DNA of 64,000 nucleotides from Oxalobacteraceae bacterium (GTDB lineage: Bacteria; Pseudomonadota; Gammaproteobacteria; Burkholderiales; Burkholderiaceae_D), in contig JAJTGD010000005.1 in assembly GCA_021299035.1 (NCBI GenBank), positions 1 to 64,000 of the forward strand, in the 5' to 3' direction. The notes beneath the pieces are model-generated. The model worked only from the letters and a program-made list of their open reading frames with translations, had not been told where the DNA came from and did no database searches. Within the stretch, counting starts at the first letter, position 1. Each line of letters begins with the position of its first letter. The position numbers were made by a program, and so were the translations under genes. Below, piece by piece: positions 1-64,000 of this stretch.

Positions 1-1230
1 GGCTTCTCGCCGGTCTCTGAATGCTGCGACAAAGACACGAACTTGTAGAACTCATGCTCATGCGCGTTTTGCTCGTCGGATACCAGCGCCATGATGTCTT
101 CATCAAAGATATCGGACTTGCGATCCGCCAGTTCCTTGAAGCGCGCAAACGCGGCATTCACTTCAGCCTCGGAGCCAAGCGCAATCCCGAGCTCCTCCAG
201 ACGCTGCTTGAATGCGTTACGACCCGAGAGCTTGCCAAGTACGATCTTGTTCGCACTCCAGCCCACATCTTCGGCACGCATGATCTCGTAGGTATCGCGC
301 GCTTTCAGGATGCCATCTTGATGGATGCCGGAAGCATGCGCGAAAGCATTCGCGCCGACCACGGCCTTGTTGGGCTGAACTGCAAAACCAGTAATCTGCG
401 ACACCAGCTTCGAGGTCGGCACAATCTGCGCAGTGTCGATACCCACATCCAGCTTGAAGTGATCTCGACGAGTCTTCACCGCCATGACGATCTCTTCCAG
501 CGCGGTATTGCCTGCGCGTTCACCCAGGCCATTTATGGTGCACTCGATCTGACGCGCGCCGCCGATCATCACCGCAGCCAGCGAGTTGGCAACCGCCATG
601 CCAAGATCGTTATGGCAGTGCACCGACCATACAGCTTTGTCCGAGTTGGGGATGCGCTCGCGTAGGGTTTTAAGCGTGTGGCCAATCATCTCCGGCACAC
701 CATAGCCCACGGTATCAGCGAAGTTAATGGTAGTCGCACCCTCATCAATCACGCCCTCAAGCACACGACACAGAAAGTCTAGATCCGAGCGGCTACCATC
801 CTCAGGACTGAACTCGACATCATCGGTAAATTGCCGCGCGTAGCGCACTGCCAGACGTGCCTGCTCGTATACCTGATCAGGGGACATGCGTAGCTTCTTC
901 TCCATGTGCAGCGGCGACGTCGCGATAAAGGTATGTATGCGCTTTCTCGCTGCGGGCTCCAGTGCCTCGGCTGCACGCGCAATATCGCGATCATTGGCAC
1001 GCGACAGCGAGCAAACAATCGACTCCTTGACCGTGCTGGCAATGGCGCGGATCGCATCAAAATCGCCCGGCGAGGAAGCAGCGAAGCCAGCCTCGATAAC
1101 GTCGACCTTGAGCCGCTCCAACTGCCGCGCGATACGGATTTTCTCTTCGCGCGTCATAGAGGCGCCAGGCGACTGCTCGCCATCGCGCAACGTGGTGTCA
1201 AAAATAATCAGCTTGTTCGAATCGGGCATT
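1..1230 (-). CDS. leuA: 2-isopropylmalate synthase, partial (3' end beyond window)
   Basis: Catalyses the first committed step of leucine synthesis: 2-oxoisovalerate plus acetyl-CoA gives 2-isopropylmalate. The 410 codons present carry the HMGL-like TIM barrel. It opens [20 protein letters not shown], with the metal and substrate motif [12 protein letters not shown], and later has the HCHNDLG metal-binding motif and the GLGERAGN loop. The C-terminal regulatory LeuA dimer domain, where leucine normally binds, lies off the left edge. The ATG at 1230 is preceded by CCGGGAGCCCAAA, a usable ribosome site. A leader peptide gene with its own promoter lies upstream, so attenuation is likely. pssA and psd precede it on the same strand. 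Confidence 0.97.
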
Positions 1231-1340
1231 TTGGGCTCCCGGAGTATTGAATCAGTGGGTTGGGCATATTTTCGCCTGCCCTCGCATTTGTTGCGCGGGC
1301 TGGGCAAAGCTCAAGTTGGGGGTAAGAGAGTATCTGCGCC
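1231..1340 (-). promoter_or_regulatory. leuA leader RNA between leader peptide and leuA
   Basis: About 110 nt separate the leader stop from leuA. It contains the 3' arm of the stop-codon hairpin and a second potential stem (GCCCGCGCA with TGCGAGGGC, one G·A mismatch). The second stem is not followed by a U-run, so a classical intrinsic terminator is not evident. Control could instead be Rho-dependent or translational. Confidence 0.4.
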
Positions 1341-1421
1341 TTAGCGCAGTAGATATAGCAGCAGCAGACCGGACGGGCTGCCGAGGGGAAGAAACTCAGA
1401 CTGGCGGGTTACGCTTAACAT
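1341..1421 (-). CDS. leuL: Leucine-rich leader peptide of leuA (26 aa)
   Basis: A 26-codon ORF between pssA and leuA has nine leucines, including LLLLYLL at residues 19–25 just before the final Arg and the stop. Runs of the end-product amino acid near the end of a short leader are the hallmark of ribosome-mediated leu attenuation. The stop codon lies inside a hairpin (CTGCGC at 1334–1339 pairing with GCGCAG at 1344–1349), so a ribosome stalled on the Leu codons would change RNA folding. A sigma70-like promoter ends a few bases before the ATG, so the message may be nearly leaderless. No Shine–Dalgarno is visible. The gene name is by analogy with enteric leuL. Confidence 0.75.
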   Translation of the reverse strand: MLSVTRQSEFLPLGSPSGLLLLYLLR

Positions 1422-1428
1422 GAGAGCA

Positions 1429-1457
1429 AGAATACGGGGGAATGCCGCAAAGTGCAA
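1429..1457 (-). promoter_or_regulatory. Predicted sigma70 promoter of leuL-leuA
   Basis: On the minus strand TTGCAC (1457–1452) is followed after exactly 17 bp by TATTCT (1434–1429). The predicted start is about position 1422, right at the leader peptide ATG. This would let leuA be transcribed independently of pssA and psd. Confidence 0.55.
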
Positions 1458-1492
1458 CCACCAGATTTCTATCGTGCCGATAGCCGGCGACG

Positions 1493-2374
1493 CTATTTCT
1501 CGTCACCCGGCTCGGAACTGGTCTGCACCAGACTGACCGGATTCCCCTTGGCCCAAAACCAGAGCGCCACTGCATAACCCGACAAGCCGTACACCACAAA
1601 CAGTCCGAACAGTACCTTCGGCGGGTCGCTCGAGACTGCCACAAAAATCAACACAATCAAAAAGATCGCAATGAACGGCACCGACTTCTTGAAGTTGACG
1701 TCCTTGAAGCTGTAAAACGGCGCGTTGGTCACCATGGTCAGGCCCGCATAGACCGTGATGATCCAGGCAAGCCAGCTGAAGTCCGCGCCACCGATGCGCA
1801 GATCATCCATCAACCAGATAAAGCCCGCTACCAGTGCTGCGGCCGCCGGGCTGGGCAGCCCCTGGAAGAAACGCTTGTCGACCACGGCAATATTGGTATT
1901 GAACCGCGCCAACCGCAATGCGGCACCTGCACAATACACAAACGCTGCCAGCCACCCCAGCTTGCCCATGCCACGCAGCGCCCATTCATACACAATGAGC
2001 GCCGGCGCAGCGCCAAACGAGACCATGTCCGACAAACTGTCGTACTGCGCGCCAAATTCACTTTGGGTATTGGTCAGGCGAGCGACGCGGCCGTCGGTGG
2101 CGTCCAGCACCATTGCTGCAAAGATGGCCACGGACGCGTTAAAAAACTGCCCGTTCATGGCCATCACAATCGCATAAAAACCGCAGAACAACGCAGCGGT
2201 GGTGAAGGCATTGGGTAACAAGTAAATGCCGCGACTACGCAAGCGACCCGCTAGCTGCTCGCCGTCACCCTCGATACGACGGGATGAGAGCCGATTCAGC
2301 CGGAACGGCTTGGAAATCGCCGGCTTGCCAGCCGCTGCCTTGAGTTTCTGCTTGCGTGGATTAAAAATGCGCAT
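1493..2374 (-). CDS. pssA: CDP-diacylglycerol–serine O-phosphatidyltransferase
   Basis: Makes phosphatidylserine from CDP-diacylglycerol and serine in the inner membrane. This is the first step toward phosphatidylethanolamine. The 293-aa protein has a basic N-terminus and then several hydrophobic segments. The CDP-alcohol phosphatidyltransferase signature runs from DATDGRVAR through EFGAQYDSLSD, which is the DGxxAR…G…D…D pattern that binds metal and CDP. It lies 15 bp downstream of psd on the same strand, so the two consecutive pathway enzymes are probably cotranscribed. Confidence 0.95.
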   Translation of the reverse strand: MRIFNPRKQKLKAAAGKPAISKPFRLNRLSSRRIEGDGEQLAGRLRSRGIYLLPNAFTTAALFCGFYAIVMAMNGQFFNASVAIFAAMVLDATDGRVARLTNTQSEFGAQYDSLSDMVSFGAAPALIVYEWALRGMGKLGWLAAFVYCAGAALRLARFNTNIAVVDKRFFQGLPSPAAAALVAGFIWLMDDLRIGGADFSWLAWIITVYAGLTMVTNAPFYSFKDVNFKKSVPFIAIFLIVLIFVAVSSDPPKVLFGLFVVYGLSGYAVALWFWAKGNPVSLVQTSSEPGDEK

Positions 2375-2389
2375 GGCGCCTCGCTTGGA

Positions 2390-3028
2390 TCACAGCTCGG
2401 CCAGAATCGTCTCAGTGGCACTCACCTTGTCACCGACGGCAACCATTGGACGCGCACTCAGCGGCAGATAGACATCGACGCGCGAGCCGAAACGAATGAA
2501 ACCGTAACGCTGGCCACGCGCTAGCCGATCGCCCACCGCAACGTAACAAAGAATTCGGCGTGCGATCAGGCCGGCCACCTGCACGAATGTCACCACCGCA
2601 CCGCTATCCGCTGTGACTACGACCGCATTACGTTCGTTCTCGGTTGAAGCCTTATCAAGATCAGCATTGACAAACTTACCGGGGAAATACTCAACCTTGG
2701 TGATGGTGCCGTCGACAGGCGAGCGGTTCGAATGCACATTAAATACATTCATGAATACGCTGATCTTCAACGACTCGCGGCCCGCATAGGGATCTTCTGC
2801 CTTCTCTACCACCACGATCCGGCCATCAGCCGGTGACAGAACCGCGTTAGGCTGCTGCGGCACCGTGCGCGGCGGATCACGGAAAAACTGCAACACGAAT
2901 AGCGCGATGATCCAGAAAGGCCAGGACCAACCACCGAGCACGGCGGTCGCAATCACCGCCGCAACCAGTGCGATCAACAGAAAGGGCCAGCCCTCGCGGG
3001 CAATGATGGGGTGGGGATAGGAATTCAA
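2390..3028 (-). CDS. psd: Phosphatidylserine decarboxylase proenzyme (short form)
   Basis: Decarboxylates phosphatidylserine to phosphatidylethanolamine. At 212 aa it belongs to the short PSD type common in Burkholderiales, not the ~300-aa E. coli type. A hydrophobic anchor lies at about residues 15–48. Self-cleavage would occur in FGSRVD between Gly181 and Ser182, giving the pyruvoyl alpha chain. In relatives this gene directly follows ilvC. Here a two-gene plus-strand islet separates them, so psd needs its own promoter in the AT-rich stretch around 3060–3120. Confidence 0.93.
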
Positions 3029-3251
3029 CGAAGCTCCTGCGATTCACTGTTCCGGACTGATCAACCGACGCCCGGGCTTTATTTCTAATATGAAATATTT
3101 TGTTAATCCCCACATTGTAGCGTGTGGGTCGCCATGACGGAATTTGTGTGGCGCCAGCGAAGAATTCTGGAAACCTTGACGGTTATTAGAACATTCGTCC
3201 GATTATCGCCACATACGGGCATCGTCCTTGCCATCAGGAGCCCACGCGCCC

Positions 3252-4361
3252 ATGCGACCCTTATCAGATCGTCAGACTGTCGAAGCCGCGCTTGAGGTAT
3301 GGGCGGCTGCTGAGCGCCAACAACTCGGCGTTGTTGCAGACGACAACGGCGTTATAGAGCTGCTATATGCCTCCGTACAGATACAGGCGCCCGATGTGGC
3401 CTCATCGTTGACCAAGGCCGCTGTCCTCAAGCTCGTGGACAGGATACAAAGTGAATTGACGCGCCGGGCGGCGCTATCGGAACTTGGCTCTGCCGAATCG
3501 CTGATCGCCAAGATACCTAGCCTTGGTAGATTTGCTGCGACGGGCAAGCTCGGGCATCTGCGCGAAGAGTGGGAGCAACTCACTCGTCGTAATGCTGAAG
3601 CATCGTCACGCATAGCCGCCGAGCGCTATCGTGTTTTTGACGAATTCAAGAACTTGATGCCCGCCATGCCGTATGAAACGCATGACGATGGCACTATCGT
3701 TTATCGATATGACTTTGGCTCGCCAGAACTACAAGAGAGTCTGAGGGCTAACTTAGCGGAAATCGACCAGTACCAGCTGAGTAAGCGCGACTTTTATCAA
3801 AGCTTCATGGTCGATCTTCCACGAACATTTTTTTCAATCCAAATAGATCGTGCAAAACACCGCTTCGATCTCGGTCTAGAAAAAGAGAAGTTGGCGATGC
3901 TAAATAAAGCATTCGACAACAATCCGCTTGTGCTTGCTACCGTCAGTAAGGTGCTCAATCAGGTGATGCCTGCCATCGTGCTAACGATGAACCAAACGCT
4001 ATTCCCAAATCTATCTGGCGTAGTGTTGAAAGCTAATCAAGCCAATTCGGAGCGAACTCACTTTCAAGTCAGACGCAGTGGCAACAATATCGAACTCGGC
4101 TGCAATGCCTACGCAAAAGTTGACAAGGTGGCTCTTCCGGCCACTAGCGAAGGAAGGCAAGATCAAATCTGGCCAGCTAATCAAGGTGCGAAGTGGTCGG
4201 GTGCGCCAGGCCCCACCAATTATGGTCAGCTCATACATTTCAGTTTCACACTGGATACTGCCGCCGCCGCACGAGGGCAGCTTCGCGCTGTTGAGGGCAG
4301 CGCTATTAAGGCATACATGGAAACCAGGCTCTGCCCAGCGACCTCCCACCAGAGGTCATGA
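3252..4361 (+). CDS. Unrecognised protein of the ilvC–psd islet (369 aa)
   Basis: I do not recognise a family. The protein is soluble, with no signal peptide or membrane segment. The N-terminal two thirds are rich in charged helices (coiled-coil-like near LGHLREEWEQLTRR). The last ~110 residues look more beta-like and end in a run around LIHFSFTLDTAAAARGQL. I prefer the ATG at 3252, which has AGGAG about 11 bp upstream, over the TTG at 3228. The gene runs opposite to its neighbours, and the islet becomes AT-richer toward its second gene, which suggests acquisition. The next gene starts 55 bp downstream and is probably cotranscribed. An effector or islet cargo role is possible but unproven. 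Confidence 0.7.
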   Translation: MRPLSDRQTVEAALEVWAAAERQQLGVVADDNGVIELLYASVQIQAPDVASSLTKAAVLKLVDRIQSELTRRAALSELGSAESLIAKIPSLGRFAATGKLGHLREEWEQLTRRNAEASSRIAAERYRVFDEFKNLMPAMPYETHDDGTIVYRYDFGSPELQESLRANLAEIDQYQLSKRDFYQSFMVDLPRTFFSIQIDRAKHRFDLGLEKEKLAMLNKAFDNNPLVLATVSKVLNQVMPAIVLTMNQTLFPNLSGVVLKANQANSERTHFQVRRSGNNIELGCNAYAKVDKVALPATSEGRQDQIWPANQGAKWSGAPGPTNYGQLIHFSFTLDTAAAARGQLRAVEGSAIKAYMETRLCPATSHQRS

Positions 4362-4416
4362 GAAATCAACTAAGTAGACTTATGCGCAATCTCAAATCCA
4401 ACCGGATGTACCAATA

Positions 4417-6237
4417 GTGCAGCGTATAACATCACAAAGCTCGATACAAGCTGCCGAACTGATCAAGCAAGTAAGCAAAGATCCTGAGACGATGCTTGTC
4501 GTCAGTAGCTCTGGCAATGTCCGTCACGCTAATCGTCTGCAACGGATAATTTATGGAGTGGTAGATTTTTTTGATATGGATGCAGCAAAGCAGCGGATTA
4601 CCAAAGCGCGCCAGGCAGTTAGAGAAAAATTATGTACAGAACTGACGGCCCTCGGACAATCAGAGTCAACGTATCTAGCGCCGATGATCGATAGCGCAGT
4701 AAATACGCTGATCTCGGATCACCAACCCGAAACGAGCCCTGCTTCCCACTCTCAGATACAGAGTGAAGTAGATACACTGAGCTCGAACAGCGAGATTAAA
4801 TCGAGTTTTGATTCTCCGTCTCAGATTGAGGCTAAGTTTAAAACTGCTCTAGTACACATCCGAGAGATTACCAATGAGTCAGCGAGTGTGCCGCTAAATC
4901 TACTCTGGCAGGTGGTTGAGGAGCAGCGAACAAAGTATATGCCGGTCAATATACAAGCAGCATCGACTATTGCAGCCAACACGTCGCTCTGGAAAAAATC
5001 GCTTGGCATAAGCACTCAAGACGCATTCCGCCTCGCTAGCAATGCTTGGAAACTCCATGAAACCAAACAAATTCCGCCGGAGGAAGGGAAAGAAATCCTG
5101 CTCTGCTCCGGGCGACTCATCAATCGTCACGGGTTTACGCACGAAGATGCGCTGAACCACGCTATTGATTTGTGGGTACCAATGAAAGAACTCAATGTTC
5201 GAATGGATAGTATTGAACGTGCCATGAAATCTCTCGATTACGCTATCCCGAAACTTCGCGAGCAACCCGAGCGGATTCGAATCAGTGCTGCTATCAGATA
5301 CTTGCAACTACTGCCAAAGACTTTGATTGGCACGAGCCCCATCGATGTAATCCGGCAAAATCTCGCCGATCTGCCACTGGTACAACAGGGCATGCCAGCG
5401 GGCTGCATAATCGACCAGATTCACCAAGGATCACATCTTCATGGCAAGGCATCTTTGACGAGAGCTCATTGTCAAGAGCTAGAGCAAAAAATTGCCACCC
5501 TGACCGAAGAAGACTTATATAGTAAAAGCAGCAACGGAAGACATGGAGTAAATTTTCCGGATATCTTTAATAACTTCGACCAGCAGCACGTTATCGATCT
5601 TACTCGCGGGCTAAAAATCGAACTTCGCACTAATGATTCGATCGATCAATCATTTGCCACGCTAGAGAACAAACGGCGCCAAAATCCGAAATCCCTAGCT
5701 GAACAGGAATTTCAACAGTGGGCTGAACTCAGGACATCATGGGCAGGCTCTTCAGAAGCTGCCAGGGAGATCTCGCATTTGCAATCGCAGACTTTTTTCG
5801 GCGAAGTGGAGCTGGCCGCCGGAAACAATCTGCGCAACGAGTCGGGCTATATGTGCAAGGAAATGGGTGATCCAGAACTTTTATGGACTTCGTATGCGGC
5901 AAACCGAACAACCAGGGATACCCGCGAAGTCTTCGAACTGAGTGCGGTGCGGTACGTAAATGCCCCACGGCTTGTTGCTGAACCCGATGCGGAGCAGCAG
6001 GATGAATTGCTCCCGAAGCCTCAACTCAATTTTCCTTTACTTCCAAACCCAGGCGAGGGAATTCAGGCCAACCCCACCGCATTTAGCGTAAAACGTGAAT
6101 GCGTACTCGAGGCTGATGCATCCGACTTAGCGAAGGGATCAACCCAGTGCCGGGTCATCGCAGTAACAGAGGAATGGGACATCCTATTTGATTGGGATAC
6201 CTGGATTAAGAACCGGACGTCAATCGGAACTCTCTGA
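4417..6237 (+). CDS. Unrecognised protein of the ilvC–psd islet (606 aa)
   Basis: No family recognised. It is a large soluble protein without signal peptide or membrane helices, predicted mostly helical. A Ser/Thr/Gln-rich low-complexity stretch lies at about residues 105–145. The start is a GTG at 4417 with only a weak ribosome site, so a later start is possible. Codon use is visibly AT-richer than the surrounding ilv and psd genes. With the preceding gene it forms a plus-strand pair inserted into a conserved minus-strand operon. It ends 11 bp before a hairpin that can act as its terminator. Its C-terminal ~120 residues may share a beta-rich layout with the end of the upstream protein, but I cannot show homology by eye. 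Confidence 0.7.
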   Translation: MQRITSQSSIQAAELIKQVSKDPETMLVVSSSGNVRHANRLQRIIYGVVDFFDMDAAKQRITKARQAVREKLCTELTALGQSESTYLAPMIDSAVNTLISDHQPETSPASHSQIQSEVDTLSSNSEIKSSFDSPSQIEAKFKTALVHIREITNESASVPLNLLWQVVEEQRTKYMPVNIQAASTIAANTSLWKKSLGISTQDAFRLASNAWKLHETKQIPPEEGKEILLCSGRLINRHGFTHEDALNHAIDLWVPMKELNVRMDSIERAMKSLDYAIPKLREQPERIRISAAIRYLQLLPKTLIGTSPIDVIRQNLADLPLVQQGMPAGCIIDQIHQGSHLHGKASLTRAHCQELEQKIATLTEEDLYSKSSNGRHGVNFPDIFNNFDQQHVIDLTRGLKIELRTNDSIDQSFATLENKRRQNPKSLAEQEFQQWAELRTSWAGSSEAAREISHLQSQTFFGEVELAAGNNLRNESGYMCKEMGDPELLWTSYAANRTTRDTREVFELSAVRYVNAPRLVAEPDAEQQDELLPKPQLNFPLLPNPGEGIQANPTAFSVKRECVLEADASDLAKGSTQCRVIAVTEEWDILFDWDTWIKNRTSIGTL

Positions 6238-6247
6238 CCAAATAAAC

Positions 6248-6272
6248 AAAGCCATCCTTGCAGATGGCTTTT
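6248..6272 (+). terminator. Hairpin after islet gene
   Basis: AAAGCCATC (6248–6256) pairs perfectly with GATGGCTTT (6263–6271) across a six-base loop and is followed by a short T-run. It lies 11 bp after the 606-aa gene's stop. Confidence 0.6.
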
Positions 6273-6383
6273 AGGGTGAGCGCGGGGAGCGCTTGCAAGC
6301 GCTTCCCGCATGATGCCGGTAGAACTAATTAGGGACTTAGTTCTTCGACTGATCGACCATCTTGTTCTTGGCGATCCACGGCA
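6267..6383. repeat. Direct repeat copy A of the ilvC 3' end (117 bp)
   Basis: This stretch is identical to 6418–6534 except at one base (a at 6321 against t at 6472). Read on the minus strand it contains the last 15 codons and stop of ilvC and the strong GC-rich hairpin that follows (6282–6309). It is an orphan duplicate of the gene end, separated from the functional copy by 34 bp. A duplicated gene 3' end beside foreign genes resembles an attachment-site or recombination scar. Confidence 0.95.
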
Positions 6384-6394
6384 CGTGAGCCCGT

Positions 6395-6417
6395 AAAAAA
6401 AGCTGTGCCAGTGCACA

Positions 6418-6423
<6 letters not shown>
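6395..6423 (-). terminator. Rho-independent terminator of ilvBHC
   Basis: On the minus strand a perfect 10-bp stem (AAAAGCTGTG with CACAGCTTTT, six-base loop) is followed by a T-run reaching 6395. It lies in the 34-bp spacer between the two ilvC-end repeats, about 65 bp past the ilvC stop. Confidence 0.85.
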
Positions 6424-7537
<1,114 letters not shown>

Positions 7538-8029
7538 TCAAACTTTTAGAATGCGCTCGCCGCGTCCGATGCCGGAGCCACCGGTACGCACGGTTTCCAG
7601 AATCGAGGCACGGTCTATCGCATCAATAAATGCGTCGAGCTTAGATTTGTTACCGGTGAGTTCAATGGTGTAGGTTTTTTCCGTGACATCAATGATGCGA
7701 CCACGGAAGATGTCCGCGGTACGCTTCATTTCTTCACGTTCCTTACCGACTGCACGCACCTTGATCAGCATGAGCTCGCGTTCAATGTGTGGACCTTCGG
7801 TCAGATCGACCACCTTCACCACTTCAATCAATCGATTCAAGTGCTTGGTGATCTGCTCAATCACATCGTCCGAGCCGGAGGTGACGATGGTCATCCGCGA
7901 CAGCGTGGGGTCTTCGGTGGGCGCTACCGTCAACGTCTCAATGTTGTAGGCACGCGCTGAGAACAATCCCACGACACGAGACAGTGCGCCGGCTTCGTTT
8001 TCCAATAAGGCTGCAATGATATGGCGCAT
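7538..8029 (-). CDS. ilvH: Acetolactate synthase small (regulatory) subunit
   Basis: Regulatory subunit that binds valine and activates the large subunit. The 163 aa are made of an N-terminal ACT domain (residues ~3–77, with NEAGALSRVVGLFSARAYNI) and a C-terminal ALS_ss_C domain. Its ATG overlaps the ilvB stop by one base (TAATG), which implies translational coupling. Named ilvH for the ~160-aa length. Confidence 0.96.
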   Translation of the reverse strand: MRHIIAALLENEAGALSRVVGLFSARAYNIETLTVAPTEDPTLSRMTIVTSGSDDVIEQITKHLNRLIEVVKVVDLTEGPHIERELMLIKVRAVGKEREEMKRTADIFRGRIIDVTEKTYTIELTGNKSKLDAFIDAIDRASILETVRTGGSGIGRGERILKV

Positions 8030-9744
8030 TACAGGTCCTCCGAGCCAAGCAGCATCTCAGTCAGACCTTTGCCCGCCTTGACCATCGGCCACACATTTTC
8101 ACCCTGATCGGTGATGAAGTTCATGAATACCAGCTTGTCTTTCATCGCAAAGGCATCGCGTAGCGCGCCCTCAACATCGCCCGGCTTGGTGATGGTGACA
8201 CCGACATGACCAAACGACTCGACCAGCTTGTCAAAATCGGGCAGCGAGTCCATGTAGGACTCGGAATAGCGCGAGCCATAGTCGATCTCTTGCCACTGGC
8301 GCACCATGCCAAGGTAACGGTTGTTCAGCAAAACAATTTTTGGCGTGAGGTGATACTGCCTGCAGGTTGCCAGCTCTTGTATGCACATCTGTATCGATGC
8401 CTCGCCCGTGATACACGCAACTGTCGCATCCGGATTGGCCATCTGTACGCCCATCGCATACGGCAAGCCGACACCCATGGTGCCAAGGCCACCGGAGTTG
8501 ATCCAGCGGCGTGGCTTGTCGAAGCCGTAATACTGCGCGGCCCACATCTGGTGCTGACCGACGTCCGAGGTGACGAAAGCATCACCCTTGGTCACTTGCC
8601 AGAGCTTCTCGACCACCATCTGCGGCTTGATCGTATCGTCCGAGGAGGCGTATTTCAGGCACTCGCGCTTGCGCCATTCGTTGATCTGCTTCCACCAGGC
8701 GTCATGCGCAGCGGCATTCGGCTTGATTTCGGAAGCATCGAGCTGCGCTAGCAATTCCTGCAGCACTTCTTTGACGTTACCAACGATCGGAATATCGACT
8801 TTCACCCGCTTGGAGATCGAGGATGGATCAATATCGATGTGAATGATCTTGCGTGGCAGGCTCGCGAAATGTTTCGGGTTTCCGATCACGCGATCATCGA
8901 AGCGAGCGCCAATCGCAATCAGCACATCACAGTGCTGCATCGCCATGTTGGCCTCGTAGGTGCCATGCATGCCGGGCATGCCAACGAATTTATCGCTGGA
9001 AGCACGGTAAGCGCCCAAACCCATCAGGGTATTGGTGCACGGGTAGCCGAGCTTATCGACCAGTTTGTTCAACTCGGGCGCAGAATCCGACAGAATCACA
9101 CCGCCACCGGTATAGATCATGGGTCGTTCAGCCGTCAGCAGTAGCTGGACCGCCTTGCGAATTTGACCCGCGTGACCTTTGTCGACCGGTTTGTATGAGC
9201 GCATCTCAACCGACTTCGGATACTCGTAGGTCGTCTTCGCGATCGTGATGTCTTTGGGGATATCCACCAGTACTGGCCCCGGACGACCGGTGGTCGCGAT
9301 GAAGAACGCCTTCTTCATCGTCGCCGCCAGGTCTTTTACATCCTTGACCAGGAAATTGTGCTTAACGCAGGGCCGGGTAATACCGACGGTATCGCACTCC
9401 TGGAAAGCGTCCAGACCAATCGCATGGGTCGGCACCTGTCCGGTGATGATCACCATCGGAATGGAATCAAGATGCGCCGTCGCGATACCTGTTACGGCAT
9501 TGGTCACGCCCGGACCGGAGGTCACAAGGCACACACCCACCTTGTTTGAACTACGCGAGTAAGCATCGGCCGCATGGACCGCCGCCTGCTCGTGGCGAAC
9601 CAGAATATGGCGGAATTTGTCCTGCTTGAAAATCTCGTCGTAGATGTATAAAACGGCACCGCCGGGATAGCCGAACACATGTTCGACGCCCTCTTCGGCA
9701 AGACAGCGCACGACAATTTCGGCGCCAGTGATTTCGGAAGACAT
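8029..9744 (-). CDS. ilvB: Acetolactate synthase large (catalytic) subunit
   Basis: ThDP- and FAD-dependent enzyme that condenses two pyruvates, or pyruvate with 2-oxobutyrate. It makes the first common step of valine, leucine and isoleucine synthesis. It shows the N-terminal GYPGGAVLYIYDEI and RHEQAAVHAADAYSR motifs (catalytic Glu region), a central FAD-binding domain and the C-terminal ThDP motif region (GEASIQMCIQEL…NNRYLGMVRQWQ). I start at ATG 9744 (MSSEITGAEIV), with AAAGGA upstream, not at the TTG five codons earlier. That gives 571 aa. The symbol could equally be ilvI. Confidence 0.96.
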   Translation of the reverse strand: MSSEITGAEIVVRCLAEEGVEHVFGYPGGAVLYIYDEIFKQDKFRHILVRHEQAAVHAADAYSRSSNKVGVCLVTSGPGVTNAVTGIATAHLDSIPMVIITGQVPTHAIGLDAFQECDTVGITRPCVKHNFLVKDVKDLAATMKKAFFIATTGRPGPVLVDIPKDITIAKTTYEYPKSVEMRSYKPVDKGHAGQIRKAVQLLLTAERPMIYTGGGVILSDSAPELNKLVDKLGYPCTNTLMGLGAYRASSDKFVGMPGMHGTYEANMAMQHCDVLIAIGARFDDRVIGNPKHFASLPRKIIHIDIDPSSISKRVKVDIPIVGNVKEVLQELLAQLDASEIKPNAAAHDAWWKQINEWRKRECLKYASSDDTIKPQMVVEKLWQVTKGDAFVTSDVGQHQMWAAQYYGFDKPRRWINSGGLGTMGVGLPYAMGVQMANPDATVACITGEASIQMCIQELATCRQYHLTPKIVLLNNRYLGMVRQWQEIDYGSRYSESYMDSLPDFDKLVESFGHVGVTITKPGDVEGALRDAFAMKDKLVFMNFITDQGENVWPMVKAGKGLTEMLLGSEDL

Positions 9745-10070
9745 TACATGTCCTTTCAAGGTCCATAGGAAATTGATCGGATGCTCTCCCCTGGCGGTGA
9801 CGATGACAGTGGCACCCTTGAAGCATCCCTTGAGCGTGCGTTTACGTCGATCCGTCCTGCGCGGCTGGCGCAGTTCAAACCGGCGCTGAGTGCACTTCGT
9901 TCAGCTTCCGCTTGTGCCGCTGCTGGCGCCACCTCACGCTTTTGGCGTGGGTTAGAGCAAACAACGTTGTTGGGCGCAGCGACGCCCGAAAAACCTTCCT
10001 ATCGCCGCGCGGCGTTATGGGCCGCGCGGAACAGGGAAAAAATATCCCTCGCGGTGGCGAGGGAGCGCAT
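9745..10070 (-). promoter_or_regulatory. Long structured 5' leader of ilvBHC
   Basis: About 325 nt with no convincing gene lie between the predicted promoter and ilvB. On the minus strand it holds an early terminator-like hairpin, a perfect 9-bp stem (CCGCGCGGC at 10005–10013 with GCCGCGCGG at 10021–10029), a CACGC/GCGTG hairpin and the palindrome ACAACGTTGT. No branched-chain-rich leader peptide is visible, unlike leuA. An attenuator, RNA motif or small RNA is possible. Confidence 0.5.
10037..10063 (-). terminator. Terminator-like hairpin at the start of the ilvB leader
   Basis: CCCTCGC–CACC–GCGAGGG (7 bp, perfect) is followed on the minus strand by ATATTTTTT. No minus-strand gene lies upstream, so it is best read as an attenuator of ilvBHC or the end of a very short transcript. 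Confidence 0.55.
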
Positions 10071-10099
10071 AAGTTAATGCGTTGCAGCAATAAGGTCAA
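10071..10099 (-). promoter_or_regulatory. Candidate ilvBHC promoter
   Basis: TTGACC (10099–10094) and TAACTT (10076–10071) on the minus strand are spaced 17 bp apart. The -35 is strong and the -10 weak. It lies between the divergent ilvB and RDD genes, upstream of the leader hairpin. Confidence 0.45.
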
Positions 10100-10256
10100 G
10101 AAAATTCTTTTAAAAAAGCCAATGAAATCAATCGTTTTGGCCCGCGATTTGGACGCGTGAGTGAAATCATTACGCCCGCTGCCATTCCGGCAACATTGGA
10201 CTTTCTGGCCTGGCGCTTACAATTCGGCGCTTCGCCACGCCACCTCTAAAGCCGAC

Positions 10257-10805
10257 ATGATCGACGCCGTCCCAACCCCGACCGCACCACTCAAGAATCG
10301 TCTGCTGTGCATGGTGTACGAGGCCATGCTGCTGTTCGGCGTGGTGTTCATTGCCGGATGGCTGTTCTCGACGCTGCTACAGCAACGCCATGCGCTGGCA
10401 CTACGACACGGGCAGCAGGTATGGCAGTTCATTGTTCTAGGCGGTTACTTTGTCTGGTTCTGGACCCGTGGTGGCCAAACACTGGCCATGAAAACCTGGC
10501 GTGTACGCGTCGTCACGCGGGACGGGCTGGCGCTGCGTTGGCCGCGCGCACTGCTGCGCTACCTGCTGGCATGGCTGTGGTTTCTGCCCGGGCTTGCGCT
10601 AGCGTGGTGGATGGAAGTGCAAGGGTCGATGCTTTTGCTGCTGCCGATGCTGAGTGCGGCGCTGTGGGCGCTGACCAGTCTGCTCGATCCTGATCGGCAA
10701 TTCCTGCACGACCGTATCGCTGGCACGCGACTGGTTTTAGGTGCTGCTGCGAAGGACCCTCGTGAAGGCAAACCGATTAGCGATCAGAGCAATCCTCAGA
10801 CATGA
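10257..10805 (+). CDS. RDD family membrane protein
   Basis: An inner-membrane protein of unknown function. The 182 aa have three to four hydrophobic segments and the family's Arg-Asp-Asp-type region. WTRGGQTLAMKTWRVRVV and the distal LLDPDRQFLHDRIAGTRLV are typical. I use the ATG at 10257 (MIDAVPTPTAPLKNR) because family members begin just before the first membrane helix. The upstream GTG at 10161 would add an unlikely tail. Its stop overlaps the LOG gene start by 4 bp (ATGA), so the two are coupled. Confidence 0.85.
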   Translation: MIDAVPTPTAPLKNRLLCMVYEAMLLFGVVFIAGWLFSTLLQQRHALALRHGQQVWQFIVLGGYFVWFWTRGGQTLAMKTWRVRVVTRDGLALRWPRALLRYLLAWLWFLPGLALAWWMEVQGSMLLLLPMLSAALWALTSLLDPDRQFLHDRIAGTRLVLGAAAKDPREGKPISDQSNPQT

Positions 10806-11410
10806 CCGCAAAATTTCAATACCTCTGCGTCTACTGTGGGTCGGCCACCGGTCATGATGCCGCCTATGCCGAATCGGCGCGAGCACTCGGACAAGAGATC
10901 GCGCGACGCGGGATGTCGCTAGTGTACGGCGGCGGTCATGTCGGTTTGATGGGCGTTGTTGCAGATGCAGTGCTGGCGGCGGGTGCTGAAGTTACCGGTG
11001 TGATCCCGAGTGCGCTGATGGATAGCGAGGTCGGGCACACGCGCCTGACGAAGCTGCATGTAGTCAAGGATATGCATGAGCGAAAAGCCTTGATGGCCGA
11101 ATTAGCCGATGGCTTCATCGCACTTCCCGGTGGTATCGGTACGATGGAAGAGTTGTTTGAAGTAATGACCTGGCTGCAGCTGGGTTACCACAGCAAGCCC
11201 GTCGGGCTACTCAACACGCAGGGATTTTACGATGATCTGCTGCGCTTCATGGATAAGCAACGCGAGGCTGGGTTCTTGAAGCCAGCGCACCACGCGCTAC
11301 TGATCACCGATTCGAACATCGCCACGCTGCTGGATCGCATGATGGCGTTCAATATGCCAGAAGGTGTGAGCGTGTTCAGCCGGCGAGCAGCCAGCACGCT
11401 GGGGCCGTGA
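10802..11410 (+). CDS. LOG family protein (TIGR00730 / lysine-decarboxylase-like Rossmann fold)
   Basis: Family members hydrolyse nucleoside monophosphates, including cytokinin riboside 5'-monophosphate (LOG activity). The bacterial role is often unclear. The 202-aa protein shows the signatures GGGHVGLMG near residues 41–49 and PGGIGTMEE near 109–117, which form the nucleotide-binding and catalytic site. Translationally coupled to the RDD gene. It ends at 11410, immediately abutting the convergent trans-sulfuration gene, whose stop begins at 11411. Confidence 0.93.
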   Translation: MTAKFQYLCVYCGSATGHDAAYAESARALGQEIARRGMSLVYGGGHVGLMGVVADAVLAAGAEVTGVIPSALMDSEVGHTRLTKLHVVKDMHERKALMAELADGFIALPGGIGTMEELFEVMTWLQLGYHSKPVGLLNTQGFYDDLLRFMDKQREAGFLKPAHHALLITDSNIATLLDRMMAFNMPEGVSVFSRRAASTLGP

Positions 11411-12649
11411 TCAAGCAAAGGCCTGCTTAAAATCCTCAAGAAGGTCCTCGGTATCTTCAATACCAACCGAGACGCGAATCAGCGATTCTGCAATGCCCAT
11501 TGATGCGCGTCGCTCCGGGCCCATCTCATGGAAAATCGTATGCGCTACGGGTATCACCAAGGTGCGCGTGTCGCCCAGGTTACTGGCCGGGACGGCGAGT
11601 TGTAGTCGGTTCATGTAATCGAAACAGTCGATACCGGGTTTCAGCTCGAAGCTGAGCATGCCGCCATACGCGCGGAATAATTTGCTAGCGATCGCATGTT
11701 GCGGATGGTGCGGCAGCCCGGGGTAATACACCGCTGCGACACGATCATCCGCATTGAGCATGCTCGCCAGTGCCAAGGCATTGGCTGACTCTCGCTCAAT
11801 GCGCAGTGCCATGGTCTCTGCACCCACCGCAATATGATGCGCAGCCTCCGGACCCAATGCACCACCAAAATCGCGCAACGCTTTCGCGCGCAGCTGCGCC
11901 ATGCCCCAATGCTGCGGCGGGAAACGTTTGTAACTGCTCGCGATGTTAGGAAACTGCGTCCAGTCGAATAAGCCGGTATCGGTCAGGCTGCCGCCTAGTG
12001 CATTACCGTGGCCGGCGATGGATTTGGTGAGTGCATTGATCACCAAACTTGCGCCCACCGCGTTGGGCCGGAACAGATACGGCGAGGTCATGGTGTTATC
12101 GACCACATACAAAATACCGCGCTCACGGCATAAGGCGCCAATGCGCTCGAGGTCCGCTATCTGCGTACGAGGGTTGGCGATGGTCTCAACGAACACTAGT
12201 CGCGTGTTTGGCTGCAGTGCGCGTTCAACATTCGCGACATCGGTCGGATCAACAAACGATACCGGCATGCCTTGCAGATCAACCGTCTGCCACAGGCTGT
12301 TGGTATTCCCGAACAGGAAGGATGAAGAAACGACATGATCGCCCGCGCGGAGTAATCCTTGCGCCAAGGCGCCAATCGCTGCCATACCCGTCGAAAAACA
12401 TAGCGTGACCAGACCATCTTCCATACGGGTGATCTTGTCTTCCAGCGCCGACACTGTCGGATTGCCTTGACGACCGTAACGGTAGCCAGGCTTCTTACCT
12501 TGAAATACCTCGGCCAGCTCACGCGCATCTTTGTAGCCGTAAGCAACTGCTGTATGGATCGGTTTGTGGAGCGAACCGTGCTCAATCGCCTTCTGACGGT
12601 CGCTATGCAGAATGGTGGTGGTGAACCCGAATTTACGAGCTTTGTCCAT
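11411..12649 (-). CDS. Cys/Met metabolism PLP enzyme (cystathionine gamma-synthase family)
   Basis: A fold-type I PLP enzyme of the trans-sulfuration family, 412 aa. The PLP lysine is Lys209 in NALTKSIAGHG. YRYGRQGNPT and the SxFLFGNTNSLW stretch are also typical. In related genomes the slot after purF holds metZ (O-succinylhomoserine sulfhydrylase). This protein has a longer N-terminus (…HKPIHTAVAYGYKDARELAEVFQG) than the MetZ I know, so I leave the exact reaction open: cystathionine synthase, lyase or direct sulfhydrylation. A second family member lies at 33.8 kb. Confidence 0.88.
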   Translation of the reverse strand: MDKARKFGFTTTILHSDRQKAIEHGSLHKPIHTAVAYGYKDARELAEVFQGKKPGYRYGRQGNPTVSALEDKITRMEDGLVTLCFSTGMAAIGALAQGLLRAGDHVVSSSFLFGNTNSLWQTVDLQGMPVSFVDPTDVANVERALQPNTRLVFVETIANPRTQIADLERIGALCRERGILYVVDNTMTSPYLFRPNAVGASLVINALTKSIAGHGNALGGSLTDTGLFDWTQFPNIASSYKRFPPQHWGMAQLRAKALRDFGGALGPEAAHHIAVGAETMALRIERESANALALASMLNADDRVAAVYYPGLPHHPQHAIASKLFRAYGGMLSFELKPGIDCFDYMNRLQLAVPASNLGDTRTLVIPVAHTIFHEMGPERRASMGIAESLIRVSVGIEDTEDLLEDFKQAFA

Positions 12650-12667
12650 AAACGCCGTGCTCGCTAT

Positions 12668-14185
12668 CTACTCGGCACGTGCGAGGTTCAGGTTCAGCTG
12701 GGTACGGACGATATCTTCCGCCACGATCTTCGGGTGTGCGCGCGCGTACTCGACGCGGTCGAGATAATCCGTCGAAATATCTCCAGTGACATAGTGACCA
12801 TCAAAGCAAGAGGCTTCGAAACGCTTGAGCGCCGGATTCACGTCGGAGATCGATTGCTTCATGGCGTCGATATCTTGATACACCAGCGCATCAGCGGTGA
12901 TCTCACGACAGACTTCTTCTTCACTGCGTCCGTAGGCGATCAACTCGCCGCGCGTGGGCATATCAATACCGTAAACGTTGGGGAATTTAACGGGCGGTGC
13001 AGCCGAAGCAAAAATCACGCGGCGTGCGCCGGAGTCGCGCGCCATTTGCACGATTTCTCGGCTGGTGGTGCCGCGTACGATCGAGTCATCCACCAGGAGC
13101 ACACTCTTGCCTTTAAACTCGGAGCCGATCGCGTTTAACTTCTGGCGGACGGATTTTCTGCGCACACTATGGCCCGGCATGATGAAGGTGCGGCCGATGT
13201 ATCGATTCTTGATAAAACCTTCGCGGTACTCAATACCCAGCTTCAACGCGAGCTGCATGGCTGCCGGACGCGAGGAGTCAGGGATAGGCATGACCACATC
13301 AATCTCGCCTGAGCGGATTTCGCGCTGTATCTTGTCAGCCAGGTATTCACCCATTTTCAAACGGGTCGCATAGACCGACGCACCATCGATCACCGAGTCG
13401 GGCCGAGCCAAATACACAAACTCGAACGCGCAGGGGTTGAGGGTCGGGTTTTCAGCACACTGCTGGTTATACAGCTTGCCATCGTTGTCGATGAATATGG
13501 CCTCACCCGGCATTACATCACGCAGGTAGTGGAAGCCCAATCCTTCCAGAGCGACCGACTCGGAAGCCACCAAGTACTCCGGCCCCATATCGGTATCGGC
13601 AAAGCCGATGCAAAGCGGCCGTATGCCATACGGATCGCGGAAAGCGAGCATGCCGTAGCCAGCGATTTGCGCTACCACCGCATAAGAGCCACGCACGCGT
13701 TTGTGCAGCGTGGCCACGGCATTGAAGATGGCACTCGGATCAAGCGAGAGGCCACTAGAGCACTGCTGGATCTCATGTGCCAGCACGTTCAGCAGCACCT
13801 CGGAATCGGAATCCGTATTGATATGACGTCGATCATTCTTGAACAGATCGATTTTCAGCTGCTCGGCATTGGTGAGATTACCGTTATGAGCAAGCGTGAT
13901 ACCAAAAGGCGCATTGACATAAAACGGTTGCGCTTCTTCTTCGCTGGATGAACCCGCAGTTGGATAACGGCATTGGCCGATACCGGAGTTGCCCGGCAGC
14001 GAGCGCATGTTTCGGGTTCGGAACACATCACGCACCAGACCATTTGCCTTGTACATGCTGAAAGTGCTGCCGTGGTTGGTAGCAATACCCGCCGCATCCT
14101 GCCCACGATGCTGCAGCAGCAACAGCGCGTCATAGATCAGCTGGTTTACCGGGCTGTGCGAGACAACACCAACAATGCCACACAT
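12668..14185 (-). CDS. purF: Amidophosphoribosyltransferase
   Basis: First committed step of purine synthesis: PRPP plus glutamine gives phosphoribosylamine. The N-terminal nucleophile is Cys2 (MCGIVGVV) with no propeptide. The glutaminase domain comes first. The C-terminal PRTase domain has the PRPP loop VLLVDDSIVRGTTSREI. It is 505 aa, the usual length. Relatives have cvpA directly upstream. Here the SPOR gene ends 46 bp before purF, so cvpA is absent from its usual place. Confidence 0.98.
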   Translation of the reverse strand: MCGIVGVVSHSPVNQLIYDALLLLQHRGQDAAGIATNHGSTFSMYKANGLVRDVFRTRNMRSLPGNSGIGQCRYPTAGSSSEEEAQPFYVNAPFGITLAHNGNLTNAEQLKIDLFKNDRRHINTDSDSEVLLNVLAHEIQQCSSGLSLDPSAIFNAVATLHKRVRGSYAVVAQIAGYGMLAFRDPYGIRPLCIGFADTDMGPEYLVASESVALEGLGFHYLRDVMPGEAIFIDNDGKLYNQQCAENPTLNPCAFEFVYLARPDSVIDGASVYATRLKMGEYLADKIQREIRSGEIDVVMPIPDSSRPAAMQLALKLGIEYREGFIKNRYIGRTFIMPGHSVRRKSVRQKLNAIGSEFKGKSVLLVDDSIVRGTTSREIVQMARDSGARRVIFASAAPPVKFPNVYGIDMPTRGELIAYGRSEEEVCREITADALVYQDIDAMKQSISDVNPALKRFEASCFDGHYVTGDISTDYLDRVEYARAHPKIVAEDIVRTQLNLNLARAE

Positions 14186-14230
14186 GGTGGGCTCCTTCAG
14201 GTTACCAAGCGGCCACGCGGCCGAGATTGC

Positions 14231-15028
14231 TCAGATCGCTTGAATGGTACCGTGCAGACCGAGCTTGTCGATACGCTTCGACATTTTCTCTGCCTCACTG
14301 CGACTGGAGAAAGGTCCGACCCGAACGCGAAAACGATCGCCCTCTTTGGTCGTCACCTTCTGCCAATAGCCATCGATACCGCCTCGCTTCAACTTTTGCA
14401 GCAATTCATCCACTTTCGCTTTATTCGACACCGCGGCCACCTGAACGATGAAACGGCCCTTGTCTTTATCCACCGGTTTAGCGGACTCCGGGGGCGCCGC
14501 ACTCGGCTTGTCGACCAGACTATCGACGCGCTTGTCGCCAACCGCCACCGTGGCCGCTTTGTCGCTACTCGGCGAGGCACTGCTCGCTTGGCGCGTCTGA
14601 GGCTTGGCATCAGACACGACGGGTGCCGCGGGCGCGGGCTCAGCCGCTGCTGGCTTCGGTGCTTCAGCCTTTGGCTCTTGAGACTTAGGTGTCTCAGGCT
14701 GTGGCGCCTCGGGCTGTGCCGCTGGTGGCAGCGGCAACGGCATTGGGCTGCCATTCACCGCAGGCGCCTTGTCACGCGGCGGAATCTGGATATTGATGTC
14801 TTGCGAGATAGGGCGTGGATCGGCGTCGAAAATCATCGGCAGGCCAATCACCGCGGCCAGCACCAAGGCCGTGGCACCGATCAAGCGGCGGCGCGCCCGC
14901 TTCTTCTCAGGCAGCATCGGATCCATAGGCTCGTCTTCCGGCGTTCTGGCGCTGCGCCGAGGCCGAACCGGCGTTTGGTCGTCGTCAGCGTCCTGCTGTG
15001 AATTACCACCGAATGAGAACAAACCCAT
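14231..15028 (-). CDS. SPOR domain protein (DedD-like)
   Basis: An inner-membrane cell-division-associated protein that should bind denuded peptidoglycan at the septum. The 265 aa comprise a short cytoplasmic N-terminus, one membrane helix at ~residues 50–65 (LIGATALVLAAVIGLPMIF), a long Pro/Ala/Lys-rich linker and a C-terminal SPOR domain (~190–265, GRFIVQVAAVSNKAKVDELL … FRVRVGPFSSRSEAEKM). It sits between folC and purF, as dedD does in enterics. Confidence 0.9.
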   Translation of the reverse strand: MGLFSFGGNSQQDADDDQTPVRPRRSARTPEDEPMDPMLPEKKRARRRLIGATALVLAAVIGLPMIFDADPRPISQDINIQIPPRDKAPAVNGSPMPLPLPPAAQPEAPQPETPKSQEPKAEAPKPAAAEPAPAAPVVSDAKPQTRQASSASPSSDKAATVAVGDKRVDSLVDKPSAAPPESAKPVDKDKGRFIVQVAAVSNKAKVDELLQKLKRGGIDGYWQKVTTKEGDRFRVRVGPFSSRSEAEKMSKRIDKLGLHGTIQAI

Positions 15029-15062
15029 AAACCCGTGAGCGGAAGCGCAGTAACGACGACGA

Positions 15063-16355
15063 TTAGTGCGCTTGTCGCGCCGCCATCACACCGGCCACCG
15101 TAAGGAAAGATCCGAAGACGATGATTCTATCATTCTCCCCTACGCTATCCCGCGCTGATGCGTAGGCTTCGGCAGGTGTTCTGAAGCACTGAATACTGCG
15201 TTCACCGCCACCATCGGTGCCGGCAACGAATCCTGTAGCGCTCAAGGCTGAGGCCAGGGATTCGGCACTGGCAGCGCGTGGCAATGGCAAGTCGCAAAAG
15301 TACCAGTGATCGATTTTGTCTTTCAAGTGTGACAGGATGCCGCTGACATCCTTGTCGGCCATAGCACCGAACACTGCGTAGGTGTAGGGGAAGAAACCCA
15401 TCTGATCGAGATTTTGAGCCAAGGTTGCTGCTGCATGGGGGTTATGCGCGACATCAAGGATCACGGCAGGCCGCCCCGGCAATACCTGAAAACGCCCCGG
15501 AAGTTCAACCAACACTAAGCCGGCACGAATCTCTTGTGCACCAAGCGGCAAACGATCCCGCAAGACCTCTAGCGCGGCCAATGCGGCACTGGCATTCAGC
15601 AGCTGATTCGCACCGCGCAGACTCGGGTAGGCCAGCGCATGTCGGCGAATGGCGCGGCCGCCATAGCTCCATTGCTGACGATCACCTGAGTAGTTGAAGT
15701 CACGTCCGAATAACCAAAGATCAGCACCAATCGCGTTGGCATGCTCGACCAGTGACTGCGGTGGCGCAGGATCGCCGCAAATCGCCGTACGCTGCGAACG
15801 AAAAATGCCGGCCTTCTCGAACCCTATCTTCTCGCGGGTATCGCCAAGGTAATCTTGGTGATCCAAGTCGACACTGGTTACGATAGCGACATCGGGGTCG
15901 ATGATATTCACCGCGTCCAGACGTCCTCCCAGACCTACTTCCATGATGACGACATCGAGTTTGGCGTCTGCGAATAGCTTCAAGATCGCCAGCGTGGTGA
16001 ACTCGAAATAAGTCAGCGAAACATCTGCACGGACTGCCTCCACTGCTGCGAAGGCATCACACAACACTGCATCGCTGACACTATGTCCGTCAATGCGGGC
16101 ACGCTCGTTGAAGTCGAGTATGTGCGGCGAGGTATACAGACCAACGCGGTAACTCCCCTGCATCAGCATCGACTCCAGCATGGCGCAGGTCGAGCCTTTG
16201 CCATTGGTGCCGCCGACTGTGATTACAGGACAGTCAAACCGTAGATCGAGACGTGCGCCGACCGTTGCAACGCGCTCAAGACCCATGTCGATCGCGACAG
16301 GGTGCATGGACTCAAGGTGGGCGAGCCATTGGTTTAATGACGGTGACTCAGGCAT
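15063..16355 (-). CDS. folC: Dihydrofolate synthase / folylpolyglutamate synthase
   Basis: Adds glutamate to dihydropteroate and extends the polyglutamate tail of folates. The 430-aa Mur-ligase-type enzyme has the P-loop TVGGTNGKGSTCAML near residues 46–60, the DLDHQDYLG stretch near 165–175 and the C-terminal domain (PAVILDVAHNPHAA). Gene order accD–folC–SPOR–purF is conserved in the group. A pair of inverted repeat palindromes separates it from accD. Confidence 0.96.
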   Translation of the reverse strand: MPESPSLNQWLAHLESMHPVAIDMGLERVATVGARLDLRFDCPVITVGGTNGKGSTCAMLESMLMQGSYRVGLYTSPHILDFNERARIDGHSVSDAVLCDAFAAVEAVRADVSLTYFEFTTLAILKLFADAKLDVVIMEVGLGGRLDAVNIIDPDVAIVTSVDLDHQDYLGDTREKIGFEKAGIFRSQRTAICGDPAPPQSLVEHANAIGADLWLFGRDFNYSGDRQQWSYGGRAIRRHALAYPSLRGANQLLNASAALAALEVLRDRLPLGAQEIRAGLVLVELPGRFQVLPGRPAVILDVAHNPHAAATLAQNLDQMGFFPYTYAVFGAMADKDVSGILSHLKDKIDHWYFCDLPLPRAASAESLASALSATGFVAGTDGGGERSIQCFRTPAEAYASARDSVGENDRIIVFGSFLTVAGVMAARQAH

Positions 16356-16380
16356 AGCGGAATTCAGTAGAGAAGGGGCT

Positions 16381-16460
16381 GGATCCCGGCCTGCGCCGGG
16401 AAGAAGATTGGAAAGCTGTCAGACCCTAATAAGATCATCCCGGCGCAGGCCGGGATCCAG
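16381..16460. repeat. REP-type palindrome pair (folC–accD)
   Basis: GGATCCCGGCCTGCGCCGGG at 16381–16400 and its inverted partner at 16435–16460 face each other across about 34 bp. The same palindrome family recurs near 17.6, 25.0, 30.6 and 63.6–63.8 kb, always between genes. The elements may fold at mRNA ends. Confidence 0.9.
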
Positions 16461-16549
16461 AGATATCGGGAAAAACTAAGGAACACCACACTGCTTCAGT
16501 CATCCGAGACAAACACACTTTCGGACATCCAGTGCGCAAGCTTGATGCA

Positions 16550-17422
16550 CTAGGCAAGCACTTCAGCAGGCTGGTTTTGCAGCAGCGCAAGTAGCTGCGC
16601 GATCTCTTCGCGCATCTTGCGACGATCGATGATCATGTCGATCGCACCTTTTTGCAGAATGAATTCGGAACGCTGGAAACCTTCCGGTAGTTTTTCACGC
16701 ACCGTATTCTCGATCACACGCGGACCGGCAAAGCCAATCAGCGCCTTTGGCTCGGCAATCACCACATCGCCCATGAACGCAAAGGAGGCAGAAACACCGC
16801 CCATGGTCGGGTCGGTCAGCACCGAAATAAACGGCAGCTTCTTCTCGGACAACTTGGTCAGCATGGCGGTGGTTTTTGCCATCTGCAGTAGCGACAGCAA
16901 GCCCTCTTGCATACGCGCGCCACCGGTCGCAGTGATGCAAATAAAGGGGACTTTTTGCTCAAGTGCTGTTTGCGCCGCACGTACGAAGCGCTCGCCAACC
17001 ACCGAGCCCATCGAGCCACCCATAAACTCGAACTCGAAACACGCCACCACCACCGGTACCGACAGGATGGCACCGCCCATCACGATCAGCGCATCGGTCT
17101 CACCGGTGGCATCAATCGCAATCTTCAGACGATCCGGGTATTTTTTACTGTCTTTGAACTTCAGGGTATCGACCGGTAGCACTTCCTGTCCGATTTCATA
17201 GCGTCCCTCATGATCCAGCAACGCATCCAGACGCTCACGCGCACTAATCCGCATGTGATGGTCGCACTTGGGGCATACATGCTGATTGGTCTCCAGATCG
17301 GTTCGGTACAACACCGATTCACAGGACGGGCACTTGACCCACAAGCCCTCAGGCACCGAGCGGCGGGTTTTGGGGTCAGAACGCTGAATTCGGGGTGGGA
17401 GGAGTTTCTCAAGCCAGCTCAT
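16550..17422 (-). CDS. accD: Acetyl-CoA carboxylase carboxyltransferase subunit beta
   Basis: Transfers the carboxyl group from biotin to acetyl-CoA, together with AccA, to make malonyl-CoA for fatty acid synthesis. The 290-aa protein has an N-terminal four-cysteine zinc ribbon (Cys31, Cys34, Cys50, Cys53). A crotonase-like carboxyltransferase domain follows, including [20 protein letters not shown] and [16 protein letters not shown]. Length and context are normal. Confidence 0.97.
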
Positions 17423-17541
17423 GGGGCTCTCTTTCTCAGGGCGGCGCGGAGACCAAGTTGGCCGGCATTGTACCCGCGGCGATGGGTGCCAGGCTAGATT
17501 AGCGGGGAGTTAATAAATGGGAAACGTTTGGAGCATTGGAC

Positions 17542-17655
17542 TTCGGCCTGCGCCGGGGTGACGGTGCAATGGTCGATCCAGCTGCTGCCTGCGCCGGGGC
17601 GACGTCGCAATGGCCGTCCAACTCTACGTCGTCATCCCGGCGCAGGCCGGGATCC
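17542..17655. repeat. REP-type palindrome cluster (accD–trpA)
   Basis: Three related palindromes lie at 17542–17562, 17587–17602 (degenerate) and 17631–17655. The last is inverted relative to the first. They lie between the trpA stop and the accD start. Confidence 0.88.
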
Positions 17656-17676
17656 ATGGTCGGTCAACCACTGGCA

Positions 17677-18483
17677 TCAAGCAGCGACCTCGTCTATCGC
17701 CTTTCGGATACCGGTCAAGAATTCCCGCACCGCATCTACTGCCTTGTCTTGCGGCGTGTTTTCCAGTTCCTGAATGATGCGGCTGCCGATCACGACTGCA
17801 TCTGACACCGAGGCCACCGTCTTTGCCGTGGCGGCGTCTCGAATGCCGAAGCCAACGCCGATCGGTAGCTTCACATGTTGCCGGATCGCCGAGATCCGCT
17901 CCGACACCTCGGTCGTATCAATATGGCCAGCACCCGTCACACCGCGCAATGAAACGTAATAGCTGAAACCGCTGCTAATCTGCGCTACTTGCTTGATGCG
18001 TGCCTCGGTTGAGGTGGGCGCGAGCAGGAAAATCAGGTCCATATCCTGTGCTTTGAGCTTATCGGCGAATTCCTGCGCCTCTTCGGGTGGATAGTCGACG
18101 ACGATTGCGCCATCCACCCCGGCCGCTTTGGCCTCGGACACAAAACGATCAATACCGAGGCGTTCAATCGGATTGGCATAACCCATCAACACCACCGGCG
18201 TGTTGGCATCGTCTTGACGAAACACGCGCACATATTCCAGTACATCGCGCATCCCGACGTTGAACTTAAGCGCCCGTTCGTTAGCCCGCTGTATCACCGG
18301 GCCTTCGGCCATCGGATCAGAGAATGGCACGCCAAGCTCGAGGATATCAACACCACTATCGACCATCGCATGCATCAGCGGCACTGTGAGCTCGGGTGCA
18401 GGATCGCCAGCGGTGATGAAGGTAATTAGTGCCTTTTTCTTTTTCGCTTGCAGTGCATCGAAAGTTTGCTGGATTCTGGACAT
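17677..18483 (-). CDS. trpA: Tryptophan synthase alpha chain
   Basis: Cleaves indole-3-glycerol phosphate to indole for TrpB. I start at ATG 18483 ([11 protein letters not shown]), not the TTG eight codons upstream, giving 268 aa. The TIM barrel shows catalytic Glu49 in [11 protein letters not shown]. The residue aligned to E. coli catalytic Asp60 is Glu here (MAEG, not LADG). [23 protein letters not shown] and the phosphate loop GVGFGIRD are all present. It lies 145 bp downstream of trpB. Confidence 0.96.
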
Positions 18484-18628
18484 ATCAATTCGAATTAAAT
18501 TCTTCAACGAAGTTCGTGTATCCGCTCGAAAGGTTTAGCGAGCGGTTCGAACAGGGTTCAATCCCGGTTCGAGAATGGGGTTCGACCATGACGCACAACG
18601 CGCATCACTGGTCGAGCCGTATTTCCGG

Positions 18629-19855
18629 CTAGTGGGCAGATCCGTGCTTGTCGTATTCCTGGACGGTGTGCATGTCCTTGTCACCACGACCCGACAGATT
18701 CACCAGAATGGTTTTGTCTTTCGGTAGCGTCTTGGCGAACTGGAACGCATACGCAATCGCATGGGCCGTTTCGAGCGCCGGAATAATGCCCTCGATACGG
18801 CAGCAGTCATGAAATGCCTTGATGGCATCGGCATCCGTCACGCTGACATACTCGGCGCGGTGCGAGTCTTTAAGCCAGGCATGCTCGGGGCCAACGCCGG
18901 GGTAATCCAGTCCGGCAGACACCGAATGCGTTTCAATGATCTGACCGTTCTCGTCTTGCAAGAGATAGGTACGGTTGCCATGCAAGACGCCGGGGATACC
19001 ACCACTCAAAGAGGCAGAGTGTTTACCGGTGGCGATGCCCTCGCCGGCTGCTTCAACACCGATCAGCTTGGTTTCAGGATGCGCTAAATAGGGATGGAAG
19101 ATGCCCATGGCGTTAGAGCCGCCACCAATACACGCCATCACATAATCTGGTTGTCGCCCGGTCATCTCGGGCATCTGCTCACGGCACTCGTTGCCAATCA
19201 CTGATTGGAAATCGCGCACCATCATCGGATACGGGTGTGGACCCGCGACGGTACCGATGATGTAGAACGTGTTCTCCACATTGGTCACCCAGTCGCGCAT
19301 AGCTTCGTTCAAGGCATCCTTCAATGTTTTCGAGCCCGACTCTACCGGTACTACGGTGGCACCCAGCAGCTGCATGCGGTAAACGTTTTGGACCTGGCGC
19401 TTGACGTCTTCAGCGCCCATGTACACCACGCACTCGAGACCAAAGCGCGCACAAATAGTGGCGGTCGCAACGCCGTGCTGCCCTGCGCCAGTCTCCGCAA
19501 TCACACGCGGCTTGCCCATGCGCTTGGCTAGTAACGCTTGTCCGATCACGTTATTGATCTTGTGTGCGCCGGTATGGTTCAGGTCTTCGCGCTTGAAGTA
19601 AATCTGCGCGCCGCCATTTTCCTGCGACCAACGCTTGGCGTGGTAAATCGGGCTTGGGCGGCCGACGAAATGCTTCAGCTCGTAATGAAATTCTTCCAGA
19701 AACTCGGGGTCGTGCTGATAGTGCGCGTACGCCGCTTTCAGATTCTCTAGAGCATAAGTGAGGGTTTCGGAGACGAAGCTTCCGCCGTAAGGGCCGAAGT
19801 GTCCTGACGCGTCCGGGAATTGGTACGCGCCTACATGCGTGGGATTGTGATCCAT
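18629..19855 (-). CDS. trpB: Tryptophan synthase beta chain
   Basis: PLP enzyme that joins indole and serine to tryptophan, working as a complex with TrpA. It is 408 aa. The PLP lysine is Lys99 in [19 protein letters not shown] is at the N-terminus and the phosphate-binding [10 protein letters not shown] lies further on. It is preceded 21 bp upstream by trpF, so trpF-trpB-trpA probably forms one transcript. Confidence 0.98.
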
Positions 19856-19876
19856 GGGTGCCTCTTCATTGCCGGG

Positions 19877-20539
19877 TTACTCGTGGTCCGCGCTGCGGAC
19901 CGCTGCGACGAATGCGCGCATCAGCGCAACATCCTTCACGCCCTTGGCAGATTCAATGCCACTGCTGACATCAACCGCGTGCGGGTGCAACTGACGCACT
20001 GCGCCAGTCGCATTTTGCGCGTTCAAGCCACCACTCAAAACGGCCCGATGCGCGAGTTCTGCGGGAATTAGAGACCAATCGAATACCTTTCCAGTACCAC
20101 CGTACGCGTCACTCCAGGTATCGAGCAACAACCCGGCGAATAACGGGCTGGACGTACGGTAGGCGTGCTCGAATTCTAACAAATCTGGCGATTTCATTTC
20201 TGGCCGGATCCGCAGCGCGCGCAGGAAGGGCCGCCGCACCTGCTCCGCAATAGCGGCGCACTGCGCCGGCGTCTCATCGCCATGGAATTGCAATATCGAT
20301 ATCGGCGCAGCATCGATGCAGGCTTGTACCTCGGCCAGCGTGGGGTTGACGAACAGCCCGACCGTACTAATGAAAGCCGGGATTTGCTCGAATAAGGGGG
20401 CGGCCTGCCGCGGGCTAAGGTAGCGTGGTGATGGCGGATAGAACACCAGACCGATAGCATCGGCGCCGAGTTCAACCGCCGCCGCGACATCCTCCGGGCG
20501 GGTCAGACCGCAAAGCTTGATCCGGGTACGTGCGCTCAT
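19877..20539 (-). CDS. trpF: Phosphoribosylanthranilate isomerase
   Basis: Isomerises phosphoribosylanthranilate in tryptophan synthesis. The 220-aa TIM barrel starts RTRIKLCGLTRPEDVAAA, with the catalytic Cys in KLCG, and has LQFHGDETP and the C-terminal AVDVSSGIESAKGVKD phosphate loop. It lies 6 bp after truA and 21 bp before trpB. Confidence 0.97.
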   Translation of the reverse strand: MSARTRIKLCGLTRPEDVAAAVELGADAIGLVFYPPSPRYLSPRQAAPLFEQIPAFISTVGLFVNPTLAEVQACIDAAPISILQFHGDETPAQCAAIAEQVRRPFLRALRIRPEMKSPDLLEFEHAYRTSSPLFAGLLLDTWSDAYGGTGKVFDWSLIPAELAHRAVLSGGLNAQNATGAVRQLHPHAVDVSSGIESAKGVKDVALMRAFVAAVRSADHE

Positions 20540-20545
20540 ATTGGC

Positions 20546-21358
20546 TTAGTTGAACGGCAGTTCGAAGGGCAATGTGTGCAGTGGGTCGCACTGTTGCGGC
20601 AGACCCCAGCGCGCATCGTAGTCGACTTTGGCCAGATACAAACCATCCGGACTGAAGGTGGGCGCGGCGAGTTCGCGATTTCGGCTGGCAAGCAACTCGC
20701 CCACCCATGCTGCCGGGCGGTTGGCACTACCCACTTGAATCAGTGAGCCGACGATGTTGCGCACCATGTGCTGCAAGAAAGCGTTTGCGCGCAGGGTCAC
20801 GATCAACAGCTCACCGCGCCGATCCACCGCGACCGCCTGCATCTTCCGCACCGGCGACGCCGCCTGACACTCGGCAGCACGAAACGCAGAGAAATCATGC
20901 TCGCCGATCAGCGCCTGCGCCGCAGCATGCATCGCATCCGCGTCGAGCGGCCTGAACGCCCAGCCGGCACGACCATGCCACAAGGGTGAACGCACCGGAT
21001 GGTTGTAGATCACGTAGTGGTAGGTGCGAACGAGCGCAGAAAAACGCGCATGAAAACCATCATCCCCCCCTGCTACCTCTGCTGCCCAGCGCACCGCGAT
21101 CGATGCTGGAAGATAAGCGTTGACACCTCTGACCCATGAGAACGGGTCACGCGCGATGTCGGTATCGAGATGCACCACTTGGCCGAGCGCGTGCACACCG
21201 GCGTCGGTACGGCCTGCGCAAGTCGTGGACAAAGCGCATTGACAGAATTTTGCCAAAGCCTGCTCCAGACTGTCTTGCACAGTCTGCCGATGCGGCTGGG
21301 TTTGCCAGCCCTGCCAAGGTGTACCGTCGTACTGAAGGCCGAGTGCAATGCGTCTCAA
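20546..21358 (-). CDS. truA: tRNA pseudouridine synthase A
   Basis: Makes pseudouridine at positions 38–40 of the tRNA anticodon arm. The 270-aa protein has the N-terminal [14 protein letters not shown], the catalytic Asp in [15 protein letters not shown] near residue 54, and [13 protein letters not shown] near the end. It lies in the conserved fimV–truA–trpF run. Confidence 0.97.
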
Positions 21359-21405
21359 GTGGCGTCGCGTGTAGTAGCCCGAAGGGGGGCCGGGAGCGCG
21401 CGATT

Positions 21406-23691
21406 CTACGCCAGTTGCTGCAACAGCGTCTGCGCGCGCTGGGCTAACGCCGGGTCGCGCGCACGCGCTACTTCATTCAGCAGATCCCGTGCGCCAGCAT
21501 CATCACCGATCTCGCGACAGGCCATCGCCAGCTCAAGTTTGGTGTTCAACATGGCACTATTGATCGAGCCCTGAGTCATAGGCCCGATCGGCATAGTGGG
21601 TATTAAACCCTGGGTGCTCGTTGGCTCAAGAGAAAAATCAATCACATGCGATGCGTCACTCAGAGCGCTGGTGCTGGCAGCGGCTTCACTTGGGCTCAAC
21701 CCACTCGCGTATTGATGACTAACATGGAAGCCACTGTCGGACCGTGCGCGCGCATTCGAAGCTTTCGCTGCACCAGGAGGATTCATTGGTGGGGCGGATA
21801 TGGGCGATGCACTGAGTGTTTGATGAACTCCGGGCAAGGCCGCCGCAGCATCAGCACCGGTCGTCACCGACTTGTAAAGGTAATTATCGGGCTCTAAGGA
21901 TTGCCCGATGTGCGCTGCACGGGCCCAATCTGCTCCCTGCCCATGGGTCAGTACGCGTAATTCAGCGGCCAGTGTGCCAAAGCGCTGATGATCTTTTCGC
22001 GCAGCATAAATTTCAAGCAGCTTGACCCGCAGTACATGACGGTCAGGATGCGCACGTAACGCATCGAGCAAAATTTCTTCGGCTTGTTCATCGCGCCCAT
22101 AAGCAATATAAACATCGGCCTCGGCGACAGCATCCACTTCACTCATATCGATCTGGCTTACCGATGGTACGAAGTTGGAGTGGAACACACTGTGTGCGGT
22201 ATCGATCTGCCGACCGCCCGCCTCACCGATGACGGTGAGTGACATGGTCGGCTCAACCAGACTGCGATCAAGATCGTCCCCACGATCGCTCTTGCGGCCT
22301 TGACGACGCCAGAGCAAAGCAAGCATCAGCAAGCCTGCGGCAGCGCTCGCGCTTAGGATAGGGTCTAGCTCAATACGAGCTAACGTATCTTCGAACGATG
22401 AAGAGGGACTTGGCGATGGTTTGGCTAATGGTTGGGATGATGGTTTAGGTGATGGCTGAGGCGATGGTTGCGGGATTGGCTTCGGCTCGGGTGTTTGCTC
22501 AGCACGTTGCTGCGCCTCAGACATAACACGGCTCTTCATCTCCAACAATGCCTGCATGTCACCGATATTTTTTTCCAACGCTGCAATACGCGCATTGGCA
22601 TCGGCCAGCGCCTTGTCGCTGGATACTTTTTCAACAGCCTCTTTGGTACTCGTGCCGTGACTGGCAACGTCGCTCCCGCCCGGCGCAGATAGCGTCAGCT
22701 TATCTTGCGCGACCGGCGGTGGCGCTGTCTCGGTCACTTTCACGCTGACACTGCCACCACTGCTCTGTAGATTGACAGGAGGTGCCGTATTCGTTGACAC
22801 CGCCGCAGCTATGCCTTCCCGCGTAGAACTACGCTCCGCAAGTTGACGCTGATAGCGCAAAAAATCTACCGTCTGAACGCGCAGCGTATGACGCGCTTTT
22901 TCTGACGCTATCGTCCGCATCGACTCAGCCGATGGTACAGACAAAACGCTACCATTTCGGAGGCGATGGACATTACCTTCAACGAATGCATCAGGATTAC
23001 GACTGAGCAGCGACACCATCACCTGCTCCAGCTGCACACCATCCGGCCGCAATCGTTGGGCAATGCCGCGCAGCGTTTCGCCACGCCTCACCTGATAGGA
23101 CGGATGGTTAGAGGAATCAGCCATCTGGTCATCCGCCGTTACAGCGGACGAGCTTGCATTCGACGATACTGGGAGCGCTGAGGGGACCGGCGCAGCCGGT
23201 TCGTTTGGCTTGAGCGTACTGTTGGATTCGGTGTTGGCAACGGACGTTGGCGCTGTGATCAGCGCAGGTGGATCGATTAGCAGTACGTACTGGCGGATAG
23301 TACGGACACCATTTGCACTCAGCTCGACCAGCAGATGCATGAAGGGTTCGTTGACCGCGAGATCCGACGCGATGCGAATCAGGTAGCGCCCCTCCTTTTT
23401 TTCGACTGACAAGCGCAGCGAACGCTGTAGCGCGCCCAGATCGATACCGGCACTCGACCAGAGCTCCGGTGATGCCAGCTTGACCGAGACAGACTCCGCC
23501 TCAGCTGGCGTCATCGAGGCAATATCAAGCTCGACATCCAGCCGCTGGCCGAGCGCCGAGCGCACACTGGCGTCGCCCAATGCTGCTGAATTCGCAGCGA
23601 TGGGCTGCATCAGAGCAGCCATCAGCGCACCCATCGGCGCGAGGTAGATCAGTAGGGAACGGGGATGCGAAAAAATTGAGCGGCAAAACAT
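21406..23691 (-). CDS. fimV: FimV/HubP-like polar hub protein
   Basis: Family members are inner-membrane, peptidoglycan-binding proteins that organise cell poles and type IV pili. The 761-aa protein has an N-terminal signal or anchor segment, the FimV N-terminal domain ([17 protein letters not shown]) and a LysM domain ([16 protein letters not shown]). A helical segment and a Pro/Ser/Lys-rich linker follow, then a membrane helix ([14 protein letters not shown]). A TPR-like cytoplasmic region and the C-terminal FimV helix ([22 protein letters not shown]…) complete it. The layout matches full-length members. Its place between asd and truA is conserved. Confidence 0.92.
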
Positions 23692-23815
23692 CGCGAGACC
23701 TTACCACCTCGGGAAAGTACGCCGCAAGGGTGAAGCAGTCTGCAACGCTCAGAAAAACCCGCTTGCTTCAAGCTCGTTCGAATATCGAGCGGGTTCGGTT
23801 GTGAGGTAACAACAC

Positions 23816-24952
23816 TCAGGCGTCGAGTAGGATCCGTAGCATGCGGCGCAGCGGTTCAGCGGCACCCCACAGTAGTTGATCACCCACCGTAAATGCAGAA
23901 AGATACTGCTCGCCCATTTGCATTTTACGGACGCGCCCGACCGGGATCGTGAGCTTGCCGGTGGTTGCTGCAGGCGTCAGCTCATGCATGGAAGCCTCAC
24001 GTGTGTTGGGTACCAGTTTCACCCACGCGTTATCGCTCGCGATGATGTCATTGACCTCATCGAGTGGCACATTTTTCTTGAGCTTGATGGTGAGTGCCTG
24101 CGAATGACAACGCATGGCGCCGATACGGACACACAGCCCGTCAATCGCAATGGCTTCTTTCGCGCCAGTACCAAATGACTCGCCACGACCAAGAATCTTG
24201 TTTGCCTCTGCACCCGCCTTCCATTCCTCGCGCGACTGGCCGTTGCCAAGGTCTTTGTCAATCCAAGGAATTAAATTACCGCCAAGCGGTACGCCAAATT
24301 GCTGTGTCTCGTCTGCGCTGAAGGCATGCTGCTTGGCCAGTACTTTACGATCAATCTCAAGAATGGCTGAGGCAGGATCGTCGAGCAGCGCCTTGACCTC
24401 TGCGTTGATACTGCCAAACTGCGTTAGCAGCTCACGCATGTGCTGCGCACCACCCCCGGACGCCGCCTGATAGGTCATGGACGTCATCCAGTCGACCAGA
24501 TCATGCTTAAACAAGCCGCCGAGCCCCATCAGCATGCACGACACCGTACAGTTACCGCCAATGTAATTTTTTACGCCCTTGCTCAAGCCATCCTTGATGA
24601 CGCCGAGATTAATAGGGTCGAGCACGATGATGGCATCGTCTTTCATGCGTAGCGTGGAGGCAGCGTCGATCCAGTACCCCTGCCAACCGGCAGCACGTAG
24701 CTTGGGGAAGATCTCGGTAGTGTATTCACCGCCCTGGCAGGTAAGGATGATGTCGCACTTTTTCAGCGCTTCGATATCATTCGCGTCTTTCAGCGCAGTC
24801 TCGTTCTTTGCCAGCGCGGGCGCTTTACCGCCCGCATTCGATGTCGAGAAGAATACCGGCTCGATGTGCGCGAAATCATTTTCTTCTTGCATGCGCTGCA
24901 TCAGCACCGAGCCCACCATACCGCGCCAACCGACCAGACCTACGAGTTTCAT
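23816..24952 (-). CDS. asd: Aspartate-semialdehyde dehydrogenase
   Basis: NADPH-dependent reduction of aspartyl phosphate, a branch point to lysine/diaminopimelate, methionine and threonine. The 378-aa protein starts [21 protein letters not shown], with the nucleotide-binding GWRGMVGS. The active Cys135 is in [10 protein letters not shown]. The later [17 protein letters not shown] stretch is typical of the gammaproteobacterial-type subfamily. It follows leuB across a repeat-rich spacer. Confidence 0.97.
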
Positions 24953-24981
24953 TTACGTTTCCTTGGTTTCTCAGAGCCAGT

Positions 24982-25140
24982 GGATCCCGGCCTTCGTCGG
25001 GATGACAATTTTGTGGCCGCCAGACTTAAACACGGTTCATTTATCGCCAGCCACAACAAAGGTCATTTCGGCGCAGGCCGGAATACAGTCAATCACTACT
25101 CACCCCAAATAGGGTCATTCCGGCGCAGGCCGGAATCCAG
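24982..25140. repeat. REP-type palindrome cluster (asd–leuB)
   Basis: Palindromes lie at 24982–25006, 25062–25088 and 25114–25140. The last two share one orientation and the first is inverted to them. They fill most of the leuB–asd spacer. Confidence 0.88.
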
Positions 25141-25147
25141 CTTATTT

Positions 25148-26218
25148 TTACGCCAATGCCTTCACTACCGCATCACCCATCTCAGCCGTACCCACCTTGG
25201 TGGTACCAGCCTCGTAGATGTCCGGCGTGCGCAGGCCTTGCGCGAGCACTCTCTTCACCGCGCTTTCGATACGATCCGCTTCCGCAGGCAAATTGAGCGA
25301 GAAACGCAGCATCATCGCTGCCGACAAAATAGTGGCCAACGGATTGGCAATGCCTTTACCGGCAATATCCGGTGCCGATCCGTGCGAGGGCTCGTACAGT
25401 CCCTTGTTATTCGCATCCAGCGACGCCGACGGCAGCATGCCGATCGAACCGGTCAGCATCGCTGCTGCATCGGACAAAATATCGCCAAACATATTGCCGG
25501 TGACGAGGACGTCAAATTTTTTCGGTGCCCGCACTAATTGCATCGCAGCGTTGTCGACGTACATATGATCCAACTCGACGTCTGGGTATTCCTTGTGCAC
25601 GTCAGTCATGATGTCCTTCCAGAACTGGAAGGTCTCGAGCACGTTCGCCTTGTCGACCGAGGTCAGTCGCTTGCTGCGCTTTTGTGCCGCCTGAAATGCG
25701 ACATGGGCAATACGACGAATTTCAGGCTCCGAGTAACGCATAGTGTCGAATCCCTCGCGCGCACCCTTGAACGGGCCATCAGGCGCTTCACGCACACCCC
25801 GTGGCTGGCCGAAGTAAATATCGCCATTCAATTCACGCACGATCAGAATATCCAGCCCTGAAACAATTTCCGGCTTCAGTGAAGACGCACCCACCAACTC
25901 AGGGTACAGAATCGCCGGACGAAAATTTGCAAACAGGGTGAGATGTTTACGAAGACCCAGAATCGCCTGCTCGGGACGCAGCGGCCGGTCTAGCGTGTCG
26001 TACTTCCAGTCTCCGACGGCACCAAATAAAATCGCGTCCGCTTCCTTGGCCAGCTTCAAGGTCCCTTCTGGCAGCGGGTGTCCATGCGCTTCGTAGCCAG
26101 CGCCGCCTACTGGCGCGCTCTCCATCTCGAATTTTTGGTCGAGCGCGTTCAGAACCTTGAGGGCCTGATCAACGATCTCGGTACCGATGCCGTCACCCGG
26201 CAGGATTGCAATTTTCAT
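25148..26218 (-). CDS. leuB: 3-isopropylmalate dehydrogenase
   Basis: Oxidises and decarboxylates 3-isopropylmalate with NAD in leucine synthesis. The 356-aa protein starts [20 protein letters not shown] and has the substrate and metal region ([30 protein letters not shown]) and the NAD loop region [20 protein letters not shown]. The aberrant end of leuD reads 26 bp into its start. The ancestral leuD stop lies 15 bp upstream of it. Confidence 0.98.
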
Positions 26219-26741
26219 GGGAAATAGAAGGTATTAGGTAATCGTGTTGGTCAGCCAAGGGAACGTCACCAGATGACGCTCCTCGAATCCGTAGCTGATA
26301 GCCGGGGAAGGCTTTCACCTGATTGAATAGCTGATCGACCTCCTGCTCAGAGAGCACGATAGGTAGCAAGCCGTTCTTGTAGCAATTATTGAAGAAAATA
26401 TCGGCAAAGCTCGGGGCAACAATGGCCCGGAAACCGAATTGCTCTAGTGCCCATGGCGCATGTTCACGCGAGGAGCCGCAGCCGAAATTTTTACGCGTCA
26501 GCAGGATGGAGGCCCCCTGATAGCGCGGCTGATTCAGAACGAAATCCGGATTCAGCGGGCGCTTGCTGTTGTCAACGCCGGGCTGACCCACATCGAGATA
26601 GCGCCACTCATCGAACAGGTTCGGCCCAAAGCCCGTACGCTTGATCGATTTCAGGAACTGCTTCGGAATAATCGCATCAGTATCGACGTTGGCACGATCG
26701 AGCGGCGCAACTAATCCTTCAAGTACGGTAAATGGCGTCAT
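26193..26741 (-). pseudogene. leuD: 3-isopropylmalate dehydratase small subunit with internal deletion/frameshift
   Basis: Residues 1–150 ([20 protein letters not shown] … VKAFPGYQL) match a normal LeuD, including the [15 protein letters not shown] swivelling loop. After position ~26296 the frame yields 32 unrelated residues that run into leuB. In the neighbouring frame the same DNA encodes [19 protein letters not shown] and a stop at 26234–26236, which is the expected LeuD C-terminus. Roughly 45–55 codons between these parts, including the usual KYCLLNGFDDIGLTLRHAD region, are missing and the join is out of frame. The product is probably inactive or impaired, unless this is an assembly error. 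Confidence 0.8.
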
Positions 26742-26768
26742 GGTGATTGATTAAAAATTTGGAGCAAC

Positions 26769-26891
26769 TTATTTTTTGCTGGCGCCTTGCACTTTTTCGC
26801 CGAGCTTCTCGACATCTTTGCCGATACCATTGATCGTATTGCATGCGGCCAGTAGGTAAACCGAAAAAATCAGTAGTGCTATTTTTTTCAT
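26769..26891 (-). CDS. Entericidin-type small lipoprotein (40 aa)
   Basis: A 40-aa ORF between leuC and leuD. Its signal peptide MKKIALLIFSVYLLAACN has the lipobox LAAC (Cys17), followed by NTINGIGKDVEKLGEKVQGA, the entericidin A/B pattern. Family members are small cell-envelope lipoproteins, studied in E. coli as a toxin/antidote pair. Only one copy is present. The leuC–ecn–leuD arrangement is one I associate with Burkholderiales. Confidence 0.88.
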   Translation of the reverse strand: MKKIALLIFSVYLLAACNTINGIGKDVEKLGEKVQGASKK

Positions 26892-26912
26892 GGTGCCTAT
26901 CTCCGAAACTGA

Positions 26913-28313
26913 TTACATCATTCGAACATCAACAAAATGACCGGCGACGCCCGCTGCCGCTGCCATCGCCGGACTGACTAGATGGGTACGACCACCGGCA
27001 CCCTGGCGACCTTCGAAATTACGATTCGAGGTGGAAGCGCATCGCTCACCTGGCTCGAGCCGGTCCGCGTTCATCGCCAAGCACATCGAGCAACCAGGCT
27101 CGCGCCACTCGAACCCTGCGTCCTTGAAAATTTTGTCGAGACCTTCGCGCTCCGCCTGTTCTTTCACCAAGCCTGAGCCGGGTACCACCATCGCCAAGGT
27201 CACGTTTGAGGCGCGGAATTTACCGCGCACCACTGACGCTGCGGCGCGTAAATCTTCGATACGAGAATTAGTGCACGAGCCAATAAACACCTTATCGATA
27301 CGTATGTCAGTGATAGCGGTGTTGGGCTTGAGGTTCATGTACACCAGCGCCTTTTCCATCGCATCGCGCTTGACCGGATCTTTCTCTTTGTCGGGGTCGG
27401 GTACGCGTGCATCAACCGACACCACCATCTCGGGCGAAGTACCCCAAGTGACTTGCGGGATAATCTCGGCAGCATCAATCATGACCACCGCATCAAACTT
27501 GGCATCAGTATCGGAGTGCAGCGTCCGCCAATACGCAACGGCTTGATCCCAGTGCGGGCCCACTGGCGAATACGGGCGCCCCTTCACGTAATTGATAGTA
27601 GTGTCATCCACCGCCACCATGCCCGCGCGCGCACCGGCCTCGATCGCCATATTGCAGACGGTCATCCGGCCTTCCATCGACAACGCACGGATCGCTGAGC
27701 CAGCAAACTCGATCGCATAGCCGGTACCGCCGGCGGTGCCGATCTTGCCGATCACCGCCAGTACGATATCTTTGGCGGTGACGCCAGTGCCGAGTTTGCC
27801 CTCGACCTGCACCAGCATCGCTTTTGATTTTTTCGCGAGCAGTGTCTGCGTCGCCAGCACGTGCTCGACTTCCGAGGTGCCGATACCGTGAGCCAGCGCA
27901 CCGAATGCACCATGCGTCGAAGTGTGCGAGTCACCGCAGACAACAGTCATGCCGGGCAAGGTTGCGCCCTGCTCGGGCCCGATCACGTGCACGATGCCTT
28001 GGCGCTTGTCCTGCATGTTGAAGTAGGTCAGGCCGTACGCCTTTGCATTGGCATCCAGCGTCTCGACCTGCAAGCGCGAGACGGGGTCTTCAATGCCGCC
28101 AGCACGATGCGTGGTGGGTACATTATGGTCAGCCACCACCAGATTCGCAGCATTACGCCAGGGCTTGCGGTGCGCAAGTTTCAGGCCCTCGAAAGCCTGC
28201 GGGCTGGTGACTTCATGCACCAAGTGCCGATCGATATAGAGAATGGTGGTGCCGTCCTCCGCGGTGTTCACCACGTGGGACTCCCAAAGTTTGTCGTACA
28301 GGGTTTTGGCCAT
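26913..28313 (-). CDS. leuC: 3-isopropylmalate dehydratase large subunit
   Basis: The aconitase-type 4Fe-4S enzyme subunit that isomerises 2- to 3-isopropylmalate with LeuD. I start at ATG 28313 ([15 protein letters not shown]), five codons inside the TTG. That gives 466 aa. Cluster cysteines are in [16 protein letters not shown] and [43 protein letters not shown] is intact. The large subunit therefore looks functional while its partner leuD is damaged. Confidence 0.97.
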
Positions 28314-28484
28314 CGCAAGGTCGCGCAAAAAGGGGCGTTAAAACGAGCAGAATAGCCCGCGATTATGCCATAGCGACCGCCTCGCTCAGAGGCAAACAGC
28401 CTAGCTTACCGAATTGCTTGGTAGGGCCTGTCGGGCGAGAAATCAGGCCCAAGGCCACCGGTCAGGCCGACCCGATGTATCTGG

Positions 28485-29300
28485 CTAGCGCTTGGCCTGC
28501 TGGTACAAGGGCATCACCTTCTCGCTGTATTCCGTCAGGTCGCGCACACGCTCGCCGCGCGGAGGGTGGGTCGACATGAACTTGGGTGGCTCTTTGCCGC
28601 CAATCTCACCCATTTTTTTCCAGAGGCTCACCGCAGCACGCGGGTCGTAGCCCGCACGTGCCGCCAGCTCCACCCCCATGCGATCGGCTTCAATTTCATG
28701 GGTACGCGAGTTGGGCAAGCCGAGCAGGCCTTGATATGCGTATTCCATGCCCTTCTGGCCCAGGGAGCCCACGCCGACCACCGCCGCGACTACACTGATA
28801 CCGATACTGGCGACGGCTTGTTCCGAGGCACGCTCACGCGAGTGCTCGCGTAGCGCATGGGACACCTCGTGCCCCATGACGGCCGCTAATTCATCGTCGG
28901 TTAGCCGCAGTTTTTCAATTAATCCGGTATAGACCGCAATTTTCCCACCGGGCATGCACCACGCATTCACCTCCGGGGAAGTGATGACGTTGACTTCCCA
29001 CGTCCAGTTCAAAGCATCGGACCGGAAGACGCGAGTCTGCGCTATCAGCCTGTCGGCAATCGTTTTCACACGGTTGCTTTGCGCAGCATCGGCATTCAGC
29101 TTGCCGTTTTTTTGGGCATCTGCCATCAGCTGTGCGTATTGTTTAGTGGCTGCAGAGACCATGCTCGCACTTGAAATCGCCATGCGCTGCTCGCGATTGA
29201 CACCAACCACTCCCGTCTGCGTGGTGTTCTCTGTCTTGCAGCCCACTAATACCAAGCCGCTGAACAACAGCGCAATCAGACTGCGCCATTGATGACTCAT
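28485..29300 (-). CDS. M48 family metallopeptidase, lipoprotein (LoiP/YcaL-like)
   Basis: A periplasmic zinc metalloprotease likely tied to envelope quality control. Starting at ATG 29300 (GGAGCGAGGC upstream) gives 271 aa with a lipoprotein signal (LIALLFSGLVLVGC). The peptidase M48 domain contains the zinc motif HEVSH in ELAAVMGHEVSHALREHSRE and the third-ligand region NSRTHEIEADRMGVELAARAGYDP. Its ATG overlaps the stop of the upstream MFS gene (ATGA), so it is coupled to it. Confidence 0.93.
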   Translation of the reverse strand: MSHQWRSLIALLFSGLVLVGCKTENTTQTGVVGVNREQRMAISSASMVSAATKQYAQLMADAQKNGKLNADAAQSNRVKTIADRLIAQTRVFRSDALNWTWEVNVITSPEVNAWCMPGGKIAVYTGLIEKLRLTDDELAAVMGHEVSHALREHSRERASEQAVASIGISVVAAVVGVGSLGQKGMEYAYQGLLGLPNSRTHEIEADRMGVELAARAGYDPRAAVSLWKKMGEIGGKEPPKFMSTHPPRGERVRDLTEYSEKVMPLYQQAKR

Positions 29301-30487
29301 GCCTCGCTCCTTCCCAAACCAGATACTGGCAGCGGACGCTGCCACCGAAAACTTAACCAAGCGGCCACCCAGCCAAGTGCACACATGGCAGATGCCACGA
29401 TATAGACCGACGTTGCACCAAATGTATCCCAGCAAGCGGACAACAGCAATCCGCCCAAGCTACCACCCAAACCGTAGGACACGCTGATGAACAAGGCTTG
29501 TCCTCGCGCCTGCAAGGGCCCAGAAAACCAGCGCTGCAATGTTGCCACCGATGCCGAGTGATGCACGCCGAAAGTCGCTGCGTGTAGCACCTGCGCCAAC
29601 AACAATAAGGCCAAAGATTCTGCACCAAAGCCGATCAGCGCGAACCGTACAACGCCAACGGCTAAGCTCATCAACATCAGAAAACGCAAACCATATCGCC
29701 GGAAGATCGGTGCCTGCCAGTAGAAAAATAGAATCTCGGCAATCACACCAAGCGACCACATCAGTCCAATCACCGTCTTGCTGTAGCCAATTTGTGCGAG
29801 GTACAAGGAGTAGTACACATAAAGCGCGGCATGCGCCGCCACCATCAAGAATGTAGAAATAAAGAAGGCAATCACTTCGCGTTCTTTTAGAAGTGCACGT
29901 ACCGAGGGCATGGCTTGGGGATGCGCTGACTGGATTTCCTCATGCATACCAGCTGCTGCCACCACCACTAATAACAAGAGTAGGAGCGCAATCGTGGGCA
30001 TTAAAGCGATACCAAATGTATCCAGTAACTGCCCTGACGCCATCACCGCAACGATAAACCCGACAGAGCCCCACAAACGCAATCGGCCATAGTGGGTTAA
30101 ATCACCGCGCATCGCCGACAGCATTTGCGCCTCTGACAGCGGGCCTTGTGCGCTGGTGAACAGATTTAGCACAATGAGTAGAACAAAAAAATACGTGAAA
30201 GACTCGCCCCAAAACATCCCAGCGAATACACAGGCTGCAGCGATGGAGGTCAGCCGGAGTACCAACACGCGGCGGCGCGTATGGTCGGCCACCCAGCCCC
30301 ACAGATTAGGGCCGAAGATACGCATCACCTGCATCATCGACATCAAGACGCCGATCTGCGTCGCGGAGATGTTCTTATCCGCGAAGTACAAGCTGGCGTA
30401 AGGCGAGAAAACCCCAACGTAGCCGTAATAAGCGAAGAAGAACAGCGCGAAGTTGAGCGATTGTGGAGGCTTGGATCCGGGCGTCAC
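29297..30487 (-). CDS. MFS transporter, HcaT/MFS_1-like family
   Basis: An inner-membrane transporter with about 12 helices, 396 aa. It resembles the 3-phenylpropionate/nucleoside-type MFS_1-like group. It starts with NFALFFFAYYGYVGVFSPYASLYF and has WGWVADHTRRRVLVLR, the loop between helices 2 and 3. The substrate cannot be told from sequence. It overlaps the M48 gene by 4 bp. Confidence 0.85.
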   Translation of the reverse strand: MTPGSKPPQSLNFALFFFAYYGYVGVFSPYASLYFADKNISATQIGVLMSMMQVMRIFGPNLWGWVADHTRRRVLVLRLTSIAAACVFAGMFWGESFTYFFVLLIVLNLFTSAQGPLSEAQMLSAMRGDLTHYGRLRLWGSVGFIVAVMASGQLLDTFGIALMPTIALLLLLLVVVAAAGMHEEIQSAHPQAMPSVRALLKEREVIAFFISTFLMVAAHAALYVYYSLYLAQIGYSKTVIGLMWSLGVIAEILFFYWQAPIFRRYGLRFLMLMSLAVGVVRFALIGFGAESLALLLLAQVLHAATFGVHHSASVATLQRWFSGPLQARGQALFISVSYGLGGSLGGLLLSACWDTFGATSVYIVASAMCALGWVAAWLSFRWQRPLPVSGLGRSEA

Positions 30488-30507
30488 TGAGTTTGCGAAA
30501 ATTGTCT

Positions 30508-30721
30508 GGACCCCGGCCTACGCCGGGGTGACGAAATTAAGTCCAATAGGATGTTACGAGTGACCCCAGCATGGGCAGGACTGACGAAATTAAGTACGAC
30601 GTGATGCTGCGAGATACTCCGGAGTTAACCAGAGTGTCATGTGTTTTATTGCCGAAGCACGATGCAAAATGACTTCTCTGGGCCGCACTAGTGGGTCATC
30701 CGGGCGGATGCCGGGATCCAG
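30508..30721. repeat. REP-type palindrome cluster (MFS–aroC)
   Basis: A clear palindrome lies at 30508–30532, a decayed copy at about 30561–30586, and an inverted one at 30695–30721 that ends just before the aroC stop. Apart from these the 240-bp spacer shows nothing coding. Confidence 0.85.
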
Positions 30722-30727
30722 AGAAAA

Positions 30728-31813
30728 TCACCGCTCAGTACTGTGCACTCGGGTGTCCCCGCACTGCGCCCGATGACGCAGCGCGTGATCCATCAACACC
30801 AAAGCCAGCATGGCCTCAGCGATGGGCGTGGCGCGGATGCCAACGCAGGGATCATGCCGACCAAAGGTCTCAACCGTGACCGGATTACCGTCCCGATCGA
30901 TGGAACGACGCGGCGTGCGAATGCTGGAGGTCGGTTTGATCGCGATCGATACCGTGATGTCCTGACCCGATGAGATACCACCCAGCACACCACCCGCGTT
31001 ATTGGTGAGGAAACCATCGGGTGTGATCTCATCACCATGCTCGGTGCCCTTCTGCGCGACCGAGCGGAATCCAGCGCCAATCTCAACACCTTTGACTGCG
31101 TTGATACCCATCATGGCGTAAGCAATATCCGCGTCCAACTTGTCGAACAGCGGCTCACCCAAACCGACCGGCACCTTGTGCGCCACCACATCGATTCGGG
31201 CGCCACAAGAGTCGCCTGCCTTGCGCAGCTGATCCATGTAGGTCTCGAGTTGCGGCACGATCTCCGCATTGGCTGCAAAGAAAGGATTGTGCTCGACATG
31301 TTCCCAAGACTGGAAAGGAATCGGGATCTCACCGAGCTGACTCATGCAGCCGCGAATCTCGATACCATGATGCTGCCTCAGCCATTTCTTGGCGACGGCT
31401 GCTGCACCTACGACCGGCGCAGTCAGGCGCGCAGACGATCTGCCACCGCCGCGCGGGTCACGGATGCCATACTTGTGAAAATAGGTGTAATCGGCATGCC
31501 CCGGTCGAAAACGATCGACGATATTGCCGTAATCTTGACTGCGCTGATCTTGGTTACGAATCAACAGCGCGATGGGTGTTCCGGTCGTCAGTCCCTCGTA
31601 AACACCAGACAGAATTTCTACCGCATCGGGCTCGTTTCGCTGCGTGACATGACGCGAGGTACCAGGACGACGACGATCCAGGTCGGGTTGCAGATCAGAT
31701 TCATCTAATGGCATGCCGGGCGGGCAGCCGTCAATCACGCAGCCGATGGCCGGGCCGTGAGATTCGCCGAAAGTTGTGACAGTAAACAGCGTGCCGAAAG
31801 TATTGCCGGACAT
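30728..31813 (-). CDS. aroC: Chorismate synthase
   Basis: Last step of the shikimate pathway, using reduced FMN to convert EPSP to chorismate. It is 361 aa. Signatures are [18 protein letters not shown] at the N-terminus, [28 protein letters not shown] in the middle, and [13 protein letters not shown] plus [27 protein letters not shown] at the end. Length and motifs are normal. Confidence 0.98.
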
Positions 31814-31844
31814 GGATACGCGCGCCGCAGTTGAAATAAAGGCG

Positions 31845-33191
31845 TCATTCTACCAGCCGCTGTCTGCCGAAACGCTCGCTGAGCCAGCGACGCGCCTCCC
31901 GCGGATACTCTGGCTGAACCACGCACAGCAAAATCAGCAGTGCGAAGTTGGCCAATGCCGTAAACAGGAAAATGCCGGGCACGGATAGCCCGACGGACAA
32001 CAGCACCATGGCAATCAATGCCGCCACCACCATGAACAGCGCGTTCAGGATATTCATGCCGCCGATGGTGCGCGACAAATGGCTGGGCTCAGAACGCGTC
32101 TGTATCAGGGCGAATAGCGGCACCACATAGATGCCACCAAAACCACCCAGCAAGAAGCAATCAATGAGAACGCGCAACTGATCGCCGAACAGTAATGAAG
32201 CCGCTGTCACTTGGGCCGGCATACTTGCCGTGCTGGCGAAGTACAGGTCAACACCAAATATCGTTAACCCAAGCGCGCCAAGCGGTACGAGACCGAGATG
32301 AAGTCGGCCGCCGGATAAGCGCTCGCACATCAACGATCCAGCGCCAATACCCACCGAGAAAGCAGTTAGCAGCACCGCAAATACTTCCGGCGCACCGTGC
32401 AAGATATCGCGTGCATAAACAGGAAACTGCGCCAGAATCATCGCGCCAAAAAACCAGAACCAGGAATTGGCAAGCATGGCGACGAACACTTCCCGATTCG
32501 CCGCGGAAAAACGCAGGTTGCGTGCGCTTTCAGCGAAGACATTGTGACTGATGACCAGATCAGGCGCTGCCGGTGGGGAGGACGGCACCATCAGGGTCAG
32601 TAGCAAGCCAAGCACTGCAACGGCAATCGTTGCAACCACAATCACCGTGACGCCTGTACCACCCAGCGCCATCGCAGCAGCACCCAGTAGCTGTCCGGTG
32701 AGAATTCCGACGAAGGTACCCATTTGCACCATGCCGTTACCACCGATCAACTCCGGCCTGGACAAGTGCTGCGGAAGATAGGAATGCTTGACCGGGCCAA
32801 AGATCGTGGAATGCAAACCCATGCCGACAACCGCCGCGACCAGGAGCCACAGGTTGTGCATCGCCCAACCGAACGCAGCGATCACCATGATGGCGATCTC
32901 CATCAGCTTCACTGCGCGCATCAGAAATGCTTTATCGGTCTTGTCGGCAATTTGACCCGCGGTCGCCGAGGCCAGCACAAACGGCAAGATAAACAAGCCG
33001 GCGATCAGGTTATTGAGCAAACCAACATTCAGATCGGTCCAAGAGGCAGCGTCAAAGGTAATCGCGGTGACGAGCGCGGTCTTGAACAGATTGTCATTGA
33101 AAGCGCCAAGAAATTGCGCGCCAAAGAAAGGCGCGAAACGACGCTGGGTCAGTAATGCGAATTGAGAGGATGGTGCTGCGGGCTGGGTCAC
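31845..33191 (-). CDS. MFS transporter, LplT (lysophospholipid transporter)-like
   Basis: 448 aa, about 12 helices. The start [25 protein letters not shown] and the [17 protein letters not shown] motif are typical of LplT and of the MFS half of the acyltransferase-acyl-ACP synthetase fusions found in some relatives. Here no acyltransferase domain follows. It likely flips lysophospholipids across the inner membrane. Its start overlaps the CBS gene stop by 4 bp. Confidence 0.85.
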
Positions 33192-33637
33192 TCCTCAGTC
33201 TCCGCTGGCCATTGTCGAATATACGCTTTCAGCATCTTGTTCTCGAAAGATTGCGCGTCAAGTACGGCCTTAGCGATATCGTAGAACGACATCACGCCTA
33301 GTAAAACGCCGCTCGCATCAACCACCGGCACATAGCGGGAATGGCGCTCCAACATTCGACGACGAATATCGTTGAGATCGGTATCGGGGGAGATAACATC
33401 CACGTCGGTCGCCATGTGCGCACCAACGGTGCCCTCATGAATTGCACCGCTGTCAACATCAATCGCGTTCATGACCTCGCGAAAACTCAGCATGCCGGAC
33501 ACCCGGCCATCCTGCATCACGACCAGTGAGCCAATGTCATTCGCCGTCATCGTGCTGATGGCATCACGCAATGGCGTTTGCGGGGTAGCGGTGTAAAGAA
33601 CATCGCCCTTGACTTTCAATATATCTGAAACCTTCAT
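33188..33637 (-). CDS. Two-CBS-domain protein
   Basis: A 149-aa cytoplasmic protein made of a CBS pair (TPLRDAISTMTANDIGSLVV… and DTDLNDIRRRMLERHSRYVPVVD…VLLGVMSFYDIAKAVL). Such modules bind adenine nucleotides and act as sensors. The specific role is unknown. Translationally coupled to the LplT-like gene and divergent from metY. Confidence 0.88.
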   Translation of the reverse strand: MKVSDILKVKGDVLYTATPQTPLRDAISTMTANDIGSLVVMQDGRVSGMLSFREVMNAIDVDSGAIHEGTVGAHMATDVDVISPDTDLNDIRRRMLERHSRYVPVVDASGVLLGVMSFYDIAKAVLDAQSFENKMLKAYIRQWPAETEE

Positions 33638-33723
33638 GGCACCACCCCCACGTTTTGTTCAAAGCACGCTCCGGAGCTGAGCAATGTAGCCGACTCATCT
33701 CGAAAAAGCCATACCCGAGCGCC

Positions 33724-33729
33724 TATAAT
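33724..33729 (+). promoter_or_regulatory. -10 element (TATAAT) upstream of metY
   Basis: A perfect TATAAT 37 bp before the metY ATG. The -35 region is not convincing. It is in the right place for a metY-hydrolase transcript. Confidence 0.45.
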
Positions 33730-33765
33730 ATGTACTACTTTTTTCTTCTCTTGGAGACCGCCCGC

Positions 33766-35076
33766 ATGAGTGATCCACGCTACCCTGGCTTCGATACCCT
33801 CTCACTGCACGCAGGCAGTGCGCCAGACCCGGCGACCGGTGCACGTGCGACGCCGATTTATCTATCGACTTCGTTTGTATTTCGTGATTCAGATCATGCC
33901 GCCTCGCTGTTCAACATGGAACGCTCTGGTCATGTGTATTCGCGCATCTCGAATCCGACCAATGCGGTGCTTGAAGAGCGCATCGCGGCGCTGGAAGGCG
34001 GCGTTGCCGGATTGGCGGTTGCGAGCGGTCAGGCAGCCTTGCATCTTGGCTTAGCCACTATTGCCGGGGCTGGCTCGCATGTGCTGGCTTCACGTGCGTT
34101 ATATGGTGGCTCACAAAACTTGCTAGGCTACACCATGCGGCGGTTCGGCATTGAGACCACTTTTATTGATCCGCGTGATCTGGATGCTTGGCGTAACAAT
34201 ATTCGTCCGAATACCAAGGTTTTGTTTGCAGAGACACTCGGCAACCCCGGCCTGGATGTTCTCGACATTGATAGCGTTGCTGCAATAGCGCATGAGCACC
34301 ATCTGCCGCTGATGGTGGACTCCACCTTTACCACGCCCTACCTGCTGAAACCACTCGATCACGGCGCTGATCTAGTGTTTCACTCGGCCACCAAGTTTTT
34401 ATGTGGGCATGGCACAGCCATTGGTGGTTTGCTGGTTGATGGTGGTAGCTTCGACTGGCAACGTGCGTACGAAGCCACTGGCCGCTTTGCAGAATTATGC
34501 GAACCCTATGAGGGATTCCACGGCATGGTGTTCTCGGAAGAGTCCACAGTCGCCGCGTTTGCATTGCGTGCGCGGCGCGAAGGTCTGCGCGACTTCGGTG
34601 CCGTGATGAGCCCACACAATGCATTCACCATTTTGCAGGGTATCGAGACACTCTCACTGCGGATGGAAAAGCATGTTGCCAATGCCCGCAAGGTGGTCGA
34701 GTTTTTGGTGTCACATCCGGCGATTGAATCGGTTGCCTACCCGGAGCTCCCCGATCATCCAGACCATGCACTCGCCGCACGATTACTCCCGCGCGGCTGC
34801 GGAGCGGTGTTCTCGTTCTCACTAAAAGGCGATCGTGCTGCGGGCCGGCGCTTTGTCGAGTCGCTACAAGTGTTCTCACATCTGGCGAATGTGGGTGATG
34901 CAAAGTCATTGGTGATTCACCCGGCCTCGACAACGCATTTCCGGGTACCGACCGAGCAACTGGCCGCTTCTGGCATTACCGAGGGCACGATGCGGCTCTC
35001 AGTTGGCCTGGAAGATGCTGATGATCTGATCGATGATCTGAAGCGCGGGCTGAAAGCTGCGCAGAAGGGAGCCTGA
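33766..35076 (+). CDS. metY: O-acetylhomoserine sulfhydrylase (MetY-type)
   Basis: A PLP enzyme that makes homocysteine from O-acetylhomoserine and sulfide. I start at ATG 33766 (MSDPRYPGFDTLSLHAG), with GGAGA upstream, which trims 37 residues from the longest frame and leaves 436 aa. Features are YSRISNPTNAVLEERIAALEGG, PLP Lys210 in FHSATKFLCGHG, and the C-terminal HPASTTH. The 436-aa length favours MetY over the ~390-aa MetZ/MetB. It overlaps nothing and is followed 1 bp later by a hydrolase gene, suggesting one operon. Confidence 0.88.
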   Translation: MSDPRYPGFDTLSLHAGSAPDPATGARATPIYLSTSFVFRDSDHAASLFNMERSGHVYSRISNPTNAVLEERIAALEGGVAGLAVASGQAALHLGLATIAGAGSHVLASRALYGGSQNLLGYTMRRFGIETTFIDPRDLDAWRNNIRPNTKVLFAETLGNPGLDVLDIDSVAAIAHEHHLPLMVDSTFTTPYLLKPLDHGADLVFHSATKFLCGHGTAIGGLLVDGGSFDWQRAYEATGRFAELCEPYEGFHGMVFSEESTVAAFALRARREGLRDFGAVMSPHNAFTILQGIETLSLRMEKHVANARKVVEFLVSHPAIESVAYPELPDHPDHALAARLLPRGCGAVFSFSLKGDRAAGRRFVESLQVFSHLANVGDAKSLVIHPASTTHFRVPTEQLAASGITEGTMRLSVGLEDADDLIDDLKRGLKAAQKGA

Positions 35077-35077
35077 G

Positions 35078-35893
35078 ATGGAGTTCACTATCAACAACCA
35101 GCGCGCCTACGCCTACACTGGTGGCAAATCCTTCGATAGCGCACTACCGACTGCGGTGTTCATTCACGGCGCACAAAATGATCACTCCGTCTGGATTTTA
35201 CAAACCCGTTATTTCGCGCATCACGGATTTTCAGTACTGGCGGTAGATTTACCCGGGCATGGTCGCAGCAGCGGTCATGCGCTGACTTCTGTGGAGGCCA
35301 TGGCAGATTGGTTGAATCAGGTACTCGATGCGGCAGATGTCAATCAGGCAATCTTGATCGGCCACAGCATGGGCTCACTGATCGCGCTGGAAGCCGCGGC
35401 GCGTTGTCCCGAGCGCATCAAGGGATTGGCGATGGTAGGCACCGCTTACCCCATGCGCGTATCGCCTGCACTGCTCGAGACATCGCGCGATCGCGAGCCT
35501 GTTGCGATCGACATGGTGAATATCTGGTCGCACTCCACCATTGCGCAGAAACCCTCTGCACCGGGTCCAGGGTTTTATGTTCATGGGGGGAGCCGTCGGT
35601 TGATGCAGCGTATCTCCGAGATCAACCCGGCGCAGGTTTTCTATACCGACTTCGCCGCCTGCAATGATTACGGCAACGGCGAACAGGCGGCAGCGACACT
35701 GAACTGCCCTACTCTGTTTCTACTCGGCCGCAAAGACATCATGACACCCGCCAAAGCAGCGACAGCACTGTCGTCAGCGATGAAACAGTCGAAGACAGTG
35801 ACGCTGGAAGCGAGCGGCCACGCGCTGATGGCGGAACAACCGGATCAGGTACTGGATCAGCTATTTGCGTTTGCGGGCGGTGCTTTGAAATGA
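35078..35893 (+). CDS. Alpha/beta hydrolase
   Basis: A 271-aa soluble alpha/beta hydrolase of unknown substrate. It has the oxyanion region VFIHGAQNDHSVW, the nucleophile elbow LIGHSMGSLIALE (Ser near residue 97), a distal Asp (LLGRKDIMTP) and His (EASGHALMAEQP). It starts 1 bp after the metY stop. Its 3' end overlaps the convergent YihY gene by 37 bp. Homoserine acetyltransferases share this fold, but the length and motifs here look like a hydrolase. Confidence 0.88.
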   Translation: MEFTINNQRAYAYTGGKSFDSALPTAVFIHGAQNDHSVWILQTRYFAHHGFSVLAVDLPGHGRSSGHALTSVEAMADWLNQVLDAADVNQAILIGHSMGSLIALEAAARCPERIKGLAMVGTAYPMRVSPALLETSRDREPVAIDMVNIWSHSTIAQKPSAPGPGFYVHGGSRRLMQRISEINPAQVFYTDFAACNDYGNGEQAAATLNCPTLFLLGRKDIMTPAKAATALSSAMKQSKTVTLEASGHALMAEQPDQVLDQLFAFAGGALK

Positions 35894-37131
35894 TCCGTGA
35901 TGGACAGCGATAAATCACGATTCAGCAGCGTCAGCACGTGCTGAGACAGTGGTGAATCTGGTGCCGGGCTGAAAGCGAATAAGCGGAACACTTCAGCCAG
36001 CGTTAGCTTGTCGGGGTTCGCCAGCAATACCCAGCGGTCATGTTTGGCTTGCGCGCGTCGACCCAGAGAGATCACGACAGATCGCTGCGGGCGCATACGA
36101 CCAACCCAACCCACGTCCAGCATTCGCTGCAGTAAGCGCTCGGTCTCCTCGAAGCCGAGCTGCGTGCGCTCTCGTATCACCCACACATCAACCGCTGCGT
36201 GATCAGAACGCGCATCAAACAATACCTTCAGTAGTGCTACCGCATCCACAAAAGCATCCCCAGGGCCGGGGCGATGCCACCACCGCTCGAAGCGTATGGC
36301 GGGAATTGCGGCGGCCACCACCGCACCGAGCAGTGTGATCAGCCAGAACAGGTAAATCCAGATGAGGAATACCGGGATCGCGGCGAGTGCGCCATAAATC
36401 GCGCGATAGCCGCCGCCGAATGAAATCGAAAAAGAAAAAAACCGCCGGGCGATCTCGAAAGCAATTGCCGCAACTAGCCCACCAATGAGCGCCTCCCGCC
36501 AATCGACGAAACGGTTCGGTACCGTCAGATACAACAGCGCAAACGCGAGGGTCGATAGCAAAAGTGACAGCAACAGCGCAGTGCTTGAATAAAGCAACGA
36601 AGGCTGACGAGAAGTACCACCGAGCAGCGGCAGAAACTCGGAAGCTGCCGTCAAGGATGCACCGAGCAGTAAAGGCCCGACAGTAATGACCGCCCAATAC
36701 ACCACCAGACTCTGCAGCAAAGGTCGCGACTCGCGCACGTGCCAGATACGGTTCAGGGTACGATCCACCATACTGAACATCAGGATCGCAGTCACCATCA
36801 GAAATACCGCCCCTACCGCAGACAAACGACTGGCTTTAGCAGAGAACTGCGTCAGGTAATCAAGTATGGTGTTGGCGATCCCTTTCGGCATCACCGACTG
36901 TACGAAGTAGGTTTCGAGCGAATCGCGAAACGTCGTGAACAGCGGGAAGGTGGTGAAGATCGCGAAGGCAATGGTCAGCACCGGCACCAGCGCCAGCACC
37001 GTGGTATACGTCAGGCTGCCAGCGACCTCGAACAAGTGCTCCTCGCGCAGGCGAATGCCCACGAAACGCGCTAGATCGCGCACTTGCGAGCCAGTCCAAC
37101 GGCCTGAGGGATGGGGGGAGCGTGGGGTCAT
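35857..37131 (-). CDS. YihY/RbnB family inner-membrane protein (UPF0761)
   Basis: A multi-span membrane protein once annotated as ribonuclease BN. Its function is not settled. It has about six helices, with EVAGSLTYTTVLALVPVLTIAFAIF near the N-terminus and YGALAAIPVFLIWIYLFWLITLLGA near residue 250. A cytoplasmic winged-helix-like tail at ~320–400 has the RERTQLGFEETERLLQRM stretch. I choose ATG 37131 (424 aa), with 37167 possible. It is convergent with the hydrolase and divergent from wrbA. Confidence 0.85.
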   Translation of the reverse strand: MTPRSPHPSGRWTGSQVRDLARFVGIRLREEHLFEVAGSLTYTTVLALVPVLTIAFAIFTTFPLFTTFRDSLETYFVQSVMPKGIANTILDYLTQFSAKASRLSAVGAVFLMVTAILMFSMVDRTLNRIWHVRESRPLLQSLVVYWAVITVGPLLLGASLTAASEFLPLLGGTSRQPSLLYSSTALLLSLLLSTLAFALLYLTVPNRFVDWREALIGGLVAAIAFEIARRFFSFSISFGGGYRAIYGALAAIPVFLIWIYLFWLITLLGAVVAAAIPAIRFERWWHRPGPGDAFVDAVALLKVLFDARSDHAAVDVWVIRERTQLGFEETERLLQRMLDVGWVGRMRPQRSVVISLGRRAQAKHDRWVLLANPDKLTLAEVFRLFAFSPAPDSPLSQHVLTLLNRDLSLSITDHFKAPPANANS

Positions 37132-37188
37132 GTTCAGGATAGCGCTGAGAGATGGCGCCAATGGCATTGATGCACCCGCCTATAATAG

Positions 37189-37803
<615 letters not shown>

Positions 37804-37806
37804 GCG

Positions 37807-38214
37807 ATGGAAACCACACCAGTACAACATCGACTGCATCAACTTGCGAGTGCGAGCTTAATTCTGCTGATCGTGTTATGCGTGCTGTGGGAATTAGTCC
37901 TCGCGCCGCTGCGCCCGGGTGGCTCGTGGATGGTGCTAAAGGCGCTGCCTCTGCTGGCACCGCTGCCAGGCACCTTGCGTCGCAATGTCTACACCATGCA
38001 ATGGGCATCGATGATGGTGCTGATGTACTTCACCGAGGGCGTTGTTCGCGCCTGGAGCGAGCAGGGTCTGTCTCAGTTACTCGCGGGCGGCGAGATATTA
38101 TTCTCTACGCTATATTTTTTCGCCGCTATTTTCTTCCTGCGGCCTTACAAGCGCGAAGCAAAACGGCTCGCGCATGAGGCCTTGCAGCGCGCGGCCGAGC
38201 CCCATGAGCGATGA
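37807..38214 (+). CDS. DUF2069 membrane protein
   Basis: A 135-aa protein with three to four membrane helices (SASLILLIVLCVLWELVLAPL, then the LLAPLPGTLRRNVYTMQWASMMVLMYFTEG block typical of DUF2069). Function unknown. It commonly sits after wrbA. Its end overlaps the FAD oxidase start by 11 bp. Confidence 0.9.
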   Translation: METTPVQHRLHQLASASLILLIVLCVLWELVLAPLRPGGSWMVLKALPLLAPLPGTLRRNVYTMQWASMMVLMYFTEGVVRAWSEQGLSQLLAGGEILFSTLYFFAAIFFLRPYKREAKRLAHEALQRAAEPHER

Positions 38215-39610
38215 ATTTCTAACGCAGTGCACGCACCGCATTGGCGCGCCGAATGTACTAACAGGCGACGACATGGCGGGCTATCTGACCGACTGGCGAC
38301 GCCGATTCACTGGCCATGCGCGCGCAGTTCTGCTGCCTGCTTCAACCGACGAAGTGGCGGCGCTGGTGCAGTTATGTGTGCAGCATCACGTCCCGATCGT
38401 GCCGCAAGGTGGGAACACCGGCTTGGTGCTTGGCAGTGTGCCAGACCAAAGTGGCACTGCGGTCGTGCTATCGCTGTCAAGATTGAATCGTATCCGTGCG
38501 GTCGATCCCATCAACGACACGCTGACTGCCGAAGCGGGTTGCACCCTACATCAGGTGCAACAAGCTGCTGAAGTACATGACCGTCTGTTTCCCTTATCCC
38601 TCGCCTCCGAAGGCAGCTGCAGTATCGGTGGCAATCTTGCGACCAATGCCGGTGGCACCGCCGTACTGCGTTATGGCAATACTCGTGAATTGACGCTGGG
38701 TCTGGAGGTGGTCACTGCGCAAGGCGAGATCTGGAATGGTCTGCGCGGACTTCGTAAAGACAACACCGGCTATGACCTGCGCGACTTATTTGTAGGTTCC
38801 GAGGGCACGCTGGGCATTATTACTGCAGCCGTACTAAAACTCTTTGCGCTACCTGCCGCGCGCACAACCGCGCTATTTGCGCTTGAATCCGTACGTGATG
38901 CCCTCGATCTATTGGCGGAAGCTCGACAACACTGCGGTGCCAATCTGACGGGTTTTGAGTTGATGTCAGATTTCTGTTTGCAACTGGTAGAGCGACATTT
39001 CAATACGTTGCGTATGCCTTTTTCACAGCGCTACCCTCACTATGTCTTGCTTGAACTCTCTACTGCTGAACCGGAAGCCTACGCGGTTGCACAACTTGAG
39101 TCGCTCGCCGAGCAAGCACTTGAAAAATCCTTGGTGAAAGACGTTGTCGTAGCCACCTCGCTCTCGCAAACAGACTCGTTGTGGGCGTTACGTGAGCACA
39201 TCTCCGACGCGCAAGGCGCCGAAGGAAAAAATATCAAGCATGATATTGCGCTGCCGGTCTCTTGCATTGCGGATTTCATTAAGGACACGGATGCCGAGTT
39301 GCAGCGTGGCTTTCCGGGTTGCAGAATGGTGACATTTGGCCATCTCGGTGATGGCAATCTTCATTACAATGTTTCTGCGCCGTTGAAGCAGGACGATGAA
39401 TCGTTCTTGCGTGAGCAGGCAGCGGTCAATCGGATCGTGCACGATCGCGTGCATCACTATGGCGGATCGATCTCTGCTGAGCATGGCCTTGGTGCACTCA
39501 AGCGTGACGAAATTCTGCGCTACAAATCCGGGACTGAGATGGCGATGATGTCGGCCATCAAGCGGGCGCTAGACCCGTTAAATCTAATGAACCCCGGGAA
39601 AGTGGTTTAG
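38204..39610 (+). CDS. FAD-linked oxidase (D-2-hydroxyglutarate/glycolate dehydrogenase type)
   Basis: A 2-hydroxyacid dehydrogenase of the GlcD/D2HGDH/D-LDH family. From ATG 38204 (MSDEFLTQCTHRIG) it is 468 aa. The FAD_binding_4 domain has VPQGGNTGLVLGSVP, then GCTLHQVQQAAEVHDRLFPLS and SIGGNLATNAGG. The FAD-oxidase C-domain ends with SAEHGLGALKRDEI and LDPLNLMNPGKVV. The exact substrate is not decidable. The longer upstream frame overlaps DUF2069 coding and is rejected. Confidence 0.92.
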   Translation: MSDEFLTQCTHRIGAPNVLTGDDMAGYLTDWRRRFTGHARAVLLPASTDEVAALVQLCVQHHVPIVPQGGNTGLVLGSVPDQSGTAVVLSLSRLNRIRAVDPINDTLTAEAGCTLHQVQQAAEVHDRLFPLSLASEGSCSIGGNLATNAGGTAVLRYGNTRELTLGLEVVTAQGEIWNGLRGLRKDNTGYDLRDLFVGSEGTLGIITAAVLKLFALPAARTTALFALESVRDALDLLAEARQHCGANLTGFELMSDFCLQLVERHFNTLRMPFSQRYPHYVLLELSTAEPEAYAVAQLESLAEQALEKSLVKDVVVATSLSQTDSLWALREHISDAQGAEGKNIKHDIALPVSCIADFIKDTDAELQRGFPGCRMVTFGHLGDGNLHYNVSAPLKQDDESFLREQAAVNRIVHDRVHHYGGSISAEHGLGALKRDEILRYKSGTEMAMMSAIKRALDPLNLMNPGKVV

Positions 39611-39646
39611 CCACTGTCCCTGGGTCATGCAAACCCGGGGATTCGA

Positions 39647-40057
39647 ATGAAGCTTTTTCTACTGTTGTTTGTCCTGCTCCAACCACTCACTTCCCTCGCC
39701 GTCTATCGCTGCGAGTCTCAAGGCAACGTCACGTATGCCGATCTACCGTGCCCCGGTAGCAAGCTAGATATTCCGAATGAGCCATCGGCACCTGCAAGGG
39801 ATACTGATGCGATAAAAAAGGAGCGAGGTGAAGTGCATCGTTTACAGAAGATGCGCGAGCAACGCGAGCGTCAGGATCAGCAGATTAAAGATCTTGCAGC
39901 GCGTGGCGCAGCTGCACGTGAGCGCAAGTGCCGATCATTAGCCCTGCAAGTGAAGTGGCGGGAAGAAGATGTACGCGAGTCGACGCTAGACAAAGCAACG
40001 AAAGCAAAAAAGCAACTACGACGCGCCATTGAAAAATTCGACAGTGAATGCCGCTGA
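39647..40057 (+). CDS. DUF4124 domain periplasmic protein
   Basis: A 136-aa secreted protein with the signal peptide MKLFLLLFVLLQPLTSLAVY. The short DUF4124 motif is VYRCESQGNVTYADLPCPGS (the usual K-x-D-xx-G-xx-x-Y/F-x-D pattern is loosely kept). A charged, probably coiled-coil tail rich in Arg/Lys/Glu/Gln follows. Function unknown. Confidence 0.85.
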   Translation: MKLFLLLFVLLQPLTSLAVYRCESQGNVTYADLPCPGSKLDIPNEPSAPARDTDAIKKERGEVHRLQKMREQRERQDQQIKDLAARGAAARERKCRSLALQVKWREEDVRESTLDKATKAKKQLRRAIEKFDSECR

Positions 40058-40119
40058 GTCATGACAGTCCTGGATTCAGGCACGCGCTTCAATAGCGCCA
40101 GCGGCTTTTTAATCAGCGT

Positions 40120-40494
40120 TTAGGACGCAGGCTGATCCGACTGATTCTCCAATGCCTCCAGCGCCTGCTGCTCTAGCGCCTGCTGCTCCAGCCGGGCATG
40201 AATGGACGGTCCATAAGTCTGATAAAGCCACTCGAATAGCTCATCGAGCAACAAGGTGTTGGCGACGTAGACCTTGGTGTTATCGACCGATTTCACAAAG
40301 ATCAGCTCGAGACCTGCCAAAGCCTCAAGCTGTTTAAAGACTGCAGAAGCGCCTAGCTCGGTCCTCGCAGCGATATCCAGCATCGCCATGCCCTCTTTGC
40401 CCGCCTCAAGCAGTACAGAAATAATCTGTACGCGCTCCTCGATCGACATCGCGCCGAGAAAGCGGGCAATGTGTTTCACATCCATCGTGGTCAT
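40120..40494 (-). CDS. ArsR-like winged-helix regulator
   Basis: A 124-aa protein with an ArsR-type helix-turn-helix: SIEERVQIISVLLEAGKEGMAML, then LDIAARTELGASAVFKQLEALAGLELI, then the wing VKSVDNTKVYVANT. There are no metal-binding cysteines. The tail has a repeated EQQALEQQALEAL element. Target unknown. Confidence 0.8.
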   Translation of the reverse strand: MTTMDVKHIARFLGAMSIEERVQIISVLLEAGKEGMAMLDIAARTELGASAVFKQLEALAGLELIFVKSVDNTKVYVANTLLLDELFEWLYQTYGPSIHARLEQQALEQQALEALENQSDQPAS

Positions 40495-40546
40495 GGGCGG
40501 CAGGTCCTATCGGGGATAGAGGGAGGTTATCAGCGACGCAATCAGG

Positions 40547-40921
40547 TCAGAGCGATTTCAGCTGCTTGGCAATTCGTTCGGCCTCTTCAGCCTGCTCATC
40601 CAGCAAGTGCGCGGTCTGATGCGCTACTGCAGCCATATCGCTGATGCGTTTCTTGACTGCCTCTGATGAATGCCACAGCTGGGACTCATCGAGATGAAAA
40701 TTGAGCTCGGGCTGCGGTGCGGGGGTAGGCTTGGCCGTCACTGGGGCGACCATCGCTACCGGCGTTTCAGGCACCTCCACAGCGAGCGACGGCTCGACAA
40801 CCGGCGCGCTGGGCGCAGCCGCCGGTTGGGCGGGTGGTGTCCGACGCACACGGCGAGCAGGTTCCACGGCCCCAGCCTCGGGGGCATGGTCTCCACGAAA
40901 AATATTGGCTTCCTCGGACAT
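40547..40921 (-). CDS. Hypothetical protein, Pro/Ala-rich
   Basis: 124 aa. The first ~80 residues are disordered and rich in Pro, Ala and Val. The last ~40 form a likely amphipathic helix (EAVKKRISDMAAVAHQTAHL, followed by an Ala/Glu/Lys-rich end). No signal peptide. I do not recognise the family. Low-complexity makes the call moderate, but the frame has a good start and no better alternative on either strand. Confidence 0.6.
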   Translation of the reverse strand: MSEEANIFRGDHAPEAGAVEPARRVRRTPPAQPAAAPSAPVVEPSLAVEVPETPVAMVAPVTAKPTPAPQPELNFHLDESQLWHSSEAVKKRISDMAAVAHQTAHLLDEQAEEAERIAKQLKSL

Positions 40922-40994
40922 GAGCAGACTCCATCAATAGGGGGCACGACGTATCCCCCTATTCTAAGGCCGAAGTCGCACATTCCCCCAAGAT

Positions 40995-41783
40995 TTAACG
41001 TTTCAGCGCTGGTAGCCGCCGTAACATCTTGAGTCCGTCAGGATCGACAATTTCTATGTATTTCTGGTCCACCCGAATGAACCCGCAACGCGCGAAACCA
41101 GAGAGCGTGCGACTGACCGTCTCCAAGGTTAAACCAAGGTAACTGCCGATATCTTCGCGCGTCATACGAAGATGGAAAGATTTATCGGAAAAACCCATCG
41201 CGCGAAATTTTTGCGAGATCGATAGCAAAAATTTAGCGACACGGGCTTCGGCCGGTAGCGTACCCATCATGTAGCCAACCTTCTGACCACTCACCAGCGC
41301 CTGACTCATCAATTCCATTAGGCGACGCCGGAAACCATGCGCCTTGCTACCGCTGCCGTTAAAGAACTCAATCGGAACCACAATCAATTCGATATCCGAC
41401 AAGGCAACCAATGTGTTCTTGAACGCCTTCGACTCGATACCATCAAAGCCGATAAGATCGCCCTTCATTGGAAAGTCGAGGATTTTCTCGTTACCGTATT
41501 TATCAATCCAGGAAGTTTTCAGAAAGCCCGCATACACGATGAAGATTGCATCACATCGATCACCACCGGTATACACACGCGCACCGGATCGCGACTTGAT
41601 GTGCTGAAATCGATACGCATCGGTACCCATTGAATCGTCGGCTTCGATACGAAGTATTTGGTAGACCTGCTCTACATTCGACCAAAGACGCGGAAAGTTA
41701 TCCGCCATCCGCGAATAGCGACCGATCTCGGCAATACCTCTATGCTCTACAACCTCATTACTCGTCTTTTGCAGTATCTGCAT
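40995..41783 (-). CDS. Crp/Fnr family transcriptional regulator without Fe-S cysteines
   Basis: 262 aa from ATG 41783 (GGGGAGC just upstream). An N-terminal cyclic-nucleotide-type beta-roll (~residues 55–150) leads to the dimer helix and a C-terminal HTH. The HTH is REDIGSYLGLTLETVSRTLS, whose ETVSR recognition helix is the Fnr type that reads TTGAT half-sites. The N-terminal cysteines that hold the oxygen-sensing 4Fe-4S cluster of Fnr are missing, so the signal is not oxygen via that cluster. The upstream spacer 41784–41985 shows nothing else. Confidence 0.9.
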   Translation of the reverse strand: MQILQKTSNEVVEHRGIAEIGRYSRMADNFPRLWSNVEQVYQILRIEADDSMGTDAYRFQHIKSRSGARVYTGGDRCDAIFIVYAGFLKTSWIDKYGNEKILDFPMKGDLIGFDGIESKAFKNTLVALSDIELIVVPIEFFNGSGSKAHGFRRRLMELMSQALVSGQKVGYMMGTLPAEARVAKFLLSISQKFRAMGFSDKSFHLRMTREDIGSYLGLTLETVSRTLSGFARCGFIRVDQKYIEIVDPDGLKMLRRLPALKR

Positions 41784-41985
41784 ATTGCTCCCCTTCACCT
41801 GAATAACCGCATCCCAGCGGAACGATGCAGGTGATACTAGAGCAAATCTTTTGGTAAATTTTTTTCAACGCGTTCTTTGGTGCGGCCGCTCAAGCCGCGT
41901 AAACCATCATCAACTAACTGATTCACTACGAACATCATTACTGATATCGGTCGATAAGCTTGGCTGAGCGTGCGCAGTAATTAGA

Positions 41986-42804
41986 TCAAGCAGCGACAGC
42001 GAGAATCACATTCGATGGATCTACCTGGCAACGAACCTGCATGGATCGTCTCAATTGCATGCTATCCAGAACGGTATTGTCTGCGGTAACAATCAGTCGA
42101 CTACCTTCCTCAATCACTAATTGCAGCTCCGAACGTCGATCACCACGAATCAGCACGTCGACCGTTCCCTGAAATTCATTAACATCGGTAGCGGTGGATG
42201 GTTCACCAAGCGTCACTTCGATGGCAGAGGCTTTGATCAGCGCGAAAACTTTCGCACCGATCTCAAGCTGTAGCTCACGACAGCTTTCATGCGTGATTGA
42301 TGCGGTCAGCTTCAGCCTGTCGTTGACCATCAGCCCGATCTCATCGTTAACCGGCCCTTGCAACATCGACACGATGATGGCGCCGAGTTGATTGCGTGCG
42401 CTGGTCTTCATCGCAATATCGGTCAACAGCGCGTAATCGGCCTCCAGACCATTGGCGAGCCGATTCAAGCGCTGGACAAAACGTGCGTGCTCTGCACTGA
42501 TCAAATCGAAATTCTTGAGTAGCTGCTTGCCACGATCCGTCAGGCAGGTGCGCCCGCCACCCTTACCGCCGGCATGACGTTCGAGCAGACGATCACCCGT
42601 CAGCTGTGTCATTTGCTCAATCGTGTCCCATGCACCTTTATAGCTATAGCCCGCGATCTTGGCAGCTTTGGTTAGGTTTTCGGTGAGGCCGATCTGACGC
42701 AGTAGCTCAATGCGCTTTTTGTTGGCCAGCGCGTCATCCCCAATTCGCAAGCTCAACTCGGCGTCCACGCTAAATGGCAAGGAGTTCAGGCGGTCAGTTG
42801 TCAT
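41986..42804 (-). CDS. modE: Molybdate-responsive transcriptional regulator ModE
   Basis: Molybdate-binding regulator, 272 aa. It has an N-terminal LysR-type winged helix (KKRIELLRQIGLTENLTKAA, then AGYSYKGAWDTIEQM and GGKGGGRTCLTDRG). Two C-terminal TOBE/MOP domains (~130–195 and ~205–270) follow, with SARNQLGAIIVSM and EFQGTVDVLIRGDRR. It is divergent from the porin–modA pair, and two ModE-like boxes lie in the shared upstream region, so autoregulation is possible. Confidence 0.95.
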   Translation of the reverse strand: MTTDRLNSLPFSVDAELSLRIGDDALANKKRIELLRQIGLTENLTKAAKIAGYSYKGAWDTIEQMTQLTGDRLLERHAGGKGGGRTCLTDRGKQLLKNFDLISAEHARFVQRLNRLANGLEADYALLTDIAMKTSARNQLGAIIVSMLQGPVNDEIGLMVNDRLKLTASITHESCRELQLEIGAKVFALIKASAIEVTLGEPSTATDVNEFQGTVDVLIRGDRRSELQLVIEEGSRLIVTADNTVLDSMQLRRSMQVRCQVDPSNVILAVAA

Positions 42805-42904
42805 TTGATAAATGATATTCGGCGCTGGCTCGCGCGATTTTCAAAGTCAGTGAGGAATCTACCGGATTTGACAAGCAAAATAAAGTTCAATAAACTTTGA
42901 TCAA

Positions 42905-42922
42905 AATATACCTAGCTATATT
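42905..42922. promoter_or_regulatory. ModE box 1 (perfect inverted repeat)
   Basis: AATATA–CCTAGC–TATATT is a perfect inverted repeat of 6-bp arms with a 6-bp spacer. It agrees with the TATA-type half-sites known for ModE operators. It lies 100 bp upstream of modE and 98 bp upstream of the porin. Confidence 0.7.
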
Positions 42923-42979
42923 CAGAATCGCCGCTTTTTAGCTCGCCACATGATTCTCTGGCATCGCTGCACCAATCAA

Positions 42980-42997
42980 AATATACCAAGACACATT
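42980..42997. promoter_or_regulatory. ModE box 2 (degenerate)
   Basis: AATATA–CCAAGA–CACATT repeats the left arm and first spacer bases of box 1 with a decayed right arm. At 23 bp before the porin ATG it would block that promoter. Confidence 0.5.
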
Positions 42998-43019
42998 TAG
43001 ATTCTCCACCAGCCCAGAC

Positions 43020-44429
43020 ATGCCAGTGAACAAAGCTTTTTATCCAGCCAGCCTGGCCATTGCGCTACTTGCCTCGGCCCCGATCACCGCTGATGCCGGA
43101 GACGACGTCAAAGTCCTGCTCGAACTGCTGCTGGAGAAAGGCGTCATCACGCAGGAGGAGTTCGACCAAAAACTGAAAGTCGCGCGCGACAAAGAAGAGA
43201 TTCGCGCCTTCAACGAGGCACAGGATGTGCGCCGCGCCAACCGAGAGATCGACAAGCGAGCCGAAGATGAGCGCAAGTTCAAAACCCAGATCTACGGACA
43301 AGGGTCGGCGGGCTATTACCAAGCCTCGAACATGACCTCGGCCAACCTCGATGCATCTGGCATGAGTGATCAGCCTAAGGCAAACAACCGGGTCGGACTG
43401 AAGGTCTCGCGCGAGTTGGATCCAGACAATACCGTCATGGTTACGCTGGAGTCGAATTTCTCTGCGAGAACCGGCGCAGTTGGGCGTGACTCGGCGGGGT
43501 ACGGCACAGCCAACAACAGCACGCCGGGTGCCACGATTTTTGATCGCGACGCTAACGTGCGCTGGATCTCGAAAGAGTATGGCACTTTCATTCTTGGGCG
43601 TGGCCCCAACCTGCAGAATGATCTATCAGGAGCTTTCGACTCTCGTAGTAACTGGAACTTCGGCGGCCTTAAGCCTATCGGCCGCTATGTCGGTTCGCAT
43701 AGCGCTGCGGGCGTGAATCGCGCTGACAAACTGTTTCGCTACATCTCACCGAACTGGAACGGATTCAATCTCGATACTGGTGTGTCTTTTGGTGGAGTAC
43801 CCGGCAACGACGAGCGTGGGACCAACTACTACATCGGCGGTCGATACAAGAATGGGAACTTCGAGCTGGGCTACAACCGCGCTGAGGTTCGCTTGGGATC
43901 CGCATCCTCACCCACCAGCGTGCAGGATGTGAACAACCGCGTTGATTTTCTAGCGGCAAAATACACAATGGATCAATGGACGGTCAATGCGGGAATTATC
44001 GTCACGCGAAATCCGGCGGATCCGAATGCCACGTTCAACCGTTTTGCGACGAACGGTCGAGTCAATGCCAACACCTGGTTTACTGGAGCCGTCTATCGTT
44101 TCACACCAAAGCTTAGCTGGAATTTCGGCTACTACTCGGTGGACGATCGCACTGTGCAAACAAACGCCAACAACAGCAACGATATCCAGATGTTCGCCAC
44201 AGGCCTGACCTATTCGCCATACAAGGAGTGGGACTTCTTCGTCGATTACGCGACGGCGCGCCGCCAGGCGGGGGCCACTGGCGCTTTCACCATTTACGAC
44301 AAATGGCAGCCAGACACAGGATTGAGCGGTAGCGGTAATGTCTGCAGCAGCAGCACAGCCAACATCGGATGTTCTGAGAGCACCCGGAGTCAGTCCGGCA
44401 TCTCCGTCGGCGCTCTGTACCGCTTCTGA
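43020..44429 (+). CDS. Outer-membrane porin with coiled N-terminus, ModE-linked
   Basis: 469 aa with the signal peptide MPVNKAFYPASLAIALLASA (cleaved near ADA-GDD). A charged helical stretch (residues ~30–88, rich in Lys/Glu/Arg) follows. The rest is a beta-barrel with alternating strands and the C-terminal …SVGALYRF ending in Phe that BAM recognises. The barrel resembles beta-proteobacterial general porins (Porin_4). The N-terminal coil is an addition. Its place between ModE boxes and modA suggests a role in molybdate or other oxyanion uptake; this is inference. Confidence 0.85.
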   Translation: MPVNKAFYPASLAIALLASAPITADAGDDVKVLLELLLEKGVITQEEFDQKLKVARDKEEIRAFNEAQDVRRANREIDKRAEDERKFKTQIYGQGSAGYYQASNMTSANLDASGMSDQPKANNRVGLKVSRELDPDNTVMVTLESNFSARTGAVGRDSAGYGTANNSTPGATIFDRDANVRWISKEYGTFILGRGPNLQNDLSGAFDSRSNWNFGGLKPIGRYVGSHSAAGVNRADKLFRYISPNWNGFNLDTGVSFGGVPGNDERGTNYYIGGRYKNGNFELGYNRAEVRLGSASSPTSVQDVNNRVDFLAAKYTMDQWTVNAGIIVTRNPADPNATFNRFATNGRVNANTWFTGAVYRFTPKLSWNFGYYSVDDRTVQTNANNSNDIQMFATGLTYSPYKEWDFFVDYATARRQAGATGAFTIYDKWQPDTGLSGSGNVCSSSTANIGCSESTRSQSGISVGALYRF

Positions 44430-44458
44430 TCCCAAAACTATTCTTCGGTAATACGACC

Positions 44459-45211
44459 ATGAAAACTAAACAGCTCATCGTACTAGCCGCTTCATGGCTG
44501 CTCGCCGCCTGCGTCAATGCTGCCGAGATCAAGGTGGCCGTTGCCGGCAATTTCGCGCAGCCGATGAAGGATATCGCTACCGAATTTGAAAAGGATACAG
44601 GCCACAAGCTAAGCCTGACACAAGGTGCGACGGGCAAGTTCTATGCGCAGATTACGAATGGTGCGCCGTTCGAGGTTTTTTTATCAGCAGATGATGAGAC
44701 ACCCGGCAAGCTAGTGAAAGAGGGCAAGGCTGTCTCGGGTACGCAGTTTACGTATGCGATTGGCCGCCTGGTGCTATGGTCGCCCGATGAAAAATTAGTC
44801 GATCAAGGCGGAGCTGTCTTGAAAACCGATCGATTTAAATTTATTGCGATTGCGAATGCCAAGGTTGCACCCTACGGACGTGCAGCAGTGCAAACGATGC
44901 AAAAACTTGGGGTGTTGAGTACCATTGAGCCGCGCGTCGTACAAGGTGAAAGCATCACGCAGACGCATCAATTCGTTACCACCGGTAACGCACAACTCGG
45001 TTTCGTGGCACTTTCTCAGGTGTGGGAAAACAACCGCATCAAGTCTGGCTCGGGGTGGATCGTCCCCGAAGAAATGCACGAGCAGTTGCGCCAAGATATT
45101 GTGCTCCTCAATCCCGGCAAAGATTCAAGTGCTGCGACTGCATTGGTTAATTACTTGAAGTCGGATAAGGCCAAAAAGATCATCGAACGGTACGGCTACA
45201 AGCTACCCTGA
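44459..45211 (+). CDS. modA: Molybdate ABC transporter substrate-binding protein
   Basis: A 250-aa periplasmic binding protein with the signal peptide MKTKQLIVLAASWLLAACVN; the Cys could make it a lipoprotein. The SBP_bac_11 fold has IKVAVAGNFAQPMKDIATEF, TQGATGKFYAQITNGAPFEVFLSAD and VQGESITQTHQFVTTGNAQLGFVALSQV, the ModA oxyanion-site motifs. modB and modC are not downstream: a terminator and an unrelated kinase follow. The porin stop is 29 bp upstream. Confidence 0.94.
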   Translation: MKTKQLIVLAASWLLAACVNAAEIKVAVAGNFAQPMKDIATEFEKDTGHKLSLTQGATGKFYAQITNGAPFEVFLSADDETPGKLVKEGKAVSGTQFTYAIGRLVLWSPDEKLVDQGGAVLKTDRFKFIAIANAKVAPYGRAAVQTMQKLGVLSTIEPRVVQGESITQTHQFVTTGNAQLGFVALSQVWENNRIKSGSGWIVPEEMHEQLRQDIVLLNPGKDSSAATALVNYLKSDKAKKIIERYGYKLP

Positions 45212-45263
45212 TATTTCATCATGACTCTCCTCATCTGGACATCGTTCAGTATCCGATGAGTTC

Positions 45264-45291
45264 AGGCGCCTGTTCGCAGGCGCCTTTTTTC
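45264..45291 (+). terminator. Rho-independent terminator of porin–modA
   Basis: AGGCGCCTG–TTCG–CAGGCGCCT is a perfect 9-bp stem with a UUCG tetraloop, followed by TTTTTT. It lies 52 bp after the modA stop. Confidence 0.95.
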
Positions 45292-45328
45292 ATTGGCAGC
45301 TGATCCAGTGTAGCGAGACTTCGTGCGC

Positions 45329-46798
45329 CTAATTGGCTGGCAGCCGCACCTCGAAGCAGGTGCCCTCACCCACCTTACTCTCGAAATGAATGTCGCCCAG
45401 GTGGGCATTCACCACCGTCTTGGATAACCAAAGCCCGACACCCATGCCCTCGGCTTTACTCGTCTTAAACAATTCAAAGACAGACTGACGCATCTCATCG
45501 CTGATGCCCGGGCCGTTATCCGACACCTTCAATATCACCTCGGTATCTGTACAGACACTCTGGACTTCAACCCGGCCGAGGGATTGTGACGACTCGGCTG
45601 CCGCCTCAATCGCATTGTTTAATACATTCAATACGACTTGCTGTAATTGCGTCTGATCGCCTACCACCGGGCAACTATCTCCCAGCTGACACACCAGCTC
45701 AACTTGCTTAGTCTGCGCATGCGAGTGAACCAGTGCTGCACAGTCGCGTACCAAGTCGTTCATATCCAAACTAACCATGGCGCCACTTCTATCCTCGAAC
45801 AGCTTACGTAGCTTGACGATGATGTCTGCAGCGCGACGATTATCCCGGTTGAGGTCTGCGACCAGGCGCTTTACCTCTTCGTCAGCATTGGTTTCCACTG
45901 ACTCCTCGGAAATGATTCGCTCGACAAGTTGGGTATTCAGCCGTATTGAGCACAGGGGCTGATTCAGCTCATGTGCCAAACTCGCGACCAACGCCCCCAT
46001 CGCTGCTGTCTTGTTCGACAAGGTCAACTGCCGAATAATCTCTTCTCGCTCTTGCAGCAGATGCTGTAATTCTTGCTGGTGCTTACCCAGCAAGGTCTGT
46101 CGGGTTTCAGCTGCGGCGAGCTCGCGCTCTGTCTGCAGGCGATCCGTTTCACGACGCTCGAGAAAAATCCGCAAAAACCCAATATTGGTCAGTGGAATAC
46201 AGAACATCTGCCCCATCACCATGATCGCTTGATCTGGCGTGTTGGCATAGATATCCAACGACCCCGGATCGACCGCAATCCCGATTGCACGTATACCCTG
46301 AGTCACTGAAAATCCAATGCCACCCGCCATCAGCAAATCAGCGCCCAGGCTTCGCTTTTCGCCTTTAAGCCAATACCCCAGCAAGAAATAATCAATCAGG
46401 ATCACTGCGTAGAAGGCGAAGTAATAAACCTGAAGGTAGTACTCGGAGACGCCATACTCGAAAGCGCCAATGATGGTAACCAGGAAAACGATGGACGTCA
46501 GCGCATAGAACCACTTGGCTTGAGCGGATACATTTCCGAAAAACATACGCAGGGCGAGACACCTCCCGGCATTTCCCAACACCATCGGGATTTGGCCAAT
46601 GTAGATGAACGCCCACTCGCTCACCACACCACGCATCGCCAATGGCACCACTGCGATGCCACTCAATAGCCCCGACAGGCACCACAATCTGACCTGTGCG
46701 TTACGCTGTTCTGACAAAGCAAACCAGATCACTGCGTGCATAACCAAATAGACCACGCAGATCATGAGGATCACGGTTTGTGGATGAAAGTGCGGCAA
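45329..46798 (-). CDS. Membrane sensor histidine kinase
   Basis: 489 aa. The N-terminal ~210 residues form about seven hydrophobic segments, followed by a coiled coil (ERRETDRLQTERELAAAETR…). The HisKA region has phospho-acceptor His276 in ASLAHELNQPLCSIRLNTQL. The ATPase domain has NVLNNAIEAA, VSDNGPGISD and GMGVGLWLSKTVV. The input has no recognised sensor domain beyond the membrane part. The FixJ-type regulator 1.6 kb upstream is the likely partner. Confidence 0.9.
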   Translation of the reverse strand: MPHFHPQTVILMICVVYLVMHAVIWFALSEQRNAQVRLWCLSGLLSGIAVVPLAMRGVVSEWAFIYIGQIPMVLGNAGRCLALRMFFGNVSAQAKWFYALTSIVFLVTIIGAFEYGVSEYYLQVYYFAFYAVILIDYFLLGYWLKGEKRSLGADLLMAGGIGFSVTQGIRAIGIAVDPGSLDIYANTPDQAIMVMGQMFCIPLTNIGFLRIFLERRETDRLQTERELAAAETRQTLLGKHQQELQHLLQEREEIIRQLTLSNKTAAMGALVASLAHELNQPLCSIRLNTQLVERIISEESVETNADEEVKRLVADLNRDNRRAADIIVKLRKLFEDRSGAMVSLDMNDLVRDCAALVHSHAQTKQVELVCQLGDSCPVVGDQTQLQQVVLNVLNNAIEAAAESSQSLGRVEVQSVCTDTEVILKVSDNGPGISDEMRQSVFELFKTSKAEGMGVGLWLSKTVVNAHLGDIHFESKVGEGTCFEVRLPAN

Positions 46799-46840
46799 TG
46801 CTGATCAGCCAGTATGGATGGCTGCCTCGTTGATGACTGC

Positions 46841-47935
46841 CTACTGCCCGTCGTTTGCTGTCGCCTTTTCTGGATTTGGCGGCAGTAGCGACTGCGTGGT
46901 GAAAAGTTGCATGGATACTGCGCCGGCGGGTACCTTGACCTTCAAACCCTGTAGATAAATTTGAAGTTTCGGTAATTGGGGTGAGTGAATGGTATACGGC
47001 GGCTTACCTGACACGTTGGCAGTGCCTCCGGCTTTCAGCTTCAGCGGCTTGGCAATGCCAGTCGCGTCGACCACGCACAGCGTCGACTCGGTATAGCTGC
47101 CCAAGTACAAACGCGTGTAGGTCGCGCGGACTTGAGCTGGCGCCCAGCGCGGAATCTCTCCACCTGCTGCGACCGCACACGGGTCCGGGCCTTCTTCCCC
47201 TCTTGCAGTGCTTGCCGCTGCAGGGGCCAGTGCTGCGGGCGTTGCGGTTGCTGCGTCTGTCGCGCTTGCAGGGGCAGTAACGGTCTGCGCAGGTGCCGGT
47301 GCGGGCGTTGTCGCCGTGGTTGATGCGGGCACTGACGCCGTAGCTGCCGCAGCCGCAGCTTGATCGGGTACTGCCGGTACAGCGTCATTCGGCGCTGCTG
47401 ATTCGGCGACTGGCTCGGGGATCGGTTCTGTCACTGGTTTAGGCGTTGGTGTCAGGCCACGCAGAATAGAGAAGGTCAGCACCAGCGCAACAATAATCAC
47501 AACGATGAGCGGCAGACGGCGTGATTCAAAATTTGATCGACCGCTTGCCTGCGCCATCACACCTCGGCTCTCGGCGACAGGTGCGGGGGCCGAGCTGACA
47601 ATGCTTTGAATGGGTTCGGTGACGACGCCCTGAGTCTCTGAGACTACAGGTTCTGGGGGCAACAACTCGGAAAAATCGATACCAAATACATCGGCATACT
47701 TTCGTGCTGCCAGCTTCTTGTGGCGCACGCCATAGAACGCACGGAGACCGCCTCCTTCGATTTGCTCGATTTGCTCGCGCGATAAGGTCGCCATACGAGC
47801 CGCATCGTTGACCGAGATACCTCGTTCAATTCGCTCCTGCTTAAGCCGCGTACCATTGATAGGAACGTCGTCAGAGTCATCAACGCTGACATCGACCGGA
47901 CGCTGGCGCCCTCCAGATTCGAACGGGACGCTCAC
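46841..47935 (-). CDS. RodZ-like HTH membrane protein
   Basis: 364 aa. An N-terminal HTH_25/XRE domain (GTRLKQERIERGISVNDAAR…LSREQIEQIEGGGL, residues ~27–95) and one membrane helix at ~residues 142–160 (LPLIVVIIVALVLTFSIL) come first. A long Ala/Pro/Thr-rich periplasmic linker follows, and then a C-terminal beta domain like DUF4115 (RLYLGSYTESTLCVVDATG … KLKAGGTANVSGKPPYTIH). The layout is that of RodZ, the MreB-linked shape protein. The setting in a two-component cluster suggests a specialised paralog. It overlaps the upstream HTH gene by 4 bp. Confidence 0.8.
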   Translation of the reverse strand: MSVPFESGGRQRPVDVSVDDSDDVPINGTRLKQERIERGISVNDAARMATLSREQIEQIEGGGLRAFYGVRHKKLAARKYADVFGIDFSELLPPEPVVSETQGVVTEPIQSIVSSAPAPVAESRGVMAQASGRSNFESRRLPLIVVIIVALVLTFSILRGLTPTPKPVTEPIPEPVAESAAPNDAVPAVPDQAAAAAATASVPASTTATTPAPAPAQTVTAPASATDAATATPAALAPAAASTARGEEGPDPCAVAAGGEIPRWAPAQVRATYTRLYLGSYTESTLCVVDATGIAKPLKLKAGGTANVSGKPPYTIHSPQLPKLQIYLQGLKVKVPAGAVSMQLFTTQSLLPPNPEKATANDGQ

Positions 47936-48288
47936 ACGAAAAACCGTTCTAGCGAGCTGACACTGATGCCATAGCCGCGTGCCAGTCTGATCATGGTGCG
48001 AAAGCCTGGCTCACCGTAAGTGCCGCTCTCGATTTTTGAAACAGTCGGCAGCGACACGCCTGACGCGGGATCGCCGTCGACCATACTCGCAGTAACGACA
48101 TCGGTCTTGGTCATGTGGCGCGCAAGCCGTACTGCCAACAAGTACTCGTGGCATGCCTGAAACTGAGTCGAGTCGATACCCGCCAACCACTTGCGTGAGA
48201 TTTCGGCGATCGTTTCCGAGCGACCATGAAAACTTGGCGGCGCAATCTCAGAAAGGGAATCGCTCAGCGCATTCGAAGTCGGGGTCAT
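47932..48288 (-). CDS. XRE-type HTH protein
   Basis: A 118-aa cytoplasmic protein from ATG 48288 (GGAG 8 bp upstream); the GTG three codons earlier is an alternative. The C-terminal half holds an HTH (YLLAVRLARHMTKTDVVTAS, then SLPTVSKIESGTYGEPGFRTMIRLARGYG). It is coupled by a 4-bp overlap to the RodZ-like gene, so the two probably act together. A palindrome lies about 110 bp upstream. Confidence 0.75.
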   Translation of the reverse strand: MTPTSNALSDSLSEIAPPSFHGRSETIAEISRKWLAGIDSTQFQACHEYLLAVRLARHMTKTDVVTASMVDGDPASGVSLPTVSKIESGTYGEPGFRTMIRLARGYGISVSSLERFFV

Positions 48289-48393
48289 GCAGGACACTCC
48301 ATTTTTATTTTTTCGCGGTGTCGATTGGCAAGGATACGTGGGATTTGCCGCTAGACGGTGAAAGATAGCTTCGCCCGCGAAAATTCACCATAG

Positions 48394-48403
48394 CCCTCGA
48401 GGG
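48394..48403. promoter_or_regulatory. Palindrome CCCTCGAGGG (copy 1)
   Basis: A perfect 10-bp palindrome, flanked by TAG…TAA, upstream of the HTH–RodZ-like pair. A near-identical palindrome lies upstream of the other small HTH gene. It is a candidate operator for one of the HTH proteins or the FixJ-type regulator. Confidence 0.45.
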
Positions 48404-48407
48404 TAAC

Positions 48408-49082
48408 TCAATGCATAGCATCCAACATACGTACTAATTCGATAACATTTCCCGCCCCCATCTTGCGCATCATGTGCATTCGGTGCAACTTGACCGTCCG
48501 CTCTGCAATGCCAAGCTGGTCGGCAATCTGCTGGTTCATATAGCCTTGGGATACCAGCAGCGCGATCTGCGATTCTCGCGCTGACAGAGACGCGTATCGG
48601 GTCGCGACATCGACGGATGATAAAAAGTTGCGGCGCTCCGCCGAGTTTCTCGACAAGGCCTTGTCGACAGAGTCGATGAGTTGCTCATCGTCAAATGGCT
48701 TGATCAGAAAATCCAGCGCCCCGGCCTTCATGGCCTGTACCGCTTCGCCAGCGCTACTACCACCGCTCATGAAGACAATCGGAACAGTCAAGCCACGATC
48801 CAACAACGCTCGCTGCAGGTCTAGCCCGGAGGCCGTCGGCATCTTCACATCGAGCAGCAAGCAGCGCGGCCCCGGAAACATCGGCTCAGCCTTGTCTTCA
48901 AACGCAATAAACTCGGCCGCGGACGCAAACTCGGTGACTGCGTAAGCTTCATGCCGCAGCATGGCCGCGACTGCGCCGCGGACGGATGGGTCATCATCAA
49001 TCACCGCAATATGGCCGCGCGCATGACGCACTGCTTCGCGCTCATCTTGTATCGTGACAACGGATCGAATAGGACGCCGCAT
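48408..49082 (-). CDS. FixJ/NarL-type response regulator
   Basis: 224 aa. The receiver domain (residues ~23–140) has acidic DDD at 29–31, phospho-acceptor Asp78 in CLLLDVKMPTASG, and the KPFDDEQ loop Lys. The C-terminal LuxR-type HTH (~160–224) has LSARESQIALLVSQGYMNQQ and IAERTVKLHRMHMMRKMGAG. Likely partner of the histidine kinase at 45.3 kb. Putative targets are the genes around it. Confidence 0.92.
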   Translation of the reverse strand: MRRPIRSVVTIQDEREAVRHARGHIAVIDDDPSVRGAVAAMLRHEAYAVTEFASAAEFIAFEDKAEPMFPGPRCLLLDVKMPTASGLDLQRALLDRGLTVPIVFMSGGSSAGEAVQAMKAGALDFLIKPFDDEQLIDSVDKALSRNSAERRNFLSSVDVATRYASLSARESQIALLVSQGYMNQQIADQLGIAERTVKLHRMHMMRKMGAGNVIELVRMLDAMH

Positions 49083-49189
49083 GACAGTGCTTCCAACGAA
49101 TCAATGACTTAAGATGCTGCGAACGATGAACCGCATAACGAAGCCTCAGACCTCGTCGAATTCGCAGGCGACGTACTGAGGCAAAAGCC

Positions 49190-49486
49190 CTAGTCGCGAC
49201 GACCTGCTTCTTGCTTTAACAGGAAATGAGGAATGGGCGGCGGCGTCACCACTTGAGGGTCCAGCCTACGCGAGGCAAGTGCGGCCGGATCAGGCTCGAC
49301 AAGAATGCCTAGCTTGCGCGCATACAGTCGAATCATCCGACTCATTTCAGCAGCCGAGGCAATCTGCTCGACACCGGACTCAATCGCCAACACCTGCCGA
49401 ACACTCATGCCCGTCGATGACGCGATATCCTCGACTGCTAGCCCCAGTTGCCTGCGCTGCTTTGCAAGTTTCTCACCGATCTCCAT
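49190..49486 (-). CDS. Small HTH_25-type regulator
   Basis: 98 aa from ATG 49486 (GGAGAGGCT upstream). The N-terminal HTH has EIGEKLAKQRRQLGLAVEDIASSTGMSVRQVLAIESG, the same class as the RodZ N-terminus, but no membrane helix follows. A short Pro-rich tail ends the protein. A CCCTTGAGGG palindrome lies ~100 bp upstream. Confidence 0.75.
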   Translation of the reverse strand: MEIGEKLAKQRRQLGLAVEDIASSTGMSVRQVLAIESGVEQIASAAEMSRMIRLYARKLGILVEPDPAALASRRLDPQVVTPPPIPHFLLKQEAGRRD

Positions 49487-49587
49487 AGCCTCTCCGGTTG
49501 GAGGTTTTATTATTTTTGCAACGTTAGAAATCACACTTTGCGCATGATTCTATGCACATTATTGCAGCTGAGAAAGTATTTGGGGAC

Positions 49588-49601
49588 TACCCTTGAGGGT
49601 A
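49588..49601. promoter_or_regulatory. Palindrome TACCCTTGAGGGTA (copy 2)
   Basis: A 14-bp palindrome, imperfect only at its centre, in the upstream region of the 98-aa HTH gene. It matches copy 1 at 48394–48403 in both arms. Confidence 0.5.
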
Positions 49602-49871
49602 TTTGAGAGGAATTTTTTCGAACGATGATGCACTTCCGAAGGATGACCTGCCTGCACGAGAGGGTCTGGTCCTTACCATGGCACCAACTTCAGATGAATT
49701 TCGTTAGCCCAGGGGACTCTCTAGGCGGGTAAGTCTGCATGGAACCAAATCCAAGCGAGAATTCAAGAACGTCATTGTCATGTGGGTATATGCCATCACC
49801 AATGGGGCGGGTAACTCACTAGGGCCAAATCAATCCTAAAGGAACACCCACCCTAAAAAGCAACTACCTGC
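49602..49871. other. Intergenic stretch without recognisable gene
   Basis: About 270 bp with only very short open frames and no clear repeat, tRNA or terminator. It marks the passage from the regulator cluster to an AT-richer accessory block. Confidence 0.6.
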
Positions 49872-50171
49872 TTACCCCTTGCCGTAAACGACTGCGCAAC
49901 GCTTGCGACCAATAAAATAAGAGTGCTCAACGTAATCCACAGCCACCACCTCTTTGAATCCAGCCTTTTTAGATGCTTCGACCGGAGAAGCGCGCTCATC
50001 ACCTAGGGGACCAAAGCCAAGGAAATATGTTTCGCAGGACTCAATTTTGGTCGAACCAGTGAAATCGACCTTCGATATATCTACAGTATTTCCTGCAGGG
50101 GTCTGTGCCGTAGAACAACCGACCAGCGCGACAACGCATAAGATGAATGGGACTGATAAAATCTTTTTCAT
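49872..50171 (-). CDS. TRL-like family lipoprotein
   Basis: 99 aa from ATG 50171 (GGAGAAATA upstream). The lipoprotein signal is MKKILSVPFILCVVALVGCS (lipobox VVALVGC). The mature part follows the TRL-like pattern: ESCETYFLGFGPLGDERAS, EASKKAGFKEVVAVDY, and the end KRCAVVYGKG. Family function is unknown. It is divergent from the caspase lipoprotein, with 284 bp between them that show nothing coding. Confidence 0.75.
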   Translation of the reverse strand: MKKILSVPFILCVVALVGCSTAQTPAGNTVDISKVDFTGSTKIESCETYFLGFGPLGDERASPVEASKKAGFKEVVAVDYVEHSYFIGRKRCAVVYGKG

Positions 50172-50455
50172 TATTTCTCCAGATTTTCGAATTAGCAATA
50201 CGGGATAGTGGTTTGCATACATAGCTCAAACAACTTCTACATTTTATCAGATCTCAGATATGCGAAGCCTGAGAGCCCTGATGTCAAAATCAAACCGGAT
50301 CTGCAGTGCATTCACAGGATGCCTACTCAGCACTGCGCACCAATCAAGTTTAGTTCCCTGATTAGTTTTACAAAACTACGCTCGCACTTGATACGCACTC
50401 TTGCTTTCATAGCGATGCATCACTCCCAGTAACTTTTGAAGGTTTTTTGGTTTGA

Positions 50456-51604
50456 ATGAAAATGATGAAACGTTTAGTAATTTTATTGATTAGTCTGGCA
50501 ATGTTAGCTGCATGTGCCGAAAAAAGTATCTTGAATGCAGGATCGGGCGTTTTCATCATCGCGAAACCAAATATTGCCGGAATGATTGGGTATGCCTCAT
50601 CCGTGAGAGAAGAAATGGCCAAAGAAGCAGATCAGTTTGCAAAAAAACACGGCAAAGTCGCTCACGCAATTTCTTTCGAAGAGGTGCTGAATACCTCAGG
50701 GCGCTTTGGTACGATCGAATACAAATTTAAACTCGTTGATGAAGTTACACGAAAGGATCTGGAGAAAATTCCTGCTAACCAGACTAGAAGCATAGCGACT
50801 ACGGAATCAGTCAGTGAAGAATCGATTTTGAGGCCAGAGTTATTACCTCAATCGAACGAACAAGACGCCATCGCAATAATCATCGGCATCGAAAATTATA
50901 AAAGAGCCCCGAAAGCCGATTTTGCGAAAAATGATGCTAAATTGTTCTACCGTTACGCCGTCAGACGGCTTGGCATACCTGCGAACAGAATAAAATTGCT
51001 TCTCGATTCAGAGGCTGATCAGGCCGGAATAATCAAAGCCGTACGTAATTGGCTGCCACTACATATCAACGAAGGAAAAACAAAAGTTTTCTTGTTCTAC
51101 AGTGGCCATGGATTACCATCAAAAGATGGTAAAGATCTGTACTTTCTTCCGCATGAGACGGATATGGATCTAATCGAAGAAACTGGCATTAATCAAAAAA
51201 CCGTATTGAACTCTATAGATCGCTCAAAGCCTCAATCTGTGATTTTTTTTGTTGATAGTTGCTTTTCCGGGATATCAAAAAAAGGAGAAAGCTTGATTCC
51301 AGGCGCGCGACCAGTGACATTATTCTCCAATAGTTTTCATGCACCGGCAGGGTTTACAGCGCTGACTGCCTCCGGGCCACAACAAATATCCTCAGCGTCT
51401 CAAGAGCTACGCCATGGAATATTCAGTTATCACCTAATGAAAGGCATGGAGGGATATGCCGACCGCAATAACGATGGCGAGATTACATCAGGCGAACTCG
51501 CAGAGTATGTATCGATAAATGTAAAACGTGGCGCTATGGAAATAAATCGTCTGCAAGAGCCGCAGCTCATCGGGGATGAAAAAAGGGTAATCGTTGCGCG
51601 CTAA
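50456..51604 (+). CDS. Caspase-family (C14) lipoprotein with EF-hand
   Basis: 382 aa. A lipoprotein signal leads to the lipobox LAAC (Cys20). A ~110-residue N-terminal part of unknown type follows. The caspase domain (~135–335) has the catalytic dyad His218 in FLFYSGHGLPSKDG and Cys269 in VIFFVDSCFSG. A canonical EF-hand loop at 336–347 (DRNNDGEITSGE) suggests calcium dependence, as in metacaspases. Envelope-anchored caspases are rarer than cytoplasmic ones. Base composition is lower in GC than the flanks. The substrate is unknown. Confidence 0.85.
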   Translation: MKMMKRLVILLISLAMLAACAEKSILNAGSGVFIIAKPNIAGMIGYASSVREEMAKEADQFAKKHGKVAHAISFEEVLNTSGRFGTIEYKFKLVDEVTRKDLEKIPANQTRSIATTESVSEESILRPELLPQSNEQDAIAIIIGIENYKRAPKADFAKNDAKLFYRYAVRRLGIPANRIKLLLDSEADQAGIIKAVRNWLPLHINEGKTKVFLFYSGHGLPSKDGKDLYFLPHETDMDLIEETGINQKTVLNSIDRSKPQSVIFFVDSCFSGISKKGESLIPGARPVTLFSNSFHAPAGFTALTASGPQQISSASQELRHGIFSYHLMKGMEGYADRNNDGEITSGELAEYVSINVKRGAMEINRLQEPQLIGDEKRVIVAR

Positions 51605-51715
51605 GGTGCCTTGGGCCGCGCTGGCCGATAGCCATTGGCCAATGCTTGCAGAACGCTTGGGAGGCCTATTCGCTCGACACGCGCACGACTAGTTGCACCT
51701 ACTCAAACTTCAGAC

Positions 51716-52678
51716 ATGGTCGCTACGAACGCAAAAAATGAGCCCACCTCGGCTGCCTCGATAACCCGTTATCTCAGCGGCGCCGGAATTGCGCTTTGGG
51801 CGCTAGTGATGGCACTTGAACCCGATGTCGGATTAAGTGCCCCTTGGCCTTACATGGCTCTGTTCTGGGCGTTGCAAATCGGAATCGGACTGACAGTGTT
51901 GCAGTTCACGCTCTATCTTCTAAGTCAAGTCGATAAGGCAGCCCATTGGCCTCTTTGGACATTGATCTTGGGCAGCGGAGTGCTTGGCTCTGGCTTGCTA
52001 GCTCCGCTTTACTGGCTAATCGGCGAAGGACTGATGGTGCAAACCTTAGGGTTTGACGCAACAGATATCGATGATCTTGACGCCCAAATGACGTTTGGTC
52101 TCTCGGCCGTAATACACGAGTTCGGTGATATCGTTGGGCCAGTAACCGCAGCGTGGATCTTGGTCTCGTGGCCACGCCTTCAAGGTCTGCTCCCACCTTT
52201 GGTGAAGCGACATGTAGTGGTCGATGGTGAATCCATCAACAACACATCAGTTGAGGGTGATGCAATCCACCTCCCCGCGTGGCGCGACGCAATTCCCTAC
52301 GAGCTTGGCAACGACCTTATCGCAGTCAAATCCGAGCTACAGTACCTTCGAGTATTCACCACCCAAGGCTCTGCACTGGTTCTTGGCGCCTTGCGCGAAG
52401 TTGAAGATGGCGAGGGTGTAGCAGGGATAAGGGTGCACCGCTCTTGGTGGGTACATATCAACCATGTTCGCAGAATCAGAGAGCACGACGGCTCTGTAAT
52501 CTGCGAGTTAAGCGATGGGCGGCAAGTACCCGTTAGCCGTCGCCGGAAGTCAGATGTGATTTCATCCTTCGACAACTCTCCGCGTACTGATAAGGGTGTT
52601 GGTGAGCAAACTACGCCGCCCAACGGTGATGATCAGAACATCCGTCTAAGTCCCAAGCGCACCGATAAAGGATTATAG
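51716..52678 (+). CDS. Membrane-bound LytTR transcriptional regulator
   Basis: 320 aa from ATG 51716, which I prefer to the TTG at 51635; neither has a strong ribosome site. Four membrane helices lie in residues ~20–155 (ITRYLSGAGIALWALVMAL, AVIHEFGDIVGPVTAAWILV and two between). A cytoplasmic LytTR DNA-binding domain (~195–285) has NDLIAVKSELQYLRVFTTQG, RVHRSWWVHINHVRRI and ELSDGRQVPVSRRRKSDV. No receiver domain: the membrane part is the likely sensor. Its end overlaps the convergent OMP gene by 46 bp. Confidence 0.88.
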   Translation: MVATNAKNEPTSAASITRYLSGAGIALWALVMALEPDVGLSAPWPYMALFWALQIGIGLTVLQFTLYLLSQVDKAAHWPLWTLILGSGVLGSGLLAPLYWLIGEGLMVQTLGFDATDIDDLDAQMTFGLSAVIHEFGDIVGPVTAAWILVSWPRLQGLLPPLVKRHVVVDGESINNTSVEGDAIHLPAWRDAIPYELGNDLIAVKSELQYLRVFTTQGSALVLGALREVEDGEGVAGIRVHRSWWVHINHVRRIREHDGSVICELSDGRQVPVSRRRKSDVISSFDNSPRTDKGVGEQTTPPNGDDQNIRLSPKRTDKGL

Positions 52679-53307
52679 TCAGGGTGAGACAGACGCCCAG
52701 TCGCTCCCTCCTCAGCAGATAATTCGACACTACCTAGCCGCAAGTATCGTGCGTCTGCTACCAGCCGCCAGGTGCTATCAATAGGAATCTCAACACCTCC
52801 GATCAATTGCACGCCTACCTTCCCTCGGTCGGACCAAGCTCGCTCAACGCCGGCAGAGTTGATATCGAAATCGATCTCTTGGACCCAACCGATGCCAGCA
52901 CCTGCATAGGGCACCCATCCACCAGCTTGTCCTACAAAGCGTCGCAACCCATTCACAAACAAGATGTTGGAGGCGAAATCGCCTTCCGTCGCAAGTGCAG
53001 CGCCACCACCATTCAATGACTTCAGGTTGTGGCGACGCCAGTTCCATTCGAATTCAGCTGCCCAGCCATTGCCGTACCGGTAGCCGATATCACCGCCCAA
53101 ACCTAACCCGGAACCGAAGCTAGCTCTCAAGCCAGTTCCAAGTCCGGCATTTCCTATTTCATCAAATGTGGAAGAGCCGAGACGACTGGCTTCTACGTAG
53201 GCAGACGCATAAAAGCCCCTTGGTTCAGTTTGAGCAAGTAAGGGGGTAGATAAAGCGACGAGACAACCAAGCAGGACTGAGGTGAAATTGTTACAAAAAC
53301 GTTTCAT
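52633..53307 (-). CDS. Outer-membrane beta-barrel protein
   Basis: 224 aa from ATG 53307 (AAGGAGTTTGCTA upstream). The signal peptide ends near PLLAQTEPRG. Alternating amphipathic strands (GFYASAYVEASRLGSS, AEFEWNWRRHNLKSL, LVADARYLRLGSVELS) run to the C-terminal SVRLGLRRMF, an OmpA/OMP_b-brl-type barrel ending in Phe. Function unknown. It is convergent with the LytTR gene and shares 46 bp of 3' coding sequence with it. Confidence 0.85.
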   Translation of the reverse strand: MKRFCNNFTSVLLGCLVALSTPLLAQTEPRGFYASAYVEASRLGSSTFDEIGNAGLGTGLRASFGSGLGLGGDIGYRYGNGWAAEFEWNWRRHNLKSLNGGGAALATEGDFASNILFVNGLRRFVGQAGGWVPYAGAGIGWVQEIDFDINSAGVERAWSDRGKVGVQLIGGVEIPIDSTWRLVADARYLRLGSVELSAEEGATGRLSHPDYNPLSVRLGLRRMF

Positions 53308-53559
53308 TAGCAAACTCCTTGGTGAAGAAACCTAGCGGACACGGCTTCGAGAAAGGCCTGGATAAAATTCGCAAGCAGGCCCTCAAATTACTGAACATCA
53401 AGCGTGCTTGATATGATTTTTGAATTAGCGGGCACAGGAATGAACTAGCGGCAATCAAGTTCACGGAACCTGTAATAAATTTTTGTAAGTACCGACAGCC
53501 TACTAACCTCTTACTGAAGAACCGTAATTCAAGGCACGGCTATGGAAATCAGCAAATGA
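53308..53559. other. Intergenic, no gene seen
   Basis: Upstream region of the OMP gene. No repeat, RNA gene or credible reading frame recognised. Confidence 0.5.
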
Positions 53560-53569
53560 CAGACCTAGG

Positions 53570-53806
53570 CGGCCGAACTGGCCAAAGAAGGCTGACCTCA
53601 ATGCCCTGTCCCGCGAGCTACTCCAGTTAACAGTCGATACTGTGCTCAGCGCTGAATTGTTTGGCTGGGAGAAGCATGACGATAGCAAACCGGCAAAGGG
53701 TAATGCCTGCAATAGCTCCGTGAAGCGTTCCGTTGCTGGACGCTTGCTGTTGCTGATCAGTCCACTCGATCTAGCATGGTCGCCCAGCCCCAACCCTATT
53801 GGTTAA
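53570..53806 (+). pseudogene. IS256-family transposase N-terminal remnant
   Basis: In one plus-strand frame, residues such as ADLNALSRELLQLTVDTVLS and AELFGWEKHD, then a GNACNSS stretch, match the N-terminal region of IS256-type transposases (ADLNxLxRxLxKLTVExALNAEL…HLGxEK…). The frame has no proper start. It loses similarity after SVAG and stops at 53804–53806. The DDE catalytic domain and terminal inverted repeats are absent, so this is a dead fragment. Confidence 0.65.
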
Positions 53807-53879
53807 GCCAAGCAGACGCACTTTCGCGCACGGTGGCCTAAATCCACACAGTGAAAAAATCGGCTTAGCGAAAATATAA

Positions 53880-54015
53880 GATTGGCCTGCCCAGCACGAT
53901 TCGAACGTGCGACCTACGGCTTAGAAGCTGGCTTACTTTTTTGAAAACCTTGTGTTTTCAATGCCTGACAGTAGCCTGGAATCTGCCGTACCTCGCGCGG
54001 TGTGATCTGCGGCAC
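53880..54015 (-). repeat. tRNA-Arg 3'-half relic R1 with conserved coding tail
   Basis: 53880–53927 is identical to the 3' 48 bp of the tRNA-Arg(UCU) locus (57779–57826), from the anticodon loop through CCA. Identity ends inside the anticodon loop. The adjoining ~88 bp are shared with R2 and R3. On the minus strand they encode a tail such as PREVRQIPGYCQALKTQGFQ that stops within the tRNA segment. This fits an attachment site left by a tRNA-targeting integrase whose gene ended at att. Confidence 0.85.
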
Positions 54016-54141
54016 AGCATGGCATTGAGCGGAAGGCAGTGGCGAGAACGGCTGACTCTAATCTAGTGCCTGGAAGCAAATAGCGAGGAACAAAATAGAT
54101 CACGCAAACAGCGCCCCCATACATAGGCACCAGGCATTTTT

Positions 54142-54192
54142 TTGGGCACTGCCTCAAGGGCGTTTGCCCAAGTTAAAGATCAGTCGCATAAT
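54142..54192 (+). promoter_or_regulatory. hicBA promoter and candidate operator
   Basis: TTGCCC (54164–54169) and CATAAT (54187–54192) are 17 bp apart. The inverted repeat TTGGGCA (54142–54148) / TGCCCAA (54165–54171) covers the -35. AAGGAG precedes the hicB ATG. Confidence 0.5.
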
Positions 54193-54221
54193 GTAACGCA
54201 CCCGTTTGAAAGGAGCGTTTC

Positions 54222-54425
54222 ATGTTGCTTACTGCCGTATTAAGCCCTGCTGAAGAAGGCGGATACATCGCGCTGAATCCAGAAACTGGTACAACGAGCC
54301 AAGGCGAAACCTTGGATGAGGCGATCGCGAACCTGAAAGAGGCGACCTCGCTCTACTTGGAAGAATTTCCAGCGACATTCACCGCCCATCCTCTGATTAC
54401 CACCTTTGATTTAGCTCATGCCTAA
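54222..54425 (+). CDS. hicB: HicB-family antitoxin
   Basis: A 67-aa protein with the HicB partial RNase-H-like fold: LLTAVLSPAEEGGYIALNPE, then TTSQGETLDEAIANLKEATSLYLEE. No C-terminal DNA-binding domain is present, so it is a short form. It should neutralise HicA. The order antitoxin–toxin is reversed relative to E. coli hicAB. It overlaps hicA by 8 bp and lies between tRNA relics R1 and R2. Confidence 0.88.
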   Translation: MLLTAVLSPAEEGGYIALNPETGTTSQGETLDEAIANLKEATSLYLEEFPATFTAHPLITTFDLAHA

Positions 54426-54639
54426 ATTTCCGGGTCTATCAGGCAAGGAAATCATTCGCGCACTTGAAAAGTTAGGGTTTCGGGTTGCAAGACAATCAGG
54501 AAGTCATGTTTTGATGAAAAGGGGCGAAAAAGGATGCGTTGTGCCGAATCACAAAGAAGTCAAAGTGGGAACTGTAAACGGCGTCCTCAGGCAAGCTGAT
54601 ATCTCCCCGGAAGAATTTCAAAAAGCGTTATCAGATTGA
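54418..54639 (+). CDS. hicA: HicA-family toxin (mRNA interferase)
   Basis: A 73-aa dsRBD-like HicA fold: MPKFPGLSGKEIIRALEKLG, FRVARQSGSHVLMKRG with the catalytic His in GSH, and VVPNHKEVKVGTVNGVLRQADI. It would cleave mRNA when free. The pair appears intact in sequence. Confidence 0.9.
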   Translation: MPKFPGLSGKEIIRALEKLGFRVARQSGSHVLMKRGEKGCVVPNHKEVKVGTVNGVLRQADISPEEFQKALSD

Positions 54640-54717
54640 GACAGTCAATTTTTACGTCACGTTTACGGCACAGTAGACCGTAAATGGAAACGAGGTCCCG
54701 CTGTAAGTGCTTGATTT

Positions 54718-54855
54718 GATTGGCCTGCCCAGCACGAGTCGAACGTGCGACCTACGGCTTAGAAGCTGGCTTACTTTTTTGAAAACCTTGTATTTTCAAT
54801 GCCCTACAGCAGCCTCTAATCTGCCGTACCTCGTGCGGTGAGATTTGCGGCACGG
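54718..54855 (-). repeat. tRNA-Arg 3'-half relic R2 with conserved coding tail
   Basis: 54718–54765 matches the tRNA-Arg 3' 48 bp with one mismatch, in the T-arm region (gag for gat). The adjoining tail matches R1 with scattered changes that mostly keep the reading frame (PHEVRQIRGCCRALKIQGFQ), ending at the same stop. It bounds the hicBA module on the right. Confidence 0.85.
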
Positions 54856-54857
54856 CG

Positions 54858-55016
54858 TGGTTCCGAGCAGCAGTGATGAACTGGCTGGCGTTTTTCAATG
54901 CAAGGCGATCGCACTCGCGGCTTGGATAGGTCAGTCCGATGCAATTTGAGAAAAAACTGGCTTGCAGAACAGGTACGACGTTCTGCTTAAACGCATCGGT
55001 TATGGGATTCGTATAA
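54858..55016 (+). pseudogene. IS3-family transposase (OrfB) C-terminal remnant
   Basis: A plus-strand frame reads VMNWLAFFNARRSHSRLG, then a TAG stop, then VSPMQFEKKLACRTG. This is the usual IS3 OrfB end (…DWLxFYNxRRxHSxLGYxSPMxFE…). The Tyr codon that normally follows LG is TAG here. Nothing upstream of ~54858 is transposase-like, since the R2 tail begins there, so only the last ~50 codons survive. Confidence 0.75.
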
Positions 55017-55089
55017 CGAGGGTAAGGTCAGTATCCAGCCAAACATCCAAAAACTTTTGTCAAGAGATGAAGATCGATTTAACTACTGA

Positions 55090-55830
55090 TCATCCTTTAC
55101 ACTCGATTTTGGCGTGGGCGGTACGCATTGGCTCCTTTGTACACTCACACCGAAAACCAAGCTTCACCATCTGTGTATTGGTTGCGTGAGGCGGCATTAC
55201 TTCACCGTTCACTATTAAAACCGTTCGATCATCCATACCGCAAACAGGCGCGTCGGGGCCAGCACAGAAGAACGCCTTATCGTGAGCAATCCCGCTTACT
55301 ATGCAAGGTCCATCCGGATTTACAGGCGCCCCCTTATTTTGTGCCGACATCCGATTTTTTTCAGACTCCGCCTTTGTTGCTAGTTCGCTTTCTTTGTTGA
55401 TTTTTTCCAGTAACAGATCAGACTCTACTTTTAACCGCCCGAGATCGGCATCCTCGGGGAAATATTGTAAATATTTCTGCACTACACTGATTGCATCATT
55501 AGGTTGTTTCCCATCAATCGAAGCTTTTACCTCTTTCAGGATTGCTTCCTTATTGTTCACATAATAATTTTTATCTTTCTCCGATTGCGCTGACGATATG
55601 GAGAGGATACTTGTTATGAAAAACACTGACAGAAGACCATACTTGAAAAATTGATTTCTGAAAATCGCCGTTTTTTCGATGAGTTTTCTATGCACTGCGG
55701 GCAAAACGATCAGAGCTCCCAACCATGCAGCTCCTGCACCCAAAGCCGAGCCAGCGGTAATACCCGCAAAACCCGTGATGAGAAATGCAAAGAAAACACT
55801 CCATAAAAGTAGTTTTTTAACGAAATGCAT
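55090..55830 (-). CDS. Membrane protein with Cys-rich C-terminus, unknown
   Basis: 246 aa. Three hydrophobic segments in residues ~5–90 (LLLWSVFFAFLITGFAGITA, an AAWLGALIVLPAV region, FFKYGLLSVFFITSILSIS) precede a charged, coiled or TPR-like stretch (ASIDGKQPNDAISVVQKYLQ). The C-terminal ~75 residues have six cysteines (PCIVSGI, FFCAGPDAPVCGM, FRCECTKEP, IECKG). No family recognised. AT-rich, and lies between relics R2 and R3 as module cargo. Confidence 0.65.
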   Translation of the reverse strand: MHFVKKLLLWSVFFAFLITGFAGITAGSALGAGAAWLGALIVLPAVHRKLIEKTAIFRNQFFKYGLLSVFFITSILSISSAQSEKDKNYYVNNKEAILKEVKASIDGKQPNDAISVVQKYLQYFPEDADLGRLKVESDLLLEKINKESELATKAESEKNRMSAQNKGAPVNPDGPCIVSGIAHDKAFFCAGPDAPVCGMDDRTVLIVNGEVMPPHATNTQMVKLGFRCECTKEPMRTAHAKIECKG

Positions 55831-55832
55831 TA

Positions 55833-56030
55833 TCAGATATCCTTTAATTCAAGTGTTCCATTCCCAGTAAAGCGCATACTTGCGATACCTAAGGACGGAG
55901 ACTTCCAGACATCATGAATATCATGGAAGCGTGGCTGCGAAAAGCCAATATTGATGATAAATCTTGGTTTTCGTATGATTCTTCGGAAGAAAAACGCAAT
56001 TCCAATCCAAGCAAAACAATGACTACCCAA
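55833..56030 (-). CDS. Possible small ORF upstream of the Cys-rich protein
   Basis: A 65-codon frame (TTG start, no clear ribosome site) ends with SPSLGIASMRFTGNGTLELK and stops 2 bp before the next gene's ATG, a spacing that suggests coupling. The C-terminal half looks protein-like and the N-terminal half less so. It could be a remnant or a small gene with a later start. Confidence 0.25.
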   Translation of the reverse strand: MGSHCFAWIGIAFFFRRIIRKPRFIINIGFSQPRFHDIHDVWKSPSLGIASMRFTGNGTLELKDI

Positions 56031-56048
56031 TCAAATTGTTGCGGGATG

Positions 56049-56750
56049 TCATGAGCCGCAAGCCGTAATCAAGATTTTCATCATTGCTGTGTCATTCTCA
56101 CGTTTTGCTTTGTTGTATTGAAACACCCCATTCGAGTAACCCCGCATGAGATATCTCAGCCCCTCGGGTAGCTGATTGATACATTGCTCAGTCGTTCCAC
56201 CTTGCTTAACGCAAGCTTGCACCTTGGCATTCCCATCCACCGACGCCTCAGCAGCCTTCGTATATTTTTTGATAAATGCTTGGTTTGCATCCGGCAAAGA
56301 CCCTGAATGTTCCAAACGCATGTAGTTGACTACAAGGCACCGACCTATATGGGCTAACTCTTCACCAGCTTTTTGATTTTCGTTTTCTTTTTGAGCTTTC
56401 AGTGCGTTCTCTTGCTCGGCCTTACCGCCCGCCCGTCCAAAACTAAGAATTTGGCTATTCAACTCATCGAGCCTCTCACGGTATGCAGCTTTTAAACATG
56501 CACTATCGCTGCATTTTTTTAGCTCGGCCAACCATGCTCGTTGTTCGGCCTTGAGACCTGGAATATGCTTACCTTCGTTATAGATACCGGCAAGCTGCTC
56601 ATCCAACTTCCCTAACTCCGAATCTGAACAAATCATTTTCTCGGTTTGCGTGGTCGCTTTCGAGCAATTGAAAGACGCCGCATCGGCGGTAGTTTGAGCA
56701 GAAGAAAATGAAATCACCAGCAACGCTAGAAAGAGATTTTTTGTGTTCAT
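56049..56750 (-). CDS. LprI/DUF1311-type secreted protein
   Basis: 233 aa with a signal peptide ending near QTTADA-ASF. The N-terminal domain (residues ~26–95) follows the LprI/DUF1311 pattern: FNCSKATTQTEKMICSDSEL, GKLDEQLAGIYNE, QRAWLAELKKC, SACLKAAYRERLDEL. Paired cysteines are visible. LprI of Mycobacterium inhibits lysozyme. That function is only a possibility here. The C-terminal ~110 residues, with three more Cys, are unrecognised. Cargo of the R2–R3 module. Confidence 0.8.
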   Translation of the reverse strand: MNTKNLFLALLVISFSSAQTTADAASFNCSKATTQTEKMICSDSELGKLDEQLAGIYNEGKHIPGLKAEQRAWLAELKKCSDSACLKAAYRERLDELNSQILSFGRAGGKAEQENALKAQKENENQKAGEELAHIGRCLVVNYMRLEHSGSLPDANQAFIKKYTKAAEASVDGNAKVQACVKQGGTTEQCINQLPEGLRYLMRGYSNGVFQYNKAKRENDTAMMKILITACGS

Positions 56751-56897
56751 CGCATTAAGTTAATTACTTTAAATATATCGTTATGAGTCTAGCACATGGC
56801 TTGACATGACCGGCCAATTCAAAAGTACAAATCGGCCCCCACACCTTCACCGCCACAATCAGCACAGTAAACCTGGGGTAACAGAAATACATCATGG
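56751..56897. other. Intergenic, no gene seen
   Basis: AT-rich upstream region of the LprI-like gene. No repeat or RNA gene recognised before relic R3. Confidence 0.5.
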
Positions 56898-57030
56898 GGT
56901 TGTCCTGCATGATTCGAACGTGCGAAACGCGGCTTAGAAGCTATGATTTCTTTTTGAAAACCTTTGCTATTCAATGCCTGACAGTAGCCAGGAATCTGCC
57001 GTACCTCGTGTGGTGTGATCTGCGGAACCA
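56898..57030 (-). repeat. tRNA-Arg 3'-half relic R3 (most decayed) with coding tail
   Basis: 56898–56940 still shows the T-arm and anticodon-loop parts of tRNA-Arg but with several changes and small losses. The tail encodes PHEVRQIPGYCQALNSKGFQ in the same frame as R1 and R2. The R1/R3 similarity also reaches about nine codons further upstream (AQ….VPQI). The greater decay suggests the oldest integration. Confidence 0.75.
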
Positions 57031-57049
57031 AGCGGCGTTGAGCGGTCAG

Positions 57050-57088
57050 TTGACACCCGCAGAAGCGGTATATATCATGAGATATACC
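57050..57088 (+). promoter_or_regulatory. vapBC promoter with overlapping operator
   Basis: TTGACA (57050–57055) and TATCAT (57073–57078) are exactly 17 bp apart, a near-consensus promoter. A near-perfect palindrome, GGTATAT…ATATACC (57067–57088), covers the -10. VapB binding there would shut the promoter, the usual toxin–antitoxin autoregulation. GGGGAGG precedes the vapB ATG. Confidence 0.75.
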
Positions 57089-57108
57089 ATCCATTTCGGG
57101 GAGGCGCC

Positions 57109-57360
57109 ATGTACCAAACTGCCAAGATTTTCACCACCGGCCGCAGCCAAGCGGTTCGCCTGCCACTGGAGTTTCGATTTGACGTCACCGAAGTCTACAT
57201 CCGCCACGACCCCGTCACGGGAGATGTAGTGCTATCCCGCAAGCCAACCGATTGGCAAGGTTTAATCGACGTTGTGAAACTCAACGCCGAGGAAGATTTG
57301 CTCATTGAGCGCCGCCAAACGAACACTCGTCGCGACCCCTTTGAGAACGACCAAAAATGA
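57109..57360 (+). CDS. vapB: VapB-type antitoxin (AbrB/MazE fold)
   Basis: 83 aa. The N-terminal swapped-hairpin DNA-binding fold is [20 protein letters not shown], then [20 protein letters not shown]. The C-terminal tail should cover the VapC active site. It overlaps vapC by 4 bp (ATGA). Lies between relic R3 and the intact tRNA-Arg. Confidence 0.92.
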
Positions 57361-57761
57361 GCAAGCACTACCTGCTCGATACCAACATCATCAGCCACAT
57401 CATGCAGGGCCGCAATAATGATTTACTGAATCGGTTAACAAATGTCGCCGTTGGTCAGGTCGCAATGTCCAGCGTGACCTTGGCTGAGCTGGAATACGGA
57501 TTACACCGCAGAGGCCAACCCCCTCGCCTAAGAAATGCGCTCACCCAAGTTCTATTGCGAATTGATGTACTGCCTTGGGATGAACAAGCCGCCGTCTGTT
57601 ATGGTGAGCTATGCAACAACCTAGAATCTAAAGGGATCAACTTGAGTGATTTCGACATGATGATTGCAGCCCATGCAGCGTCAGTTAAATCAACGCTAGT
57701 CAGTCGTGACAAAGCTTTTTCTCAAATACCCACCGACTGTTTGAGTCTAGAGATTTGGTAG
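57357..57761 (+). CDS. vapC: VapC-type PIN-domain toxin
   Basis: 134 aa. The acidic PIN residues are all present: [12 protein letters not shown] (Asp8), TLAELEYGL (Glu), [14 protein letters not shown] (Asp pair) and [12 protein letters not shown]. VapC enzymes are Mg2+-dependent RNases, often cutting initiator tRNA or rRNA; the target here is unknown. The gene ends 20 bp before the tRNA-Arg 3' end. Confidence 0.95.
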
Positions 57762-57781
57762 CGAAAGTAAAACCAAAGGAT

Positions 57782-57858
57782 TGGCCTGCCCAGCACGATT
57801 CGAACGTGCGACCTACGGCTTAGAAGGCCGTTGCTCTATCCAGCTGAGCTATGGGCAG
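57782..57858 (-). tRNA. tRNA-Arg (anticodon UCU)
   Basis: A complete cloverleaf of 77 nt with encoded CCA. The acceptor is CTGCCCA/TGGGCAG, the anticodon stem ACGGC/GCCGT and the loop CTTCTAA, giving anticodon TCT. The T stem is GCACG/CGTGC with TTCGAAT. Its 3' half is the source of relics R1–R3, so it is the integration target. Confidence 0.97.
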
Positions 57859-57875
57859 AAGCGGGATTGGATATG

Positions 57876-57905
57876 AAAAAGCGGGTTGTCGATGACAACC
57901 CGCTT
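57876..57905 (-). terminator. Terminator between tRNA-Pro and tRNA-Arg
   Basis: AAGCGGGTTGTC pairs perfectly with GACAACCCGCTT (12 bp, 3-base loop), followed on the minus strand by TTTTT. It ends the tRNA-Pro transcript. Confidence 0.85.
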
Positions 57906-57913
57906 AGTATGAC

Positions 57914-57990
57914 TGGTCGGAGTACAAGGATTCGAACCTTGGACCCCCTGCTCCCAAAGCAGGTGCGCTACCGGGCTGCGCCACACTCCG
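57914..57990 (-). tRNA. tRNA-Pro (anticodon UGG)
   Basis: A complete 77-nt cloverleaf with encoded CCA. The acceptor is CGGAGTG/TACTCCG, the anticodon stem CCTGC/GCAGG and the loop TTTGGGA, giving anticodon TGG. The T stem is CAAGG/CCTTG. Confidence 0.97.
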
Positions 57991-58047
57991 AATCTCATAA
58001 TTATAGCCGATACCCCTTCAACATGGCACGGCGTATTGCCAGTTCGA

Positions 58048-59385
58048 TCATGCGGCAACAGATTCAACCAGTCGCTGAGCCAAAGAGCGGGCCAGCTCGG
58101 CGTCGCGCGCCTCGACCATTACCCGCAGCAGTGGCTCGGTGCCGGACGGGCGGATCAGTACCCGGCCCTCGCTGCCCAGTCTAGATTCGGCAGCTTGCCT
58201 CGCCGCCAGAAGCGCCGGGCTGGATTGCCAATCGAAGCCGCGCTGTATCCGGACGTTGAGCAAAGTCTGCGGCCAGAGCTGCATGTCTGCGATGACCTGC
58301 TCAAGACGGCTATCCGCGCGCCTGAGCGCTGACAGTACCTGCAGCGCCGAGATGATGCCGTCGCCGGTGGTGTGCTTATCAAGGAACAGCAGGTGGCCAG
58401 ATCCCTCGCCACCCACGTGCCAGCCACGCTCGAGCAATGTCTCCAGTACATAGCGATCACCCACCTTGGCGCGCGCGAATCCAATGCCCATATCGTTCAA
58501 TGCCGACTCGACCGCCATATTGGTCATCAATGTGCCAACGGCACCATCGATACCGCCGTTTTGGTGGCGGTCGCGCACCATCAGATAAAGCAGCTCATCA
58601 CCGTTGTAGACGCGGCCACTGGCATCCACCATCAGTAGTCGATCAGCATCTCCATCCAGCGCGATGCCTAGGTCTGCGCTGTGCTCACCTACTGCGCGGG
58701 CCAGTGCCTCGGGTTCGGTTGCGCCAACGCCATCGTTGATGTTCAGGCCGTTGGGTTGATTACCAATCGCCACTACCTCGGCGCCCAGCTCATGAAATAC
58801 ATCCGGTGCAATGTGATACGCCGCACCATGGGCGCAATCGACCACCAGCTTCAGGCCGCGCAGATCAAGCTCATTCGGGAAAGTGCTTTTGCAGAATTCG
58901 ATGTAACGCCCGCGCGCATCATCCAAGCGCCGCGCCTTGCCGAGCTTCTCTGAACTGACGCAAGCAAGCGGTGACTCCAGGGCAGCTTCGATAGCAAGCT
59001 CAACCGTGTCGGGTAACTTGTTGCCCGATGCAGAGAAAAATTTGATGCCATTGTCGTGATAAGGATTGTGTGATGCAGAGATCACCACGCCGGCCGACAA
59101 ACGCAGCGCACGCGTGAGATACGCAACCGCGGGTGTTGGCATCGGGCCCGCAAGCATCACATCAACACCCGCTGCTGAGAACCCCGCCTCCAGCGCTGCC
59201 TCGAGCATGTAGCCAGACAGACGCGTATCTTTACCGATTAAAACAGTCGGCCGAGTGCTACCGCTTGCATCATGCGCCAACACCTTGCCGGCGGCATAGC
59301 CCAGCCGCATCACAAAATCCGGGGTAATCGGCGGCTGACCTACGTGTCCGCGTATGCCGTCGGTACCAAAGTATTTTCTGCTCAT
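58048..59385 (-). CDS. glmM: Phosphoglucosamine mutase
   Basis: Interconverts glucosamine-6- and -1-phosphate for peptidoglycan and LPS precursors. From ATG 59385 (AGGAACT upstream) it is 445 aa, the same as E. coli GlmM. It has [13 protein letters not shown], the phosphoserine loop [19 protein letters not shown], the metal loop [13 protein letters not shown], and the C-terminal [15 protein letters not shown]. It lies 8 bp after folP, as is usual. Confidence 0.98.
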
Positions 59386-59393
59386 AGTTCCTG

Positions 59394-60266
59394 CTACCAA
59401 TGATGAATCAATGCGCCTGTCCGTGCGGCCTGCCATACCTTGAGCGCATCAACGCTCTCAGCCACATCGTGTACGCGAATGATACGCGCGCCTCGCTCAG
59501 CAGCCACCACCGCCGCCGCCCGACTTCCCGCAAGACGCTGCTCAACCGATCTGCCAGTGACCACGCCAATGGTGCTCTTGCGCGAGAGACCCGCCAGTAA
59601 AGGCAACGCCAGCGAGCGCTGCAAGACGGACTGATGCGAAAGCAGTGTCAGGTTGTGTTCGACGGTTTTACCGAAACCGTAACCAGGATCGATACAGATC
59701 CGCTCCCTGCCAATACCGATCGTCATTGCTGCATCGATCCGATCCAGAAGATAGTCTCGTACTTCTGCCAGCACATCATCGTAATGCGGCGACAGCTGCA
59801 TGCTCTGCGGGTCGCCCTGCATGTGCATGATACAGAGCGCGCATTGACTATCGCTGACTGCCGCCAAGCTATCGGGATCACGAAAGCCACTAATGTCATT
59901 GATCATGTCTGCACCCGCCGCCAACACTTCACGCATCACGGCAGCGTGACGGGTATCTACCGATAATGGCTTACCGCAATCGCGTAGCGCGTCGAGCACC
60001 GGCAGCACACGGCGCAACTCTTCTTCGGTCGTGATCGCTGGCGCACCGGGACGCGTTGATTCTCCGCCGATGTCAATGATGTCGGCACCATCCGTAATCA
60101 TTTGTTTTGCATGGGCGATAGCGCGATCATGTGCATCGAATAGCCCACCATCCGAAAAGGAATCGGGGGTGACATTCAGCACCCCCATAATCAGCGGACG
60201 ATCATCTTGACCCAGGCTCAGATGAAAGCGCCCGCATTGCAATTCAGTGGAGGAGGTTTGGATCAT
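59394..60266 (-). CDS. folP: Dihydropteroate synthase
   Basis: Condenses p-aminobenzoate with the pterin pyrophosphate in folate synthesis. It is the target of sulfonamides. The 290-aa TIM barrel has [31 protein letters not shown] and [11 protein letters not shown]. In the ftsH–folP–glmM order. Confidence 0.98.
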
Positions 60267-60338
60267 GCGTGATGGTGCTGCATAAGCAAACGGGGTGAGG
60301 ATCGCTCCCCACCCCGCAGGCGTAAAAGGTTACGTGAC

Positions 60339-62219
60339 TCAGGCAGGTGCAGCGGCCGGTTCAACATCGCCGTCAGACGGACCGTCACTCGGACGGGAGG
60401 TCGGCGTTACCTTGGGCGGACGTGGCTCACGACCAGCCATGATGTCACTGACCTGATCGGAATCGATGGTTTCCCATTCCAGCAGGGCTTTTGCCATCGC
60501 CTCGACCTTATCGCGATTGGTTTCCAACAGATGACGTGACATCTCATACTGGCGATCCAGAATCTTGCGAATCTCTGCGTCGACCTTTTGCTGAGTCGCC
60601 TCGGACACAGTCTTGGAAGACATCCGCCCGAAGTACGAGTCTTGGTCGGAATCCTCGTAGACCATCGTGCCGAGCTCTTCCGACATCCCGAAGCGGGTCA
60701 CCATGGCGCGCGCAAGTTTGGTCGCACGATCAAAGTCATTCGAGGCACCGGTCGACATCTGATTCATGAAGATCTCTTCCGCGATACGGCCACCAAACAA
60801 GATCGCGATATCTTCCAGCATCTTGTCTTTGTACATGTTCACTCGATCATGCTCGGGCAACTGCCAGGTAAGACCAAGCGCCATGCCGCGCGGCATGATG
60901 GTGACTTTGTGTACCGGATCCGCCTTCGGCAACAGCTTGGCAACCACAGCGTGACCGGACTCGTGGTAAGCCGTATTGCGACGTTCTTCTTCGCGCATGA
61001 CTGCTGACTTGCGCTCGGGGCCCATCACGATCTTGTCTTTTGCGTCCTCGAAGTCCTGCATCTCGACCAAACGCTTGTTGCGACGTGCAGCAAACAGCGC
61101 GGCTTCGTTGACCAAGTTTGCCAAGTCCGCACCGGAGAAACCCGGCGATCCGCGCGCCAGCAAATCGGCACGAACGTCTGGGGCAATCGGCACCTTACGC
61201 ATGTGTACATTGAGGATCTGCTCGCGGCCACGAATGTCTGGCAGGCCGACGTGTACCTGACGATCAAAACGACCCGGGCGCAGCAGCGCCTTGTCGAGCA
61301 CGTCCGAACGGTTGGTAGCGGCAATCACGATCACACCGGCGTTGGCCTCGAAGCCGTCCATCTCAACCAGCAGCTGGTTCAAGGTCTGCTCGCGCTCATC
61401 ATTACCACCGCCCATGCCGGCGCCACGATGACGGCCCACCGCATCAATCTCATCAATGAAGATGATGCACGGCGAGTGCTTCTTGGCATTTTCAAACATG
61501 TCACGCACACGTGAAGCACCAACACCCACAAACATTTCGACAAAGTCAGAACCGGAGATCGTGAAGAACGGCACCTTGGCCTCGCCAGCGATAGCGCGTG
61601 CCAGCAAGGTTTTACCGGTTCCCGGTGGGCCCACCATCAACACACCGCGTGGAATACGGCCACCAAGCTTTTGAAACTTGGTCGGGTCGCGCAAGAAGTC
61701 AACTAACTCACTCACTTCTTCTTTGGCTTCATCGCAACCGGCGACATCGGCAAAGGTGACCGCGTTTTGGGTCTCGTCGAGCATGCGCGCCTTTGACTTA
61801 CCAAACGAGAAGGCACCGCCCTTGCCGCCGCCCTGCATCTGGCGCATGAAGAAAATCCACACGCCAATCAGCAGCAGCATGGGGAACCACGAGATAAATA
61901 CCTGCGAGAGGAAAGATGGCGGCTCTGGTTGCTTGACGTCGAACTTGACACCGTTGTTGACCAGATCACCAATCAGGCCACGATCCAAGTTGGTGGTGGT
62001 GGCCTTGAGCTTCTTGCCGTCGTTAGTGACCGCAATAATGGTGCGGTCCTCGATGGTGGCTTCGCGAATACGCTGCGCCTTCACCTCATCGAGAAAATCG
62101 GAGTAAGCGATCGGAGTAGCGCCGCCTGAAATGCCACGCTCATCGAACTGCTTGAAGACAGTAAACAGCACCAGGGCAATGACGACCCAGATGGCAGCTT
62201 TGGAAAACATATTGTTCAC
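60339..62219 (-). CDS. ftsH: ATP-dependent zinc metalloprotease FtsH
   Basis: Membrane AAA protease that degrades misfolded membrane proteins and regulators. In the 626 aa, TM1 is at ~8–22, a periplasmic domain at ~25–105 and TM2 at ~108–125. Walker A GPPGTGKT is at 197–204 and Walker B IIFIDE at 252–257. The second region of homology is near 303–320 and the zinc site HESGH at 419–423. The C-terminal tail is Pro/Ala-rich. Confidence 0.98.
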
Positions 62220-62362
62220 GCGGGGAGCTCCTGGAAAGCGGCCGAAACGGTCGGCTTGACACGAACGGTGATTCTACTCTCAAGATTCAGGCCTTGCCAC
62301 AGACTAGATGGGGCTAAGCCCCTGATTTTTCAAGGTGCTTAGGGCTAACACGCTACCTTGCT

Positions 62363-63007
62363 TCAGAGACTGGGCTTTAGCCCGCGGCCCAGCAGGAACA
62401 ATTCGGACGATTTATCCCGGCTAGCCTTCGGCTTCTTGGAGCTAACGACTCGGAACACTTGCCGAAATCGCCCAAGAATTTGATTGTAGCCGCTACCGTT
62501 GAAGCATTTGACGAGCAGGCACCCTGAAGGTTTCAGGTGCTCGCAAGCGAATTCGATAGCCAGATCGACAATATCCTCGACCCTGGCCGCATCGGCAGCT
62601 GCAATGCCGGACAGGTTCGGCGCCATGTCCGACAGCACCAGATCGAGCTTTTGGCCCCCGAGCAACTGTGCCAGTTGGTCGGCGACCGCCTGCTCGCTGA
62701 AGTCGCCAAGAATGAAATCCACGTCGGCGATCGGCTCCATCGGCAATAAATCGAGGCCAATGATCCTGCCGTGAATACCGCCGCCTTCTTTGCCCGCCAG
62801 CTTGCGGCGCGCGTACTGAGCCCAACTACCCGGTGTACAGCCGAGGTCGACAATCACCTGACCCGGCTTGATCAGCTTCTCGGACTCATCGATCTCTTTC
62901 AGCTTATAGGCTGCACGCGCGCGATAGCCCTCCTTCTGCGCGAGCTTCACATAAGGATCATTGATGTGATCGTGTAACCACTTCTTATTAACGCTTTTCC
63001 TGACCAT
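62363..63007 (-). CDS. rlmE: 23S rRNA (U2552) 2'-O-methyltransferase
   Basis: Methylates U2552 in the ribosomal A-loop. The 214-aa protein has the SAM motif [20 protein letters not shown] and [12 protein letters not shown]. The K-D-K-E catalytic set has its second Lys in [12 protein letters not shown]. It starts 100 bp from the divergent yhbY, upstream of ftsH, as in most proteobacteria. Confidence 0.97.
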
Positions 63008-63107
63008 GCCTCCACACTCGCGATCTGTCTAAAACCGATACTGTGATTCGTCGGAACGCCGCCTTATCTCCGGACCAGCATAGAATATGCCTATTTGAAG
63101 GCGCACC

Positions 63108-63572
63108 ATGCTTAATCTCACCCCTGCCGAACGCAGCGCATTGCGCTCCCAAGCGCACGACCTGAGCCCAGTCGTCATGATCGGCGATGCCGGACTCACG
63201 CCGGCAGTGCTAAAAGAAACTGACACTGCACTGAAAGCACACGGTCTGATCAAGGTGCGCGTATTCGGTGATGACCGTGAGGCTCGCGTGTCTTACTACG
63301 AAACCCTGTGCGAAAAACTCGGCGCAGCGCCGATACAGCACATTGGCAAGCTGCTGGTGCTGTATCGACCGAAAGTCGAAAAGCCCAAAGCGGCCAATCC
63401 GACGCGCGGCAAAGGCATGCGCGAGGTCACCATCGTCACGACGCATGTGACCAAACGACCCACGGTCAAGAAAGTCGTGTTGAAAGGTAATGAGCGCCTG
63501 ACTGCGGGTGGCAATGTACGGAAGGCCAAGACTCGACAAAAGAGCCTGAAGAAAAACGCACTAGGACGATAA
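63108..63572 (+). CDS. yhbY: CRS1/YhbY (CRM) RNA-binding protein
   Basis: A ribosome-assembly-associated RNA-binding protein. Residues ~1–95 form the CRM domain (LTPAERSALRSQAHDLSPVV, MIGDAGLTPAVLKETDTALK). The ~55-residue tail is basic (Lys/Arg-rich). That makes it 154 aa against about 97 for E. coli YhbY. Divergent from rlmE, as usual. Confidence 0.93.
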   Translation: MLNLTPAERSALRSQAHDLSPVVMIGDAGLTPAVLKETDTALKAHGLIKVRVFGDDREARVSYYETLCEKLGAAPIQHIGKLLVLYRPKVEKPKAANPTRGKGMREVTIVTTHVTKRPTVKKVVLKGNERLTAGGNVRKAKTRQKSLKKNALGR

Positions 63573-63589
63573 ATCAAACTGTTAGAACT

Positions 63590-63614
63590 GGATCCCGGCC
63601 TACGCCGGGATGAC
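63590..63614. repeat. REP-type palindrome (left of pair)
   Basis: GGATCCCGGCCTACGCCGGG followed by ATGAC, same family as the repeats at 16.4, 17.6, 25.0 and 30.5 kb. It lies just after the yhbY stop. Confidence 0.9.
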
Positions 63615-63626
63615 GATTTCATGGAT

Positions 63627-63756
63627 GATTCTAGGCGGACCATGTCATCGATCATTCCAGGCAAACGATGTCATTAATCAGTCCAGGCAGACAATGTCAT
63701 CAATCAGTCCAGGCAGACGACGTCATCAATCAGTCTGGGCACACGATGCCATGGAT
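63627..63756. repeat. Five tandem 26-bp repeats
   Basis: Units begin at 63627, 63653, 63679, 63705 and 63731. All share a core like CCAGGCAGACGATGTCAT. The third and fourth units differ by two bases, and the outer ones are more diverged. They lie between two inverted REP palindromes and look like an expansion of the REP's GATGAC-type tail. Confidence 0.9.
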
Positions 63757-63819
63757 CATTTCAGTTAATCAGTCATCAAGTTCCTGATTGACAGATTCAG
63801 TACCAACATCCTTTGATGC

Positions 63820-63846
63820 GTCATCCCGGCGGAGGCCGGGATCCAG
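63820..63846. repeat. REP-type palindrome (right of pair)
   Basis: The inverted counterpart of the palindrome at 63590–63614 (TCATCCCGGCGGAGGCCGGG then ATCCAG). It ends 18 bp before the DUF4149 stop. Confidence 0.9.
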
Positions 63847-63863
63847 CGAGCCCAATCAAGCAC

Positions 63864-64000
63864 TCAGCGAATTTTCAATACCAAAGCAACGCCGATTAAA
63901 CTCTGCACCAAGTAGATCACGCTCGCTACACCATGTAGCAAACCAAAGCGCGAGCGAGCAACCTCGTCCATCACACCACCATTCATGGCAGCGGTCTCTC
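63864..64000 (-). CDS. DUF4149 membrane protein, partial (N-terminus beyond window)
   Basis: Only the last ~45 codons are in the window: …MDEVARSRFGLLHGVASVIY and a hydrophobic end LIGVALVLKIR before the stop at 63864–63866. This matches the end of the DUF4149 protein that usually neighbours yhbY in Burkholderiales. The family call rests on the RxRFxxLHGVS-like motif and on context. Confidence 0.65.
   Translation of the reverse strand, partial: ETAAMNGGVMDEVARSRFGLLHGVASVIYLVQSLIGVALVLKIR

Follow-up and report, generated by a model that had tools for sequence, protein, structure and literature searches.

Background

The closest described systems are known from four sources. In CIME accretion, decayed ICE or IME that have kept attL and attR lie in tandem (PMC5704250). 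Among the ssrA islands of Dehalococcoides, 15 lack an integration module and were read as possible cis-mobilizable elements (PMC3146451). Methylopumilus fGI-2 is an additive island in which the repeats correspond to the last 20 nt and the islands range from 330 bp to 42 kb (PMC10872708). The Islander table of tRNA islands includes four tandems of at least three (PMC4383910).

We analyzed a tRNA-Arg(UCU) locus in a 64,000-nucleotide stretch of contig JAJTGD010000005.1 (the window) from an uncultured freshwater Oxalobacteraceae genus. It is clearly a new example of an already known kind of genomic hotspot, and the literature matches listed include no earlier description of it. As in CIME accretion, integrase-less att-flanked modules follow one another at the 3' end of a single gene; CIME, as described there, derive from conjugative or mobilizable elements, whereas one type of module here matches a phage integrase end, and the modules (~0.8-2.2 kb) are CIME-like as judged from sequence (PMC5704250). 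The Dehalococcoides islands share the many direct repeats of an RNA gene 3' end downstream of the gene, but have a tmRNA target, a serine recombinase and reductive dehalogenase cargo (PMC3146451). Methylopumilus fGI-2, at tRNA-Lys, has in common the freshwater host, the recurring copies of a tRNA 3' end and the variable islands; it differs in its 20-nt repeats and in its mostly unknown-function proteins, and the available portion of that account reports no long conserved arm (PMC10872708). Like the islands in Islander, the present locus has a displaced 3' tRNA fragment in the correct orientation and belongs to the anticodon-loop crossover class; an Islander tandem array requires an integrase for each island, unlike the window array, and a tool of this design would be expected to miss it (PMC4383910).

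Results

Three partial copies of the tRNA-Arg(UCU) 3' half (R1-R3) precede the intact gene in one orientation, as the original prediction stated. The junction features are as follows.

53713-53885, plus strand: type A module end (P' side), left of R1 (nhmmer 152 bits; copy included in profile)
53880-53927, minus strand: R1 core, relic of the tRNA 3' half (0/45 tRNA bases differ)
53928-54052, plus strand: R1 arm (P arm)
54642-54719, plus strand: type B module end (P' side), left of R2 (nhmmer 80 bits; copy included in profile)
54718-54765, minus strand: R2 core (1/45 tRNA bases differ)
54766-54873, plus strand: R2 arm
56833-56898, plus strand: type A module end, partial and decayed, left of R3 (nhmmer 28.6 bits; copy included in profile)
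56893-56940, minus strand: R3 core, decayed (10/45 tRNA bases differ)
56941-57048, plus strand: R3 arm
57782-57858, minus strand: intact tRNA-Arg(UCU), the attachment gene (ARAGORN; Rfam tRNA 68.2 bits)

Each copy forms a 156-bp unit of 48 bp of tRNA 3' half and an arm of ~108 bp, the arm being common to R1-R3 and absent from the intact tRNA. The starts first given for R1 (53880) and R2 (54718) held; that for R3 (56898) did not, the repeat beginning at 56893, and the 136 bp assigned to the R1 unit falls short of the at least 156 bp measured. In all eight units aligned across the genus, R1-R3 among them, identity with the tRNA breaks off at the edge of the anticodon loop (its 5' edge in R1-R3), where the original prediction had placed the break; mismatch counts cover the 45 tRNA bases from the CCA end to this loop. 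Distances to the next copy are 838 bp (R1 to R2), 2175 bp (R2 to R3) and 886 bp (R3 to the tRNA copy), and over 156 bp R1 is 88% identical to R2 and 78% to R3. A 30-base pattern spanning core and arm matched three times in the window and zero times in 100 shuffles. The R1 arm contains an inverted repeat (TTGAAAA-N7-TTTTCAA) and a direct repeat (ATCTGCCG/ATCTGCGG). An RNA gene within the arm was considered and rejected, as Rfam at gathering scores returned the two tRNAs only. A smooth age gradient is not supported: R3, closest to the tRNA, is the worst copy and the more distant R1 and R2 are nearly perfect, an order opposite to that of simple stacking at the tRNA.

The module ends opposite the arms are also conserved and are of two types, A and B (nhmmer). 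Because the type A end at 53713-53885 is conserved, the LytTR and OMP genes left of R1 are part of the array, which thus reaches beyond the three relics first described. The type B end left of R2 holds a motif known from the 3' end of phage integrase genes; in IMG/VR, a ninth contig (L121) was left without an assigned location for this motif. HicBA and the LprI module stand in tandem with att junctions at both ends. No relic is present to the left of the LytTR module, where the arm profile found no decayed copy either, and no P' sequence was recognised where VapBC faces the tRNA; at the same end of VapBC in the relative G001, the type B match spans just 37 bp. The final ~20 bp of type B are also similar to the tRNA flank of G003, in which no element was recognised. 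An IS256-like reading of 53591-53720 was dropped, since Pfam gave no match. The genes between these junctions, and the left border of the region, are listed below.

49190-49534, minus strand: backbone HTH gene, left border of the variable region (Pfam; homology to relative G016 extends to 49617)
51635-52678, plus strand: LytTR-domain protein (Pfam; synteny)
52633-53313, minus strand: outer-membrane beta-barrel protein (OMP), same module as the LytTR gene (Pfam)
54222-54425, plus strand: HicB-like antitoxin, 67 aa (Pfam HicB_lk_antitox E 9e-4, below cut-off; PHROG HicB-like E 4e-6)
54418-54639, plus strand: HicA toxin, 73 aa (Pfam HicA_toxin E 7e-19)
54876-54983, plus strand: possible IS3-type transposase tail, broken (rve_2 E 8e-4, below cut-off)
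55090-55830, minus strand: 246-aa protein, no family found (Pfam, NCBIfam, PADLOC, PHROG)
56049-56750, minus strand: LprI-like protein, 233 aa (Pfam LprI E 1.4e-5)
57109-57360, plus strand: VapB antitoxin, 83 aa (NCBIfam VapB model E 1e-17, below cut-off)
57357-57761, plus strand: VapC toxin (PIN), 134 aa (Pfam PIN E 7e-19; NCBIfam VapC E 1.6e-29, below cut-off)

These matches bear out the predicted VapBC between R3 and the tRNA and the LprI-like protein between R2 and R3. For HicBA, between R1 and R2, the toxin is recovered and the antitoxin match is weak. The proposed IS3 remnant is a tentative call, the rve_2 match having been made on a 36-aa peptide whose position was read from the sequence. 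In G016 the LytTR and OMP genes are bounded by a relic and the tRNA (synteny). PHROG places HicB and HicA (the latter at E 1e-12) in families of moron genes, and recognised no phage structural or replication genes in the type B modules. Pfam recognised no transfer genes among 10 window proteins scanned.

Relic-plus-arm units number eight in 5 of 21 genomes of the genus, a count that omits a core without an arm in G006 (L036, contig C81) and a decayed second relic in L035 (E 0.0034); the relatives are multi-contig draft genomes, and G016, whose flanks resemble different clades, may be chimeric. Half of the eight relics (R1, G006 C48, G016 and G020) have 0/45 mismatches to the tRNA of their own genome, which they match also at a position where hosts have C or T. 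Module content varies between species (the original prediction had proposed such a comparison across strains): the segment from HicA through the type B end to R2 is common to G006 and the window, and at the swapped module G006 has integrase and 274-aa genes versus the 246-aa and LprI genes of the window. In G014 the site is nearly empty, a backbone gene lying ~60 bp from the tRNA. G009 has VapBC with neither relic nor arm, so VapBC could predate the repeat. Single units with differing neighbors are present in G001, G016 and G020 (the G020 contig stops 21 bp past the unit), and the extra flanks of G006, G019 and G020 hold no more relics. At three relics (window R2, G006 C48 and G006 C21) the sequence immediately to the left is HicB or HicBA, and of the eight genus genomes in which the assembled 3' flank reaches at least 1 kb, five have toxin-antitoxin genes or remnants next to the tRNA. 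The R1 arm probably moved sideways between species, because it is 119/125 (95%) identical to the arm in G006 and the flanking core genes are 79% identical; for flanking core DNA, the best of 211 windows (173 columns) reaches 87.9%. This G006 arm lies right of HicBA and matches window R2 at 79/88.

In a search for the arm in other taxa, an exact 30-base pattern was found in one contig of viral_contigs and in five of genome_contigs, the latter apparently from four genus members already in the set. Plasmids gave no records, and nine phage records matched in the tRNA core only. A pattern taken from further along the arm, which would also miss G016-like arms, returned zero contigs.

A relative of the repeat unit beside a full integrase gene, as the original prediction had sought, was found on the IMG/VR phage contig L093. 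This contig brings together a type B end (64 bits), an intact 347-aa tyrosine integrase, the same tRNA core and the first arm bases (core and arm, 74 bits), and has phage replication genes. Its integrase-tail motif is out of frame with its own integrase, and the contig ends 23 bases into an arm that could be that of a neighboring module. Two viral relatives of this integrase (L096 and L097, 54%) showed no arm, core or type A or B match at E 0.05, and relatives of the L093 polymerase were limited to L093 itself. In G006 a type A end accompanies an integrase that is truncated (PHROG integrase E 3e-7), and in G016 an N-terminal integrase remnant. In genus genomes the type A integrase has relatives, with open frames of 462-475 aa and 28-32% identity, beside tRNA-Lys (2) and tRNA-Asn (3), and no relative was confirmed in viral contigs; in a full-length relative, Pfam matches the N-terminal and central integrase domains only, leaving the catalytic domain unmatched.

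The four window modules yielded no integrase gene, and the genome of the window had no match to either of the two integrases (P0001 at E 1e-6, P0004 at E 1e-20). It has three PF00589 genes, all on other contigs, of which two are Xer-like by reading and one adjoins tRNA-Ser. For the integron integrase model TIGR02249, this genome gave four matches in two genes, none above cut-off (best 84.5/265 bits), and the sub-threshold signal was likewise seen in 14/14 control genomes. The repeats between modules are tRNA 3' halves with an arm.

Discussion

The array is likely a CIME-like tandem accretion at a tRNA-Arg(UCU) hotspot, made up of decayed integrative elements that lack integrases and carry toxin-antitoxin cargo. 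The hotspot would span the region between ~49.6 kb and 57782, where the tRNA lies. Tandem insertion of several integrative elements, of which one or more probably were of phage type, at the anticodon-loop site would have been followed by decay, with each insertion leaving an att junction (tRNA 3' half and element arm) on one side and a P' end on the other. Integrases would have been lost or truncated, with the att ends and small cargo retained (HicBA, VapBC, the LprI-like/246-aa pair and LytTR/OMP). In principle, a phage or island entering the cell might supply a cognate integrase able to excise or extend the modules, and the toxin-antitoxin cargo would select against loss of the segment.

The original prediction already included recurrent site-specific integration at a single tRNA and crossover in its anticodon loop, and this is supported. 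As in a tRNA island, the displaced 3' tRNA fragment is oriented as the intact gene and the crossover lies at the anticodon loop subsite; an integrase gene inside the element is absent. Integration genes are likewise gone, as are transfer genes by Pfam on the 10 window proteins, as in a CIME, and type B modules have an att end in common with a phage carrying an intact integrase, as temperate-phage remnants would. The modules may well have borne integrases once, because two relatives have integrase remnants and type B ends hold the integrase-end motif.

These two observations also weigh against the self-standing integrase-less cassette system first proposed. We regard it as unlikely that the HicBA and VapBC units are living, sub-kilobase, recombinase-less cassettes targeted to a tRNA anticodon and moved in trans by arm-sharing phage or island integrases. 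Minimal non-autonomous cassettes of this kind (att arms and a toxin-antitoxin pair, <1 kb), served by a phage integrase in the manner of tRNA-targeted satellites, would fit the short HicBA and VapBC modules, the three relics with HicB or HicBA directly to their left, the frequency of toxin-antitoxin genes or remnants by the tRNA and an R1 arm too alike between species for the core-gene distance; the chance that they account for the locus is nonetheless small, as the apparent integrase 3' ends and the remnants in G006 and G016 are what decay predicts, several copies are themselves decayed and no identical cassette was found at an unlinked site. If true, such cassettes would be a tRNA-based counterpart of integron or dif-module cassettes.

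Less probable still is an origin mainly by homologous recombination, with one or two ancient insertions shuffled and duplicated via the 156-bp repeats. Gene conversion would account for the odd order of decay, and both the greater identity of R1 to R2 than to R3 and the closer match of the G006 arm to R1 than to R2 are in keeping with such an origin; duplication of one insertion, however, would not yield unrelated modules with two P' end types, and single units have other neighbors in G001, G016 and G020. These same observations contradict a single ancient tandem duplication of a tRNA fragment in which site-specific integration played no part, a reading that we consider highly improbable: all window copies do share one orientation beside the source gene, but the tRNA has no arm, the break falls at the anticodon loop in 8/8 aligned units and a relative adjoins an integrase. 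The pattern named beforehand as contrary to repeated integration, a single duplication with no integrase neighbors and invariant modules, is not the one observed.

Under tandem accretion of decayed elements, this uncultured freshwater genus has an anticodon-loop site at which two kinds of element end meet, each tied to a different integrase, and at which small toxin-antitoxin modules have stayed behind. The conserved arms could serve directly as a tag in studies of whether modules lacking an integrase continue to move.

PADLOC, applied to 10 proteins, returned a caspase model for the gene at 50456. It also gave a weak PycC match for a cyclase of G001, and ankyrin-type models, including PDC-M72A, for an ankyrin protein of G006.

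Repeat units at the tRNA-Arg gene

The window contains three direct repeats (R1, R2 and R3) carrying the 3' half of tRNA-Arg(UCU) beside the intact gene, as the original prediction held. The main features are:

49190-49534, backbone HTH gene (homology to G016 to 49617), from which the variable region runs to the tRNA
50456-51604, caspase-domain (Peptidase_C14) gene and TRL-like gene, at the place of the leftmost tRNA relic of G016
51635-53313, LytTR and beta-barrel genes, then a type A end, then R1
53880, start of R1
54718, start of R2
56893, start of R3
57782-57858, minus strand, intact tRNA-Arg(TCT), then tRNA-Pro

The first 48 bp of the repeat (core) match the tRNA 3' half from 3 bases past CCA to the anticodon loop, and are followed by an arm of about 108 bp that is absent from the tRNA gene. 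Over the 45 tRNA bases the mismatches to the tRNA number 0 in R1, 1 in R2 and 10 in R3, and a 30-base core/arm pattern matched three times in the window and never in 100 shuffles. Related sequence for the caspase-domain region occurs in G006 (L034; 63% DNA identity).

Among 21 genomes of this uncultured Oxalobacteraceae genus (G000 being that of the window), the unit was matched at E 0.001 in 12. The match was confined to the tRNA part in seven, and core plus arm were found in G000 (three units), G006 (two), G016, G020 and G001 (one each). When one genome of each species was scanned with a pattern, possibly without the records of the window's own genome, five contigs of Oxalobacteraceae or Betaproteobacteria were returned, apparently those of G006 (two), G020, G001 and G016. 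Alignment of the eight arms shows an inverted repeat, TTGAAAA-N7-TTTTCAA, conserved except for partial changes in R3, G020 and G001, together with a direct repeat, ATCTGCSG, that some copies carry in altered form; both are putative integrase-binding sites. The relic cores of R1, G006 C48, G016 and G020 exactly match the tRNA of their own genome, including a host-variable C/T position. Three contigs (G002:C115, G020:C42 and G004:C196) stop 14, 196 and 431 bp past the tRNA-Arg 3' end, as if assembly had broken at a variable or repeated junction.

Module ends and the variable region

The sequences left of the cores comprise two types of conserved module end (P' side), type A (about 170 bp) and type B (about 80 bp); because the window copies form part of the profiles, they do not score independently. 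A type A end stands left of R1 and of the tRNA in three genomes (G006, G016 and G020); another is present in G006 C81, and shortened versions adjoin R3 and the G001 relic on the same side. Left of R2, at the HicBA module, the end is type B, as it is for the relics of G006 and G020 C25. A 37-bp type B match left of the G001 tRNA, after VapBC, is weak evidence, because the tRNA flank of G003, in which no element was recognised, resembles the last ~20 bp of type B too. The predicted array from R1 to the tRNA stands, but its left limit does not lie at R1, where the LytTR/beta-barrel module precedes the type A end; G016 has the same gene pair (84% identical) with a perfect-core relic and arm on its left.

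Content of the variable region in related genomes

G014: tRNA and a backbone response-regulator gene about 60 bp apart; HTH gene not seen adjoining
G009: VapBC alone, no relic
G001: HicB remnant, 648-aa cyclase-domain protein, shortened type A end, relic, VapBC
G016: relic, LytTR/OMP, integrase remnant, M23 peptidase, type A end
G006: ankyrin protein, decayed HicBA, type B end, relic, truncated integrase, 274-aa protein, type A end
G019: Phd/ParE pair, HAD protein

The tRNA was located in 12 genus genomes, with at least 1 kb of 3' flank assembled in eight. Toxin-antitoxin genes or remnants occur in five of these flanks (G000, G001, G006, G009 and G019); those of G003, G014 and G016 gave no cluster match to such genes, and a Pfam scan covered part of their other genes. 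The G016 locus (C49, L037) is 88% identical to the window in its left flank and 99% identical to G002 on the tRNA side, which could reflect recombination or a chimeric bin, and G016 data need care. In G003 (C12, L045) the tRNA-Arg/tRNA-Pro pair is inverted relative to glmM-folP-ftsH.

Partial extra type A copies were noted in G006 (L034 10100-10188 and 11343-11517, reverse-complement coordinates) and G016 (L037 17358-17420 and 18512-18671). Because these copies are upstream of the integrase remnant, the 274-aa gene and the M23 peptidase have direct repeats on both sides, perhaps a second route of cargo gain.

Integrases linked to the module ends

The 331-aa integrase-like frame of G006 matches Phage_int_M at E 0.0017 (Pfam, below cut-off) and a PHROG integrase at E 3e-7, and lacks the C-terminal part of a 469-aa relative; G016 retains an N-terminal remnant with stops. 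Relatives of the type A integrase (P0001) whose frames are open over 462-475 aa (28-32% identity) lie beside tRNA-Lys (two loci) and tRNA-Asn (three loci). The tyrosine-recombinase label for this family relies on motif reading and N-terminal and central Pfam matches, since the 469-aa relative gave no match to the catalytic domain. On G006 C81 (L036), a tRNA-Arg core (6059-6103) with neither tRNA 5' half nor arm adjoining carries two paired, compensated T-stem changes (pairing read by eye), a combination that none of the 12 tRNAs compared shows (one pair is present in G014), as if the core had been supplied by a donor whose tRNA-Arg was different. With the N-terminal integrase piece at the contig end (71% identical to P0001), it is possibly a foreign element at a secondary site.

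A relative of the unit beside a full integrase gene, which the original prediction had proposed to seek, was found on L093, a 17.8-kb IMG/VR contig with phage replication genes. Its intact 347-aa integrase (P0004; PHROG integrase E 1e-58, Pfam Phage_integrase E 3e-32) ends next to a type B end, a tRNA-Arg core and 23 bases of arm, where the contig stops. The type B motif ACRTCACRTTTAYGKCACAGT occurs in nine viral contigs including L093. In L118, L120, L123, L124 and L125 (near-identical ends) an integrase gene finishes in this motif, its product ending HVTFTSQ; in L119 and L122 the motif lies, by eye, near another apparent tRNA 3' end; L121 was not placed and is counted only among the nine. 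The window frame over the motif reads NFYVTFTAQ-stop. Because the corresponding tail is out of frame with the L093 integrase, the motif may be a binding site and not what is left of a gene. Matches to phage moron families (PHROG) were also obtained for HicB and HicA, and the relics are probably in part of phage origin.

In the window's genome (94.9% complete), searches for the type A integrase (E 1e-6) and the L093 integrase (E 1e-20) found nothing. Its three PF00589 genes are all on other contigs; two are Xer-like by our reading.

Origin of the array

The anatomy fits CIME-like relics: elements would have integrated through the anticodon loop at tRNA-Arg and accreted in tandem, with the integrases lost and att ends and small cargo remaining. 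Repeated integration at one tRNA-Arg, as predicted, thus agrees with the anatomy, but one-by-one stacking at the tRNA only is argued against by R3, the most decayed copy though nearest the tRNA, and by the relic-less G009. Some elements may instead have entered older att copies at a later time, and gene conversion or deletions may have played a part. Whole modules would, if still mobile, continue to be gained or lost.

Without its tRNA part, the R1 arm is identical to the G006 arm at 119/125 positions, compared with 79.3% over aligned bases for the flanking glmM-folP-ftsH DNA; 211 windows of 173 columns there, with gaps scored as differences, averaged 75% and reached at most 87.9%. The arm has probably moved laterally. 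VapBC (580/632 identical to G001, 606/653 to G009) gives no clear lateral signal, because backbone windows reach 92.5% (overall 83.5% and 82.2%, respectively).

Published work describes decay to CIMEs together with accretion (PMC5704250), many ssrA repeats with 15 islands without integration modules (PMC3146451), freshwater Methylopumilus islands that have recurrent tRNA-Lys 3' ends in front of them (PMC10872708), and the Islander method with its integrase rule (PMC4383910). At the fis gene, components of 2 and 3 kb are mentioned that stand in tandem with larger ones (PMC10111431). Such decayed tandem arrays are already known from these precedents, and the window array is a newly found, well-marked example.

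Other tRNA loci

On G006:C52 (L078, L079, L060), open-frame integrases of 474 and 475 aa lie about 34 kb apart, one adjoining an intact tRNA-Asn and the other a tRNA-Asn-like 3' half, probably tandem islands at another tRNA. The third PF00589 gene of the window's genome, a 403-aa integrase (L133, G000:C1, 729-2094), lies directly beside tRNA-Ser(GGA), at about 60 bp, so a second tRNA island may exist there.
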